Of a stretch of DNA of 43,244 nt, positions 1 to 43,244 are shown one piece after another. The notes under the pieces are model-generated. The model was not told the origin of the DNA. It ran no database searches and was given only the letters and a program-made list of their open reading frames with translations. The DNA lies in NCBI GenBank assembly GCA_028876655.1, contig JAGWRA010000024.1, forward strand, positions 1-43,244, in the 5' to 3' direction. Position numbers and translations under genes: made by a program. Source of the stretch: Acidobacteriota bacterium. GTDB lineage: Bacteria; Acidobacteriota; Vicinamibacteria; Vicinamibacterales; CAVVIG01. Every line of letters starts with the position of its first letter. Position 1 is the first letter of the stretch.

Positions 1-2277
1 CACCCGGCCGTACTGCTGGAGATCAGCCGGCAGAGGGACAGCAACACCGTTCAGGTGGCCACCGCGGTTCACGCCGAAGTCCAGACCCTGGCCACCCAGC
101 TGCCCCACGACATTCGTCTCGAACCGTACTACGACCAGTCGGATCTGGTGACGCCAGCGATCGACAGCGTCCGTGACGCCGTCCTGCTCGGCATCGTCCT
201 CGCCTCGATCATCCTCGTGCTCTTCCTGCACGACTGGGGCTCGTCGCTGGTCGCCGGCCTGGTCATTCCGGTGACGCTGACCATCACCTTCATCGCGCTG
301 AAGCTGCTGGGGCAGAGTTTCAACCTGATGACGCTCGGCGGCCTAGCGGCCGCCGTCGGCCTCGTCATCGACGACGCGGTGGTGGTCGTCGAGAACATCG
401 TCCTGCACCGCGACGCCGGGCAGGGCCGGCTGGATGCCGTCAAGCGCGCTCTCGACGAGCTGACCGTGCCGCTCGTCGGCTCGACGGTGACGCCGGTCGT
501 CGTCTTCCTGCCGCTCATCGGCATCAGCGGCGTCGTGGGCGTGTTCTTCCGGGCGCTGGCGCTCACCCTGGGCGTCGCGCTGTTCACCTCGCTGGCCCTG
601 GCGCTCACCTGGACACCAACACTCAGCCAGTTCTTCATCCGCCGGCACGCCCGCGCCCAGGAACGGCCGCCGGCACGGACCCACGACGAGGAAGTACAGC
701 ACCTGCTGGCGGCCGAAGAAGCCTCGATGCGCGGCGTCTTCGGGCGCCTCATCCGGCGCTACGAGGTCTGGCTGCGCGGCGCACTCGCCCACCCGTGGTG
801 GCTGGCCGGCTTCAGCCTGCTGCTCGTCGTGCTGTCGTTTTTCTCGTACCGGGCGCTCGGGTCCGACCTGCTGCCGTCGATGGACGAGGGTGGCTTCGTC
901 TTCGACTACGTCATGCCGGCGGGCAGCTCGCTGACCGAAACCAACCGCGTGCTGACGCATGTCCTGCAGATCATCCACAGCATCCCGGAAGTGGAGAGCA
1001 CGTCTCGAAGGACGGGACTCCAGCTGGGGCTCGCGGCGGTCACCGAAACGAACACGGGTGACGTGTCTGTGAAGCTCAGGCCGGATCGCTCGCGGACCGT
1101 CGACGAGATCATTACCGAGGTACGGAGGCGGGTGCATCAATCGGAACCCGAACTCGACCTGGATTTCTACCAGGTGCTCGAGGACATGATTGGCGACCTG
1201 ACGGGCAATCCTGCCCCGATCGATCTGAGGCTGTTCTCAGAGGATCCTGCGCTGCTGCGCCGGATGGCCCCGCAGGTCGCCGAACGTATCAGCCAGATCG
1301 GTGGCGTCGTCGACGTCTTCAACGGCATCGGCAACACCATCAGCGGGCCGGCCGTCACCTTCCAGGTGAACCCGACCGTCGCGGCCCGGGCCGGGTTCAC
1401 GCCGCAGGAAGTGTCGACCGACGCCGGCGCCATCCTGATGGGCGACGTGGCTCCCACGCCCGTGGTCACGAACGATCGCGCCTACAACATCCGCGTCCGT
1501 TTTCCGGCTGCGAACCGCGCCTCGCTCGCCGCGATGCAAAACACCCTGCTGGTGAGCCAGAGCGGCCATACGGCCACGCTGGGCTCGCTGGCGACCGTGA
1601 CCGAGCAACCCGGCCAGACCGAGATCCTGCGCGACAACCTGCAGCGTGAAGTCGACGTGACGGCGAGGCTGGACGGGATGTCGCTGGGGACTGGTGTCGC
1701 GAAGGTGAAGAGGGCGCTGGCGGGCATGCACCTGCCCCCGGCGATCCGCGTCGAGTACGGCGGCCTGTACGCCCAGCAGCAACAGTCGTTCCGGGACCTG
1801 ACGCTGGTGCTGGCGCTGGCGATCGTCCTGGTCTTCGCCGTGCTCCTCGTCGAATTCGGAAGCTTCGCGGCGCCGATCGCCATCCTGGCATCCGCGCTGC
1901 TGTCGACAGCCGGCGTCTTCTTCGCCCTGCTGCTCACCGGCCTCACGTTCAACGTGACGTCGTTCATGGGCCTCATCATGGTCGTCGGCATCGTCGCCAA
2001 GAACGGCATCCTGCTGCTCGACGCCGATCACAAGTTCCGTGCGCTCGGCATGAGCGCGGAAGAAGCGATGGTACAGGCCGGACGCCGCCGCCTCCGGCCG
2101 ATCACGATGACCGCGCTCGCCGCCATCGCCGGCATGGCCCCGCTCGCCTTCGCCATCGGCTCGGGTTCTCAGATGCTGCAACCGCTCGCGGTGGCCGTCA
2201 TCGGCGGTATCCTGATCTCGATGGTTCTCTCGCTCATCATCACGCCCGCCGTGCACTACTACCTGACCAGGGCATGA
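1..2277 (+). CDS. Efflux RND transporter permease, 5'-truncated by the window edge
   Basis: This is the C-terminal 758 residues of an inner-membrane proton-driven RND pump; the family is usually about 1,030 residues, so the first quarter or so lies upstream. The frame is open from base 1. Seen in the sequence: the TM4 segment with the acidic pair in IDDAVVVVEN (about codon 123 of the fragment), a periplasmic porter/docking region, and a second transmembrane block near the end with VAKNGILLLD and RLRPITMTAL, both typical of AcrB/MdtB-type pumps. The motifs look more like general drug/solute pumps than the CusA metal subfamily, but the substrate cannot be told. The stop overlaps the next possible ATG in ATGA at 2274-2277, so the downstream gene is probably in the same operon. 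The matching fusion protein would lie outside the window. Confidence 0.93.
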   Translation, partial: HPAVLLEISRQRDSNTVQVATAVHAEVQTLATQLPHDIRLEPYYDQSDLVTPAIDSVRDAVLLGIVLASIILVLFLHDWGSSLVAGLVIPVTLTITFIALKLLGQSFNLMTLGGLAAAVGLVIDDAVVVVENIVLHRDAGQGRLDAVKRALDELTVPLVGSTVTPVVVFLPLIGISGVVGVFFRALALTLGVALFTSLALALTWTPTLSQFFIRRHARAQERPPARTHDEEVQHLLAAEEASMRGVFGRLIRRYEVWLRGALAHPWWLAGFSLLLVVLSFFSYRALGSDLLPSMDEGGFVFDYVMPAGSSLTETNRVLTHVLQIIHSIPEVESTSRRTGLQLGLAAVTETNTGDVSVKLRPDRSRTVDEIITEVRRRVHQSEPELDLDFYQVLEDMIGDLTGNPAPIDLRLFSEDPALLRRMAPQVAERISQIGGVVDVFNGIGNTISGPAVTFQVNPTVAARAGFTPQEVSTDAGAILMGDVAPTPVVTNDRAYNIRVRFPAANRASLAAMQNTLLVSQSGHTATLGSLATVTEQPGQTEILRDNLQREVDVTARLDGMSLGTGVAKVKRALAGMHLPPAIRVEYGGLYAQQQQSFRDLTLVLALAIVLVFAVLLVEFGSFAAPIAILASALLSTAGVFFALLLTGLTFNVTSFMGLIMVVGIVAKNGILLLDADHKFRALGMSAEEAMVQAGRRRLRPITMTALAAIAGMAPLAFAIGSGSQMLQPLAVAVIGGILISMVLSLIITPAVHYYLTRA

Positions 2278-3080
2278 GCGACGCTCCTTCCTTCCATACG
2301 GTCCCGCTCCGGGGTCCGGTGGCGGCCAGTGCGTCCCGGCCGCTCACTCGACGCGGCGTCCCCGTCGCTGCGGGACAGGAAGTCGAGAGGCAGGCGATGC
2401 GACGACACACACCCGATCTCGTGGTCTTCGATCTCAGTGGAACGACCGTGAAGGACCACGGGCAGGTGCCGGCCGCCTTTGCGGCAGCGTTCGCGCGCGC
2501 GGGCGTCCCACTGGGCGCCCACGAACTGAAGGCGGTCAGGGGCGCGACGAAGCGGCAGGCGGTCCTGAACCTGCTGCCGGCCGGGCCCGACCGGGCCGGG
2601 CGGGCCGAGCAGGTGTACACCGCCTTCCGCGAGGAACTGTGCACCCGCTACGCGCGTGGCGTGCAGCCCATCGCGGGCGCACGGAACACGTTCAGGTGGC
2701 TTCAGGACCGGCGTGTTCGTATCGCCCTGACGACCGGTTTCGATCGCGACATCACCAGCATGCTGCTTGCAGCGCTGGGCTGGACGACCGGTATCGCCGA
2801 TGCCATCGTCTGCGGCGACGACGTGGCGCAGGGGCGACCGGCGCCCGATCTGATCCTGCGCGCCATGTCGCTGACCGGCGTCGACGACGTGGGTGCGGTG
2901 GCCGCCGTCGGTGATACCGCGCTCGACCTGCGAGCCGGCTCACGGGCCGGCGTGCGATGGAACGTCGGCGTACTGAGTGGCGCGCACGATCGTGCCACGC
3001 TCGCCGCGGAGCCCCACACCCATCTGCTCGCGTCGGTCGCCGAGCTTCCCGAACTGTGGTCGGCCGACGACGTCGCGTGA
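2274..3080 (+). CDS. Phosphonatase-like HAD hydrolase
   Basis: A soluble HAD-superfamily hydrolase that resembles phosphonoacetaldehyde hydrolase-like proteins. HAD motif I is FDLSGTTVKD near residue 52, with the expected Asp nucleophile. The stretch GDTALDLRAGSRAG near the C-terminus is the motif IV metal-binding region followed by the usual small-domain end. The start is uncertain. ATG 2274 is coupled by ATGA to the RND stop, but it adds a 41-residue N-terminus with poorer third-position GC and no domain features. ATG 2397, preceded by AGAGGCAG, would give a 227-residue protein that begins right at the HAD fold, the normal layout for the family. The substrate is not predictable. Its link to the efflux genes is only positional. 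Confidence 0.85.
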   Translation: MSDAPSFHTVPLRGPVAASASRPLTRRGVPVAAGQEVERQAMRRHTPDLVVFDLSGTTVKDHGQVPAAFAAAFARAGVPLGAHELKAVRGATKRQAVLNLLPAGPDRAGRAEQVYTAFREELCTRYARGVQPIAGARNTFRWLQDRRVRIALTTGFDRDITSMLLAALGWTTGIADAIVCGDDVAQGRPAPDLILRAMSLTGVDDVGAVAAVGDTALDLRAGSRAGVRWNVGVLSGAHDRATLAAEPHTHLLASVAELPELWSADDVA

Positions 3081-3143
3081 TCCCGCCCTCGACGCGACGG
3101 CCGAGCTGGTGCGCGGCGCCGCCGCGGGCGGGGCCGGCTCAGC

Positions 3144-3171
3144 TTGACAACAACGACACGTGTCGTAGATC
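3144..3171 (+). promoter_or_regulatory. Self-repressed promoter of the BlaI-type repressor with palindromic operator
   Basis: A perfect -35 hexamer TTGACA (3144-3149) is followed after 16 nt by TAGATC (3166-3171). Between and touching them lies the perfect 14-bp palindrome ACGACACGTGTCGT (3153-3166). BlaI/MecI/CopY-family repressors bind dyads built on ACA-N2-TGT, and ACGACA-CG-TGTCGT fits that pattern exactly. Transcription would start around 3178, two bases before the ATG, so the repressor mRNA is probably leaderless. The hexamers and palindrome are seen directly; binding by the adjacent repressor is inferred. Confidence 0.75.
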
Positions 3172-3179
3172 CTCGGCCG

Positions 3180-3578
3180 ATGCCGAGAACGCCGGCGCTG
3201 CCTGGTGCGAACCTCGAGTACGCCGTGCTCGCGGCGCTGTCCGAGGCGCAGTGCGCCTCCGCACGCGATCTCCATCGCCTCGTCGGAGAACCTCGCGGGC
3301 TCGTCTACACGACCATCACGAACGTCCTCGAACGGCTCCGCCGGAAGCAACTCGTCACCCGCCGGCGTCAGGGGCGACGGTTCCTGTACTTCCCGCGTCA
3401 GTCCCGGGAGACGGTCGACCGCGCCCGCATCCGGGACGTGGTCGAACGCCTGCTGGTGCCCGAAGCCGGCACAGCCATGGCCGCGCTGGTCGACGTGGTC
3501 GAGGCCGTCGACCCACAGCTGCTCGACGAGCTGTCCCGTCGGGTGCAGTCGAAACGGAGGCAACGTCATGGACCGTGA
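3180..3578 (+). CDS. BlaI/MecI/CopY-family transcriptional repressor
   Basis: A 132-residue winged-helix DNA-binding protein. The N-terminal half carries the typical pattern of this family: an LEYAVLAAL helix, a DLHRLVG recognition segment, YTTITNVLERL, then the basic wing RRRQGRRFLYFP. The C-terminal part is a dimerisation helix ending in basic residues. ATG 3180 is preferred over the in-frame TTG at 3144, because the latter is the -35 box of the gene's own promoter. The gene overlaps the following M56-peptidase gene by 11 nt, the classic repressor/sensor-protease pairing (BlaI-BlaR1). It probably controls itself and the downstream ABC efflux genes. The inducer is unknown. Confidence 0.92.
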   Translation: MPRTPALPGANLEYAVLAALSEAQCASARDLHRLVGEPRGLVYTTITNVLERLRRKQLVTRRRQGRRFLYFPRQSRETVDRARIRDVVERLLVPEAGTAMAALVDVVEAVDPQLLDELSRRVQSKRRQRHGP

Positions 3579-4422
3579 GTTCGTCTTCAGCCTGCTCACG
3601 GTCCTGCTGGCGGGCGTGACGGTGCTGACGAGCGCCACCCTGGCGCCTCGCCCCCGCGCGGAGCCATCGGTCGAGGCGCGCGAGCGCCGCTGCTGGCGGG
3701 CCCTCTGGCGGCCGCTGATGCCGGCCACCCTGGTGGTCGCGGGACTCTGCGGATGGGTCGCCGTCGAGCCCGATCCCATGGAGCGGATGCCACGGCTGCT
3801 GATCCTCGCCGCGGTTCCCTTCTGCGCAATCTGGACGCGCGCCGTCTGGCGCGCCCTGGCCGGACTGGTCAGCGGTCCGGGCACCGCGGCGGCCGTGTCG
3901 CTCGGCTTCGTGCGGCCCGGGATTCTCGTCTCACCGGCGTTCGCCCGCGCCGTCGACGCCAGCGCGCTCCAGGCGGCCTGCGTGCACGAAGAGGCGCACG
4001 CGCGACATCACGACCCCATCCGACTCTGGCTGGCCCGGCTGGCGACCGATCTCCAATGGCCGTTGCCGGCTGCCCGCCGCCGCTTCGCGCAGTGGCGCCA
4101 GGCCCTCGAGCTGGCGCGGGACCAGGAGGCGCGCGGCCATGGCGCCGATGGCGCCGATCTGGCCGCGGCGGTTCTGGCCGCGGTCCGGCTGGAGGTGGTC
4201 GCCGCCGGCCCCGCGGCGTCACTGCACAACGTCTGCGAGGCCGAGTTCCTGACCGAACGGGTCGCCCGACTGCTGGCCCCCGTCGACGCCGAAGCCGGAC
4301 GCCGCTCGGAGACGCCGGCGACCGTCACGCTCCCGGCGCTGACCGCGATCTGGACGCTGGCCATCCTGATCGGCGCCACGTTCGGCGAGCGCGCGGTGCG
4401 GCTGCTGTTCCGGCTCGGCTGA
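3568..4422 (+). CDS. Short BlaR1-like M56 membrane metallopeptidase without a sensor domain
   Basis: A 284-residue inner-membrane protein with about four hydrophobic segments (residues 5-26, 50-66, 76-100, 258-277). It contains the zinc-protease motif HEEAH (residues 140-144) and a downstream ALELARDQEA stretch (E181) that matches the third-ligand region of M56 peptidases. GGAGG at 3556-3560 lies 7 nt before the ATG and fixes the start. In BlaR1/MecR1 the peptidase cleaves the partner BlaI repressor after an extracellular sensor binds ligand. Here the chain ends right after the last membrane helix, so there is no penicillin-binding sensor domain. Either a different signal or another protein triggers it, or the membrane segments sense directly. 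The pairing with BlaI is by position and family. Confidence 0.82.
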   Translation: MDREFVFSLLTVLLAGVTVLTSATLAPRPRAEPSVEARERRCWRALWRPLMPATLVVAGLCGWVAVEPDPMERMPRLLILAAVPFCAIWTRAVWRALAGLVSGPGTAAAVSLGFVRPGILVSPAFARAVDASALQAACVHEEAHARHHDPIRLWLARLATDLQWPLPAARRRFAQWRQALELARDQEARGHGADGADLAAAVLAAVRLEVVAAGPAASLHNVCEAEFLTERVARLLAPVDAEAGRRSETPATVTLPALTAIWTLAILIGATFGERAVRLLFRLG

Positions 4423-4427
4423 GCACG

Positions 4428-5162
4428 GTGAACCGCGTGGCAGACGCCCCCGATCGATCCGTCTGTGTCCGCTGTCGCGGCCTGGTCAAGAGCTACGGCA
4501 CTGGCGAGGCCCGCGTCATGGCCCTGCGTGGCGTCGATCTCGATGTGCGTTACGGCGAGCTGCTGATGATCGTCGGGCCGTCCGGGTGCGGCAAGACAAC
4601 GCTCGTCTCGGTCATCGCGGGCGTGCTCGACCGGGATGGCGGTCACTGCGAGGTGCTCGGCCGCGATTTCCAGCAGATGGACGAGAAGGCCCGCGCGCGA
4701 TTCCGCCGCGGGTCGCTCGGGTTCGTCTTCCAGCTGTTCAATCTCCTGCCCGCCCTGAATGCGATCGAGAACGTGTCCGTGCCGCTGCTGATTGCCGGCG
4801 TCGATCGCGAGCAGGCCGAACGCCGCGCGGAAGAGGCGCTGCGGGCCGTCGATCTCGGTGAACGCCTGCGCGCCCTGCCGGCCACGCTCAGCGGCGGACA
4901 GCAGCAGCGCATTGCCGTCGCTCGAGCCCTCGTACACCATCCGTCGCTCATCGTGTGCGACGAACCGACCAGCAACCTGGACCACGTCACCGGCCAGATG
5001 CTGATGGACCTCCTGCGGGGCGTCGCACGCAGCCCCGACAGAGCCCTTGTCGTCGTCACGCACGATCCCAGGATTTTCGGGTTCGCCGACCGCATCGCCC
5101 GGATGGATGATGGGCGGATCGTCGAGGTCGTCGACGGCGGACAGACGGAGACCCGGCCATGA
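4428..5162 (+). CDS. ABC transporter ATP-binding protein (MacB/LolD/DevA type)
   Basis: A 244-residue cytoplasmic ATPase subunit. Seen: Walker A GPSGCGKTT (residues 50-58), Q-loop Q102 in FQLFNLLPALNAIENV, signature LSGGQQQ (154-160), Walker B LIVCDE (174-179), and the H-loop in VVVTHDPR. The sequence around the Q-loop is typical of the MacB/LolD/DevA group, which powers export or envelope extraction through FtsX-like permeases. The start is GTG 4428, 5 nt after the previous stop; a second GTG at 4437 is possible. The stop overlaps the fusion-protein start in ATGA at 5159-5162, so these genes form one operon with the two that follow. Confidence 0.93.
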   Translation: MNRVADAPDRSVCVRCRGLVKSYGTGEARVMALRGVDLDVRYGELLMIVGPSGCGKTTLVSVIAGVLDRDGGHCEVLGRDFQQMDEKARARFRRGSLGFVFQLFNLLPALNAIENVSVPLLIAGVDREQAERRAEEALRAVDLGERLRALPATLSGGQQQRIAVARALVHHPSLIVCDEPTSNLDHVTGQMLMDLLRGVARSPDRALVVVTHDPRIFGFADRIARMDDGRIVEVVDGGQTETRP

Positions 5163-6169
5163 CCACCCTGATCCGCAAGTACTGGCTCGTCGCCCTGGCG
5201 TTGGCCGGCGCGACCGCCGCTGGAGCGATGGTGGTCGAGGGCAACCGTGCGCCGGCCGCGACCGCGCCCCTGTTTCAACCAGCCCGGGCGCCGTTCGCCT
5301 CCGCCATCTTCGGTGCAGGCCTCGTCGAGGCGAGCACGGAGAACATCGCCGTCGGCACGCCCGTCTCCGGCATCGTGACCGCCCTGTACGTGACCTGGGG
5401 CGAGCAGGTGCAGCAGGGGACGCCCCTCTTCAAGATCGACACCCGGGATCTCGAGGCGCAACTGCTTCCCGCCAGGGCCACGATCGCGCAGACTCGAGCC
5501 CAGCTGGGGACGGCCGAGGCGAGCGTCACCCAGGCGAAGCGCACGCTGGCCAAGGCCGAGCATCACTTCCGGGTCGGCGAGGATCTGGTGCCCGGGGTCT
5601 CCATCACCAGAGAGGACCTGGCGAACCGGAAGCTCGACGTCGCCATCGATCGGGCGGCGCTCGAGTCAGCCGACGCGCGAACGCGGCAGGTTCAGGCGCA
5701 GATCGCCTCGGCCCGGGCCCAGGTCCGGCGGATCGAGGCGGAGATCGGCATTCGCACCGTTCGTGCGCCGGTGGCCGGCAGGATTCTGCGCCTGCAGATC
5801 TTCCCCGGAGAATTCGCCCAGAGTGGCGTCCTCGCCACGCCCCTGATAGTGCTCGGCAACGACACCATCCTCCACGTGCGTGTCGACATCGACCAGAGCG
5901 ACGCCTGGAGATTCGCCCCCCGCGAGCCGGCGCTGGCGTACGTGCGGGGCAATGCGAACCTGAAGACGCCGCTGACCTACGTCCGGACGGACCCGTACGT
6001 GGTGCCGCAGGCCCTGCTCACCGGTGATGCGACACAGCGGACCGACACACGGGTCTTGCAGGTGATCTACCAGTTCAACCGATCCGCCCTGCACGTCTAC
6101 GTGGGACAGTTGCTGGACGTCTTCATCCAGGCGCCGGCTCCCGCGAGGGCCGGTGGCGGGAGGCCCTGA
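5159..6169 (+). CDS. HlyD-family periplasmic membrane-fusion protein of the ABC exporter
   Basis: A 336-residue adaptor with one N-terminal membrane anchor (WLVALALAGATAAGAMVV). It then has a barrel-sandwich half motif (VSGIVTALYVTWGEQVQQG, residues ~63-81), a long alpha-helical hairpin rich in A, Q, R and E (~100-195), the second half of the sandwich (VRAPVAGRILRLQIFPGE) and a beta-barrel segment. Such proteins bridge an inner-membrane transporter to a TolC-like outer-membrane channel. The ATGA overlap with the ATPase and the zero-gap junction with the permease (stop at 6167-6169, ATG at 6170) indicate translational coupling. The architecture resembles DevB of the DevBCA exporter. The exported substrate is unknown. 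Confidence 0.92.
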   Translation: MTTLIRKYWLVALALAGATAAGAMVVEGNRAPAATAPLFQPARAPFASAIFGAGLVEASTENIAVGTPVSGIVTALYVTWGEQVQQGTPLFKIDTRDLEAQLLPARATIAQTRAQLGTAEASVTQAKRTLAKAEHHFRVGEDLVPGVSITREDLANRKLDVAIDRAALESADARTRQVQAQIASARAQVRRIEAEIGIRTVRAPVAGRILRLQIFPGEFAQSGVLATPLIVLGNDTILHVRVDIDQSDAWRFAPREPALAYVRGNANLKTPLTYVRTDPYVVPQALLTGDATQRTDTRVLQVIYQFNRSALHVYVGQLLDVFIQAPAPARAGGGRP

Positions 6170-7366
6170 ATGCTGCGCGTCGCCGTCAGGATGCTGCTGG
6201 GAGATCGGGCGAAGTACGTCGGCCTGCTGTTCGGCATCAGCTTCACCTCGTTCCTCGTGACGTACGCCGGGTCGTACCTCGCCGGCTTCATGACCCGGGG
6301 GTTCGCGCTGGTCGCCGAGAACCCCTCCATCGACGTCTGGGTCATGGATCCCGCGATCGAGTCCACCCAGCTGACGACCGACATTCCGGACTCGGCGCTG
6401 TCCCGCGTGCGCAGCGTCAAGGGTGTGCGCTACGCCATGCCGCTGGCGCTGACCACCGTGAACGCACGGTTTCCCAACGGGCGATTCCAGTCGTTCCAAC
6501 TGATTGCGGTGGACGAAGCCAGCTTGTGCGGACTGCCGCCACTGCGGGACGGGGTCTCGCCGGCCGTCATGCGCACGCCGGATGCCGTGGTCGTCGATCC
6601 GGGCGGCACGTCGGGCAAGCTGCAGACCCCCAGCCTGGCGGCTGACCAATGGCCGTACGGGCCGCCTCGCCTGAGCGGGCCCACGCGATCGCTGCAGGCC
6701 GGGGATGAACTGCGCGTCAACGAACACCGCGTCGTCGTCAGAGGCCGTGTCGAGGCGCTGCCCCGCTACCCTCCCGAGCCGCTGATGTACACCACGCTCG
6801 CCAACGCGACCCGGATGCTGCCGCCCCGGCCGCATCTGCTGACCTTCGTCGTCGCCAGGGCGGCTCCAGGCGTGTCCCCCCGCAAGCTGGCCCGCCGCAT
6901 CGAGGCGCAAACGGGTCTGAAGGCGCGTTCCTCCGATGACTTCAAACGGGACACGGTCGACTGGCTGTTCGTCAACTCCGAAGACGTCGGCGACATCGGC
7001 TCGATGGTGTCCATCGCCATGCTGGTCGGGCTCGGCATGACGGGCGTCCTGCTCTACATGTTCACGACGGACAGCCTGAAGCAGTACGCGGTACTCAAGG
7101 CGATGGGCGCCGATTCGCGGCTGCTGCTCACCATGGTATTCGTGCAGTCGGGCCTCTGCGCCCTGCTGGGAACCGGCCTCGGGCTGGGCATGTGCGCCGT
7201 CGTGGGCCAGATTGCCATGGTCGAGTTCGACTTTCCATTCCGGATGATGTGGTTCACGCCGCTGATTGCGGCGATGCTCGTCATCTTCGTGGCCCTGGTG
7301 GCCGCTGCCGTCAGCGCCCGCCCCGTGCTGAAGCTCGAACCGGGCGTGGTGTTCGCCGGCAGATGA
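6170..7366 (+). CDS. FtsX/DevC-like ABC exporter permease
   Basis: A 398-residue inner-membrane protein. It has one N-terminal transmembrane helix (about residues 17-43), a large periplasmic domain, and three C-terminal helices (about 280-302, 322-345 and 362-388), with the FtsX signature region DSLKQYAVLKAMGADSRLLL before the second of them. This four-helix layout is that of MacB, LolC and DevC permeases that use ATP-driven movement of the periplasmic domain. It starts immediately after the stop of the fusion-protein gene. With the ATPase, the fusion protein and the TolC-like lipoprotein it makes a complete tripartite exporter. Confidence 0.92.
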   Translation: MLRVAVRMLLGDRAKYVGLLFGISFTSFLVTYAGSYLAGFMTRGFALVAENPSIDVWVMDPAIESTQLTTDIPDSALSRVRSVKGVRYAMPLALTTVNARFPNGRFQSFQLIAVDEASLCGLPPLRDGVSPAVMRTPDAVVVDPGGTSGKLQTPSLAADQWPYGPPRLSGPTRSLQAGDELRVNEHRVVVRGRVEALPRYPPEPLMYTTLANATRMLPPRPHLLTFVVARAAPGVSPRKLARRIEAQTGLKARSSDDFKRDTVDWLFVNSEDVGDIGSMVSIAMLVGLGMTGVLLYMFTTDSLKQYAVLKAMGADSRLLLTMVFVQSGLCALLGTGLGLGMCAVVGQIAMVEFDFPFRMMWFTPLIAAMLVIFVALVAAAVSARPVLKLEPGVVFAGR

Positions 7367-7409
7367 ATGCCCCGGCATGTGGTCCGGACTGATCGGGAGA
7401 GGCCCTGAC

Positions 7410-8810
7410 ATGCGTGCGGTTGCGAACGCAGCGGTTCTGATCGCGGCAGGGTGCGTCCTGGGCGGGTGTGCCACGCAGCACTACCGCGCGGCCCCCATCA
7501 TGCCGAGCGCGACGGCCGGTCAGTTCGAATCGCGGAGCCTCGCCGACGCAGGCTTCCGATCCTTCGAAGAACGGAGCCTCGGGCACGCAGGGGCCCCGCG
7601 GCCGCCGGACCGCTGGACCCTGCAGACGCTCTCGCTCGCAGCGCTGTACTTCAACCCTGCGCTGGATCTCGCGCGGGCCCGGGTCGCCATCGCCAAAGGG
7701 GCCGTCGTGACGGCGGGCGCCCGGCCCAATCCCGTACTCGACCTCACACCGGGCCTGCCGGCTCCGTATCTGCTGACCCAGGATCTGCTGTTCCTGGTCG
7801 AGACGGCTGGCAAGCGGGGCCTGCGCATTCAGGCGGCCCGGAGCCTCGACCAGGCGGCTCGATTCGATCTGGCGAACTCGGCCTGGACCGTCGTCATGGG
7901 CGTCCGCACGGCACTGCTGAACTACCTGGTGGCGTCTCGGCGCGTGGGCTTGCTCGAGACCCAGGAGAAGGCCAGGGCCGATCAGGTCGCCATCCTGGAA
8001 CAGATTCTGTCCGCCGGCGAGTCGACGCGCTTCGACGTCAACGTCGCCCGGATCGGGCAATTCAGGGCCGGCGTGGCCGTCCTCGCCGCCGAAGAGCAAC
8101 TGGTCGACGCCAGGTCGGTACTGGCGACGGCCATCGGCGTTCCGGCCACGGCGCTGGCTGGCGCCCGGTTCTCGTGGCCCGACATGGACTCGCCACCGTC
8201 CGCCGACTCCCTGTCCATCGATCGCGTGCGACGGGACGCGGTCCTCAATCGGTTGGACATCCGACGCGCGCTCGCGCAGTACGCGGCGGCGGAAGCCGAC
8301 CTGCACGCCGAGATCGCCAGGCAGGATCCGAACGTCCACCTCGGACCGGGGTACACGTACGAAGAGGGCCACTCCTACTTCACGCTGGGATTCTCGATTC
8401 CGCTGCCGGTCTTCAATCGAAACCGGGGGCCCATCGCCGAGGCCGAGGGACGCCGCCAGCAGGCTGCCGCAGCGTTCCTGCAGACGCAGGCGCAGGTGAT
8501 TGAGCGGAGCGAACAGGCGTATGCGGCGTACGCCGCCGCGCTCAGGACGCTCGCAGGGACAGAGTCGTCGTACCGGCTGCAGCGCGCGCAGCTGCAGGTG
8601 GTCCGGCACGACATCGCCGCCGGCACCGACGACCGGTTGAGCCTCGACTCCGCCGAGATTCAGGCCTCGGTCCTGGCCCTGACCCGGCTCGACGCGGTGG
8701 CCGGGGCGGAGCAGGCCCTCGGGAATCTGGAGGATGCGGTGCAGCAGCCTCTGGCGCCAGGTGAAGCATGGCTCGGCCGGCTGCCGTCCCCGTCTGATGC
8801 TGGTCGATGA
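7410..8810 (+). CDS. TolC-like outer-membrane efflux lipoprotein
   Basis: A 466-residue outer-membrane factor. The N-terminus is a lipoprotein signal with lipobox LGGC (Cys20), followed by two helical repeats typical of the TolC/OEP family (LARARVAIAKGAVVTAGARP and the later VYAAYAAALRTL-type helices). ATG 7410 is preferred over 7377 because GGGAGAGG lies about 8 nt upstream and the signal peptide begins there. It probably forms the outer-membrane exit for the adjacent ABC exporter and may also serve the upstream RND pump. The stop overlaps a possible ATG of the next gene in ATGA at 8807-8810. Confidence 0.92.
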   Translation: MRAVANAAVLIAAGCVLGGCATQHYRAAPIMPSATAGQFESRSLADAGFRSFEERSLGHAGAPRPPDRWTLQTLSLAALYFNPALDLARARVAIAKGAVVTAGARPNPVLDLTPGLPAPYLLTQDLLFLVETAGKRGLRIQAARSLDQAARFDLANSAWTVVMGVRTALLNYLVASRRVGLLETQEKARADQVAILEQILSAGESTRFDVNVARIGQFRAGVAVLAAEEQLVDARSVLATAIGVPATALAGARFSWPDMDSPPSADSLSIDRVRRDAVLNRLDIRRALAQYAAAEADLHAEIARQDPNVHLGPGYTYEEGHSYFTLGFSIPLPVFNRNRGPIAEAEGRRQQAAAAFLQTQAQVIERSEQAYAAYAAALRTLAGTESSYRLQRAQLQVVRHDIAAGTDDRLSLDSAEIQASVLALTRLDAVAGAEQALGNLEDAVQQPLAPGEAWLGRLPSPSDAGR

Positions 8811-8866
8811 CAAAGCCGGTCCACGCCGGGTCCTGCGGCCCTTGCGTGGCACCGACGGCCCTGGTG

Positions 8867-8872
8867 TACAGT
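8867..8872 (+). promoter_or_regulatory. Candidate -10 box 6 nt before the DUF1648 start
   Basis: TACAGT ends 6 nt before GTG 8879, so transcription would begin at the start codon itself. A poor -35 (TTGCGT, 8842-8847) lies 19 nt upstream. This is one of several -10/start-codon pairs with this spacing in the window. The hexamer is seen; function is inferred. Confidence 0.4.
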
Positions 8873-8878
8873 CCTCCC

Positions 8879-9490
8879 GTGCCTTCCCGGTTCGACGACG
8901 ACAAGTGGAGCTATACGGCCCTGGTGGCCATGCTGGCCCTGGCCGCCTTCATGTGGCCGCGCCTTCCCGCCCAGGTGCCGGTCCACTGGAACGGGCTCCA
9001 GCCCGACCAGTTCGGCCCCAAGTGGGTCGGCCTCCTCTTCCTCCCAATCTCGGCCGGCGCCCTGTTCCTCTTCATGCTGCGATCGGGCCCGACGCAGGCC
9101 GTCGCCGTCTTCGCCCGCGTGCGCGCCATCGTCTGCGTCGTCTTCCTGCTGCTCTATGTCGACTCGATCCTGATGATCGTCGGCTACGACATCGACACGG
9201 CCGCCGTGCTCGGGGTGGTGTTGCTGGTCATCGGCATGATGGCGCCCGATCTGAAGGCCGACCGGACGACGCAGCGCCTCGAGGCGGTCTCGGCCGCCGC
9301 GCGGGTCTGGGAGCGGGCCAGCCGGGCGGCGGCCCGGCTGCTGATGGGACTGGGGATCGTCGGCGTCGCCCTCGGGCTGGTGGCCGTGCCGGCCAGCGTG
9401 GCCATCCTGCTGGCCCTGCTGGGGGCCGGCACGGTCGCACTCGGCGTGTACGCCTGGCGGGCGCTGCAGGAGGAACGCGCCAGGCGCTAG
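8879..9490 (+). CDS. DUF1648/SdpI-like integral membrane protein
   Basis: A 203-residue membrane protein with about six hydrophobic segments and a basic C-terminus. The motif VPVHWNGLQPDQFGPKW after the first membrane segment is the DUF1648 signature (VPxHWxxxGxPD...K), found in SdpI-like immunity proteins and related membrane proteins. The start is chosen at GTG 8879. The in-frame ATG at 8807 overlaps the upstream stop in ATGA but would add a 24-residue segment with no domain features. The exact role is unknown; SdpI relatives protect against membrane toxins or act in signalling. The stop overlaps the convergent RIC gene by 4 nt. Confidence 0.8.
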   Translation: MPSRFDDDKWSYTALVAMLALAAFMWPRLPAQVPVHWNGLQPDQFGPKWVGLLFLPISAGALFLFMLRSGPTQAVAVFARVRAIVCVVFLLLYVDSILMIVGYDIDTAAVLGVVLLVIGMMAPDLKADRTTQRLEAVSAAARVWERASRAAARLLMGLGIVGVALGLVAVPASVAILLALLGAGTVALGVYAWRALQEERARR

Positions 9491-10200
9491 CCCGCATGCT
9501 CCTCTTCGAGCGCCCGCGGGAACAGCACGTTGTTCTCGAGGTGCACGTGCTGGTGCAGGTCCCGCTCGAAGTCCCGCAGTTCCTGGAAGCACGCCCGGAA
9601 GGTCCCGCAGGCATCCTCGGGCACGGTGAAGTCGTGGCTCAGCGCCCGGATGGTCGCCATCTCGCCGCCGGCCTGCTCGTGCTCGCGCATCATCATCGCG
9701 ATCGGCCCGCCCGCCGACATGAACCCCGCCTGCGGCCGGCCCCCGCGACGCGCCTCGCCCAGTTCCTTCAAGTACGGGAAGAGCACCTGCTCCTCCTTCA
9801 TCATGTGCAGCTCCAGATCCTCGGCGAGCGTCTCGAACTGCGCCGCGATCTCCACCAGCTCCGGATGGTTCCGTCCGTGCACCTGCGCGATCTTCCGCGT
9901 GTGCTGCAGCAGGACCGGGCTCGCCTGGCGCACCCAGGCGTGGTGGTTCTCGACGATGTAGTCGACGAGCAGCCCGAGCGACCAGGTCGTGAATCGCGGC
10001 ACCGTGCCGGCCGCCGAGGCGTCGCCGGACGACAGGGCTTCGAGCAGGTCCGGGAGGGCGACGCCACGCTCGCGCGAGACGACGCCGAGCGGGCGCTGGC
10101 CGCCGCAGCAGAAATCGATGCCGAACCGCTCGAAGACGGCGGCGGCCCGGGGGTTCTCGGCGACGATGGCGCTGACGTGCGTGTCTTCGGTAATGGTCAT
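9487..10200 (-). CDS. ric: Iron-sulfur cluster repair di-iron protein (RIC/ScdA/YtfE family)
   Basis: A 237-residue cytoplasmic protein. The N-terminal ScdA_N (DUF542) domain ends in FCCGG (Cys31-Cys32), followed by a hemerythrin-like four-helix bundle. Candidate di-iron ligands are in NHHAWV, NHPELVEI, LELHMMKEEQVLFPYL, MMREHEQAG and HVHLENNVLFPRAL. Family members repair Fe-S centres damaged by nitric oxide or oxidants. The start is ATG 10200, with GGAG 7 nt upstream; an open frame continues further upstream without family features. It is divergent from the Cof phosphatase gene, with a CRP/FNR-like palindrome 51-66 nt upstream of its start, consistent with nitrosative or redox control. Confidence 0.93.
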   Translation of the reverse strand: MTITEDTHVSAIVAENPRAAAVFERFGIDFCCGGQRPLGVVSRERGVALPDLLEALSSGDASAAGTVPRFTTWSLGLLVDYIVENHHAWVRQASPVLLQHTRKIAQVHGRNHPELVEIAAQFETLAEDLELHMMKEEQVLFPYLKELGEARRGGRPQAGFMSAGGPIAMMMREHEQAGGEMATIRALSHDFTVPEDACGTFRACFQELRDFERDLHQHVHLENNVLFPRALEEEHAG

Positions 10201-10250
10201 GAGAGGCTCCTTGCCATGTCTTGAGCGTAATGCCCCCCGCGACGGGCGCC

Positions 10251-10266
10251 TATGACGGGTGTCATA
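10251..10266. promoter_or_regulatory. CRP/FNR-type palindrome between RIC and the Cof phosphatase
   Basis: TATGAC-GGGT-GTCATA is a perfect 6-bp inverted repeat with a 4-bp spacer, the geometry of FNR/DNR/NnrR-class sites (TTGAT-N4-ATCAA) with a TGAC/GTCA core. It is centred about 58 nt before the RIC start codon, close to where an activator would sit if transcription begins near 10217. It also overlaps the -10-like CATACT (10263-10268) of the opposite gene. The repeat is seen directly; the regulator is inferred and not encoded here. Confidence 0.55.
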
Positions 10267-10276
10267 CTGAGGCCCC

Positions 10277-11125
10277 ATGATCCGCCTCATCGCCATCGAC
10301 ATCGACGGGACGCTGCTCGACAGCCGCGGTCAGCTGCCCGAGCTCAACCGCCGGGCCGTGGCGGCGGCCGTCGCACAGGGGGTTGCCGTGGCTCTCGTCA
10401 CCGGCCGCAGCTTCCATTTCGCCCGCCCGGTCGCCACCCTCCTGGACGATGCGGTCACCCTCATCGTCAATAACGGCGCCATCACGCGCTCGGCCACGGG
10501 CGAGACGGCGGCCAGGCGGCTGCTGCCCCGCCCCGTGGCGCACGACCTGCTCGTCGCCACTGCCGGGTACCGCGCCGATGCGGCGGTGATCTTCGACCGC
10601 CCCGTCGCCCGGCAGGTGCTGTACGACCGGATGGACTGGACGCACGCCAACCGGCGCGGGTACTTCGAGAAGAACCGCCCCTATCTCGCGCAGGTTCCCG
10701 ACCTGGCCGAGACGCTGGCCGACGAGCCGGACGACCCGATTCAGGTGATGTTCAGCGGCGGCGTCGCCCGGATGCGCGAACTGGCCGCGAGGCTGGAGGG
10801 ACTGCCGGCGGCCTCGGACTGGACGATCGCCCTGACCGAGTACCCGCACCGCGACTTCACGCTCGTCGACGTGCTGACGGCCGGCTGCTCGAAGGGGACC
10901 GCGCTGGCAGAGCTTGCGGCCGCGCTGGGGGTGGCGGCCGCGGAGGTGATGGCAGTGGGGGACAACCTCAACGACCGCGAGATGCTGGCCTGGGCCGGCG
11001 TGCCGGTGGTGATGGGAAACGCCCCGGCCGAGCTGCGCGCGAACGGCTGGCGGGTGACCGGCACGAACGACGAGGCCGGACTGGCGAGGGCGATCGAGGG
11101 GATGGTGCTGGGGGAGGCTCTGTAG
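10277..11125 (+). CDS. Cof-type HAD-IIB phosphatase
   Basis: A 282-residue cytoplasmic phosphatase of HAD subclass IIB. Motif I is IDIDGTLLDS with Asp8 and Asp10. VTGRSFHFA is the motif II region. The C-terminal GDNLNDREML (motif IV) preceded by KGTALAELAAALG is characteristic of Cof/YbiV/SupH proteins. These dephosphorylate sugar phosphates, flavin precursors and similar small molecules; the substrate here cannot be told. The only -10-like hexamer (CATACT) ends 8 nt before the ATG and there is no obvious ribosome binding site, so the mRNA may be leaderless. It converges with the cupredoxin gene across a heptad repeat. Confidence 0.92.
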   Translation: MIRLIAIDIDGTLLDSRGQLPELNRRAVAAAVAQGVAVALVTGRSFHFARPVATLLDDAVTLIVNNGAITRSATGETAARRLLPRPVAHDLLVATAGYRADAAVIFDRPVARQVLYDRMDWTHANRRGYFEKNRPYLAQVPDLAETLADEPDDPIQVMFSGGVARMRELAARLEGLPAASDWTIALTEYPHRDFTLVDVLTAGCSKGTALAELAAALGVAAAEVMAVGDNLNDREMLAWAGVPVVMGNAPAELRANGWRVTGTNDEAGLARAIEGMVLGEAL

Positions 11126-11196
11126 GGCTGCGGGCTTCGGAGCCCGATGGTGCCCCGTAGCCCGGAGCCTGCAGCCTGTAGCCCTGTAGCCCGCTA
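11126..11196. repeat. Heptad repeat array 1, fold-back type
   Basis: The array begins immediately after the Cof stop and ends on the stop codon of the convergent cupredoxin gene. It reads in 7-bp steps: GGCTGCG, GGCTTCG and GAGCCCG on the left, then CCCGTAG, CCCGGAG, CCTGCAG and CCTGTAG on the right, with one extra base near 11082-11089 of the same phase series. The left part is complementary in type to the right, so the transcript can fold back. It may act as a bidirectional terminator. Confidence 0.75.
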
Positions 11197-11802
11197 TTTC
11201 AGCGAGAAATTCGCCGTCGTCTTCCCGCCCGCCGTCACGGTGATCGACTGCGACGAGGCCGACAGCTTCCCGTCGTGCCAGACGGCCAGCGTGTACTTGC
11301 CGGCCGGCACCCCGGTGATCGTGTAGTGCCCGTTGTCGTCGGTCTTCGCGAAGTACGGGTTCTGCAGCACGACCACGTAACCGAGCATGTGCGGATGGAT
11401 CAGGCACATCTGCCGGTAGACGCACGGCGCCTTCTTGCAGGTGTCGTACGCATGGTTCTTGGTCGCCCCCTGTCCCCAGGCGCCCAGGTTGAAGCCGCCG
11501 TAGTCGGGGGAGAAGACGTTGTGCTTGAACGGATCCTGGTTGTGGTACTCCACGGAGGTCCCGACCAGGACGGGGAGCACGTGCGGGATGAACGCCTTGC
11601 CGTGCTGGTCCATGATCGGCGGCTTCGCCGGCGGCTTGAACGACCCGCCGGCGTGTTCCACGTAGACCACCGTGTGCGTGGCCCCCTGCCCGCTGACCAC
11701 ACCGGTGATGCTGCCGTCGGCAGCGAGGAGCGTCGCACGGCTCAGCGCGAGACCGGCCGCGAGCGCAACGGCCACGGCCAACGGACGAACACGGCGAATC
11801 AT
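11194..11802 (-). CDS. Exported cupredoxin-like protein with C-terminal carboxypeptidase-regulatory-like domain
   Basis: A 202-residue periplasmic protein with a cleavable signal peptide (hydrophobic residues 8-20, AADG near 27-30). The type-1 copper site can be read: His94 in FKHNVF, then Cys133, His136 and Met139 in CLIHPHM. After it comes a small beta-sandwich (FAKTDDNGHYTITGVPAGKY, ~151-170) of the carboxypeptidase-regulatory-like kind. AAGGAGAG lies upstream of ATG 11802. Family relatives appear beside c-type cytochromes and in methylamine-utilisation-like clusters. Here the next gene upstream on the same strand is a two-haem cytochrome c, so an electron-transfer role is likely. Confidence 0.85.
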   Translation of the reverse strand: MIRRVRPLAVAVALAAGLALSRATLLAADGSITGVVSGQGATHTVVYVEHAGGSFKPPAKPPIMDQHGKAFIPHVLPVLVGTSVEYHNQDPFKHNVFSPDYGGFNLGAWGQGATKNHAYDTCKKAPCVYRQMCLIHPHMLGYVVVLQNPYFAKTDDNGHYTITGVPAGKYTLAVWHDGKLSASSQSITVTAGGKTTANFSLK

Positions 11803-11887
11803 CGGGCGCTCTCCTTCACATGCAGTGGCCGGGCGGCGGCGGAACGGAGTGCCCCGCCGCGCGCCGGTCACGGACCTTCGACGCGCG

Positions 11888-12922
11888 TCAGTGCGCGTAG
11901 GCGGCGACGTCGCCTTCCAGCGCGGGACGAGGCTGACCCGGGTAGCGGCTCAGGTAATCGTACGCCGCCGCCACTTCGTCCTGGCTGAAGTAGTAGAACA
12001 CCGGCATCCGGCCGCGGTGCAGGATCGGCGGCGTCCCCATCAGGATCGGCGCCCCCTGGACGACCTTCTGGACGAACAGCGCCAGCGAGTCCTGCTGCGG
12101 CAGCGTCACGAGCGAGGGACGGATGCCCTCCATCAGCAGCTCGGGCTCCTTGCCGGGCCCGGTGGCATCGTGGCAGATATGGCAGGTCCCCTTCACCATC
12201 AGCTCGCCGACGCGGTCGTACGGCTCGGTGATGGTGACCTGGTGCTGTTCCGCCCCCGGAACGCCGGCGAGCAGATCCAGGTAGGCGCGGAGGGCGTTCA
12301 CTTCGGTCGCCGTCAGCCGCTGGAACGGCGGCATCTTCTTCCCGCCGTTCACGAGGCGATCGTGCAGCGTTTCCTCACCGGTCTTCACCAGGCTCTGCGC
12401 GAACGCCGGCGACACCGGGGCGCCGCTCGCCTTCAGCCGGGCCAGCGTCATCGCCAGCGAGGCCCCCTGCACGGGTCCGGTCAGCGAATTGATCTCCGGC
12501 GGCGCCCCTTCGCCCTTCGGACCGTGGCAGCTCTGGCAGTTCAGCCGGTAGAGGTCCTGGCCCGTCATCGTGAAGGTGTGTCCGGGCGGCGGCACGTCGA
12601 GGTGGATCGTCAGCGGCGGCATCTCGGTCGGGTTCTGGTCGTCGGCAATGCCCGGGCCCAGCGAGCCGGTCCAGCACATCGCCGTGTCCCTCAGCTGCAG
12701 CCCCTGCACGGCCAGCCAGCTCGGACCGACCACCGGCGTCGGCGCCGCGCTGGTCGCCTGGCCGGCCGCCGGGGGCTGGGCCGCGTGCAGCCTCGCCGGC
12801 CTCGCCGCCAGCGCGCTCACCAGCGCCATGACCGCCACCCCACCGGCGATCGGGCCCCAGGTCCGCCAGGGGCGGCCGGCCCCTCGAACCGTTGACGAGA
12901 TCCTGCGGAACACCCCGTTCAT
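11888..12922 (-). CDS. Exported two-haem cytochrome c
   Basis: A 344-residue protein with an N-terminal membrane anchor or signal (about residues 24-40) and two haem-binding motifs, CQSCH (129-133) and CHICH (247-251). Each belongs to a cytochrome-c domain with a later Met ligand candidate (KKMPPF after the first; the second probably uses GRMPVF). GGAGGGG ends 6 nt before ATG 12922. It acts in the periplasm or at the outer face of the inner membrane as an electron carrier. It lies 85 nt upstream of the cupredoxin-like gene on the same strand, so the two may be co-transcribed. The partner oxidase or reductase is not in the window. Confidence 0.9.
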   Translation of the reverse strand: MNGVFRRISSTVRGAGRPWRTWGPIAGGVAVMALVSALAARPARLHAAQPPAAGQATSAAPTPVVGPSWLAVQGLQLRDTAMCWTGSLGPGIADDQNPTEMPPLTIHLDVPPPGHTFTMTGQDLYRLNCQSCHGPKGEGAPPEINSLTGPVQGASLAMTLARLKASGAPVSPAFAQSLVKTGEETLHDRLVNGGKKMPPFQRLTATEVNALRAYLDLLAGVPGAEQHQVTITEPYDRVGELMVKGTCHICHDATGPGKEPELLMEGIRPSLVTLPQQDSLALFVQKVVQGAPILMGTPPILHRGRMPVFYYFSQDEVAAAYDYLSRYPGQPRPALEGDVAAYAH

Positions 12923-13066
12923 CTGCACCCCTCCGCGAGCGGGCCTGCGGCGCCGCCTCGAATACGTACACAAGAAAGCCGGGGGAGGACGGCGCGCCGC
13001 CGTCCCCCTCCAGCTGCATATCGTCTCTCGACAACGCGTTCGGGGCAAGCTCAACTTTGGAGACCG

Positions 13067-14560
13067 CTAGTCCCGCTGCATCGACACGAAGATCTCCGTG
13101 CCGTTGCGCGACACGAGCAGGAACGCCGAGCTGCCCTGGCCGACCGCGCGCAGGAGGTCGGCGGCCTGCGACGCGCTGTGCACCGGCTTGCGGTTCACCT
13201 GCAGGATCACGTCCCCGGGCTGCAGCCCCGCATCGTCCGCCGGGCTCCCCTGCTGCACGCTCTGCACGAGCGCGCCGCTGGTGCCGGCCGGCAGGCCGAG
13301 CCGGTGGGCGATGCTGGGCGTCACGTCGCTCAGCGTCAGGCCCCAGCTGGCCTCGTTGTTCCCGCTCTGGCTGCTCTGGCCGTTCAGATGGAGCTCGGTG
13401 ATGGTCACCTCGAGCGTCTGCGGCTCGCCGTTCCTGATGATCTTCAGCGCGACGCGCGTGCCGGGCGCCGTGGCGGTGACGAGGTTGACGAGCTGCGTGT
13501 TCGACGTGATGGCCGTCCCGTTGAAGTCGACGATCACGTCGCCCGGCAGCAGCCCGGCACGATCGGCCGGTCCGTTCTGCTCCACCTGGCGCACGAGCGC
13601 GCCTTCGGTCTTCGGCAGGCCGAGCCCCTTCGCCTCCTGGTCGGTGACCGTCGAGATGACCGCGCCGAGGTAGCCGCGGATGACACGTCCCTTGCGCAGC
13701 TGCGGCAGCAGCTGCTTGGCCGTGTTGATCGGGATGGCGAAGCCGATGCCCATGAACCCGCCTTCGCGGCCGTTCGAGAGGATCGCCGAGTTGATGCCGA
13801 TCACCTGCCCGTCGACGTTGATCAGCGGGCCGCCGGAGTTGCCCGGGTTGATCGACGCGTCGGTCTGGATCATGTTCTGGTAGCGCCCCTCGGCCTCCTG
13901 GAACGGCCGGCCCAGCGCGCTGACCACCCCCACCGACACCGTGTGGTCGTAGTTGAACGGATTGCCGATCGCCATCACCCAGTCGCCGGGCTCCATCGTG
14001 CTCGAGTCGCCGAGGGTCGCCACCGGCAGGTCGGTCGGCCCGTTCACGAGCTTGATGAGCGCCGTGTCCGACAGCGGGTCGTGGCCGATGATCTTGGCGT
14101 CGTACATCTTCGTCTGCTTGTACAGCCCGACCTGGATCTTGTCGGCCCCCGCCACGACGTGGTTGTTGGTCAGGATCTCGCCGTCCTTCGAGATGATGAA
14201 GCCCGAGCCGAGCGCCCGCTCGATCTGCTCCTGCGGCTGCTGTTGCTGCTGGAACGGCATCCCGAAGAACTGCTGGAAGAAGTCGTTGCCCCCGAAGAAC
14301 TGGTTCGAGGACGGCTCCTTCACCTTCGACTCGGTGGTGATGTAGACGACCACCGGATTCTCCTCCTTCGCGATGTTGCGGAAGAGGTTGGTGTCCATCG
14401 GCACGCCGTGCGCGCCGGCCGTGCCGGCTGCGGGCGCGGCCGCCGGCGCCTCGGCCGCGCTCGACGCGCCGTCGAGACCGAACCGTGACGCAATCACCAC
14501 GCCGACCATGACCGACGCGAGAACGATGAGAACGAGATAAGCGACCCTGGCTCTGCGCAT
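13067..14560 (-). CDS. htrA: HtrA/DegP-family periplasmic serine protease with two PDZ domains
   Basis: A 497-residue envelope quality-control protease. An N-terminal membrane anchor (residues 7-25) is followed by an Ala/Pro linker and a trypsin-like domain with the triad His134 (TNNHVV), Asp165 (SDTALI) and Ser242 (NPGNSGGP). Two PDZ domains follow (about 290-385 and 405-497, with GLLPGDVIVDFNG and GLQPGDVILQVNR). A glutamine-rich LA loop (FQQQQQPQEQ, ~103-112) precedes the catalytic core, as in DegP. ATG 14560 was chosen because an upstream in-frame ATG adds only 20 residues encoded by the G-rich 5' element, and a purine-rich GGAGAGAGG precedes 14560. It degrades or refolds misfolded envelope proteins. 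Confidence 0.95.
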   Translation of the reverse strand: MRRARVAYLVLIVLASVMVGVVIASRFGLDGASSAAEAPAAAPAAGTAGAHGVPMDTNLFRNIAKEENPVVVYITTESKVKEPSSNQFFGGNDFFQQFFGMPFQQQQQPQEQIERALGSGFIISKDGEILTNNHVVAGADKIQVGLYKQTKMYDAKIIGHDPLSDTALIKLVNGPTDLPVATLGDSSTMEPGDWVMAIGNPFNYDHTVSVGVVSALGRPFQEAEGRYQNMIQTDASINPGNSGGPLINVDGQVIGINSAILSNGREGGFMGIGFAIPINTAKQLLPQLRKGRVIRGYLGAVISTVTDQEAKGLGLPKTEGALVRQVEQNGPADRAGLLPGDVIVDFNGTAITSNTQLVNLVTATAPGTRVALKIIRNGEPQTLEVTITELHLNGQSSQSGNNEASWGLTLSDVTPSIAHRLGLPAGTSGALVQSVQQGSPADDAGLQPGDVILQVNRKPVHSASQAADLLRAVGQGSSAFLLVSRNGTEIFVSMQRD

Positions 14561-14589
14561 TGCCCTGCCTCTCTCCTGTACTTGGTGGG

Positions 14590-14640
14590 TGGGGCGCGGC
14601 CCCACCCCGGCTCGTTGCACTCGCTCGCCGCGCGCGCCGT
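14590..14640 (-). repeat. G-rich 5' hairpin element, copy A (before htrA)
   Basis: On the minus strand this segment reads GCGAGCGAGTGCAACGAGC and then GGGGTGGGGCCGCGCCCCAC, and lies 30 nt before the htrA start. It contains the perfect stem GTGGGGC/GCCCCAC with a CGC loop. It resembles, less closely, the two copies at 23888 and 36622. All three are in the sense orientation, just before a start codon. Confidence 0.5.
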
Positions 14641-14651
14641 GCCGCGCGGCC

Positions 14652-17600
14652 CTAGAATCCCGGTGAGAACCCGAACTCGAACATCCAGCCGCGCCCCGGC
14701 CGGTCGAACGGCCGCACGGCGTCGAACTCGGCGATCGCGTACCCGAAGACGTTCACCCGCAGCGCGACCCCCGCGCTGCCCACCGGCGCGCGGTCGCCGC
14801 CGAAGAAGGTCGGCCCGTCCCGGCTGGTCCAGGCCACGCCGCCGTCGGTGAACAGCGCCACCTCCATCGGCACCGGCCCGTAGGGCTGGTCCGTGTTCCC
14901 GAACGGCCGCAGCAGCGGGAACCGCAGCTCGAGGTTCCCGACCAGGATGCGGCTGCCGAGCAGCCGGTCGAACGCCGGGCACGGGTCGGCCGCCGTCGCG
15001 TGGCACTCCGACGGACTGAACGACGAGATGTCGTAGCCACGGACCAGATCCGGATAGCCGATGAACAACGGCACGAGGCGCGGGTCCTCCGCGCCCGAGC
15101 CGTACCGGCCGTAGTGCACGAGGCGGGCGGCGATCGTGTAGAACTGCGCCGGCATGAAGTACCGGCGGTAGTCGGCCAGCACGCTCGAGTAGGCGAGCGA
15201 ACCGGCCGTCGGCGTGACCTGCAGCCGGTAGCGCTGCCCGAGAATCGGACTCGTCGCGCCGAAGTACGAGTTGTCGGAGACCAGCGCGGCACTGACGCTG
15301 CCCAGGTTCAGCGACCCGGCCAGCGGCTGGTCCTGCGTCTGGCTGCCGAGCACCTGGCCCGACACCGGGTCGAAGACCCGCGTCTGCACGATCTGGTCGA
15401 ACGTCGAGTTCTGGTACCCCGTGCTGAACTCGACGCGCCGGACCGGGTCGAGCGGATAGGCAGTGACCGCCGTCACGCCCCGGTTGATCTGCCGGAACAA
15501 CGTCGTCTGCTGCACCCCCACCAGCGCACCGTTCACCGTCGACACGCCGGTCTGGAACGCGCCCGTGACGTACGGGTACTGCTGGACCGCTCCGCCCCAG
15601 CTCCACCGGTGCGTCTGGTCCTGGTAGGACACCAGCGCCGACGTGTTCTTGAGGCTGTCGGCGAAGCCGGTGCTGAACGAGCTGCCGACCTGCACCGCCG
15701 TGGCCAGAGTGCGGTCGCCCAGCATGTCGCTCCAGAACAGCGCCAGCCCGCCGCCGACGAACGTGCCGAACGGGTTGGCGCCCACGGCCAGGTACGGCTG
15801 GCCGATATGGTCGAGCGACAGCGTCGGCCGGTAGGGCGACGGCTTCTCCGGGAGCGACGAGAGCGCCGGCAGCCCGAACGACGGCTCGCCCCGCATCAGC
15901 GTCTGCGTCCCCCGGAGCCGCACCGGCGGCGGCAGCGCGGCCGGGTCGGCCACGCCCGGCACCGACTGGAGCGGGCCGCCCGCCAGCACGGCCGCCCGGT
16001 CGGCCAGGTAGATCAGGTTCGCGCCCTTGTCATAGACGCTGAAGGCCAGCGCTCCGGTCTGGCTCGCGACCGACAGCGCCGGGCTGAGCGCCGTGATGCC
16101 GCTGACGCCCCCGTTGAGGTTGGTCACCTGCGTCACCGCACCCGACGCGATGTCGAGCCGGTAGACGTTGCTGATGCCGTTCCGGTCCGAGATGAAGAAC
16201 AGAGCCCGCCCGTCCCCGGCCCATTGCGGGTTGATGCTCTTGCCCTGCGGAAAGGTCCCGAGCGGCGAGATCTGCCCCGAGGCGAGATCGTAGAGCGCCA
16301 GCTGGTACCGGCCGGGCTGCAGATCGTTGAGGTGGGTCGAGTAGCGATCGGTGACGAACGCGATCGTCTTCCCGTCGGGCGACCACGCCGGCTGCAGGTC
16401 GGCGTAGGGATCGTCGGTCAGCCGCTGCAGCGTCCCCGTCTGCAGGTCGTAGGTGAACAGGTCCGTGAGGCCGCCGACCATCGCCGAGAAGACGATCGCG
16501 TGGCCGTCGGGCGCCCAGGACGGGCTGAAGATCTCGCCGAGCGACGGCAGGCGGATCTCCCGCTCGACCCTGTCGCGCCCCACGTCGAGGATCACCAGCT
16601 CGGGCCGGCCCGCGCTGACGGCCGAGAAGACGAAACGGCGGTTGTCCGGGGCCCAGGCACCGGCCGAGTTGATGAACTCCAGGCTACTGAAGTGCGGGTC
16701 GAGGGCCGTGCGGGTCACGCGCCGGATGATCTTCCCGGTCTTCGCGTCGGCCAGGTACAGGTCGATCGAGAAGAGGCCGCGCGCGGAGAGGAACAGCACC
16801 TTCGTGCCGTCCGGGCTCAGGGCCGGCGAGACGTTCAGTTGGTCGGCCTCGCTCGTCCCGGTCATCAGCGTGCGGCCGTACGCCGACGGCCGGTCGGTCG
16901 CCTTCACGACCGGCTCGTACTCCTGCCGCAGCGCGGCATGCCAGTCCTTCGAGAGCTGCGCCGGCGATTCCTTCAGCACGTGCTGCAGGGCATCGGTCGC
17001 GCTCCCCATGCTGCCCGCCGCCCGCAGCAGCGTGCCGATCACCGGGTCGCCCCAGCGCCCCGTGACGTACGCCCAGAACGCCTGTCCCCAGCGGTACGGG
17101 AAGTACTTGGGATCGTTGAGGTCCTTGATGTCGGGCAGCGTGTTCTCCCGCACCGCGTCGCGCATCCACATCGCGGTGTTCGGGTCGACCGGGCCGAGCG
17201 ACATGTACTCCGCCATCCCCTCGATGAACCACAGGGGCAACCGCGCCGCCCCCGGGACGCTGCCGGTCACCGCGGAACTCCCCTGGCTCGTGATGTCGAA
17301 CTGGAAGGCGTGGACGAGTTCGTGCCCGATCACGTGGTTGTCTTCCGCCAGCGTCCCCGCGAGCGGCAGGACGATGCGCCGCTTGACGATCTCGGTGACG
17401 CCGCCCGTGCCCGCGCCGAGCTCGCCCTGGATGGCGTTGGTCTGCTCGAAGTCGGTGTGATCGGCGTACAGGATGAGCGGCTGCGGGCCGTTCAGCTGGT
17501 GGTCCAGCACGCGCGCGTACCGCGCGTACCACCGCTCGGCCATCCGCGCCGCTTCCCGCGCCGCCACGGCTTCCTCCGGATAGAAATAGACGTCGAAGTG

Positions 17601-17762
17601 ACGCGTCTTCAGCACTTCGAAATGAAAGTCCCGGTAGCGGACCTTGTTACGGCCGAAGTACTGCGCCGATGCCGGCGCCGCGACGACCGTGAGCAGGACC
17701 GCGGCCACGACCGCACGCCACCACCGGCGCACCGGCGGGATCCAGGTCATGGGGTCGGTCAC
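14652..17762 (-). CDS. Exported metallopeptidase-like/TolB propeller/outer-membrane barrel protein
   Basis: A 1,036-residue secreted protein with three parts. A signal peptide ends at ASA-QYF. An N-terminal peptidase-MA-like domain carries HELVH (147-151). TolB/PD40 beta-propeller repeats follow (SWAPDGHAIVF, AWSPDGKTIAFV, QWAGDGRALFFIS). The C-terminal ~350 residues have alternating aromatic strands and end in MFEFGFSPGF, like BamA/surface-antigen barrels with a terminal Phe. The start is GTG 17762, because GGAGG lies 6 nt before it; the in-frame ATG 17750 is 18 nt from that site. The protein is probably anchored in the outer membrane with the propeller and protease in the periplasm. Such fusions are known in acidobacteria, but their role is unclear. 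Proteolytic activity is an inference from the HExxH motif. Confidence 0.85.
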   Translation of the reverse strand: MTDPMTWIPPVRRWWRAVVAAVLLTVVAAPASAQYFGRNKVRYRDFHFEVLKTRHFDVYFYPEEAVAAREAARMAERWYARYARVLDHQLNGPQPLILYADHTDFEQTNAIQGELGAGTGGVTEIVKRRIVLPLAGTLAEDNHVIGHELVHAFQFDITSQGSSAVTGSVPGAARLPLWFIEGMAEYMSLGPVDPNTAMWMRDAVRENTLPDIKDLNDPKYFPYRWGQAFWAYVTGRWGDPVIGTLLRAAGSMGSATDALQHVLKESPAQLSKDWHAALRQEYEPVVKATDRPSAYGRTLMTGTSEADQLNVSPALSPDGTKVLFLSARGLFSIDLYLADAKTGKIIRRVTRTALDPHFSSLEFINSAGAWAPDNRRFVFSAVSAGRPELVILDVGRDRVEREIRLPSLGEIFSPSWAPDGHAIVFSAMVGGLTDLFTYDLQTGTLQRLTDDPYADLQPAWSPDGKTIAFVTDRYSTHLNDLQPGRYQLALYDLASGQISPLGTFPQGKSINPQWAGDGRALFFISDRNGISNVYRLDIASGAVTQVTNLNGGVSGITALSPALSVASQTGALAFSVYDKGANLIYLADRAAVLAGGPLQSVPGVADPAALPPPVRLRGTQTLMRGEPSFGLPALSSLPEKPSPYRPTLSLDHIGQPYLAVGANPFGTFVGGGLALFWSDMLGDRTLATAVQVGSSFSTGFADSLKNTSALVSYQDQTHRWSWGGAVQQYPYVTGAFQTGVSTVNGALVGVQQTTLFRQINRGVTAVTAYPLDPVRRVEFSTGYQNSTFDQIVQTRVFDPVSGQVLGSQTQDQPLAGSLNLGSVSAALVSDNSYFGATSPILGQRYRLQVTPTAGSLAYSSVLADYRRYFMPAQFYTIAARLVHYGRYGSGAEDPRLVPLFIGYPDLVRGYDISSFSPSECHATAADPCPAFDRLLGSRILVGNLELRFPLLRPFGNTDQPYGPVPMEVALFTDGGVAWTSRDGPTFFGGDRAPVGSAGVALRVNVFGYAIAEFDAVRPFDRPGRGWMFEFGFSPGF

Positions 17763-18063
17763 AAGGCACCTCCTTACGGCAGAGCAACAACCGGACCATC
17801 CGTGCAAGAACAGCCCCCGCAGCCATGAAACCGCCGGCTTTTCCGCCCTTCCGGTCCGCCCGCACCTTCCGCCCCGCGACCACGGGTCCGGTCCCGTTGT
17901 TGGATGGGACGACAACCCACCGTCGCGTCGTTCGGATTCGATACACGGCCGTGGGCGCCCTCGCGTCCCTACAGAAGAGGTCCGGCACCGCGCACGATCC
18001 CAGCTTCGCTCGGCGGCCGTGCGGGGGCAGCCCGTGCGGAAATGAGGTAGAGTCGAAGAGGTC
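17763..18063. other. Divergent intergenic region between the propeller-barrel gene and the MsbA-like exporter
   Basis: These 301 bases separate two divergent genes, so both promoters should lie here. On the plus strand TAGAGT (18048-18053) and AGAGG precede ATG 18064. On the minus strand only the strong ribosome site GGAGG before 17762 is clear. No heptad array, palindrome or convincing small gene was seen; short open frames here have no recognisable features. Confidence 0.5.
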
Positions 18064-19950
18064 ATGCGAATCGGATCGGTGCAGGTGTCGATGCGGGGCG
18101 CTCCGGTCGGGGCGCCGGCGGCCGGCCGGACACGGAATCCCGGTGTCTGGCGCGAGGCCCGCGCCCTCGTCTGGACCCACCGCAAACGGCTGAGCGTCGG
18201 GCTGGTGCTGATGGTCATCGACCGCCTCGCCGGCCTGGTCCTGCCCGCCACCTCGAAGTTCCTGATCGACAACGTCGTCGGCCGGCACCAGTGGCAGCTG
18301 CTCCCCGTGCTGGCGCTGGCGGCCGGGGCGGCCACAGTGGTCGATGCCAGCGCCTCCTTCGCCCTCTCGCAGGTGCTGGGGGTGGCGGCCCAGAAGGCGA
18401 TCACCGACGTCCGCAAGCAGATCGAGGCGCACGTCCTGCGGCTGCCGGCGCGGTACTTCGACACGACGAAGACCGGCGTCCTCATCTCGCGCATCATGAC
18501 CGACGCGGAGGGGCTGCGGAACCTGGTCGGCACCGGGCTCGTGCAGCTCTTCGGCGGCCTGATGACGGCGCTGATGGCGCTCTGCGTCCTGTTCTACCTG
18601 AACTGGCGGCTGACGGCGATCACGGTGACCATCCTGGTGACCTTCGGCGGCGGCATGGCGATGGCGTTCAAGCGGCTGCGGCCGCTCTTCCGCGAGCGGC
18701 GCGAGATCAACGCCGAGGTGACCGGGCGGCTCTCCGAGGCGCTGAGCGGCATCCGGGTCGTGAAGGCGTACACGGCCGAGAAGCGCGAGGAACTGATCTT
18801 CGCGAAGGGGGCCCACCGCCTCTTCCGCAACGTGGCGCAGTCGCTCACGGGCGTGTCGGCCATCACGGCCTTCTCGACCGTCGTGCTCGGCGCCATCGGC
18901 GTGGTGATGATCACCGTCGGCGGCCGCGCGATCCAGCACGGCACGATGACGCTCGGCGACTTCATCATGTACCTCTTCTTCACCGGCCTGATGGCGGCGC
19001 CGGTCATCCAGATCGCCTCGATCAGCACGCAGATCAGCGAGGCCTTCGCCGGCCTCGACCGGATCCGCGAGATCCGGCAGATGGCCACCGAGGACGAGGA
19101 GGACCGCCTGCGCGAGCCGATCGACGAGGTGAAGGGGGCGATCGTCTTCGACCGCGTCGGCTTCGGCTACAAGCCGGACGCCCCGGTGCTGCACGAGATC
19201 TCGTTCCGCGCGCCGGCCGGCTCGACGACGGCGCTCGTGGGGTCGAGCGGCGCCGGCAAGAGCACGCTGATCAGCCTGGTGATGACGTTCAACCATCCGC
19301 AGTCCGGGCTCATCACCATCGACGGCCGCGACCTGTCGTCGGTCCGCCTGCGCGACTACCGCGCGCACCTCGGCGTCGTGCTGCAGGAGAACTTCCTGTT
19401 CGACGGGACGATTGCCGAGAACATCGCCTACGCCCGGCCGCATGCGACCCGCGAGGAGATCCAGGCCGTCAGCCGGATCGCCCACTGCGACGTGTTCGTG
19501 GAGCGGTTCAAGGACGGCTACGATACCGTCGTCGGCGAGCGCGGCGTCCGGCTGTCGGGCGGCGAGCGCCAGCGCGTGGCGATCGCCCGGGCGATCCTGG
19601 CCGATCCGCGCATCCTGATCCTCGACGAGGCCACGTCGAACCTCGACAGCGAGAGCGAGGCGCTCATCCAGGACGGCCTGCGGTCGCTGCGGCGGGGCCG
19701 GACGACGTTCGTCATCGCCCACCGGCTGTCGACGATCCAGAGCGCGGACCAGATCCTGGTGATGGAAGGCGGCCGGATCGTCGAACGGGGCACGCACGAG
19801 GAGCTGCTGGCCGCCGCGGGCCGCTACCGCGAGCTGTACGACAAGCAGTACCGCTTCGAGCGCAACCGGTTCATCAACCCCGGCGAGGACTTCACGCCGG
19901 AACCCGAGCCGGTCGCCTCGGCCCCGACGCGGCCGAATAACGCACTGTGA
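18064..19950 (+). CDS. MsbA-like ABC exporter, fused membrane and ATPase domains
   Basis: A 628-residue half-transporter. The membrane domain (about residues 40-330) has six hydrophobic segments. The nucleotide-binding domain has Walker A GSSGAGKST (393-401), signature LSGGERQRVAIARAIL (from ~497), Walker B ILILDEATSNLDSE (from ~517) and the H-loop VIAHRLST. It acts as a homodimer or heterodimer and flips lipids, lipid A-like molecules or hydrophobic compounds. MsbA-type exporters are usually 580-620 residues; here the extra length is a ~30-residue N-terminal and ~30-residue C-terminal tail. AGAGG precedes ATG 18064. No operon partner is adjacent, so the substrate is open. Confidence 0.93.
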   Translation: MRIGSVQVSMRGAPVGAPAAGRTRNPGVWREARALVWTHRKRLSVGLVLMVIDRLAGLVLPATSKFLIDNVVGRHQWQLLPVLALAAGAATVVDASASFALSQVLGVAAQKAITDVRKQIEAHVLRLPARYFDTTKTGVLISRIMTDAEGLRNLVGTGLVQLFGGLMTALMALCVLFYLNWRLTAITVTILVTFGGGMAMAFKRLRPLFRERREINAEVTGRLSEALSGIRVVKAYTAEKREELIFAKGAHRLFRNVAQSLTGVSAITAFSTVVLGAIGVVMITVGGRAIQHGTMTLGDFIMYLFFTGLMAAPVIQIASISTQISEAFAGLDRIREIRQMATEDEEDRLREPIDEVKGAIVFDRVGFGYKPDAPVLHEISFRAPAGSTTALVGSSGAGKSTLISLVMTFNHPQSGLITIDGRDLSSVRLRDYRAHLGVVLQENFLFDGTIAENIAYARPHATREEIQAVSRIAHCDVFVERFKDGYDTVVGERGVRLSGGERQRVAIARAILADPRILILDEATSNLDSESEALIQDGLRSLRRGRTTFVIAHRLSTIQSADQILVMEGGRIVERGTHEELLAAAGRYRELYDKQYRFERNRFINPGEDFTPEPEPVASAPTRPNNAL

Positions 19951-19964
19951 GGACCTGCCGTTGC

Positions 19965-20112
19965 AGTCTTGAGTTCTGAGTCTTGAGTGTTGAGTGTTGA
20001 GTTCCCCGTCTCAGCCGATCGACTCATAACTCATAACTCATAACTGAGAACTCATAACTCATAACTGACAACTCATAACTCATAACTGACAACTCGTCAC
20101 TCACAACTTCAA
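19965..20112. repeat. Heptad repeat array 2, strongest copy, fold-back type, before ppa
   Basis: The left arm (19965-20006) has five 7-bp units of the form AGTNTTG (one AGTTCTG). After a short spacer the right arm (20022-20112) has thirteen uninterrupted 7-bp units that all start with ACT: ACTCATA seven times, ACTGACA twice, and single ACTGAGA, ACTCGTC, ACTCACA and ACTTCAA. Read on the opposite strand, the left arm is ACTCAAC, ACTCAAG and similar units, i.e. the same family inverted. It sits between the ABC exporter stop and the pyrophosphatase start (10 nt before the ATG). It is clearly poorer in GC than the rest of the window. Confidence 0.9.
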
Positions 20113-20122
20113 GAGTTCCCCC

Positions 20123-20671
20123 ATGCACGCCTGGCACGATATCTACGTCGACGATCATCACATCGATCAGGTCTTCCCTGTCGTCATCGAGGTTCCGATG
20201 GGGAGCAAGAACAAGTACGAACTGGACAAAGAGACGGGGTTCATCCGCCTCGACCGCGTCCTGCACAGCGCCGTCCACTACCCGGCGAACTACGGATTCA
20301 TCCCCCGCACGTACTGCGACGACGGCGACCCGCTGGATGCGCTGGTGCTGGCCCAGGAACCGGTGGTGCCGCTCACCATCGTCCACGCCCGGGCCATCGG
20401 CATGATGCGGATGCGCGACGAGAAGGGGCTCGACGACAAGGTCATCGCCGTCAGCGTCCGCGACCCCGCATTCCAGGAGTACACCGACCATCACGCCCTG
20501 CCGAGCTACCTGCTGCGGGAGATCAAGCGGTTCTTCGAGGACTACAAGGTGCTGGAGAACAAGCAGGTGGTCGTCGAGGACTTCATGGGCCCGCAGGACG
20601 CTCACGCCATCCTGCGCGAATCCCTCGACCTGTACCGGCAGATGCGCAGGGGAGACCTGAAAAAGAAATAG
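20123..20671 (+). CDS. ppa: Inorganic pyrophosphatase (family I)
   Basis: A 182-residue cytoplasmic enzyme that hydrolyses pyrophosphate to phosphate and so drives biosynthetic reactions. The metal-binding signature DDGDPLDALV (Asp66-Val75) is intact. The IEVPMGSKNKYELDKETG segment provides the usual Glu23, Lys31 and Glu33, and later DPAFQEY and DYKVLENKQVVVEDF hold the remaining active-site positions. The length fits the bacterial family. The gene has no good ribosome site (AAGAG, 7 nt away) and is preceded directly by the longest heptad array of the window, which may contain or affect its leader. Confidence 0.96.
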   Translation: MHAWHDIYVDDHHIDQVFPVVIEVPMGSKNKYELDKETGFIRLDRVLHSAVHYPANYGFIPRTYCDDGDPLDALVLAQEPVVPLTIVHARAIGMMRMRDEKGLDDKVIAVSVRDPAFQEYTDHHALPSYLLREIKRFFEDYKVLENKQVVVEDFMGPQDAHAILRESLDLYRQMRRGDLKKK

Positions 20672-20750
20672 CGTAGGCGATAGGCTATGGGCGGCAGGCG
20701 ACAGGGTCGTTCAGCCCTGTCGCCCATAGCCGCCCACCTGTCGCCTACAG
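20671..20750. repeat. Heptad repeat array 3, fold-back type, between convergent genes
   Basis: Five heptads ending in GG (GCGTAGG, CGATAGG, CTATGGG, CGGCAGG, CGACAGG) are followed by an 8-nt loop and five heptads starting with CC (CCTGTCG, CCCATAG, CCGCCCA, CCTGTCG, CCTACAG). The centre is a perfect stem, CGACAGGG (20699-20706) with CCCTGTCG (20715-20722). The array starts on the last base of the ppa stop and ends 5 nt before the stop of the convergent BNR gene, so a role as a two-way terminator is plausible. Confidence 0.85.
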
Positions 20751-20755
20751 AGGCG

Positions 20756-23700
20756 TCATCCCCCCACCGCCACCCGCGGCACGTGCGCCTCGTCCATCCG
20801 GTGCTCGAGCGCCGGGATCGTCTTCGAGACCATCGTCGACAACTCGCCGGCGTGCTGGCCGACCTCGCGGCCGGCGTCGTCGAGCTCGCGGCGCTGCGTG
20901 CCGGTCGGCAGGAACGGCGAGCTGACGATCTCGCGATAGAGCCGCAGGACCGTGCCGTTCGACTTGCCGACGGCGTCGTTCAGCTTCGACATCTCCCCGA
21001 CGACCTTGTCGAGGTCGCTCGTGATGCCCGCCGGCACGTTCTGCGCCGCGCCGACCGCCTTCTTCAGCGCCTCGAGCTGCGCGTTGACGGCCTTCGCCTG
21101 CGCCGTCGCGGCATCGGACTTCCGCTGCAGCGCCACGAGGGTGTCGAGCGTGCCGCGGCGCGCCGTCCGGTCGGTCTCCGAGATCCTCACCAGCGGATCG
21201 GCCTTCACCACGACCGGCGTCGTGTAGGTCCGGCCGCCGGCCGTGAGGCGGACGGTGTAGGTTCCGGGGTCCACCAGCGGCCCGACGAGCCGCCCGAAGA
21301 AGCCACCGCCCCCGCCGGCCTTGTGGGTCGGCGGCTCTCCGCGCAGATCCCACGACAGCCGGTTGATCCCGCGGTCGCCCGTCCCCTTCAGCTCGCGGAT
21401 CACCTTCCCCGACCGGTCGAGGATGGCGATGGAGACCTCGCCCGCGGCCTTCGTCTTCAGGTAGTAGTCGAGAATCGCCCCCGGCGGCGGGTTCTGCCCG
21501 TGCCACCAGTTGCTCGCCAGGAACTGATCGTCCGTGTACACGCGGTCGGCGAACGCCACGGCCGGCCGCACCTTGAAGAGGTGCGCGTCGCTCGCCAGCA
21601 CCCGCGGCGTCAGTTCCTCGAGCGGCTCGATGTCGTCGAGGATCCAGAAGCTGCGGCCGTGCGTCGCGGCGATGAGGTCGCCGTCGCGCGGGTGGATGAT
21701 CAGGTCGGCCACGGCCTGCGTCGGCAGGCCGCTCATCAGCCGCACCCAGTGGCGGCCGGCGTCGATCGAGACGTAGGCGGCGAACTGCGTCCCGACGAAC
21801 AGCAGGTCCGGATTCTCGCGCCCCTCGCGGATGACGCGCACGGGACCGTCGGCGGGCAGGTCGCTCTTGATCGACGTCCAGGTGGCGCCGTAGTCGGTCG
21901 TCTCGAACAGGTAGGTCGCGAAGTCGTTGCTCCAGTGGCCATCGAACGCCACGTACGCCGTCCCCTCGTGGAAGTGCGACGCCACCACGCGGCTCACCCA
22001 GCGCTTGCCCGGCATCCCCGGCACCTTCGCCGTGACGTTCGTCCAGTGCGCCCCGTCGTCACGCGTCACCCACAGGTTGCCGTCGTCGGTGCCGGCGTAG
22101 AGCAGGCCCGCCTTCATCGGCGACTCGGCGATCGTGCTGATCGTCCCCTTCTTGTCGGTCGTGAGATCCGGGCTGATGACCGTCCAGTCGTCGCCGCGGT
22201 CGACCGACTTGAAGACGAAGTTGCCGCCCAGGTAGAGCGTCGTGTGGCTGTGCGGCGAGATGAAGTACGGCGTCTCCCAGTTGAAGCGGTAGGCCTTCTC
22301 GCCCGGCTTCGGCTGGGGCTTGATCGAGACGTTCTGCCCGCTCGTCACGTCGTGGCGGACGATGCCGCCGTACTGCGACTCGGCGTAGACCGTCGTGTAG
22401 TCGGTGGGATCGGGATGGGCCTGGAAGCCGTCGCCCGTCATCACCTTCGCCCAGTCCGACTTCATGATGCCGACCGTGTTGCGCGTCGCGCTCGGCCCGC
22501 CCCACGAGCAGTAGTCCTGCGACCCGCCGTAGATGTAGTACGGCTCGCGCATGTCGACGTCCACCTCGTAGAACTGGCTGAGCGGCATCTGGTCCACGAA
22601 CTGCCAGTTCGCGCCGGCGTCGAACGTCATGTACACGCCGCCGTCGTCGCCGTCGATCATGTGGCGCGAGTCGGCCGGGTCGATCCAGAACGCGTGGTGA
22701 TCGACGTGGATGTTGTCGCGCCGCTGCTTGAACGTGTGGCCGCCGTCGAACGACTCGGAGATGTTGTTGCCGACGGTGTAGACGTGGTTCGGATCGTTCG
22801 GATCGACCCGGATCTGGCTGAAGTAGAACGGCCGCTGATCGAGCTCGTTCACCCAGGTCCAGGTCTCGCCGCGGTCGTCCGACCGGAAGACGCCGCCGTT
22901 CTGGAACGTCTTCTTGCCCGGCGGCGGCTCCCCCTCCGTCGTGTCGGTCTCGCGCGGCACCGTCGTGGACGTCTGGACGAGCGCGTAGACCACCGACGGA
23001 TTACTGCGCGAGACGCTCAGGCCGATGCGGCCGAGATCGCCCGTCGGCAGCCCTCGGGTCAGCTTGCGCCACGTCCGGCCGCCGTCGGTCGTCTTGTAGA
23101 TGCCGCTGCCCGGCCCCCAGCCGTACTCCGGGTCGCCCCCGTCGAAGCCGTCGCGCTGCACCTGGTACATCGCGGCGTAGAGCGTCTGGCTGTCGTGCGG
23201 ATCCATCGCGAGGTCGACCGCCCCCGTGTGATCGTCCACCGACAGGCTCTGCGTCCACGTCAGCCCGCCGTCGGTCGTCTTGTAGACGCCCCGCTCCTTG
23301 TTCGGGCCCCAGACGTGACCGAGCGCCGCCACGTAGACCGTGTCGGGATGGCGCGGATCGATGACGATGCGGCCGATGTGGTGGGTGTCCTTCAGCCCCA
23401 TGTTCTTCCACGTCTTGCCGCCGTCGGTCGACTTGTACACGCCGTCGCCCCAGAGCAGGCTGTTGCGCGGGTTCACTTCTCCGCTGCCGACCCAGATGAC
23501 GTCGGGGTTCGCGTCAATCGCGGCCACGGCCCCGATCGAGGAGACGTCCTCGTGGTCGAAAATCGGTTTCCACGAGACGCCGTTGTCGTCGCTCGTCCAC
23601 AGGCCGCCGCCGCCCGTGGCAACGTAGATGTGCTGCGGGTGGCCGGCCACGGCGATGTCGGTGACCCGGCCGCCAGCCCCGACCGGCCCGACGGACCGCC

Positions 23701-23809
23701 AGGTGAGCTGATGGAGCATCGAGGCGTCGAGCTGCTGGGCCTGCCCGGCGGCGGGCAGGCAGAGGACGAAGGTCGCAAACAGGACGAGGGCCGCTCTGTG
23801 TAATCTCAT
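20756..23809 (-). CDS. Exported BNR-repeat/sortilin-like beta-propeller protein (paralogue 1)
   Basis: A 1,017-residue secreted protein with a signal peptide (LVLFATFVLCLPAAGQAQQ). About ten Asp-box/BNR motifs of the form SxDxGxTW follow (for example TSDDNGVSW, STDGGKTW, TTDGGLTW, SDDRGETW, SVDRGDDW), building one or two seven-bladed propellers as in VPS10/sortilin and Xgh74-type proteins. The last ~200 residues lack these motifs and contain a beta-rich domain (GVYTVRLTAGG-like) and a helical end. Catalysis is not evident: the fold occurs in glycosidases and in binding proteins. TATAAT ends 8 nt before ATG 23809. A similar paralogue lies at 27009-30182. The divergent neighbour is an M28 peptidase, a frequent partner in peptide-degrading genomes. 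Confidence 0.9.
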   Translation of the reverse strand: MRLHRAALVLFATFVLCLPAAGQAQQLDASMLHQLTWRSVGPVGAGGRVTDIAVAGHPQHIYVATGGGGLWTSDDNGVSWKPIFDHEDVSSIGAVAAIDANPDVIWVGSGEVNPRNSLLWGDGVYKSTDGGKTWKNMGLKDTHHIGRIVIDPRHPDTVYVAALGHVWGPNKERGVYKTTDGGLTWTQSLSVDDHTGAVDLAMDPHDSQTLYAAMYQVQRDGFDGGDPEYGWGPGSGIYKTTDGGRTWRKLTRGLPTGDLGRIGLSVSRSNPSVVYALVQTSTTVPRETDTTEGEPPPGKKTFQNGGVFRSDDRGETWTWVNELDQRPFYFSQIRVDPNDPNHVYTVGNNISESFDGGHTFKQRRDNIHVDHHAFWIDPADSRHMIDGDDGGVYMTFDAGANWQFVDQMPLSQFYEVDVDMREPYYIYGGSQDYCSWGGPSATRNTVGIMKSDWAKVMTGDGFQAHPDPTDYTTVYAESQYGGIVRHDVTSGQNVSIKPQPKPGEKAYRFNWETPYFISPHSHTTLYLGGNFVFKSVDRGDDWTVISPDLTTDKKGTISTIAESPMKAGLLYAGTDDGNLWVTRDDGAHWTNVTAKVPGMPGKRWVSRVVASHFHEGTAYVAFDGHWSNDFATYLFETTDYGATWTSIKSDLPADGPVRVIREGRENPDLLFVGTQFAAYVSIDAGRHWVRLMSGLPTQAVADLIIHPRDGDLIAATHGRSFWILDDIEPLEELTPRVLASDAHLFKVRPAVAFADRVYTDDQFLASNWWHGQNPPPGAILDYYLKTKAAGEVSIAILDRSGKVIRELKGTGDRGINRLSWDLRGEPPTHKAGGGGGFFGRLVGPLVDPGTYTVRLTAGGRTYTTPVVVKADPLVRISETDRTARRGTLDTLVALQRKSDAATAQAKAVNAQLEALKKAVGAAQNVPAGITSDLDKVVGEMSKLNDAVGKSNGTVLRLYREIVSSPFLPTGTQRRELDDAGREVGQHAGELSTMVSKTIPALEHRMDEAHVPRVAVGG

Positions 23810-23817
23810 GGCGCGGG

Positions 23818-23823
23818 ATTATA
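23818..23823 (-). promoter_or_regulatory. Perfect -10 box for the first BNR-repeat gene
   Basis: On the minus strand TATAAT lies 8 nt before ATG 23809, in a GC-rich surrounding where it stands out. No -35 match is visible at 16-18 nt. Transcription would begin about 2 nt before the start codon, so the mRNA is probably leaderless. Confidence 0.6.
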
Positions 23824-23887
23824 GCGCTTGAGGCCCGCGCCAGGCGCCGGAACAATGCCCCTGAAAGCACCGGACTGCCAACGGCAA

Positions 23888-23953
23888 GATCCGGAGCGTG
23901 AGCGACGGCAGCGCCGGGGGTGGGGCCCCGCCGAAACTAATAATGGAGACACC
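23888..23953 (+). repeat. G-rich 5' hairpin element, copy B (before the M28 peptidase)
   Basis: It starts with GATCCGGAGCGT, has the core GGGGGTGGGGCCCC with the stem CGGGG/CCCCG, and ends with AATGGAGACACC, which contains the ribosome site of the peptidase. It is alignable along its full length with copy C at 36622-36690, with only about ten differences and short gaps, although the two downstream genes are unrelated. Confidence 0.75.
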
Positions 23954-23956
23954 TTC

Positions 23957-25360
23957 GTGGCTGATTACCCGCGCCGGTTGTTCCTGCAGTCCCTCGCCAT
24001 GCTCGCCCTTACGCCGCCGGTGACGGCGATTTCCGCAGCCGCCCAGCCCTCGGAGACGGCCGCCTGGCTCGAGGCCTACCGCCAGCCCGCCAGCCGGCTG
24101 ATCGGCGCCGCGCTGGCCGGCCACGCGGCCTGGCGGCGGCTGGCCGACCTCACCGACACGGTCGGCAACCGCCTCAGCGGATCGGAACGGCTCGACCGGG
24201 CCATCGCCTGGGCGGTCGCCAATCTGAAGAAGGACGGCCTGGAGAACGTCCACACCGAACCGGTGATGGTACCCCATTGGGTGCGCGGCCACGAGGAAGC
24301 GGCGATCGTGGCGCCGGCGCCGCACCATCTCGCCATGCTCGGTCTGGGCGGCAGCATCGCCACGCCGCCGGCCGGCCTCGAGGCGGAGGCGATCGTCGTC
24401 CGCAACTTCGGCGAGCTCGATGCGCGCGCGGGGCAGGTTGACGGCAGGATCGTCGTCTTCAACGAGCCGTACGAGGGCTACGGACAGACCGTGCAGTACC
24501 GCGTCGATGGCGCTTCGCGCGCGGCGCGGCACGGCGCGGTTGCCGTGCTGGTGCGGTCGGTGGGCCTGGCCGGTCTCCGGACGCCGCACACCGGTTATCT
24601 GACGTATGCGGCCGACGCGCCGAAGATCCCGGCGGCGGCCATTGCGGCGGAGGATGCCGATCGCCTGCAGCGCATGCAGGATCGAGGCGAGCACCTCGTC
24701 GTGCAGCTGAAGATGGAAGCGCGCATGCTACCCGATGTGCCGTCGGCCAACGTCGTCGCGGAGCTGCGCGGCCGGGAGCGGCCGGAAGAGATCGTGGTGG
24801 TGAGCGGGCATCTCGACTCGTGGGACGTCGGCGACGGCGCGAGCGACGATGGGGGCGGGTGCATCGTGACGTGGGAGGCCCTGCGGCTGATGAACGAGCT
24901 CGGCCTCCGGCCGCGGCGGACCGTGCGGCTGGTCCTCTGGACCAACGAGGAGAACGGCACGCGCGGCGGCCTCGCCTATCGCGAGCAGCACCGGCAGGAG
25001 CTGGCGCATCACGTGCTGATGCTCGAGTCCGACTCGGGCGTCTTCGCCCCGCGCGGCGTCGGCTTCACCGGCAGCGACCGATCGCGCCGCGTGGTGCAGG
25101 AGATCGCCTCGCTGCTGCGCGGCATCGGCGCCGACGAGGTCGGCATCCGCGGCGGCGGAGCGGACGTCGACCCGAGCGCCGACGCCGCCGGCATCCCGAC
25201 GATGTCGCTCGACGTGGACGACTCGCGGTACTTCCTGATCCACCACACCGAGGCCGACACCATCGACAAGATCGACCCGTCCGACATGGCGCGCTGCGTC
25301 GCCGTCGTGGCGGTCATGGCGTACGTGGTGGCGGACATGCCGGGGAGGCTGGAGCGGTAG
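23957..25360 (+). CDS. Tat-exported M28-family zinc peptidase
   Basis: A 467-residue secreted aminopeptidase-like enzyme. The N-terminus has a twin-arginine motif PRRLFLQ (Arg6-Arg7) and a hydrophobic stretch ending AAAQP. The M28 catalytic set is visible: SGHLDSWDVG (His285, then Asp in GASDDGGG), Glu-Glu in NEENGTRGG, Asp in LESDSGVF, and His in HHTEADTIDK near the end. A PA-like insert precedes the catalytic domain. The start is GTG 23957, because GGAG (23945-23948) precedes it at about 8 nt and the Tat signal begins there; an in-frame ATG at 23828 would run through the repeat element. It probably releases N-terminal amino acids from peptides outside the cytoplasm. Confidence 0.92.
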   Translation: MADYPRRLFLQSLAMLALTPPVTAISAAAQPSETAAWLEAYRQPASRLIGAALAGHAAWRRLADLTDTVGNRLSGSERLDRAIAWAVANLKKDGLENVHTEPVMVPHWVRGHEEAAIVAPAPHHLAMLGLGGSIATPPAGLEAEAIVVRNFGELDARAGQVDGRIVVFNEPYEGYGQTVQYRVDGASRAARHGAVAVLVRSVGLAGLRTPHTGYLTYAADAPKIPAAAIAAEDADRLQRMQDRGEHLVVQLKMEARMLPDVPSANVVAELRGRERPEEIVVVSGHLDSWDVGDGASDDGGGCIVTWEALRLMNELGLRPRRTVRLVLWTNEENGTRGGLAYREQHRQELAHHVLMLESDSGVFAPRGVGFTGSDRSRRVVQEIASLLRGIGADEVGIRGGGADVDPSADAAGIPTMSLDVDDSRYFLIHHTEADTIDKIDPSDMARCVAVVAVMAYVVADMPGRLER

Positions 25361-25383
25361 CGCCTGCGGCCGGCACGAGCCGC

Positions 25384-25465
25384 CGGAGGGTAGCCGGTCT
25401 CCGGTCCAGGCCGGCAGGCTCCGGGCGACGGGCTTCGGGCTACCGGGTCTTCGGTCTTCGGTCGT
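25384..25465. repeat. Heptad repeat array 4, next to the VapBC promoter
   Basis: About eleven heptads in one phase, most ending in GG: TAGCCGG, TCTCCGG, CGGCAGG, CTCCGGG, CGACGGG, CTTCGGG, CTACCGG, then GTCTTCG twice and GTCGTG. It fills the gap between the M28 stop and the TTGACA box of the toxin-antitoxin promoter at 25467. No clear fold-back arm is present. Confidence 0.75.
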
Positions 25466-25466
25466 G

Positions 25467-25496
25467 TTGACATCGATATGCTTGATACTTTATGCT
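25467..25496 (+). promoter_or_regulatory. VapBC promoter with direct repeats
   Basis: TTGACA (25467-25472) and TATGCT (25491-25496) are separated by 18 nt. TATGCT ends 7 nt before ATG 25504, so the antitoxin mRNA is probably leaderless. TATGCTT occurs twice 14 bp apart (25477-25483 and 25491-25497), the second copy on the -10 box, which would suit autorepression by the antitoxin. This AT-rich patch contrasts sharply with its surroundings. Confidence 0.65.
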
Positions 25497-25503
25497 TTTA
25501 TGC

Positions 25504-25740
25504 ATGCGCACCACGCTCGACATCGAAGACGCCGTGCTCGCCCAGGCTCGCACCCGCGCGAGCCGCGAAGGGACGACCCTGACGGCCATCGTCGAGCAGG
25601 CCCTCCGCCTGTTTCTGTCGAAGCGATCCGGTCGCCCCTCCCCCCTCGCCTCGCGCTGGGTCGTGGTGGACGGCCGCGAGCGGCCCGACGTCGACATCGC
25701 TGACCGGGATCGCCTCTACGACGCCATGGGCGGGCGGTAG
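25504..25740 (+). CDS. VapB-type antitoxin
   Basis: A 78-residue protein. The N-terminal half (RTTLDIEDAVLAQARTRA, then EGTTLTAIVEQALRLFL) is a ribbon-helix-helix-like DNA-binding fold seen in VapB antitoxins. The C-terminal half, ending in DVDIADRDRLYDAMGG, is the expected extended arm that blocks the toxin. It stops 6 nt before the VapC gene. In this family the antitoxin binds the toxin and represses the shared promoter. ATG 25504 is preferred to 25492, which lies inside the -10 box. Confidence 0.88.
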   Translation: MRTTLDIEDAVLAQARTRASREGTTLTAIVEQALRLFLSKRSGRPSPLASRWVVVDGRERPDVDIADRDRLYDAMGGR

Positions 25741-25746
25741 GCGGCC

Positions 25747-26178
25747 GTGGTTGCCGTCGATACGAACGTGCTCGTGTACGCGCACCGGCGCGAGTTCGCC
25801 GAGCACGACCGGGCGCGGGCAACGCTCTCCCGGCTGGCTGACGGCGACGCGTTGTGGGCGCTGCCGGTCTTCTGCCTCGGCGAGTTCCTCCGCGTCGTCA
25901 CGCACCACGCGATCCTCAGGCCGCCTTCGTCCCTTGATCAGGCGACGCAGGCGATCGACGCGTTATTGGCCTCCCCCTCGCTCCGCGTCCTCACGCCCGG
26001 CGAACGCTTTCCGTCGCTGCTCGCGCACACCGTTCGCGAGTCAGGAGTCACCGGCAATCTGGTGTTCGACGCTCAGATCGCGGCCGTCTGCCTCGAGCAT
26101 GGCGTGCACACCGTCATCTCGAACGATCGCGACCTCTCCCGCTTCGCCGGTATCTCCCGACAGGCGCTGACAGGATAG
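25747..26178 (+). CDS. vapC: VapC-type PIN-domain ribonuclease toxin
   Basis: A 143-residue PIN-domain endoribonuclease. The acidic active-site residues are present: Asp5 in VAVDTNVLVYAH, Glu46 in GEFLRVV, Asp108 in NLVFDAQIA and Asp127/Asp129 in SNDRDLSRF. The start is GTG, 6 nt after the antitoxin stop, so both are translated from one transcript. VapC toxins usually cut tRNA or rRNA and are held inactive by VapB. All active-site positions are intact, so the toxin looks functional. Confidence 0.93.
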   Translation: MVAVDTNVLVYAHRREFAEHDRARATLSRLADGDALWALPVFCLGEFLRVVTHHAILRPPSSLDQATQAIDALLASPSLRVLTPGERFPSLLAHTVRESGVTGNLVFDAQIAAVCLEHGVHTVISNDRDLSRFAGISRQALTG

Positions 26179-26206
26179 CTCGTTCGAGCGGGTGAACGCA
26201 CGAGCG

Positions 26207-26255
26207 TCTGGAGTCCCAGACCGCCCCATCGCCCACCGCCCATCGCCTACACCAT
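26207..26255. repeat. Heptad repeat array 5
   Basis: CCGCCCC, ATCGCCC, ACCGCCC and ATCGCCT are four clear 7-bp units (26221-26248), with weaker units before (TCTGGAG, TCCCAGA) and after. The array lies between the VapC stop and the stop of the permease remnant. Confidence 0.6.
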
Positions 26256-26263
26256 CGCAGCAG

Positions 26264-26383
26264 CTATCCCTCCCGCAGCACTTGCGCCGGATCGATCGCA
26301 GCCGCCCGGCGGGCCGGCAGCAAGGCCGCGCCCAGCCCGATCAGCGCGAGCACCATCGCGGCGCCAGCCAGCGTGATCGGTCC
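26264..26383 (-). pseudogene. C-terminal remnant of an ADOP/MacB-type permease
   Basis: On the minus strand 39 codons before a TAG translate to the last transmembrane helix and tail of an FtsX/MacB-like permease: LALIGLGAALLPARRAAAI followed by DPAQVLREG. PARRAxxxDPxxxLR is the hallmark end of ADOP permeases of acidobacteria. The rest of the ~800-residue gene is missing. The PadR gene that normally precedes such permeases lies directly upstream (stop at 26420). The space between holds only the octad repeat, which therefore marks a probable deletion junction. Confidence 0.75.
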
Positions 26384-26391
26384 TGACGCGG

Positions 26392-26423
26392 GCGCCTGAG
26401 CGCCCGAGCCCCTGAGCGCCTAC
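26392..26423. repeat. Octad repeat array 6 at the permease deletion junction
   Basis: Four 8-bp units, GCGCCTGA, GCGCCCGA, GCCCCTGA and GCGCCTAC, overlap the PadR stop codon. This is the only array in the window with an 8-bp rather than a 7-bp step. Confidence 0.65.
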
Positions 26424-26758
26424 GAGGACTCTCCCGTCAGGAACCGCTGCAGAATCGCCGTCGTCTGCGCCCACTCCGCCGTCTGCTTCTGCAGCTGGCG
26501 GCGGCCGGCGCGCGTCAGGTAATAGAACTTCGCCCGCCGGTTGTTCTCGGAGACGCCCCACTCGGAGGTGACGTACCCCTCCTGCTCCAGCTTCAGCAGC
26601 GCCGGATAGAGCGTGCCGTAATTGACGACGAGCTGCTGGCCGCTGGTCTGCTCGATCCGCCGCGCCAGGCCGTAGCCGTGCAGCGGCCCCATCGTCTCGA
26701 GCGTCCGCAACACCATCAGCGCCAGCGTCCCCTGCCACACATCGGTCTTGTCGCCCAC
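26420..26758 (-). CDS. PadR-family transcriptional regulator
   Basis: A 112-residue winged-helix regulator. It starts VGDKTDVWQGTLALMVLRTLE and carries the PadR signature GYGLARRIEQTSG, NYGTLYPALLKLEQEGYV and the wing RAKFYYLTRAGRRQLQ. The start is GTG 26758, with AGGAG 7 nt upstream; ATG 26782 would lie inside the operator. In acidobacteria such regulators typically control the ADOP permease encoded just behind them. Here only the permease tail is left, so the regulator may be an orphan or act elsewhere. Two CTATTG-based sites upstream suggest autoregulation. Confidence 0.92.
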   Translation of the reverse strand: MGDKTDVWQGTLALMVLRTLETMGPLHGYGLARRIEQTSGQQLVVNYGTLYPALLKLEQEGYVTSEWGVSENNRRAKFYYLTRAGRRQLQKQTAEWAQTTAILQRFLTGESS

Positions 26759-26768
26759 GAAGGCTCTC

Positions 26769-26819
26769 CTATTGGATTGCAATAGGACACCAGCACAGCA
26801 TTGTATGGGATGGCAATAG
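26769..26819 (-). promoter_or_regulatory. PadR promoter with two CTATTG operator-like sites
   Basis: CTATTGGATTGCAATAG (26769-26785) is a perfect dyad with 6-bp arms. A second, imperfect site reads CTATTGCCATCCCATACAA on the minus strand (26801-26819). The only -10-like hexamer, TACAAT on the minus strand (26800-26805), lies between them, so both sites bracket the promoter. Binding by the adjacent PadR protein is an inference. Confidence 0.6.
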
Positions 26820-26824
26820 GAGAG

Positions 26825-26894
26825 GGGGACTGGGGGCTCGGGATTGGGGATTGGGGATCGGAGGAGATGGCAGTCGGGCGCTCGGGCCTCAGGC
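26825..26894. repeat. Heptad repeat array 7
   Basis: GGGGACT, GGGGGCT, CGGGATT, GGGGATT and GGGGATC are consecutive 7-bp units (26825-26859), with weaker units (GGAGGAG, CTCGGGC, CTCAGGC) continuing in phase. It lies behind the PadR promoter and before the strong hairpin at 26931. Confidence 0.65.
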
Positions 26895-26930
26895 GCGCTG
26901 ACGCTCGAATGCCTGCCCCCGGCCGGAGCG

Positions 26931-26966
26931 CCGACAGGGCCGGCATCGCATGCCGGGCCCTGTCGG
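26931..26966. terminator. Strong 16-bp hairpin downstream of the second BNR gene
   Basis: CCGACAGGGCC-GGCAT pairs with ATGCC-GGCCCTGTCGG around a CGC loop, with a single bulged G at 26955. The stem is the longest near-perfect inverted repeat noticed in the window. It lies between the BNR gene stop (27009, minus strand) and the PadR promoter and is likely a transcription terminator. The minus strand has no T-run after it; the plus strand is moderately T-rich. Confidence 0.55.
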
Positions 26967-26970
26967 TCGT

Positions 26971-27012
26971 CGATTTCTCGTTCTACGTTCTTCGTTCTAC
27001 GTTACCGATTAC
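26971..27012. repeat. Heptad repeat array 8, overlapping a stop codon
   Basis: CGATTTC, TCGTTCT, ACGTTCT, TCGTTCT, ACGTTAC and CGATTAC run in 7-bp steps directly into the stop codon of the BNR gene (27009-27011, minus strand). Confidence 0.75.
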
Positions 27013-30000
27013 CTGACGATGATCGGCTCCACCCCGCTCCGCTTCAGCAGGTCGTTGAACTGCTGCACCTGCTGGTCGAGCGACTTCAGCGTCGCCGCCT
27101 GCTTCGCCCAGTCCGCATCGAGCGCGTCGGCCCGCTGCGTCATGGCGGCCGTCAGCGGCGGGTTGTTGCCGTCGATGTTGGTGAACAGGAACGTGTACTG
27201 ATCCATCAGCTCCGGCGGGAAGTTGATCACGTCCTGGAACGTCCTGCGCTCGGGCTGCACGACCGACGTCACCCACTCGTCGATCCCCTGTCCCAGCTTC
27301 CGGCCCGCCTCCTGGATGGCGGTCGCATTCTTCGCCGTCGTCGTCCGCTTCAGGATGCCGTCGATCTGGGTTCGGACGTCGCGCATGCGGGCGGCGGCAT
27401 CGGCGATGGTATCGATCTGCGTCCGCAGGTGCTCGAGCAGCGCCTGCTGCGGCCCGAACGCGGCCGCCGCCTGGCCGGTCCGCGGATCCGGCTCGACGGT
27501 CAGCGGCGCGGTCAGCGTCTGGCCAGCCGCCATCAGCCGCAGCTCGTAGGCCCCCGGCGCCAGCGCGTAGCCCTGCAGGCTGTCGCCCGGCATGATCCCG
27601 GGGACGCCGTGCAGTGGCCGCCCGCGCAGATCCCACACGAAGCGGTTCATGCCGGCTCTGGCCGGCAGGACGTCCGGCTTCGGGACGCCGCCGCGCGGCT
27701 CGAAGCCCTTCACGTCCTCCTTGACGTCCGACTCACTCGAGAACGCGCGCACCACCCGTCCGTCGTGCAGGATCTCCATCGTCAGCGGCGCGCCCGCCTT
27801 CGGCGCGGCCGCCAGCTCGTAGTCGATGATCGCGCCAATCGGCGGGTTCTCGCCGGCGTCCGGCCCGCCCTTGCCGCCGTCGAGCACCCGCAGCGCCGGC
27901 TCCGGCCGGAACAGGTGGGCCGGCGCCTTCGCGACCTCCGGTGTCAGCTGCCGCAACGGCGTCAGGTCGTCGAGGATCCAGAACGCGCGCCCCTGGGTCG
28001 ACGCCAGCAGGTCGTTGCCGTGCACCATCAGGTCGGTGACGGGGACCACCGGCAGGTTCAGCTGCAGACTCTGCCAGTGCGCGCCATCGTCGAACGACAC
28101 GTCGACGCCGGTGTTCGTGCCGGCGTACAGCAGACCCGGCCGTTCCGGATCCTCGCGCACGACGCGGACGATGTCGTTGGAAGCGAAGCCGTTGACGATC
28201 TTCGTCCACGTCTTCCCATAGTCCGTGGTCTTGAACGCATACGGCGCATCGTCGCCCCACTTGAAGCCGGTGGCGGCGACGTAGGCCGTGCCCGCGTGCT
28301 CCGGCGAGACGTCGATGGCGTTGATCTGCACGTTCGTGATGCCGGGCGGCGTGACCTTCGTCCAGGTCCTGCCGCCGTCGCGCGTCAACTGCACCAGACC
28401 GTCGTCGGTGCCGACCCAGATCGTGTTCGCGTCGTGCGGCGAGGGCTCGATGTAGAGGATCGTGTTGAACACTTCGCCGCCCGCCCCCTCGTTGGTAATC
28501 GGGCCGCCGCCGGGGCCCTGCGTCTGCTTGTCGTCCCGCGTGAGGTCCGGGCTGATGACCGTCCAGGTCTGCCCGCCATCCTCCGTCCGGAAGACGACGT
28601 TGCCGCCGAAATAGATCACCTTCGGGTTCTCGGGTGAGGCGACGACCGGCGCGTTCCAGTTGAAGCGGTACTGCTGCTCGTTCGACCGGGCGCCGAGCCC
28701 CTGCGCGGGCAGCGGCATGATGCTCCGGTTGATGTGCGTCTGCCGATCGAAGACGTCCAGCATCCCCTGGTAGCAGTTCGCGTAGATGTCGCGCGGATCC
28801 TTCGGATCGAAGGCGACCGAGGCGCTCTCGCAGCCGCCGTAGGTGAACCAGTCCGTCCGCCCGATGCCCCGGTCGAAGCTCCGGCTGGCGATCGCCACCG
28901 TCGTGTTGTCCTGCTGGCCGCTGTACAGGTAGTAGGGGAACTGCTGGTCGGCGTTCACGCGGTAGAACTGGGCCGTCGGCTGGTTGTCCTCCGTCGACCA
29001 GGTCCTGCCGCCGTCGAACGTGATCGCGGCGCCACCGTCGTTGCCGTTGATCATGTTCTGGTCGTTGTGCGGGTTGATCCACAGGCTGTGGTTGTCGCCG
29101 TGCGCCTGCCGCACCGGCTGGAACGTGCGCCCGCCGTCGATCGACCGCAGCAGCGGCGCGTTGATGACGTACACGGTGTTCGGATCCTGCGGATCGGCCG
29201 TCACCTGGGTGTAGTACCACGACCGCGCACGGGTGATGCGGTTGCTGCTCGTCCGCGTCCACGTCCTGCCGCCGTCATCCGACCGGTACACGCCGCCATC
29301 CTTTGCTTCGATGTTCGCCCAGACCCGCTGCGGGTCCGCGGGCGACACGGCCACGCCGATCTTCCCCATCTCGTCGGTCGGCAGCCCCTTCGTCAGCTTC
29401 GTCCAGTGGTCGCCGCCGTCGGTCGTCTTCCAGATGCCGCTGCCCGGTCCGCCGCTCCGCATCTCCCACGGGAAGCGTTGCTCGTCCCAGTAGGCGGCAT
29501 AGACGATCCGCGGGTTCGACGGATCCATGCTGAGCTGCGAGACACCCGCCGTGTCGCTGACGTGATGGACCAGCTTCCACGTCTGTCCGCCGTCGAGGCT
29601 GCGGTAGACGCCGCGCTCGGGCGACGGCACCCAGGGATTCCCCTGCGCGCCCACGTACACGACCTCCGCGTTCCTCGGATCGACGACGATCGACGAGATG
29701 CGCATCGTCTTCTCGAGGCCGAGGTGCGTCCAGGTGGCGCCGGCGTCGGTCGACTTGTAGACGCCATCGCCGTCCGACGTCGCGACGCCGCGGATCGCGG
29801 GCTCGCCCATCCCGACGTACACCACGTTGGGATCGGAGGGCGCCACGGCAATCGCGCCGACCGAGCCGGTCTTGAAGAAGCCGTCGGAGACGTTCGTCCA
29901 GGTGATCCCCGCGTCCACCGTCTTCCAGACACCACCGCCCGCGCTGCCCATGTAGTAGACGCGCGGCTCGGATGCGACGCCGGCCACCGCGGCGACACGG

Positions 30001-30182
30001 CCGCCACGGAACGGTCCGATGTTGCGCCAGTGCATCGCCTGGTAGAGCGACGGCGGGTAGGCGTCGTTCCGCGCCGCCTGAGCCGTGAGCACGCGCCCGC
30101 CGGCGACGAGCAGGCCGGAGACGACGAGAAGCACGGCAGCGCTCCGGAGCCGCCGTCGGCCGATCGAGGAGAGATGGAACAT
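27009..30182 (-). CDS. Exported BNR-repeat/sortilin-like beta-propeller protein (paralogue 2)
   Basis: A 1,057-residue secreted protein with a basic N-region and signal helix (RSAAVLLVVSGLLVAGG). A VPS10/BNR propeller region follows, with many Asp-box motifs (TVDAGITW, STDAGATW, SLDGGQTW, TTDGGDHW, SDDGGRTW, TEDGGQTW). The end part holds a beta domain (APGAYELRLMAAG) and a long helical tail. The order of parts matches paralogue 1 at 20756, although similarity is clear only at the motif level by eye. GGAGG lies 6 nt before ATG 30182 and decides the start; ATG 30188 abuts the same GGAGG with no spacing. The substrate or ligand is unknown. Confidence 0.9.
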   Translation of the reverse strand: MFHLSSIGRRRLRSAAVLLVVSGLLVAGGRVLTAQAARNDAYPPSLYQAMHWRNIGPFRGGRVAAVAGVASEPRVYYMGSAGGGVWKTVDAGITWTNVSDGFFKTGSVGAIAVAPSDPNVVYVGMGEPAIRGVATSDGDGVYKSTDAGATWTHLGLEKTMRISSIVVDPRNAEVVYVGAQGNPWVPSPERGVYRSLDGGQTWKLVHHVSDTAGVSQLSMDPSNPRIVYAAYWDEQRFPWEMRSGGPGSGIWKTTDGGDHWTKLTKGLPTDEMGKIGVAVSPADPQRVWANIEAKDGGVYRSDDGGRTWTRTSSNRITRARSWYYTQVTADPQDPNTVYVINAPLLRSIDGGRTFQPVRQAHGDNHSLWINPHNDQNMINGNDGGAAITFDGGRTWSTEDNQPTAQFYRVNADQQFPYYLYSGQQDNTTVAIASRSFDRGIGRTDWFTYGGCESASVAFDPKDPRDIYANCYQGMLDVFDRQTHINRSIMPLPAQGLGARSNEQQYRFNWNAPVVASPENPKVIYFGGNVVFRTEDGGQTWTVISPDLTRDDKQTQGPGGGPITNEGAGGEVFNTILYIEPSPHDANTIWVGTDDGLVQLTRDGGRTWTKVTPPGITNVQINAIDVSPEHAGTAYVAATGFKWGDDAPYAFKTTDYGKTWTKIVNGFASNDIVRVVREDPERPGLLYAGTNTGVDVSFDDGAHWQSLQLNLPVVPVTDLMVHGNDLLASTQGRAFWILDDLTPLRQLTPEVAKAPAHLFRPEPALRVLDGGKGGPDAGENPPIGAIIDYELAAAPKAGAPLTMEILHDGRVVRAFSSESDVKEDVKGFEPRGGVPKPDVLPARAGMNRFVWDLRGRPLHGVPGIMPGDSLQGYALAPGAYELRLMAAGQTLTAPLTVEPDPRTGQAAAAFGPQQALLEHLRTQIDTIADAAARMRDVRTQIDGILKRTTTAKNATAIQEAGRKLGQGIDEWVTSVVQPERRTFQDVINFPPELMDQYTFLFTNIDGNNPPLTAAMTQRADALDADWAKQAATLKSLDQQVQQFNDLLKRSGVEPIIVR

Positions 30183-30536
30183 CGGCATCCTCCAGCTGAA
30201 GAGGGCCGTCCGGGAACCGGACGGCCAGACCACGCTGCTGTCAGCAGACAGAACGCCGACCGTCAGCGCAGCGGGAAAATCAGGAGGAATCGAGCAAGAA
30301 GCAGGCCAGAGGGTGCTGAGCCGTTGGGAAGGCTGCGGCTCAGCAGCCTGCGGGCTTCGGGCTACCGGCTACGGGCTCCAGGTACGGCAGACCGGGAAGC
30401 TGTGCGCAGGCGCGTGGATTATGTCGCGGACGTCGAACGACCAGCGACGGAGCGGCCAGCTGATCCGCCCCGGGGACGACCGATCCCGCGCGAGAGAGAC
30501 CGTCGCAGTCGAACATGAAGCCGGGCCTGCTCGAGC
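30183..30536. other. Intergenic region between BNR gene 2 and the unknown membrane protein gene
   Basis: These 354 bases hold a perfect hairpin, GCTGAGCCG (30315-30323) with CGGCTCAGC (30336-30344) and a 12-nt loop, followed at once by heptad array 9. Nothing coding was recognised. The promoter of the BNR gene should lie in the part nearest 30182, but no convincing hexamers were seen. Confidence 0.5.
30346..30387. repeat. Heptad repeat array 9
   Basis: GCCTGCG, GGCTTCG, GGCTACC, GGCTACG, GGCTCCA and GGTACGG follow one another in phase, directly behind the 9-bp hairpin at 30315-30344. Confidence 0.75.
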
Positions 30537-31433
30537 TTACTCGTAGACAGCTACACCAATCGGGATCCTAGACCCGTCATCTCGTTGCCAGAGGTACAGA
30601 GTGTCGGACAGGCTCGGCAACGGGAATGGTCGGATCCTCGTCATGGCGACCAGAGTGTGATCGAAGATTGCGTCGTCGCGTCCCTCGTCGTTGAAGAATA
30701 CCTGCTTGAACTCCGGGATAATGACAATTCCTCTGCCGCGCCACAGATCCCGCCAGGACAATGCGATCCGATTGGCAGCAGTGTCACGCAGGTAGAACTC
30801 GCTCTGAAAGCGCTTAGTCGGCCGTCTTTCGGCTTCGAGAGTAAATTTGACTTTTCCCTTCGCCGCCGCGAGCCGATAGTTGAGCAAGCTGTGGCGTTCA
30901 CCCCGGAATCCGGCCTCACCTTCGCCGGCGAGCCAGCCCCGCAGGTCTTCCACTCCCTCGGGCCAGAGTTCGACGTGCAGGCGCAACCAGAGCGCCTGCA
31001 ACCTCTCTCTGACGGCGGTGTCGTATTCAACAAGATGGCTGACCCAGTCGGTCGCGATCCTGGCCCGCTCCTGTTCCAGAGGTGAAAACAGCTGGAGCGT
31101 CTCGCGGATGGCATCAACACTGAAATAGACCCTCAGCTTGAGGTGCGAGGGAAGATAGGACGCGAGATCGACACGCGCGGAACGCCACACTGCAACCGAC
31201 GCCGCAGCGAGGTAGATCGCCCGGATGCCCACAATGCGCGGGACTGTTATCGGCGGCAGCGCGACATCGCCGAAAAGCTTGGCAGGCAGGTACGCATCGA
31301 CGAGCTTCGCGGGCAGGATCGGGAAGCATCCGGAAATGCCTTTGGCCGTCATGCACAAATAGACGAATATCCCGGCCATCGCCAATGGGACATAGAATTG
31401 AAGCGCAAATTCGTACGGGCGATCCGTTGTCAT
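30537..31433 (-). CDS. Membrane protein of unknown function
   Basis: A 298-residue protein not recognised from any family. Two hydrophobic stretches lie near the N-terminus (about residues 14-30 and 68-84). The remaining ~210 residues form a hydrophilic, beta-rich domain with many aromatic and charged residues (RVYFSVDAIRE, VKFTLEAERR, FQSEFYLRD, GIVIIPEFKQVFFNDEG). The topology suggests a membrane anchor plus a soluble domain of uncertain side. Its start overlaps the stop of the alpha/beta hydrolase gene in ATGA (31430-31433), so the two form an operon. GC content is visibly lower than in neighbouring genes. No cysteine motif, nucleotide site or protease motif was seen. Confidence 0.8.
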   Translation of the reverse strand: MTTDRPYEFALQFYVPLAMAGIFVYLCMTAKGISGCFPILPAKLVDAYLPAKLFGDVALPPITVPRIVGIRAIYLAAASVAVWRSARVDLASYLPSHLKLRVYFSVDAIRETLQLFSPLEQERARIATDWVSHLVEYDTAVRERLQALWLRLHVELWPEGVEDLRGWLAGEGEAGFRGERHSLLNYRLAAAKGKVKFTLEAERRPTKRFQSEFYLRDTAANRIALSWRDLWRGRGIVIIPEFKQVFFNDEGRDDAIFDHTLVAMTRIRPFPLPSLSDTLYLWQRDDGSRIPIGVAVYE

Positions 31434-32302
31434 ACCAGACGTCGAACGAATGAAGAGAGGTGCGAGGCAACGGCCGCCGGGCGCTCCTCGTGGGGCACGT
31501 GCCCGGTGTCGTCGAGAATCACCAGTTCCGACGAAGCGAGATCGTGGTTGAACCGTTCTCCATGGGCGAGCGGAATTACCGGATCGTTACGTCCCCAGAT
31601 GAGCAGAGTCGGTACTCGAACCGCAGGGAGCCGGGATGCGAGCTGCCGGCCGTCGTTCTGGCTCAACGATTCGGCAACATCGCGCAGAGCGGCCCGCCCT
31701 CCCGGCAGGTCGAGGTCGTGTGCATACATCTGAACGCGCGCTGAGGTCACGCGGCTCTTGACGGAGAAAATGCGGGAGAGCACGAACCAGACACTGAAGC
31801 GAGCGGGCAGGAGGTCGAACGCCAGGCGTGTCGGCGGAAAACGGACAGCTCTCACGAAGAAGGGCAGTCGCTGGGGATAGCCGGCGCTGTCGATCAGAAT
31901 CAACCCCGACACACGAAACGGCAGCGCTCGCTCAATGGCATCAAAGCAGATCAAGAGCGCGATCGCCCCACCGAGAGAGTGCCCCACCAGGACGACATCC
32001 GTGACACCCAGCTGCGCCAGGAAGTGCTCGATGAGCGTGGCCTGATCGGCGGCTCGATAGCGACCATCGTGTGGCTTGGCAGACAGGCCGGAGCCCTTCA
32101 GATCCAGGCGGATAATGGAGCAACCGCTCGCCAGGAAAGGACAGATATCGTCCCAGGACCGCAGCGACGCGCCGAACCCGTGAATCATCAGCAGCGTCGG
32201 ACCGTCGCCACCCGGGCCATCGAGACGGTAGTTCAGCTCGATGCCATCGACGGTGACGCGTCGAGACGCCGTTCCCTGCTCACTCGAAGGCTGGATCATC
32301 AT
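31430..32302 (-). CDS. Alpha/beta hydrolase
   Basis: A 290-residue hydrolase with the oxyanion region MIHGFGASLRSWDD, nucleophile elbow GHSLGG (Ser in VLVGHSLGGAI), catalytic Asp in WGRNDPVIP and catalytic His in DDTGHVPHEE. It has the usual lid insertion between strands 6 and 7 (PARFSVWFVLSRIF). The fold covers esterases, haloalkane dehalogenases, epoxide hydrolases and C-C hydrolases; the substrate is not predictable from these motifs. It is translated ahead of, and coupled to, the unknown membrane protein. Codon use is less GC-biased than in surrounding genes. Confidence 0.92.
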   Translation of the reverse strand: MMIQPSSEQGTASRRVTVDGIELNYRLDGPGGDGPTLLMIHGFGASLRSWDDICPFLASGCSIIRLDLKGSGLSAKPHDGRYRAADQATLIEHFLAQLGVTDVVLVGHSLGGAIALLICFDAIERALPFRVSGLILIDSAGYPQRLPFFVRAVRFPPTRLAFDLLPARFSVWFVLSRIFSVKSRVTSARVQMYAHDLDLPGGRAALRDVAESLSQNDGRQLASRLPAVRVPTLLIWGRNDPVIPLAHGERFNHDLASSELVILDDTGHVPHEERPAAVASHLSSFVRRLV

Positions 32303-32603
32303 GACTGTGCAACCGGGGATCGCGCAGGTCGCCTGACCCGGTCGCGCCCGAGGAGAATCCGCACGAGCGGCATCGCTGGAACGACCGACATCCAGGCTCG
32401 CTAGTACACAGGGACGTGCCAGACGTTGCGCTCAACAACGAGAGGGATACGAGGAAAGCAGCCAACAAGATCGCTGACGGACGGGAAGTTCAGCGCATGA
32501 TAGCGTGCGGAGCCGACAAGTCAATCCCCTTTGCACGGAAAGGATCGAGCGCCCCGGGGCTTCCACCTGGCGTATTGACGTGCAGGTCGGCTCGGCAACG
32601 GTC
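32303..32603. other. Intergenic region between the hydrolase start and the rhomboid hairpin
   Basis: About 300 bases upstream of the hydrolase gene. No family-like gene, array or strong palindrome was found. The promoter of the two-gene unit should lie here, but no clear hexamer pair is visible next to ATG 32302. The sequence is lower in GC than average, like the two genes it precedes. Confidence 0.4.
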
Positions 32604-32620
32604 GGCGGGCGCGGCCCGCC
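32604..32620 (-). terminator. GC-rich hairpin just after the rhomboid stop
   Basis: GGCGGGC and GCCCGCC form a perfect 7-bp stem with a GCG loop, 2 nt behind the rhomboid stop codon (32623-32625, minus strand). There is no T-run behind it, so it is terminator-like only. Confidence 0.45.
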
Positions 32621-32622
32621 CG

Positions 32623-33492
32623 TCAGATAAACGAGAGTCCGTGCAGGACGGAGACGACCACCGACAGGACGGTGGCGCCGAGACAGACGAAGGCGACGAT
32701 CAGGTGGTCCACCCGCTCGCGGCGCGACGGGTCGAGCACCATCGACGCCAGGTACCCGCCGACGAACCCGCCGAGGTGGGCGTAGTTGTCGACGCCGGGC
32801 ATCACGAGGCCGAAGACGAACAGCGCGATGGCGTAGCCGAGCGCCTCGCGCTTCACCATGCTGTGGCCGCCCCGCCGCCCGAAGTGCACGAGCGCGCCGA
32901 GCAGTCCGAAGATCGACGCCGAGGCGCCGACGGTGAACTGGGCGCCGCGCATGAAGAACGGCACGCCCATGCCGCCCAGCAGCACGCCCGCCACCGAGCT
33001 CAGCAGGAAGCCGCAGATGCCGGCGATCGTGTAGATGATGAACGCGCGCGCCCCGCCGTAGACCTCGCCCACCGGCGGCCCGAGTTCGCGCACCCACAGC
33101 ATGTTGAACAGGATGTGCAGCAGGCTGGCGTGCAGCCAGGCGGCGCTCAGCACCGTCCACCAGCGGCCGAAGCCGAACACCGGCACGGCGCCGCCCGCGC
33201 CGAGCAGGAAGAGGCTGCGCACGCTCGGCGACAGGATCGAGAACAGCCCGTTCATGCCGATCGAGTCGCCCATGCCGAGCGTCGCGACCAGCGACAGGAG
33301 GTAGAGGATGGCGCAGCCCCAGATGACGAGCTGGACGAACCCGAGATCGTTTCCGAACTGCCGCAACAGCGGCGTGAAGCCCCACAGCCCCGGATTCACG
33401 CGGCCGCAGTTGTAGCAGCGCTCGTCCTTCACGCCGACCAGCAGGCCGCAGGACGGGCAGACGACGGAGCCGGAACGTTGCCGCTTGAGCAT
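32623..33492 (-). CDS. Rhomboid-family intramembrane serine protease with N-terminal zinc ribbon
   Basis: A 289-residue polytopic protein. The first 30 residues hold a CxxC...CxxC ribbon (Cys12, Cys15, Cys26, Cys29). Six or more membrane helices follow. Rhomboid hallmarks are HILFN (126-130), the active-site serine in GASASIFG (Ser191) and the partner histidine in YAHLGGFVGGY (His239). Rhomboids cut transmembrane helices of other proteins; the cytoplasmic ribbon may recruit substrates or respond to metal. AGGA before ATG 33492 overlaps heptad array 10, so the repeat forms the whole leader of this gene. Confidence 0.93.
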   Translation of the reverse strand: MLKRQRSGSVVCPSCGLLVGVKDERCYNCGRVNPGLWGFTPLLRQFGNDLGFVQLVIWGCAILYLLSLVATLGMGDSIGMNGLFSILSPSVRSLFLLGAGGAVPVFGFGRWWTVLSAAWLHASLLHILFNMLWVRELGPPVGEVYGGARAFIIYTIAGICGFLLSSVAGVLLGGMGVPFFMRGAQFTVGASASIFGLLGALVHFGRRGGHSMVKREALGYAIALFVFGLVMPGVDNYAHLGGFVGGYLASMVLDPSRRERVDHLIVAFVCLGATVLSVVVSVLHGLSFI

Positions 33493-33493
33493 G

Positions 33494-33570
33494 GAGTCCT
33501 GAAGTCTTCAGTCGACAGTCTCCAGTCGTCAGTCCTGATTCCTGGACCGGAGACCGGAGACCGGAGACGA
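33494..33570. repeat. Heptad repeat array 10, fold-back type, 11 units in phase
   Basis: Eleven consecutive heptads in one phase: GAGTCCT, GAAGTCT, TCAGTCG, ACAGTCT, CCAGTCG and TCAGTCC, then TGATTCC, TGGACCG, GAGACCG twice, and GAGACGA. The left half is rich in GTC and the right half in GAC, so the two halves are inverted versions of the same unit and can pair (GTCTCC with GGAGAC). It fills the gap between TypA and the rhomboid gene. Confidence 0.85.
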
Positions 33571-33587
33571 CGCGCGACGGCAGTATT

Positions 33588-35426
33588 CTAGTCGCTTTTC
33601 CTCGGCCGCATGTTGCCCGCGAGGATCTTCTTCCGCAGGCGGATCGACGAGGGGGTCACTTCCACCAGCTCGTCGTCGTTGATGAACTCGATCGCCTGCT
33701 CGAGGCTGAGCCGGCGCGGGGGGATCAGCCGGATCGCCTCGTCGGCGGTCGACGCCCGCATGTTCGTCTGCTTCTTCTCCTTCGTCACATTGACGTCCAT
33801 GTCGTTCGTCCGCGAGTTCTCGCCGATGATCATCCCCTCGTAGACCGGCGTGGCGGGCTCGATGAAGATCTCCCCCCGCTCCTGCAGGTTGTAGATCGCG
33901 TAGGCCGTGGCCGGCCCCGGCCGGTCGGCCACCAGCGCCCCGGTCGCCCGCGACGGAATCGCGCCGTGCCACGGCTCCCAGTCGGCGAAGATGTGGTTCA
34001 TGATGCCGGTCCCCTTGGTGTCGGTCAGGAACTTGGACCGGAAGCCGATGAGCCCCCGCGCCGGAATCCGGAACTCGAGGCGCACGCGCCCGCTGCCGTG
34101 GTTCACCATCTTCGTCAGCGTGCCGCGCCGCTCGCCCGCCTCGGCGATGACCGTCCCCTGGTGCTCCTCCGGCACGTCGATGACCAGCTCTTCCACCGGC
34201 TCCACCCGGACGCCGTCGATCTCCTTGGTGACGATCTCCGGCCGCGAGACCTGCAGCTCGTAGCCCTCCCGCCGCATCATCTCGATCAGGATGGCCAGCT
34301 GCAGTTCGCCGCGCCCGACCACCTTCACCTGCTCGGGCGAGTCGGTGTCCTCCACCCGGATCGACACGTTGCCCAGCAGCTCGCGCGCCAGCCGGTCGCG
34401 CAGGTTGCGCGACGTCACGTAGGTCCCCTCGCGCCCGGCCATCGGCGACGTGTTCACGCCGAAGATCATCGACACGGTCGGCTCGTCCACCGCGATCGGC
34501 GGAATCGGCTGCGGATGCTCGACGTCGGTGACCGACTCCCCGATGGTGATGTCCTCGATGCCGGCCAGGCAGATGATGTCGCCGGCGGCCGCCTCCGCGA
34601 TCTCGACCCGCTTCAGCCCCTCGAAGGCGAACAGCTTGGTGACCTTCGTCGCCTGCACCCGCCCGTCGAGCTTGCAGACCGCCACCTGATCGCCGATGCG
34701 GACCCGCCCGTTGAAGAGGCGCCCGATCGCAATCCGCCCCAGGTAGTCGCTCGAATCGAGGTTCGCCACCAGCATCTGCAGCGGCGCGTCGGGCGACCCC
34801 GCCGGCGGCGGCACGTGCGACACGATGGCCTCGAAGAGCGGCTGCAAATCGGTCCCGGGGACGTCCGGATCGACGCTCGCCGTCCCCGCCTTCGCGTTGG
34901 TGTAGAAGACCGGGAACTCGAGCTGCTCCTCGGCGGCGTCGAGATCGATGAACAGGTCGTAGATCTCGTTGAGGACTTCCTGCGGCCGCGCATCCGGCCG
35001 GTCGATCTTGTTCACCACCACGATCGGCGGCAGGCCGCGCTCGAGCGCCTTGCGCAGCACGAACCGCGTCTGCGGCAGCGGCCCTTCCGAGGCGTCCACC
35101 AGCAGCATCACCCCGTCCACCATCGTCAGCGTCCGCTCCACCTCGCCGCCGAAGTCGGCGTGCCCCGGGGTGTCGACGATGTTGATGAGGAGGTCGCGGT
35201 AGTGGATGGCCGTGTTCTTGGCGAGGATCGTGATGCCGCGCTCGCGCTCGAGATCGGTGTTGTCCATCACCCGCTCGGCCACCCGCTCGTTCGAGCGGAA
35301 GGTGCCGCTCTGGCGCAGCAGGGCATCGACCAGCGTGGTCTTGCCGTGATCGACGTGGGCGATGATGGCGACGTTGCGGCGGAGCGGGTTGGCGACCCCC
35401 CGCGGGCTTTCTGCGGTTGAAGACAT
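33588..35426 (-). CDS. typA: Ribosome-associated translational GTPase TypA/BipA
   Basis: A 612-residue cytoplasmic GTPase of the elongation-factor family. G1 is AHVDHGKTT (23-31), the switch region has ERERGITI, G3 is [14 protein letters not shown] and G4 is NKIDRPDA. The EF-G-like domains and the BipA-specific C-terminal domain follow ([20 protein letters not shown], then [16 protein letters not shown]). Length and motif order match the family exactly. TypA assists ribosome assembly and stress adaptation. The ATG directly follows the stop of the alcohol dehydrogenase gene with no gap, but TATACT ends 6 nt before it, so it may also have its own leaderless transcript. Confidence 0.96.
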
Positions 35427-36533
35427 CTATCCAGTATAGCCGTTCGGGGCGACCAGCGCCTTGGGGAGCCGCATCGCCTCGGCGTCGGCCAGCGCCTCGT
35501 TCAGCCCCGACAGCGGGTAGGCGCGGGCGCCGATCGCCCGGAACGGCACCCGCCCGGCGGTCCGTTCCAGCAGCCGGACGGCCGTCAGGAAGTGCCGGAC
35601 CTCGCTGCCCCAGCAGCCCTTGATCGTCACGTGCTTCCGGTTGATCTGCTCGTGGACGTTCACCGTGCTCGGGCCGGCGTTCGTGTAGTGGCCGGCGATG
35701 ACGTACGTCCCCCCGTCCCGGACGAGGTTCAGCCCTTCCTCGAACGCCCGCGCGGAGCCGGCGGCCTCGATCACGGCATCCACGCCCGCGCCACCGGTCG
35801 CCTCGCGCACCAACGCCAGCCGCTGCCGCTCGTCGGTGCCGGTGACGTCCAGCACGAGATCCGCTCCCATGTCGTGGGCCAGCTGCAGCCGATCGGCCGG
35901 CGCCCCGATGGCGACGATCGTCCCGGCCCCCGACAGCCGCGCCAGGGCGATCGCGCTCAGGCCGACGGCGCCGGTCCCCTGCACCAGCACGCTCGTCCCC
36001 AGCCCGAGATCGGCCCGCTCGACGGCGTGCGTCGCCGTCACCAGGCCGCAGCCGCCGCCGATGTAGTCCTCGGCCGACACCGCGTCGGGCAGCCGCGTCA
36101 TCGATACGCCCGGCTCCAGGTAGATCGCCTCGGACCAGCCGCCGAACAGCCCCTCGCGCGCCGGATCGCTGATGCCGTACACGCGCCGCGACGGGCAGCG
36201 CGTCGGCGTCCGGTCGACCGTGCAGGCCCGGCAGCGGCCGCACGTCCGGTGCACGTCGAAGAAGACCACCCGGTCCCCCTCCCGCAACACCTCGCCCTCC
36301 AGGCCGCGCAGCTCGCCGCGCACCTTGTCGAGCCGTCCCACCGAGACGTGTCCCGGGATGATCGGATACGGCACCCCCTGGAGGCGCCCGTGCCACAAGT
36401 GGACGTCGGTGCCGCAGACCTCGGAGTAGATCGTCCGCAGCAGGGCGGCGCCCGGCGCCAGGTCCGGTTCGGGATATTCGCGCAGCTCGACCGGGACGAG
36501 CGGCGCCGGCATGACGGCGGCGAGGATGGACAT
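35427..36533 (-). CDS. Zinc-dependent medium-chain alcohol dehydrogenase
   Basis: A 368-residue NAD(P)-dependent oxidoreductase. Catalytic zinc ligands are Cys in SEVCGTDVH and His in IIPGHVSVG. The structural zinc loop CGRCRACTVDRTPTRC has its four cysteines. The nucleotide-binding turn is VQGTGAVGLSAIAL. The family oxidises or reduces alcohols, polyols or sugar alcohols such as threonine or sorbitol-type substrates, so the substrate remains open. The last codon is followed directly by the typA start. TAAGAT lies 6 nt before ATG 36533 with no ribosome site of note, so this gene may also be leaderless. Confidence 0.93.
   Translation of the reverse strand: MSILAAVMPAPLVPVELREYPEPDLAPGAALLRTIYSEVCGTDVHLWHGRLQGVPYPIIPGHVSVGRLDKVRGELRGLEGEVLREGDRVVFFDVHRTCGRCRACTVDRTPTRCPSRRVYGISDPAREGLFGGWSEAIYLEPGVSMTRLPDAVSAEDYIGGGCGLVTATHAVERADLGLGTSVLVQGTGAVGLSAIALARLSGAGTIVAIGAPADRLQLAHDMGADLVLDVTGTDERQRLALVREATGGAGVDAVIEAAGSARAFEEGLNLVRDGGTYVIAGHYTNAGPSTVNVHEQINRKHVTIKGCWGSEVRHFLTAVRLLERTAGRVPFRAIGARAYPLSGLNEALADAEAMRLPKALVAPNGYTG
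35433..35438 (-). promoter_or_regulatory. Candidate leaderless -10 box of typA inside the dehydrogenase gene
   Basis: TATACT on the minus strand ends 6 nt before the typA ATG and lies in the last codons of the dehydrogenase. No -35 match was found. Spacing would put the first transcribed base on the start codon. Confidence 0.5.
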
Positions 36534-36539
36534 CCCTGC

Positions 36540-36545
36540 ATCTTA
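36540..36545 (-). promoter_or_regulatory. Candidate leaderless -10 box of the alcohol dehydrogenase
   Basis: TAAGAT on the minus strand ends 6 nt before ATG 36533. It lies in a short AT-rich patch; no -35 at the normal distance is evident. Confidence 0.4.
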
Positions 36546-36621
36546 CCGTAACAATCCATGCGAGAATGGACGAGACGCTGATGGCCGCCGTGGCTTCTCG
36601 GGGGTACGCCCGGTGTAACGG

Positions 36622-36690
36622 GATCCGGAGCGTCAGCGACGGCAACGCATGGGGGTGGGGCCCCATGCGAACTGAAGAATGGAAGACACC
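36622..36690 (+). repeat. G-rich 5' hairpin element, copy C (before the FmdB gene)
   Basis: It begins with GATCCGGAGCGT, holds the perfect 8-bp stem GCATGGGG/CCCCATGC with loop GTGGGG, and ends in AATGGAAGACACC, 2 nt before ATG 36693. It aligns along its full length with copy B at 23888. The stem sequence differs between the copies but pairing is mostly kept (ATGGGG/CCCCAT here, CGGGG/CCCCG there). Confidence 0.75.
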
Positions 36691-36692
36691 GT

Positions 36693-36923
36693 ATGCCGCT
36701 CTTCGATTACGCCTGCCGCGACTGCGGTCGCCAGTTCGAAGCGCTCGTGCGCAACGGCCAGGATCCGGTCTGCCCGGCCTGCCACGGATCGCACCTCGAG
36801 CGCCTGCTGTCGGTCTTCGCCGTCGGCGCCACCGGCACGACGTCCTCGGCCTCCGATCGGCCCATCGCGCCGTGCGGCGCCTGCGGTGACCCGCGCGGTC
36901 CGGGCGCCTGCAGCATGAATTGA
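36693..36923 (+). CDS. FmdB-family zinc-ribbon protein
   Basis: A 76-residue small protein that begins MPLFDYACRDCGRQFEAL, the FmdB signature. It has two cysteine pairs (Cys8/Cys11 and Cys27/Cys30) that form a zinc ribbon, a disordered Ser/Thr segment, and a C-terminal CGACGDPRGPGACSMN with three more cysteines. The family is proposed to act in regulation; its real role is unknown. The stop codon overlaps the TTG start of the MFS gene by 4 nt (TTGA), so the two are translationally coupled. The leader is repeat element copy C. Confidence 0.92.
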   Translation: MPLFDYACRDCGRQFEALVRNGQDPVCPACHGSHLERLLSVFAVGATGTTSSASDRPIAPCGACGDPRGPGACSMN

Positions 36924-38230
36924 CGACGTCGTCCCGTCCCCTCCCGGTCCTCTTCCGCGCGTTCGCCCACCGGAACTACCGGCTGTACTTCTTCGGCCAG
37001 TTCGTCTCGGTCACCGGCACGTGGATGCAGGCGATCGCGCAGGACTGGCTCGTCTACCGTCTCACCGGGTCGGCCGTGCAGCTCGGCCTGGTGGCATTCG
37101 CCAACCAGTTCCCGGTCTTCCTGCTGGCGCCGCTCGGCGGCGCGGTCGCCGACCGCCACAGCCGGCACCGGGCCGTCCTCGGCACCCAGAGCTCGGCCAT
37201 GCTGCTCGCCTTCACGCTGGCCGGGCTCACGCTGAGCGGCACCGTGCGGGTCTGGGAGATCTTCATCCTGGCCACGCTGCTCGGCGTCGTCAACGCGTTC
37301 GACATCCCCGCGCGGCAGGCGCTGCTCGTCGAGCTGGTCGGGCGTGAAGACCTGATGAACGGGATCGCGCTGAACTCCTCGCTCGTGAACGCCGCCCGCG
37401 TCGTCGGGCCGGCGGTCGCCGGCCTGCTCGTGGCGGCCATCGGCGAGGGCTGGTGCTTCCTGGTGAACGGCACCAGCTACCTCGCCGTGCTCGGCTGCCT
37501 GCTGGCCATGCGCCTGCCGCCGCGCGCGGCGTCCCACCGGGCCCATTCGGCCGGGCGCGCCATCGTCGAGGGCTTCTGGTTCGTCTGGCGCACCGGCCCC
37601 ATCCGGGCGCTCCTGGTCCTGCTCGGGATCGTCAGCCTGACGGCGCTCCCCTACTCCGTGCTGATGCCCGTCTTCGCCGCCCGCGTCCTGCACCGCGGCG
37701 CCGACACGCTGGGCCTGCTGATGGGGGCGGCCGGCCTGGGGGCCCTCGCGGGCGCACTCAGCATCGCCGCGCGGCAGGGCGTCCGGGGCCTCGGCCGCTG
37801 GGTCGCCGCCGCGTCGCTGGCGTTCGGCCTGCTGCTGGTGGTCTTCGCCACCTCGCGGACCTTCTGGCTGGCAATGGGGCTGATGGTGCCGGTCGGCGCG
37901 GCGATGATGATCGAGATGTCCGCGTCGAACACCCTCATCCAGGCGATGGTCCCCGACGCGCTGCGCGGCCGCGTGATGGCGGTCTACTCGATGATGTTCA
38001 TGGGGATGGCGCCGTTCGGATCGCTGGCGGCCGGCGCCATCGCCGACCGCCTCGGCGTCCGGTGGGCGCTCGCCCTCGGCGGCCTGGCCTGCGCGACCAG
38101 CGCCGTCGTCTTCTGGCTGCGGCTGCCCGCGCACCGGATCCAGGCGCGCCAGCTCCTCGTCGCGCAGGAGATGGCGGGCGGCGTCCCGGCCGCCAGCGTC
38201 ACCAGCCAGGCCGGCGACACCGGCGACTGA
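36920..38230 (+). CDS. MFS exporter (EntS-like, MFS_3 group)
   Basis: A 436-residue inner-membrane protein with about twelve hydrophobic helices. Seen: the opening FRAFAHRNYRLYFFGQFVS, the GTWMQAIAQDWLVY segment and the loop 2-3 motif GGAVADRHSRHRAVL, all typical of EntS/enterobactin-exporter-like MFS proteins; the second half has AIADRLGVRWAL. The start is TTG 36920, which overlaps the FmdB stop. No ATG or GTG gives the full first helix, and the coupling supports the rare start. It likely exports a hydrophobic or siderophore-like molecule; the substrate is unknown. Confidence 0.92.
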   Translation: MTTSSRPLPVLFRAFAHRNYRLYFFGQFVSVTGTWMQAIAQDWLVYRLTGSAVQLGLVAFANQFPVFLLAPLGGAVADRHSRHRAVLGTQSSAMLLAFTLAGLTLSGTVRVWEIFILATLLGVVNAFDIPARQALLVELVGREDLMNGIALNSSLVNAARVVGPAVAGLLVAAIGEGWCFLVNGTSYLAVLGCLLAMRLPPRAASHRAHSAGRAIVEGFWFVWRTGPIRALLVLLGIVSLTALPYSVLMPVFAARVLHRGADTLGLLMGAAGLGALAGALSIAARQGVRGLGRWVAAASLAFGLLLVVFATSRTFWLAMGLMVPVGAAMMIEMSASNTLIQAMVPDALRGRVMAVYSMMFMGMAPFGSLAAGAIADRLGVRWALALGGLACATSAVVFWLRLPAHRIQARQLLVAQEMAGGVPAASVTSQAGDTGD

Positions 38231-38252
38231 GCCCGACCGCTCGTCCCGCGCC

Positions 38253-38267
38253 CGGGGCCGGGCCCCG
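38253..38267 (+). terminator. Terminator-like hairpin after the MFS gene
   Basis: CGGGGC and GCCCCG form a perfect 6-bp stem with a CGG loop, 23 nt behind the MFS stop, in a very GC-rich stretch. No T-run follows. Function is uncertain. Confidence 0.3.
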
Positions 38268-38348
38268 CACCGGCGCCTTGCGCACCGCCCGGCCGCGGGA
38301 CACAATCGACAGCAGTCCCCAACGTCCGCGTCGCTCCCGAGGCCCCAT

Positions 38349-40499
38349 ATGCCCGACCGTCAGGCGTCCACCCTGCCCGCCCCTGCCGCCCGCGCGGCCG
38401 CCACCTCCCTCGATGCGCTCTTCCGGCCCCGGTCGGTCGCGCTCGTCGGCGCCTCCCGCCAGCGGCACGCCATCGGCTGGGACATCCTGCACAACCTGAT
38501 CGGCTACGAATTCCAGGGGCAGGTCTTCCCGGTGAACCCGCACGCGCCGGTCGTGCACAGCGTGAAGTGCTACCCGGACGTCGAGGCCATTCCCGACGCG
38601 ATCGACCTGGCGGTCATCGCCGTCCCGAAGGCGCTCGTGAAGGAGGCCGTGGAGAGCTGCGCGCGCAAGGGGGTGCGCGGCCTGGTCATCATCACGTCGG
38701 GATTCAAGGAGGTCGGCGAGGCCGGCGCGGCGGCCGAGCGGGAGATCCGCGACCTCGCGCGCGCCCACGACATGCGCATCATCGGCCCCAACGGCATGGG
38801 GATCATCAACACCGATCCGGCGGTGCGGCTGCACGCCTCGTTCGCGGCCACCGAGCCGCTCGCCGGCAACGTCGCCTTCTCGTCGCAGTCGGGCGCGCTC
38901 GGCGAGGCGGTGCTCGCGTCGATGCGCGAGATGGGGCTCGGCCTCTCGATGTTCGCCTCGCTCGGCAACAAGGCGGACGTCTCGGGCAACGACCTGCTGG
39001 AATACTGGGAGCAGGACCCGCGCACGCGCGCGATCCTGATGTACCTCGAGAGCTTCGGCAACCCGCGGCGCTTCTTCCGGATCGCCCGGCGGGTCACCCG
39101 CAGCAAGCCGATCCTCGTCGTGAAGTCGGGCCGCACCGCGGCCGGGGCGCGGGCCGCCGCGTCGCACACCGGCTCGCTCGCCGGCACCGATCGCGCCGTC
39201 GACTCGCTGCTCTACCAGTGCGGCGTCATCCGCGCGGCGTCGATCCACGAGCTGTTCGTCTGCGCCGCCGCCTTCTCCACGCAGCCGGTCCCGCGCGGCA
39301 ACCGGATCGGCATCGTCACCAACTCGGGCGGCCCCGCCATCCTGGCCACCGACGCCTGCGTCCAGCTCGGCCTCCAGATCCCCACGCTCGACGCCCCGAC
39401 GCAGGCCGCCCTGCGCGCCGCGCTGGCCCCCGAGGCGAGCGTCACCAACCCGGTCGACATGATCGCCACCGCTACCGGCGAGAAGTACGAGATCTGCCTC
39501 CGCGCCATGGCGGCCGATCCGAACATCGACGCCATCGTGGCGATCTTCACCTCGCTCGAGATGATCGACGGCCTCGCCGTCGCCGAGGGGATCGTGAACG
39601 GGCTGGCCGGGCGCGACAAGCCGGCGGTGGTCTGCTTCATGGGCAAGCTGGCGTCGCGCGAGGCCATCGAACGCCTGAAGACCGCCGGGCTGCCGGTCTA
39701 CACCTTCCCCGAGGACGCCGCCCTCGCGCTCCACGCCCTGGTCCGCTACCAGGCCTGGCGCGAACGGCCGACCGGCGTGACCCCGGCGTTCGACGACTTC
39801 GACCGCCGGACGATTCAGGAGGTGTTCGCGCAGGCGCGGGCGGCCGATCGCCTGCAGCTCACGCTGGCCGAGGCGAGCCGCGTCATCGAGGCCGCCGGCA
39901 TCCCGACCGCTCCGTGGCGCGAGGCCGCGTCACCCGACGAGGCGGCGTCGGCTGCCACGGCGCTCGGCTTCCCGGTCGCCCTCAAGATCAGCTCCGCGGT
40001 CGTCGTCCACAAGTCCGACGTCGGCGGCGTGGTGCTGAATCTCGGCGACGCGGCGGCGGTCCGGACGGCCGCCACGACCATGCTGGCGCGCGCCCGCGAG
40101 CACGACCGGGCCGCCACGCTGCTCGTCCAGCGGATGACGGGCGGCGGCACGGAGGTCATCTTCGGCTCGTCGCTCGACGCCCAGTTCGGGCCGCTGCTGA
40201 TGTTCGGCCTCGGCGGCGTGTTCGTGGAGGTGCTGAAGGACGTGGTGTTCGGCGTCTATCCGATCGCGGACGTGGACGCCGACGACATGCTGAAGGGGAT
40301 CAAGGGGTATCCGCTGCTCACCGGCGCCCGCGGCCTGGCCCCTGTGGACCTCGCGGTGCTGAAGGAGACGCTGCTGCGCCTCAACCACCTGGTCGGCGAG
40401 TTCCCCGAGATCCAGGAGATCGACATCAACCCGTTCTTCGCCGCCCCGAAGGGCCAGCGCTCGCTCGCCGCCGACGCCAGGTTGAAGCTGGCAAGGTGA
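38349..40499 (+). CDS. ADP-forming acyl-CoA synthetase, fused alpha and beta subunits
   Basis: A 716-residue cytoplasmic enzyme of the acetate-CoA ligase (ADP-forming)/Pat-like family. A CoA-binding Rossmann domain (about 20-150, SVALVGASRQRHAIGWD) is followed by succinyl-CoA-ligase-like domains (SSQSGALGEAV, NKADVSGNDLLEYWEQD) with the phosphorylated histidine expected in ASHTGSLAGTD (His273), then an ATP-grasp domain (about 490-716, ALKISSAVVVHKSDVGGVVLNL and EIQEIDINPF). It makes ATP from acetyl- or acyl-CoA or runs in reverse. No acetyltransferase domain is attached. It follows the MFS gene with 118 nt between. Confidence 0.94.
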   Translation: MPDRQASTLPAPAARAAATSLDALFRPRSVALVGASRQRHAIGWDILHNLIGYEFQGQVFPVNPHAPVVHSVKCYPDVEAIPDAIDLAVIAVPKALVKEAVESCARKGVRGLVIITSGFKEVGEAGAAAEREIRDLARAHDMRIIGPNGMGIINTDPAVRLHASFAATEPLAGNVAFSSQSGALGEAVLASMREMGLGLSMFASLGNKADVSGNDLLEYWEQDPRTRAILMYLESFGNPRRFFRIARRVTRSKPILVVKSGRTAAGARAAASHTGSLAGTDRAVDSLLYQCGVIRAASIHELFVCAAAFSTQPVPRGNRIGIVTNSGGPAILATDACVQLGLQIPTLDAPTQAALRAALAPEASVTNPVDMIATATGEKYEICLRAMAADPNIDAIVAIFTSLEMIDGLAVAEGIVNGLAGRDKPAVVCFMGKLASREAIERLKTAGLPVYTFPEDAALALHALVRYQAWRERPTGVTPAFDDFDRRTIQEVFAQARAADRLQLTLAEASRVIEAAGIPTAPWREAASPDEAASAATALGFPVALKISSAVVVHKSDVGGVVLNLGDAAAVRTAATTMLARAREHDRAATLLVQRMTGGGTEVIFGSSLDAQFGPLLMFGLGGVFVEVLKDVVFGVYPIADVDADDMLKGIKGYPLLTGARGLAPVDLAVLKETLLRLNHLVGEFPEIQEIDINPFFAAPKGQRSLAADARLKLAR

Positions 40500-40506
40500 A
40501 GGGAAT

Positions 40507-40583
40507 GGCTTCGGCTCCGGGCCTCGGACTCCGGGGCCCTGCAGCCCGTAGCCTGCAGCCTGCAGCCTGCAGCCCGCTGGGAT
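40507..40583. repeat. Heptad repeat array 11, fold-back type
   Basis: Ten or more units in one phase: GGCTTCG, GCTCCGG, GCCTCGG and ACTCCGG on the left; CAGCCCG, TAGCCTG, CAGCCTG twice and CAGCCCG on the right. Left and right halves are of inverted type. It lies between two convergent genes and ends 4 nt before the stop codon of the P-type ATPase. Confidence 0.85.
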
Positions 40584-40586
40584 TCC

Positions 40587-42932
40587 CTACGTCAGCTTCA
40601 GCCGCCGCAGCCGGAGCGCGTTGCTGATGACCGAGAGCGAGCTCATCGTCATCGCCACGCTGGCCCAGACCGGGCTGATGAGCAGGCCGGCGACGGGATA
40701 CAGGATGCCGGCGGCCACGGGGACGCCGACCAGGTTGTAGACGAAGGCCAGGAACAGGTTCTGGCGGATATTGCGCAGCGTGCCGAGGCTCAGGCGGCGC
40801 GCCCGGACGATGCCGGCGAGATCGCCCTTGACCAGGGTGATGCCGGCGCTCTCCATGGCGATGTCCGTGCCGGTCCCCATGGCGATGCCGACCGCCGCTT
40901 CGGCGAGGGCCGGCGCGTCGTTGATCCCGTCCCCGGCCATCGCGACCACGTGGCCCCGGCTCTGCAGGTCGCGTACGACGTCGCGCTTGCCGCCGGGCAG
41001 CACCTCGGCGTGGACCTCGTCGAGGCCGAGCGAGCGGGCCACGGCGTCGGCCGTCGCGCGGCTGTCACCGGTCATCATCACGATCCGCAGCCCTTCGTCG
41101 TGCAGCCGCTGGATGGCCTGCGAGGCCGAGGGCTTGATCGGATCGGCGACCGCGAGGAGCCCCGCGGCCCGGCCGTCGAGCGCCACGAACACCACCGTGC
41201 GGGCGTCGCGTCGCCACGCGTCGGCCCGCTCGTCGAGGGCCGTCGTGTCGATCCCGAACTCGCCCATCATCGCCGCGGTGCCGAGCTTCACGCGCCGCCC
41301 GTCGACCGTTCCCCGCACCCCCTTGCCCGTGAGCGACTCGAACTCGGTCGTCTCCGGCAGCGTCAGCCCCCGGCCCCCCGCGCCGGCGACGACCGCGGCC
41401 GCCAGCGGATGCTCGCTCGCCCGCTCGAGCGCAGCCGCCAGGCGCAGCAGTTCGTCGGTCTCGAAGCCGTTGACGGTCACGATGTCCACCAGGCGCGGGC
41501 GCCCCTCGGTCAGCGTGCCGGTCTTGTCGATGAGCAGCGTGTCGACTTCCCCCAGCCGCTCGAGCGCCTCCGCGTTGCGGATGAGCACGCCGGTCCGGGC
41601 CCCCTGCCCCGTCCCGACCATGATCGCCATCGGCGTCGCCAGGCCGAGGGCGCACGGGCAGGCGATGATCAGCACGGCCACCGCGTTGACGAGGGCGGAG
41701 GCCAGGCGCGGCTGCGGGCCCAGGACCGCCCACGCCACGAAGGTGAGGACCGAGACGGCCACGACCGCCGGCACGAACCAGCCGGCGAGCCGGTCGGCCA
41801 GCCGCTGGATCGGTGCGCGCGTCCGCTGCGCCTCGCTCACCATCTGCACGATCTGCGCGAGCAGCGTCCCGCGGCCCACCCGCTCCGCGCGCATGGTCAG
41901 GCCCCCCGTGCCGTTCAGCGTCGCCCCGATGACGCGCGCCCCGGCCGCCTTCTCGACCGGGATCGGTTCGCCGGTGACCATCGACTCGTCCACGGTGCTG
42001 CGCCCGTCGACGACGGTGCCGTCGACCGGGACCTTCTCGCCCGGACGGACGCGCAGCAGGTCGCCGACGCGGACCTCCTCGAGCGGCACGTCCTCTTCCC
42101 GGCCGTCCCGGATCACCCGCGCCGTCTTCGGCGCCAGCCCGAGCAGCTGGCGGATGGCGGCGGTCGTCCGGCTGCGCGCCCTCAGCTCCAGAACCTGGCC
42201 GAGCAGGACGAGCTCGGTGATGACCACGGCGCTGTCGAAGTAGGTGGCGACCGCGCCCCCCATGCGGAACCCTGCCGGGAACAGGCCGGGCGCCACCGTC
42301 GCCGCCGCGCTGTACGCGTACGAGGCGCCGACACCGACGGCAATCAACGTGAACATGTTCGGGCTGGCGTACCGGATCGAGGCCCAGCCGCGCTCGAAGA
42401 ACGGCCAGCCGGCCCACAGCACGACGGGCGTGGCGAGCACCAGCTCCAGCCAGTTCGCCGGCGAGGCGCCCAGCGCGGCGCGCACCCGGCCGCCCGAGAG
42501 CATGTCGGCCATCTCGAGCAGCACGATCGGCAGCGCGACCACCGCGCCGATGCGGAAGCGGCGGGACATGTCGAGGAGTTCCGGATTCTCCGGCTCCTCG
42601 AGTTGGACTTCCTTCGGCTCGAGCGCCATGCCGCACTTGGGGCAGGCACCCGGCCCCTGCTGCACGACTTCCGGGTGCATCGGGCAGGTATAGAGGATGT
42701 CGCTCGCCCCGGGCGGGGCCGGCGGCACGGGCGGCGCGACCGCGGGCGCCACGTACTTCGCCGGGTTGGCTTCGAACTTCGTCCGGCAACCGGGGCCGCA
42801 GAACCAGTACGTCTTCCCCTCGTGCCGCGCGCTGCCCGCCTTCGTCGGCGGCGTCACCGTCATGCCGCACACGGGGTCGATCGCGGTCGCCGCAGCTCCC
42901 GCCTGTGCCTGTCCGGATGAGTGCTCGTCCAT
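40587..42932 (-). CDS. Copper-type P1B ATPase with YHS and heavy-metal-binding N-domains
   Basis: A 781-residue heavy-metal-transporting ATPase. The N-terminus has a YHS domain (IDPVCGMTV ... [17 protein letters not shown]) and a metal-binding segment ([22 protein letters not shown]) in place of a GMTCxxC domain. The transporter core has the ion site [10 protein letters not shown], phosphorylation motif DKTGTLTEG, the HP motif in [11 protein letters not shown] and the hinge [13 protein letters not shown] points to Cu(+) or Ag(+) export. ATG 42932 has AGGA 8 nt upstream; a GTG at 42959 abuts the -10-like box TACACT (42964-42969) and is less likely. It probably supports copper homeostasis, consistent with the cupredoxin and cytochrome genes in the same window. 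Confidence 0.94.
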
Positions 42933-43076
42933 GTGGTCGTCCTGCGGCCGTCGGGCCACGGCCAGTGTACCCCGACGGCGTATCGCAGGAAAGGGAGCGC
43001 CGCCGGCGGCAGCGGCGGCGCGGGCGGCAACGGAATGGCAGAGCCGGGTGGGCCGGTCGCACCCGCAGCGCGGCGC

Positions 43077-43244
43077 CTACTGCGGGAACGACGTGACGAC
43101 CTTCGTGCCCGTCCGGGTGTCGCCGGTCAGGGCCTGCATCATCGCCACCAGATCGTGCACCTCCTGGTCGGTCAGGTGCAGCGGCTTGATCTTGGGATCG
43201 AGCCACGGATTCGGGTCGCCCCCCTTGTTGTAGTGCTCGACGAC
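43077..43244 (-). CDS. Di-haem cytochrome c peroxidase, C-terminal fragment cut by the window edge
   Basis: The last 55 codons read VVEHYNKGGDPNPWLDPKIK and continue PLHLTDQEVHDLVAMMQALTG before a TAG. The segment EHYNKGG-x-PNPWLDPKIKPL-x-LT is the conserved end of MauG/CcpA-like bacterial cytochrome c peroxidases. The haem motifs would lie further right, outside the window. It lies about 144 nt upstream of the copper ATPase on the same strand. The enzyme reduces hydrogen peroxide in the periplasm with electrons from cytochromes or cupredoxins. The rest of the gene is not seen. Confidence 0.85.
   Translation of the reverse strand, partial: VVEHYNKGGDPNPWLDPKIKPLHLTDQEVHDLVAMMQALTGDTRTGTKVVTSFPQ

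Follow-up and report, generated by a model that had tools for sequence, protein, structure and literature searches.

The closest described counterparts of the locus analysed here are the intervening sequences (IVS) that lie inside 23S rRNA, are excised by RNase III, and in Coxiella, Leptospira, and Brucella come with S23p/IVP, a PF05635/TIGR02436 protein common to both systems. The 428-nt Coxiella IVS is similar in size to the full-length elements described below, and in both cases terminal inverted repeats surround the gene. Tandem heptamers (GACAGAT) stand ahead of the S23p start codon in the Coxiella IVS (PMC4990558). In contrast to rRNA IVS, the copies studied here, including the array at 19965–20112, are intergenic, have arms composed of long heptad arrays, and mostly are without the gene.

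Tandem heptads between genes are known from other bacteria. The TAACTGA repeats of Beggiatoaceae, Cyanobacteria, and Bacteroidetes (PMC4679880) have a unit near-identical to the AACTGAN/AACTCAN heptads of the present array, are intergenic, and point at start codons; the published account treats them as direct repeats, apart from one inverted case, and proposes translational regulation, with no link to S23. The GGGAATC/GGGGATT repeats of Xanthomonas and Nostoc (PMC4692102) and the cyanobacterial STRR are intergenic heptads as well. They share with our arrays a rule that ties their strand to the closest gene, and a scarcity between divergent genes; they were read as G-quadruplexes and reported without association to mobile elements, and their role "still remains to be elucidated" (PMC4692102).

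Among mobile elements, MITEs and REP/RAYT elements resemble our arrays in being short, non-autonomous, dispersed between genes, and bounded by inverted ends. Here, however, each end consists of a tandem array that varies from lineage to lineage, and the partner gene is S23 rather than a transposase. A REP/RAYT element was rejected, as the genome contains no Y1_Tnp match. Avd, the accessory protein of diversity-generating retroelements, is a four-helix bundle homologous to PF05635 (PMC10053308), whereas the elements described here have neither a reverse transcriptase nor template/variable repeats.

We analysed a 43,244-nucleotide stretch of an Acidobacteriota genome (Vicinamibacterales; contig JAGWRA010000024.1), called the window throughout, together with further contigs of the same genome and its relatives. 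The array at 19965–20112 is most likely a non-autonomous, cargo-less, MITE-like copy of a small S23 mobile element, judging from sequence comparisons.

Layout of the Window Array

The array fills the gap between an ABC transporter gene (18079–19950) and an inorganic pyrophosphatase gene that begins at 20123. Its left arm starts 15 bp past the stop codon of the former and its right arm ends 12 bp upstream of the ATG of the latter; since the genes were predicted by a purpose-built codon-usage caller, distances to start codons are approximate. Both arms are of one heptad family on opposite strands, TGAGTTN on the left and AACTCAN on the right, which bears out an earlier note that heptad arrays invert midway, here and in other arrays of the window (Table 1). 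Unit variants are present inside the arms, and exact mirror symmetry is absent. The window has no match to any known RNA family in Rfam. Elsewhere in the window (20756–23809 and 27009–30134, minus strand), two large Sortilin-Vps10/BNR-repeat proteins of ~1020–1040 aa are encoded 3.2 kb apart and are probably paralogues.

Table 1. Heptad arrays of the window and arms around the S23 genes of the same genome.
Feature	Location	Strand	Heptads or remarks
Inserted region between flanking genes	19951–20122		172 bp here, 14 bp in same-genus genome G001
Left arm of window array	19965–20005	-	TGAGTNN (TGAGTCT/TGAGTGT/TGAGTTC), AACTSAN family on - strand
Spacer between window arms	20006–20020		15 bases; corresponds to S23 gene position in full-length elements
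Right arm of window array	20021–20110	+	~12 heptads AACTCAN/AACTGAN (AACTCAT/AACTGAC units)
Inverted heptad array between convergent genes	11126–11193		AGCCYGN family
Left-type heptads	25417–25463	-	CGGGCTN then CGGTCTN
Left-type heptads	26840–26858	-	GGGATTN
Right-type heptads	26975–27003	+	CGTTCTN
Left-type heptads	30351–30377	-	CGGGCTN
Inverted heptad array	33503–33568		CAGTCNN left, AGACCGN right
Heptad array between convergent genes	40507–40574		AGCCYGN right arm, degenerate inverted left part
S23 gene arms	contig C182		AACTSA
S23 gene arms	contig C18		GCAAYG
S23 gene arms	contig C270		AGCCYG
S23 gene arms	contig C245		weaker GGCGRT-type array

Period-7 Arrays across the Genome

Examination of 1.5 Mb of the genome, about one-fifth of which had been picked for AACTSA arrays, revealed 121 intergenic arrays of period 7 (820 per Mb); leaving aside the harmonic 14, no other period between 4 and 16 exceeded 34 per Mb. 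On the unselected contigs alone, 113 kb of intergenic sequence contained 69 period-7 arrays. Period 7 thus stands far outside chance. The earlier view that inverted arrays are unlikely to arise by chance is right. Unit families include AACTSAN, AGCCYGN, AGACYGN, AATCCCN, GCAAYGN, GCACGTN, and GGACGTN, among others. For AACTSA arrays, the pattern ACTSANAACTSANAACTSA matched the genome 112 times, against 9 matches for the reversed control, and was patchy in relatives (13/40 genomes). Two contigs, C18 (which stops at 9904) and C107 (with its array at 183–220), terminate within or close to a heptad array; assembly probably fails at such places, which would leave the arrays under-counted.

Like TAACTGA and STRR repeats, the arrays are intergenic runs of tandem 7-bp units with a constant orientation with respect to the closest gene; 146 of 191 arms lie nearest the gene they point at (p 1e-13). 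A like strand rule is followed by TAACTGA in Beggiatoaceae, where it was explained otherwise (PMC4679880). Intergenic regions with both arm orientations read left-then-right in 43 cases ("-+"), with one "+-" and one "-+-". Both exceptions trace to one small family first oriented wrongly, and none is left after it is turned over. This test fits one orientation bit per heptad family, so small families contribute little and the 22 same-family regions bear most of the weight. Half of the two-orientation regions combine arms from different families. At one locus (L137, contig C130), a 79-bp inverted repeat with ~94% identity (1840–1920 and 3785–3865; AACTSA plus GCAAYG arms) encloses two ordinary host genes, for an MFS transporter and a RidA-like protein, as if an inversion had arisen via recombination between two elements.

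Folding of the Arrays

The plus-strand RNA of 19965–20112 folds at −44.6 kcal/mol compared with −26.9 kcal/mol for dinucleotide shuffles (z −5.0), and the minus strand gives z −3.3. The earlier note had argued that such arrays can fold back on themselves. This holds at 19965–20112, at 11126–11193 (z −3.5), and in 16 of 17 same-family arm pairs (z below −2; median −5.3), while it is weaker at 33493–33587 (z only −1.0/−2.4) and at 40500–40586 (z −0.6/−1.8). The inversion is real in the window arrays, and the hairpin beats shuffled controls in some of them only.

One reading of these data, which we consider unlikely, is that selection acts on the arrays as RNA structures (mRNA-stability hairpins, bidirectional terminators, or translational leader/trailer elements) that arose in place by slippage. 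The strong folding of same-family arrays would suit this reading, as would the distribution of arrays, which are frequent where genes converge (36 of 124 regions) and rare where they diverge (8 of 190); translational regulation has also been argued for TAACTGA repeats just upstream of start codons (MacGregor 2015, PMC4679880). The rarity between divergent genes is, however, equally explained by selection against promoter disruption. Moreover, left-then-right order is equally kept when arms differ in family and cannot pair, which indicates that pairing is not what maintains the order. With a median folding z of only −1.8 in such different-family pairs, the data do not support the earlier proposal that selection for RNA hairpins is the sole cause. 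Two further observations, detailed below, oppose an origin in place: the site is near-empty in a same-genus genome, and arms enclose and travel with S23 genes, bounded by target duplications.

S23 Genes between Heptad Arms

A family search of the genome disclosed four PF05635/TIGR02436 genes (S23/IVP, four-helix bundle), all four of which are enclosed by matched inverted arms (Table 1). The nearest solved structure is 2GSC, Xanthomonas campestris XCC0516. The gene on contig C182 (within 9574–10045 of locus L142) encodes a TIGR02436 "four helix bundle protein" and lies between arms of the same family as those of the window array. Three of the S23-arm families (AACTSA, GCAAYG, and AGCCYG) are also the commonest families of solo arrays, whereas the solo families AGACYG, AATCCC, GCACGT, and GGACGT are without an S23 partner in this genome. 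Solo GCAAYG arms and the S23-bearing copy have a common inner boundary, GGTATTG(CTCAGG), which would fit cargo loss from a common ancestor.

Among 40 relatives, PF05635 genes are present in 34 and AACTSA arrays in 13, as expected if units differ between lineages, although by itself this is no proof. Most PF05635 loci in relatives have inverted heptad arrays on both sides, with a unit matched within the locus and differing between loci. Of 33 chromosomal S23 genes, 15 have period-7 arrays on both flanks, compared with 6 of 880 control genes, and 26 have an array on one flank or both, compared with 105 of 880; periods 5, 6, 8, 10, and 11 are at about zero around S23 genes. At the threshold used, about one-fifth of S23 loci lack an array of period 7. 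Arrays are ten times as dense within 300 bp of the S23 gene as further out in the same loci. When the upstream arm was aligned with the reverse-complemented downstream arm, the mean score within a locus was 23.0 (46 loci), while the largest mean among partner permutations was 12.0. The closer two S23 proteins are, the more alike their units tend to be (Mantel r 0.33, p < 0.0002). A few loci have direct rather than inverted arrays (for example, L294 and L277), and three (L287, L289, and L290) have inverted arrays of ~9-bp units, such as GGTTCACGG, in place of 7-bp ones. Insertion coupled to transcription was rejected, as S23 genes of Vicinamibacterales show no co-orientation with the upstream gene (16 vs. 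16).

The same arrangement extends beyond this order. In a set of 49 S23 loci from several phyla, the gene is generally flanked by period-7 arrays, mostly inverted and matched, with locus-specific units. S23-like genes occur in 26 plasmid records, mostly cyanobacterial; of 16 plasmid loci that were read, most (in Cyanobacteria and Gemmatimonadota) have the arms-plus-S23 architecture, with arms of GGGAACA/TGTTCCC in Nostoc, AAAAGGG/CCCTTTT in Geminocystis, and GGAGGGCA-type units in Gemmatirosa. On a plasmid of Azospirillum lipoferum (L304), an S23 element with inverted heptad arms sits inside a 23S rRNA gene (RF02541). Taken with the Coxiella heptamers, this copy makes the classical intervening sequence of rRNA look like one of the forms in which the S23 element inserts. 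An origin as phage cargo was rejected, as no S23 match was found in 50,697 phage records.

Three loci (L299, L305, and L308) place S23 genes inside CRISPR operons, twice in a cas6/cas4 gap and once in a cas10/cmr3-like gene gap, with flanking repeat arrays in every case. In one of them (L299:437–801, Anabaena sp. 90 plasmid), the upstream array is very long, with tens of 7-bp units (ACAGGTG/ACAGGGA), and the right arm is almost absent. A large screen lists "23S rRNA IVP" with CRISPR-associated proteins (PMC10910872), an entry that such insertions may explain.

Filled and Empty Sites

In the same-genus genome G001, the same two genes flank a near-empty site in place of the window array (Table 1). 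Two more heptad regions are smaller in G001, one being the S23-bearing locus L142 (501 to 161 bp) and the other L150 (about 245 to 35 bp). The pyrophosphatase loci of 80 named genomes are too distant for empty-site analysis, the clean comparison coming from G001 only. This comparison indicates that the whole window array is a lineage-specific insertion.

Plasmids provided sites at which the inserted unit, consisting of both arms and the S23 gene, could be delimited. Trichormus plasmid C carries an S23 element that Nostoc linckia NIES-25 is without, the flanks being ~99% identical, and GTAAT, present once in the empty site, stands on both sides of the insert. At a second Nostoc site, TTCTA is duplicated around an S23 insert, and at a third a duplication of TAATG/TTATG is probable. 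Fully clean 5-bp target duplications number only these first two, both on plasmids, the window flanks being too diverged from G001 to read one. The upstream gene's stop codon is part of the plasmid duplications. Another Nostoc plasmid site, at the junction of a TraM-like and a hypothetical gene (L317, L321), is filled with an S23 element in two plasmids and empty in two; in Nostoc ATCC 53789 it carries a cargo-less array whose arms are related, and in Nostoc C057 an array from a different family. These states point to the junction as an insertion hotspot, and the series of filled, empty, and cargo-less forms is the closest parallel to the window array.

The insertions bear on three other readings. 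Heptads could be operators that regulate the S23 gene, solo arrays being sites of an S23 regulon rather than element ends. Their presence on both sides of S23 and the way units track the S23 lineage are compatible with such a role; nevertheless, the insert between target duplications contains both arms, and solo arrays are inserted too, so that we consider a purely regulatory role very unlikely. Binding by S23 is compatible with arms being part of the insert, and the element reading assumes it too.

The earlier note had also suggested outward growth from a palindromic seed to either side, which could occur by polymerase slippage or snap-back synthesis. Inverted arms, a short spacer, and unit variants within arms are what such growth might leave. 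Yet arms can be separated by 400 bp and a whole gene, the two can be of different families, the window pair is no exact mirror image, and the S23 association is left unexplained. A seed is disfavoured because the array is a lineage-specific insertion and the arrangement also encloses whole S23 genes; the S23-locus statistics and the plasmid insertions disfavour it strongly, and we regard this origin as highly improbable. Hardly credible, finally, is a telomerase-like reverse transcriptase writing templated heptads onto DNA ends at intergenic breaks, with head-to-head polarity like that of fused telomeres: the strand polarity is as expected from 3'-end addition at a break, but the S23 gene sits inside the arms, the many units in one genome would require many templates, and RVT_1 (PF00078) does not track heptad abundance in relatives, being without a match in heptad-rich G017, G018, and G020 (genomes 87–91% complete), for which this enzyme was rejected.

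Discussion

The element reading draws on matched inverted arms, near-empty sites, arms and S23 gene inserted as one, and cargo-less plasmid versions, each observed directly. A full-length element, ~430–500 bp at the sites measured, would consist of a left heptad arm, an S23/IVP gene (PF05635), and an inverted right heptad arm, and in full-length copies the gene is indeed enclosed by terminal inverted repeats. Each S23 lineage would have its own heptad, common to both arms of one element. The window copy would have kept its AACTSA arms and lost, or never carried, the gene; a gene with AACTSA arms exists elsewhere in the genome (contig C182). As its spacer of 15 bases leaves the S23 gene absent, the window copy is classed as related to the S23 element and not as a complete one.

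In the mechanism that we propose, S23 would bind its cognate heptad array, as DNA or as an RNA hairpin, and may act in trans on solo copies, with cutting and joining carried out by a host enzyme or some other one. Arm length would change through slippage, and recombination between copies could give mixed-family arms and inversions, for which the 79-bp inverted repeat described above may be cited. That insertions lie beside stop and start codons probably reflects selective tolerance, since a short duplication can restore a stop or start codon. Several points count against the element reading. No recombinase is known from the element, a four-helix bundle does not resemble one, and PF00078 has a distribution out of keeping with that role. 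In addition, the mixing of families in half of the two-orientation regions is explained by the presumed recombination alone.

On balance, we lean towards a broader proposal, in which S23 four-helix-bundle proteins would define widespread minimal transposable elements made of two arms and a single small gene, with a 5-bp duplication, no recognisable recombinase, and lineage-specific heptad ends, and in which the heptads of cyanobacteria, Xanthomonas, Beggiatoa, and other bacteria and the 23S IVS would be cargo-less or rRNA-inserted forms. A search of open-access papers found no statement of the S23/heptad link.

Two puzzles may therefore have one answer: the hundreds of intergenic heptad arrays, in fixed strand order, in bacteria that are unrelated, and the role of the S23 protein of rRNA IVS. 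If the proposal is true, the S23 genes in CRISPR operons would be insertions and not Cas components. If S23 moves or protects heptad-ended elements, this would imply a transposition-like process without a recognised transposase, and a pairing code between protein and heptad.
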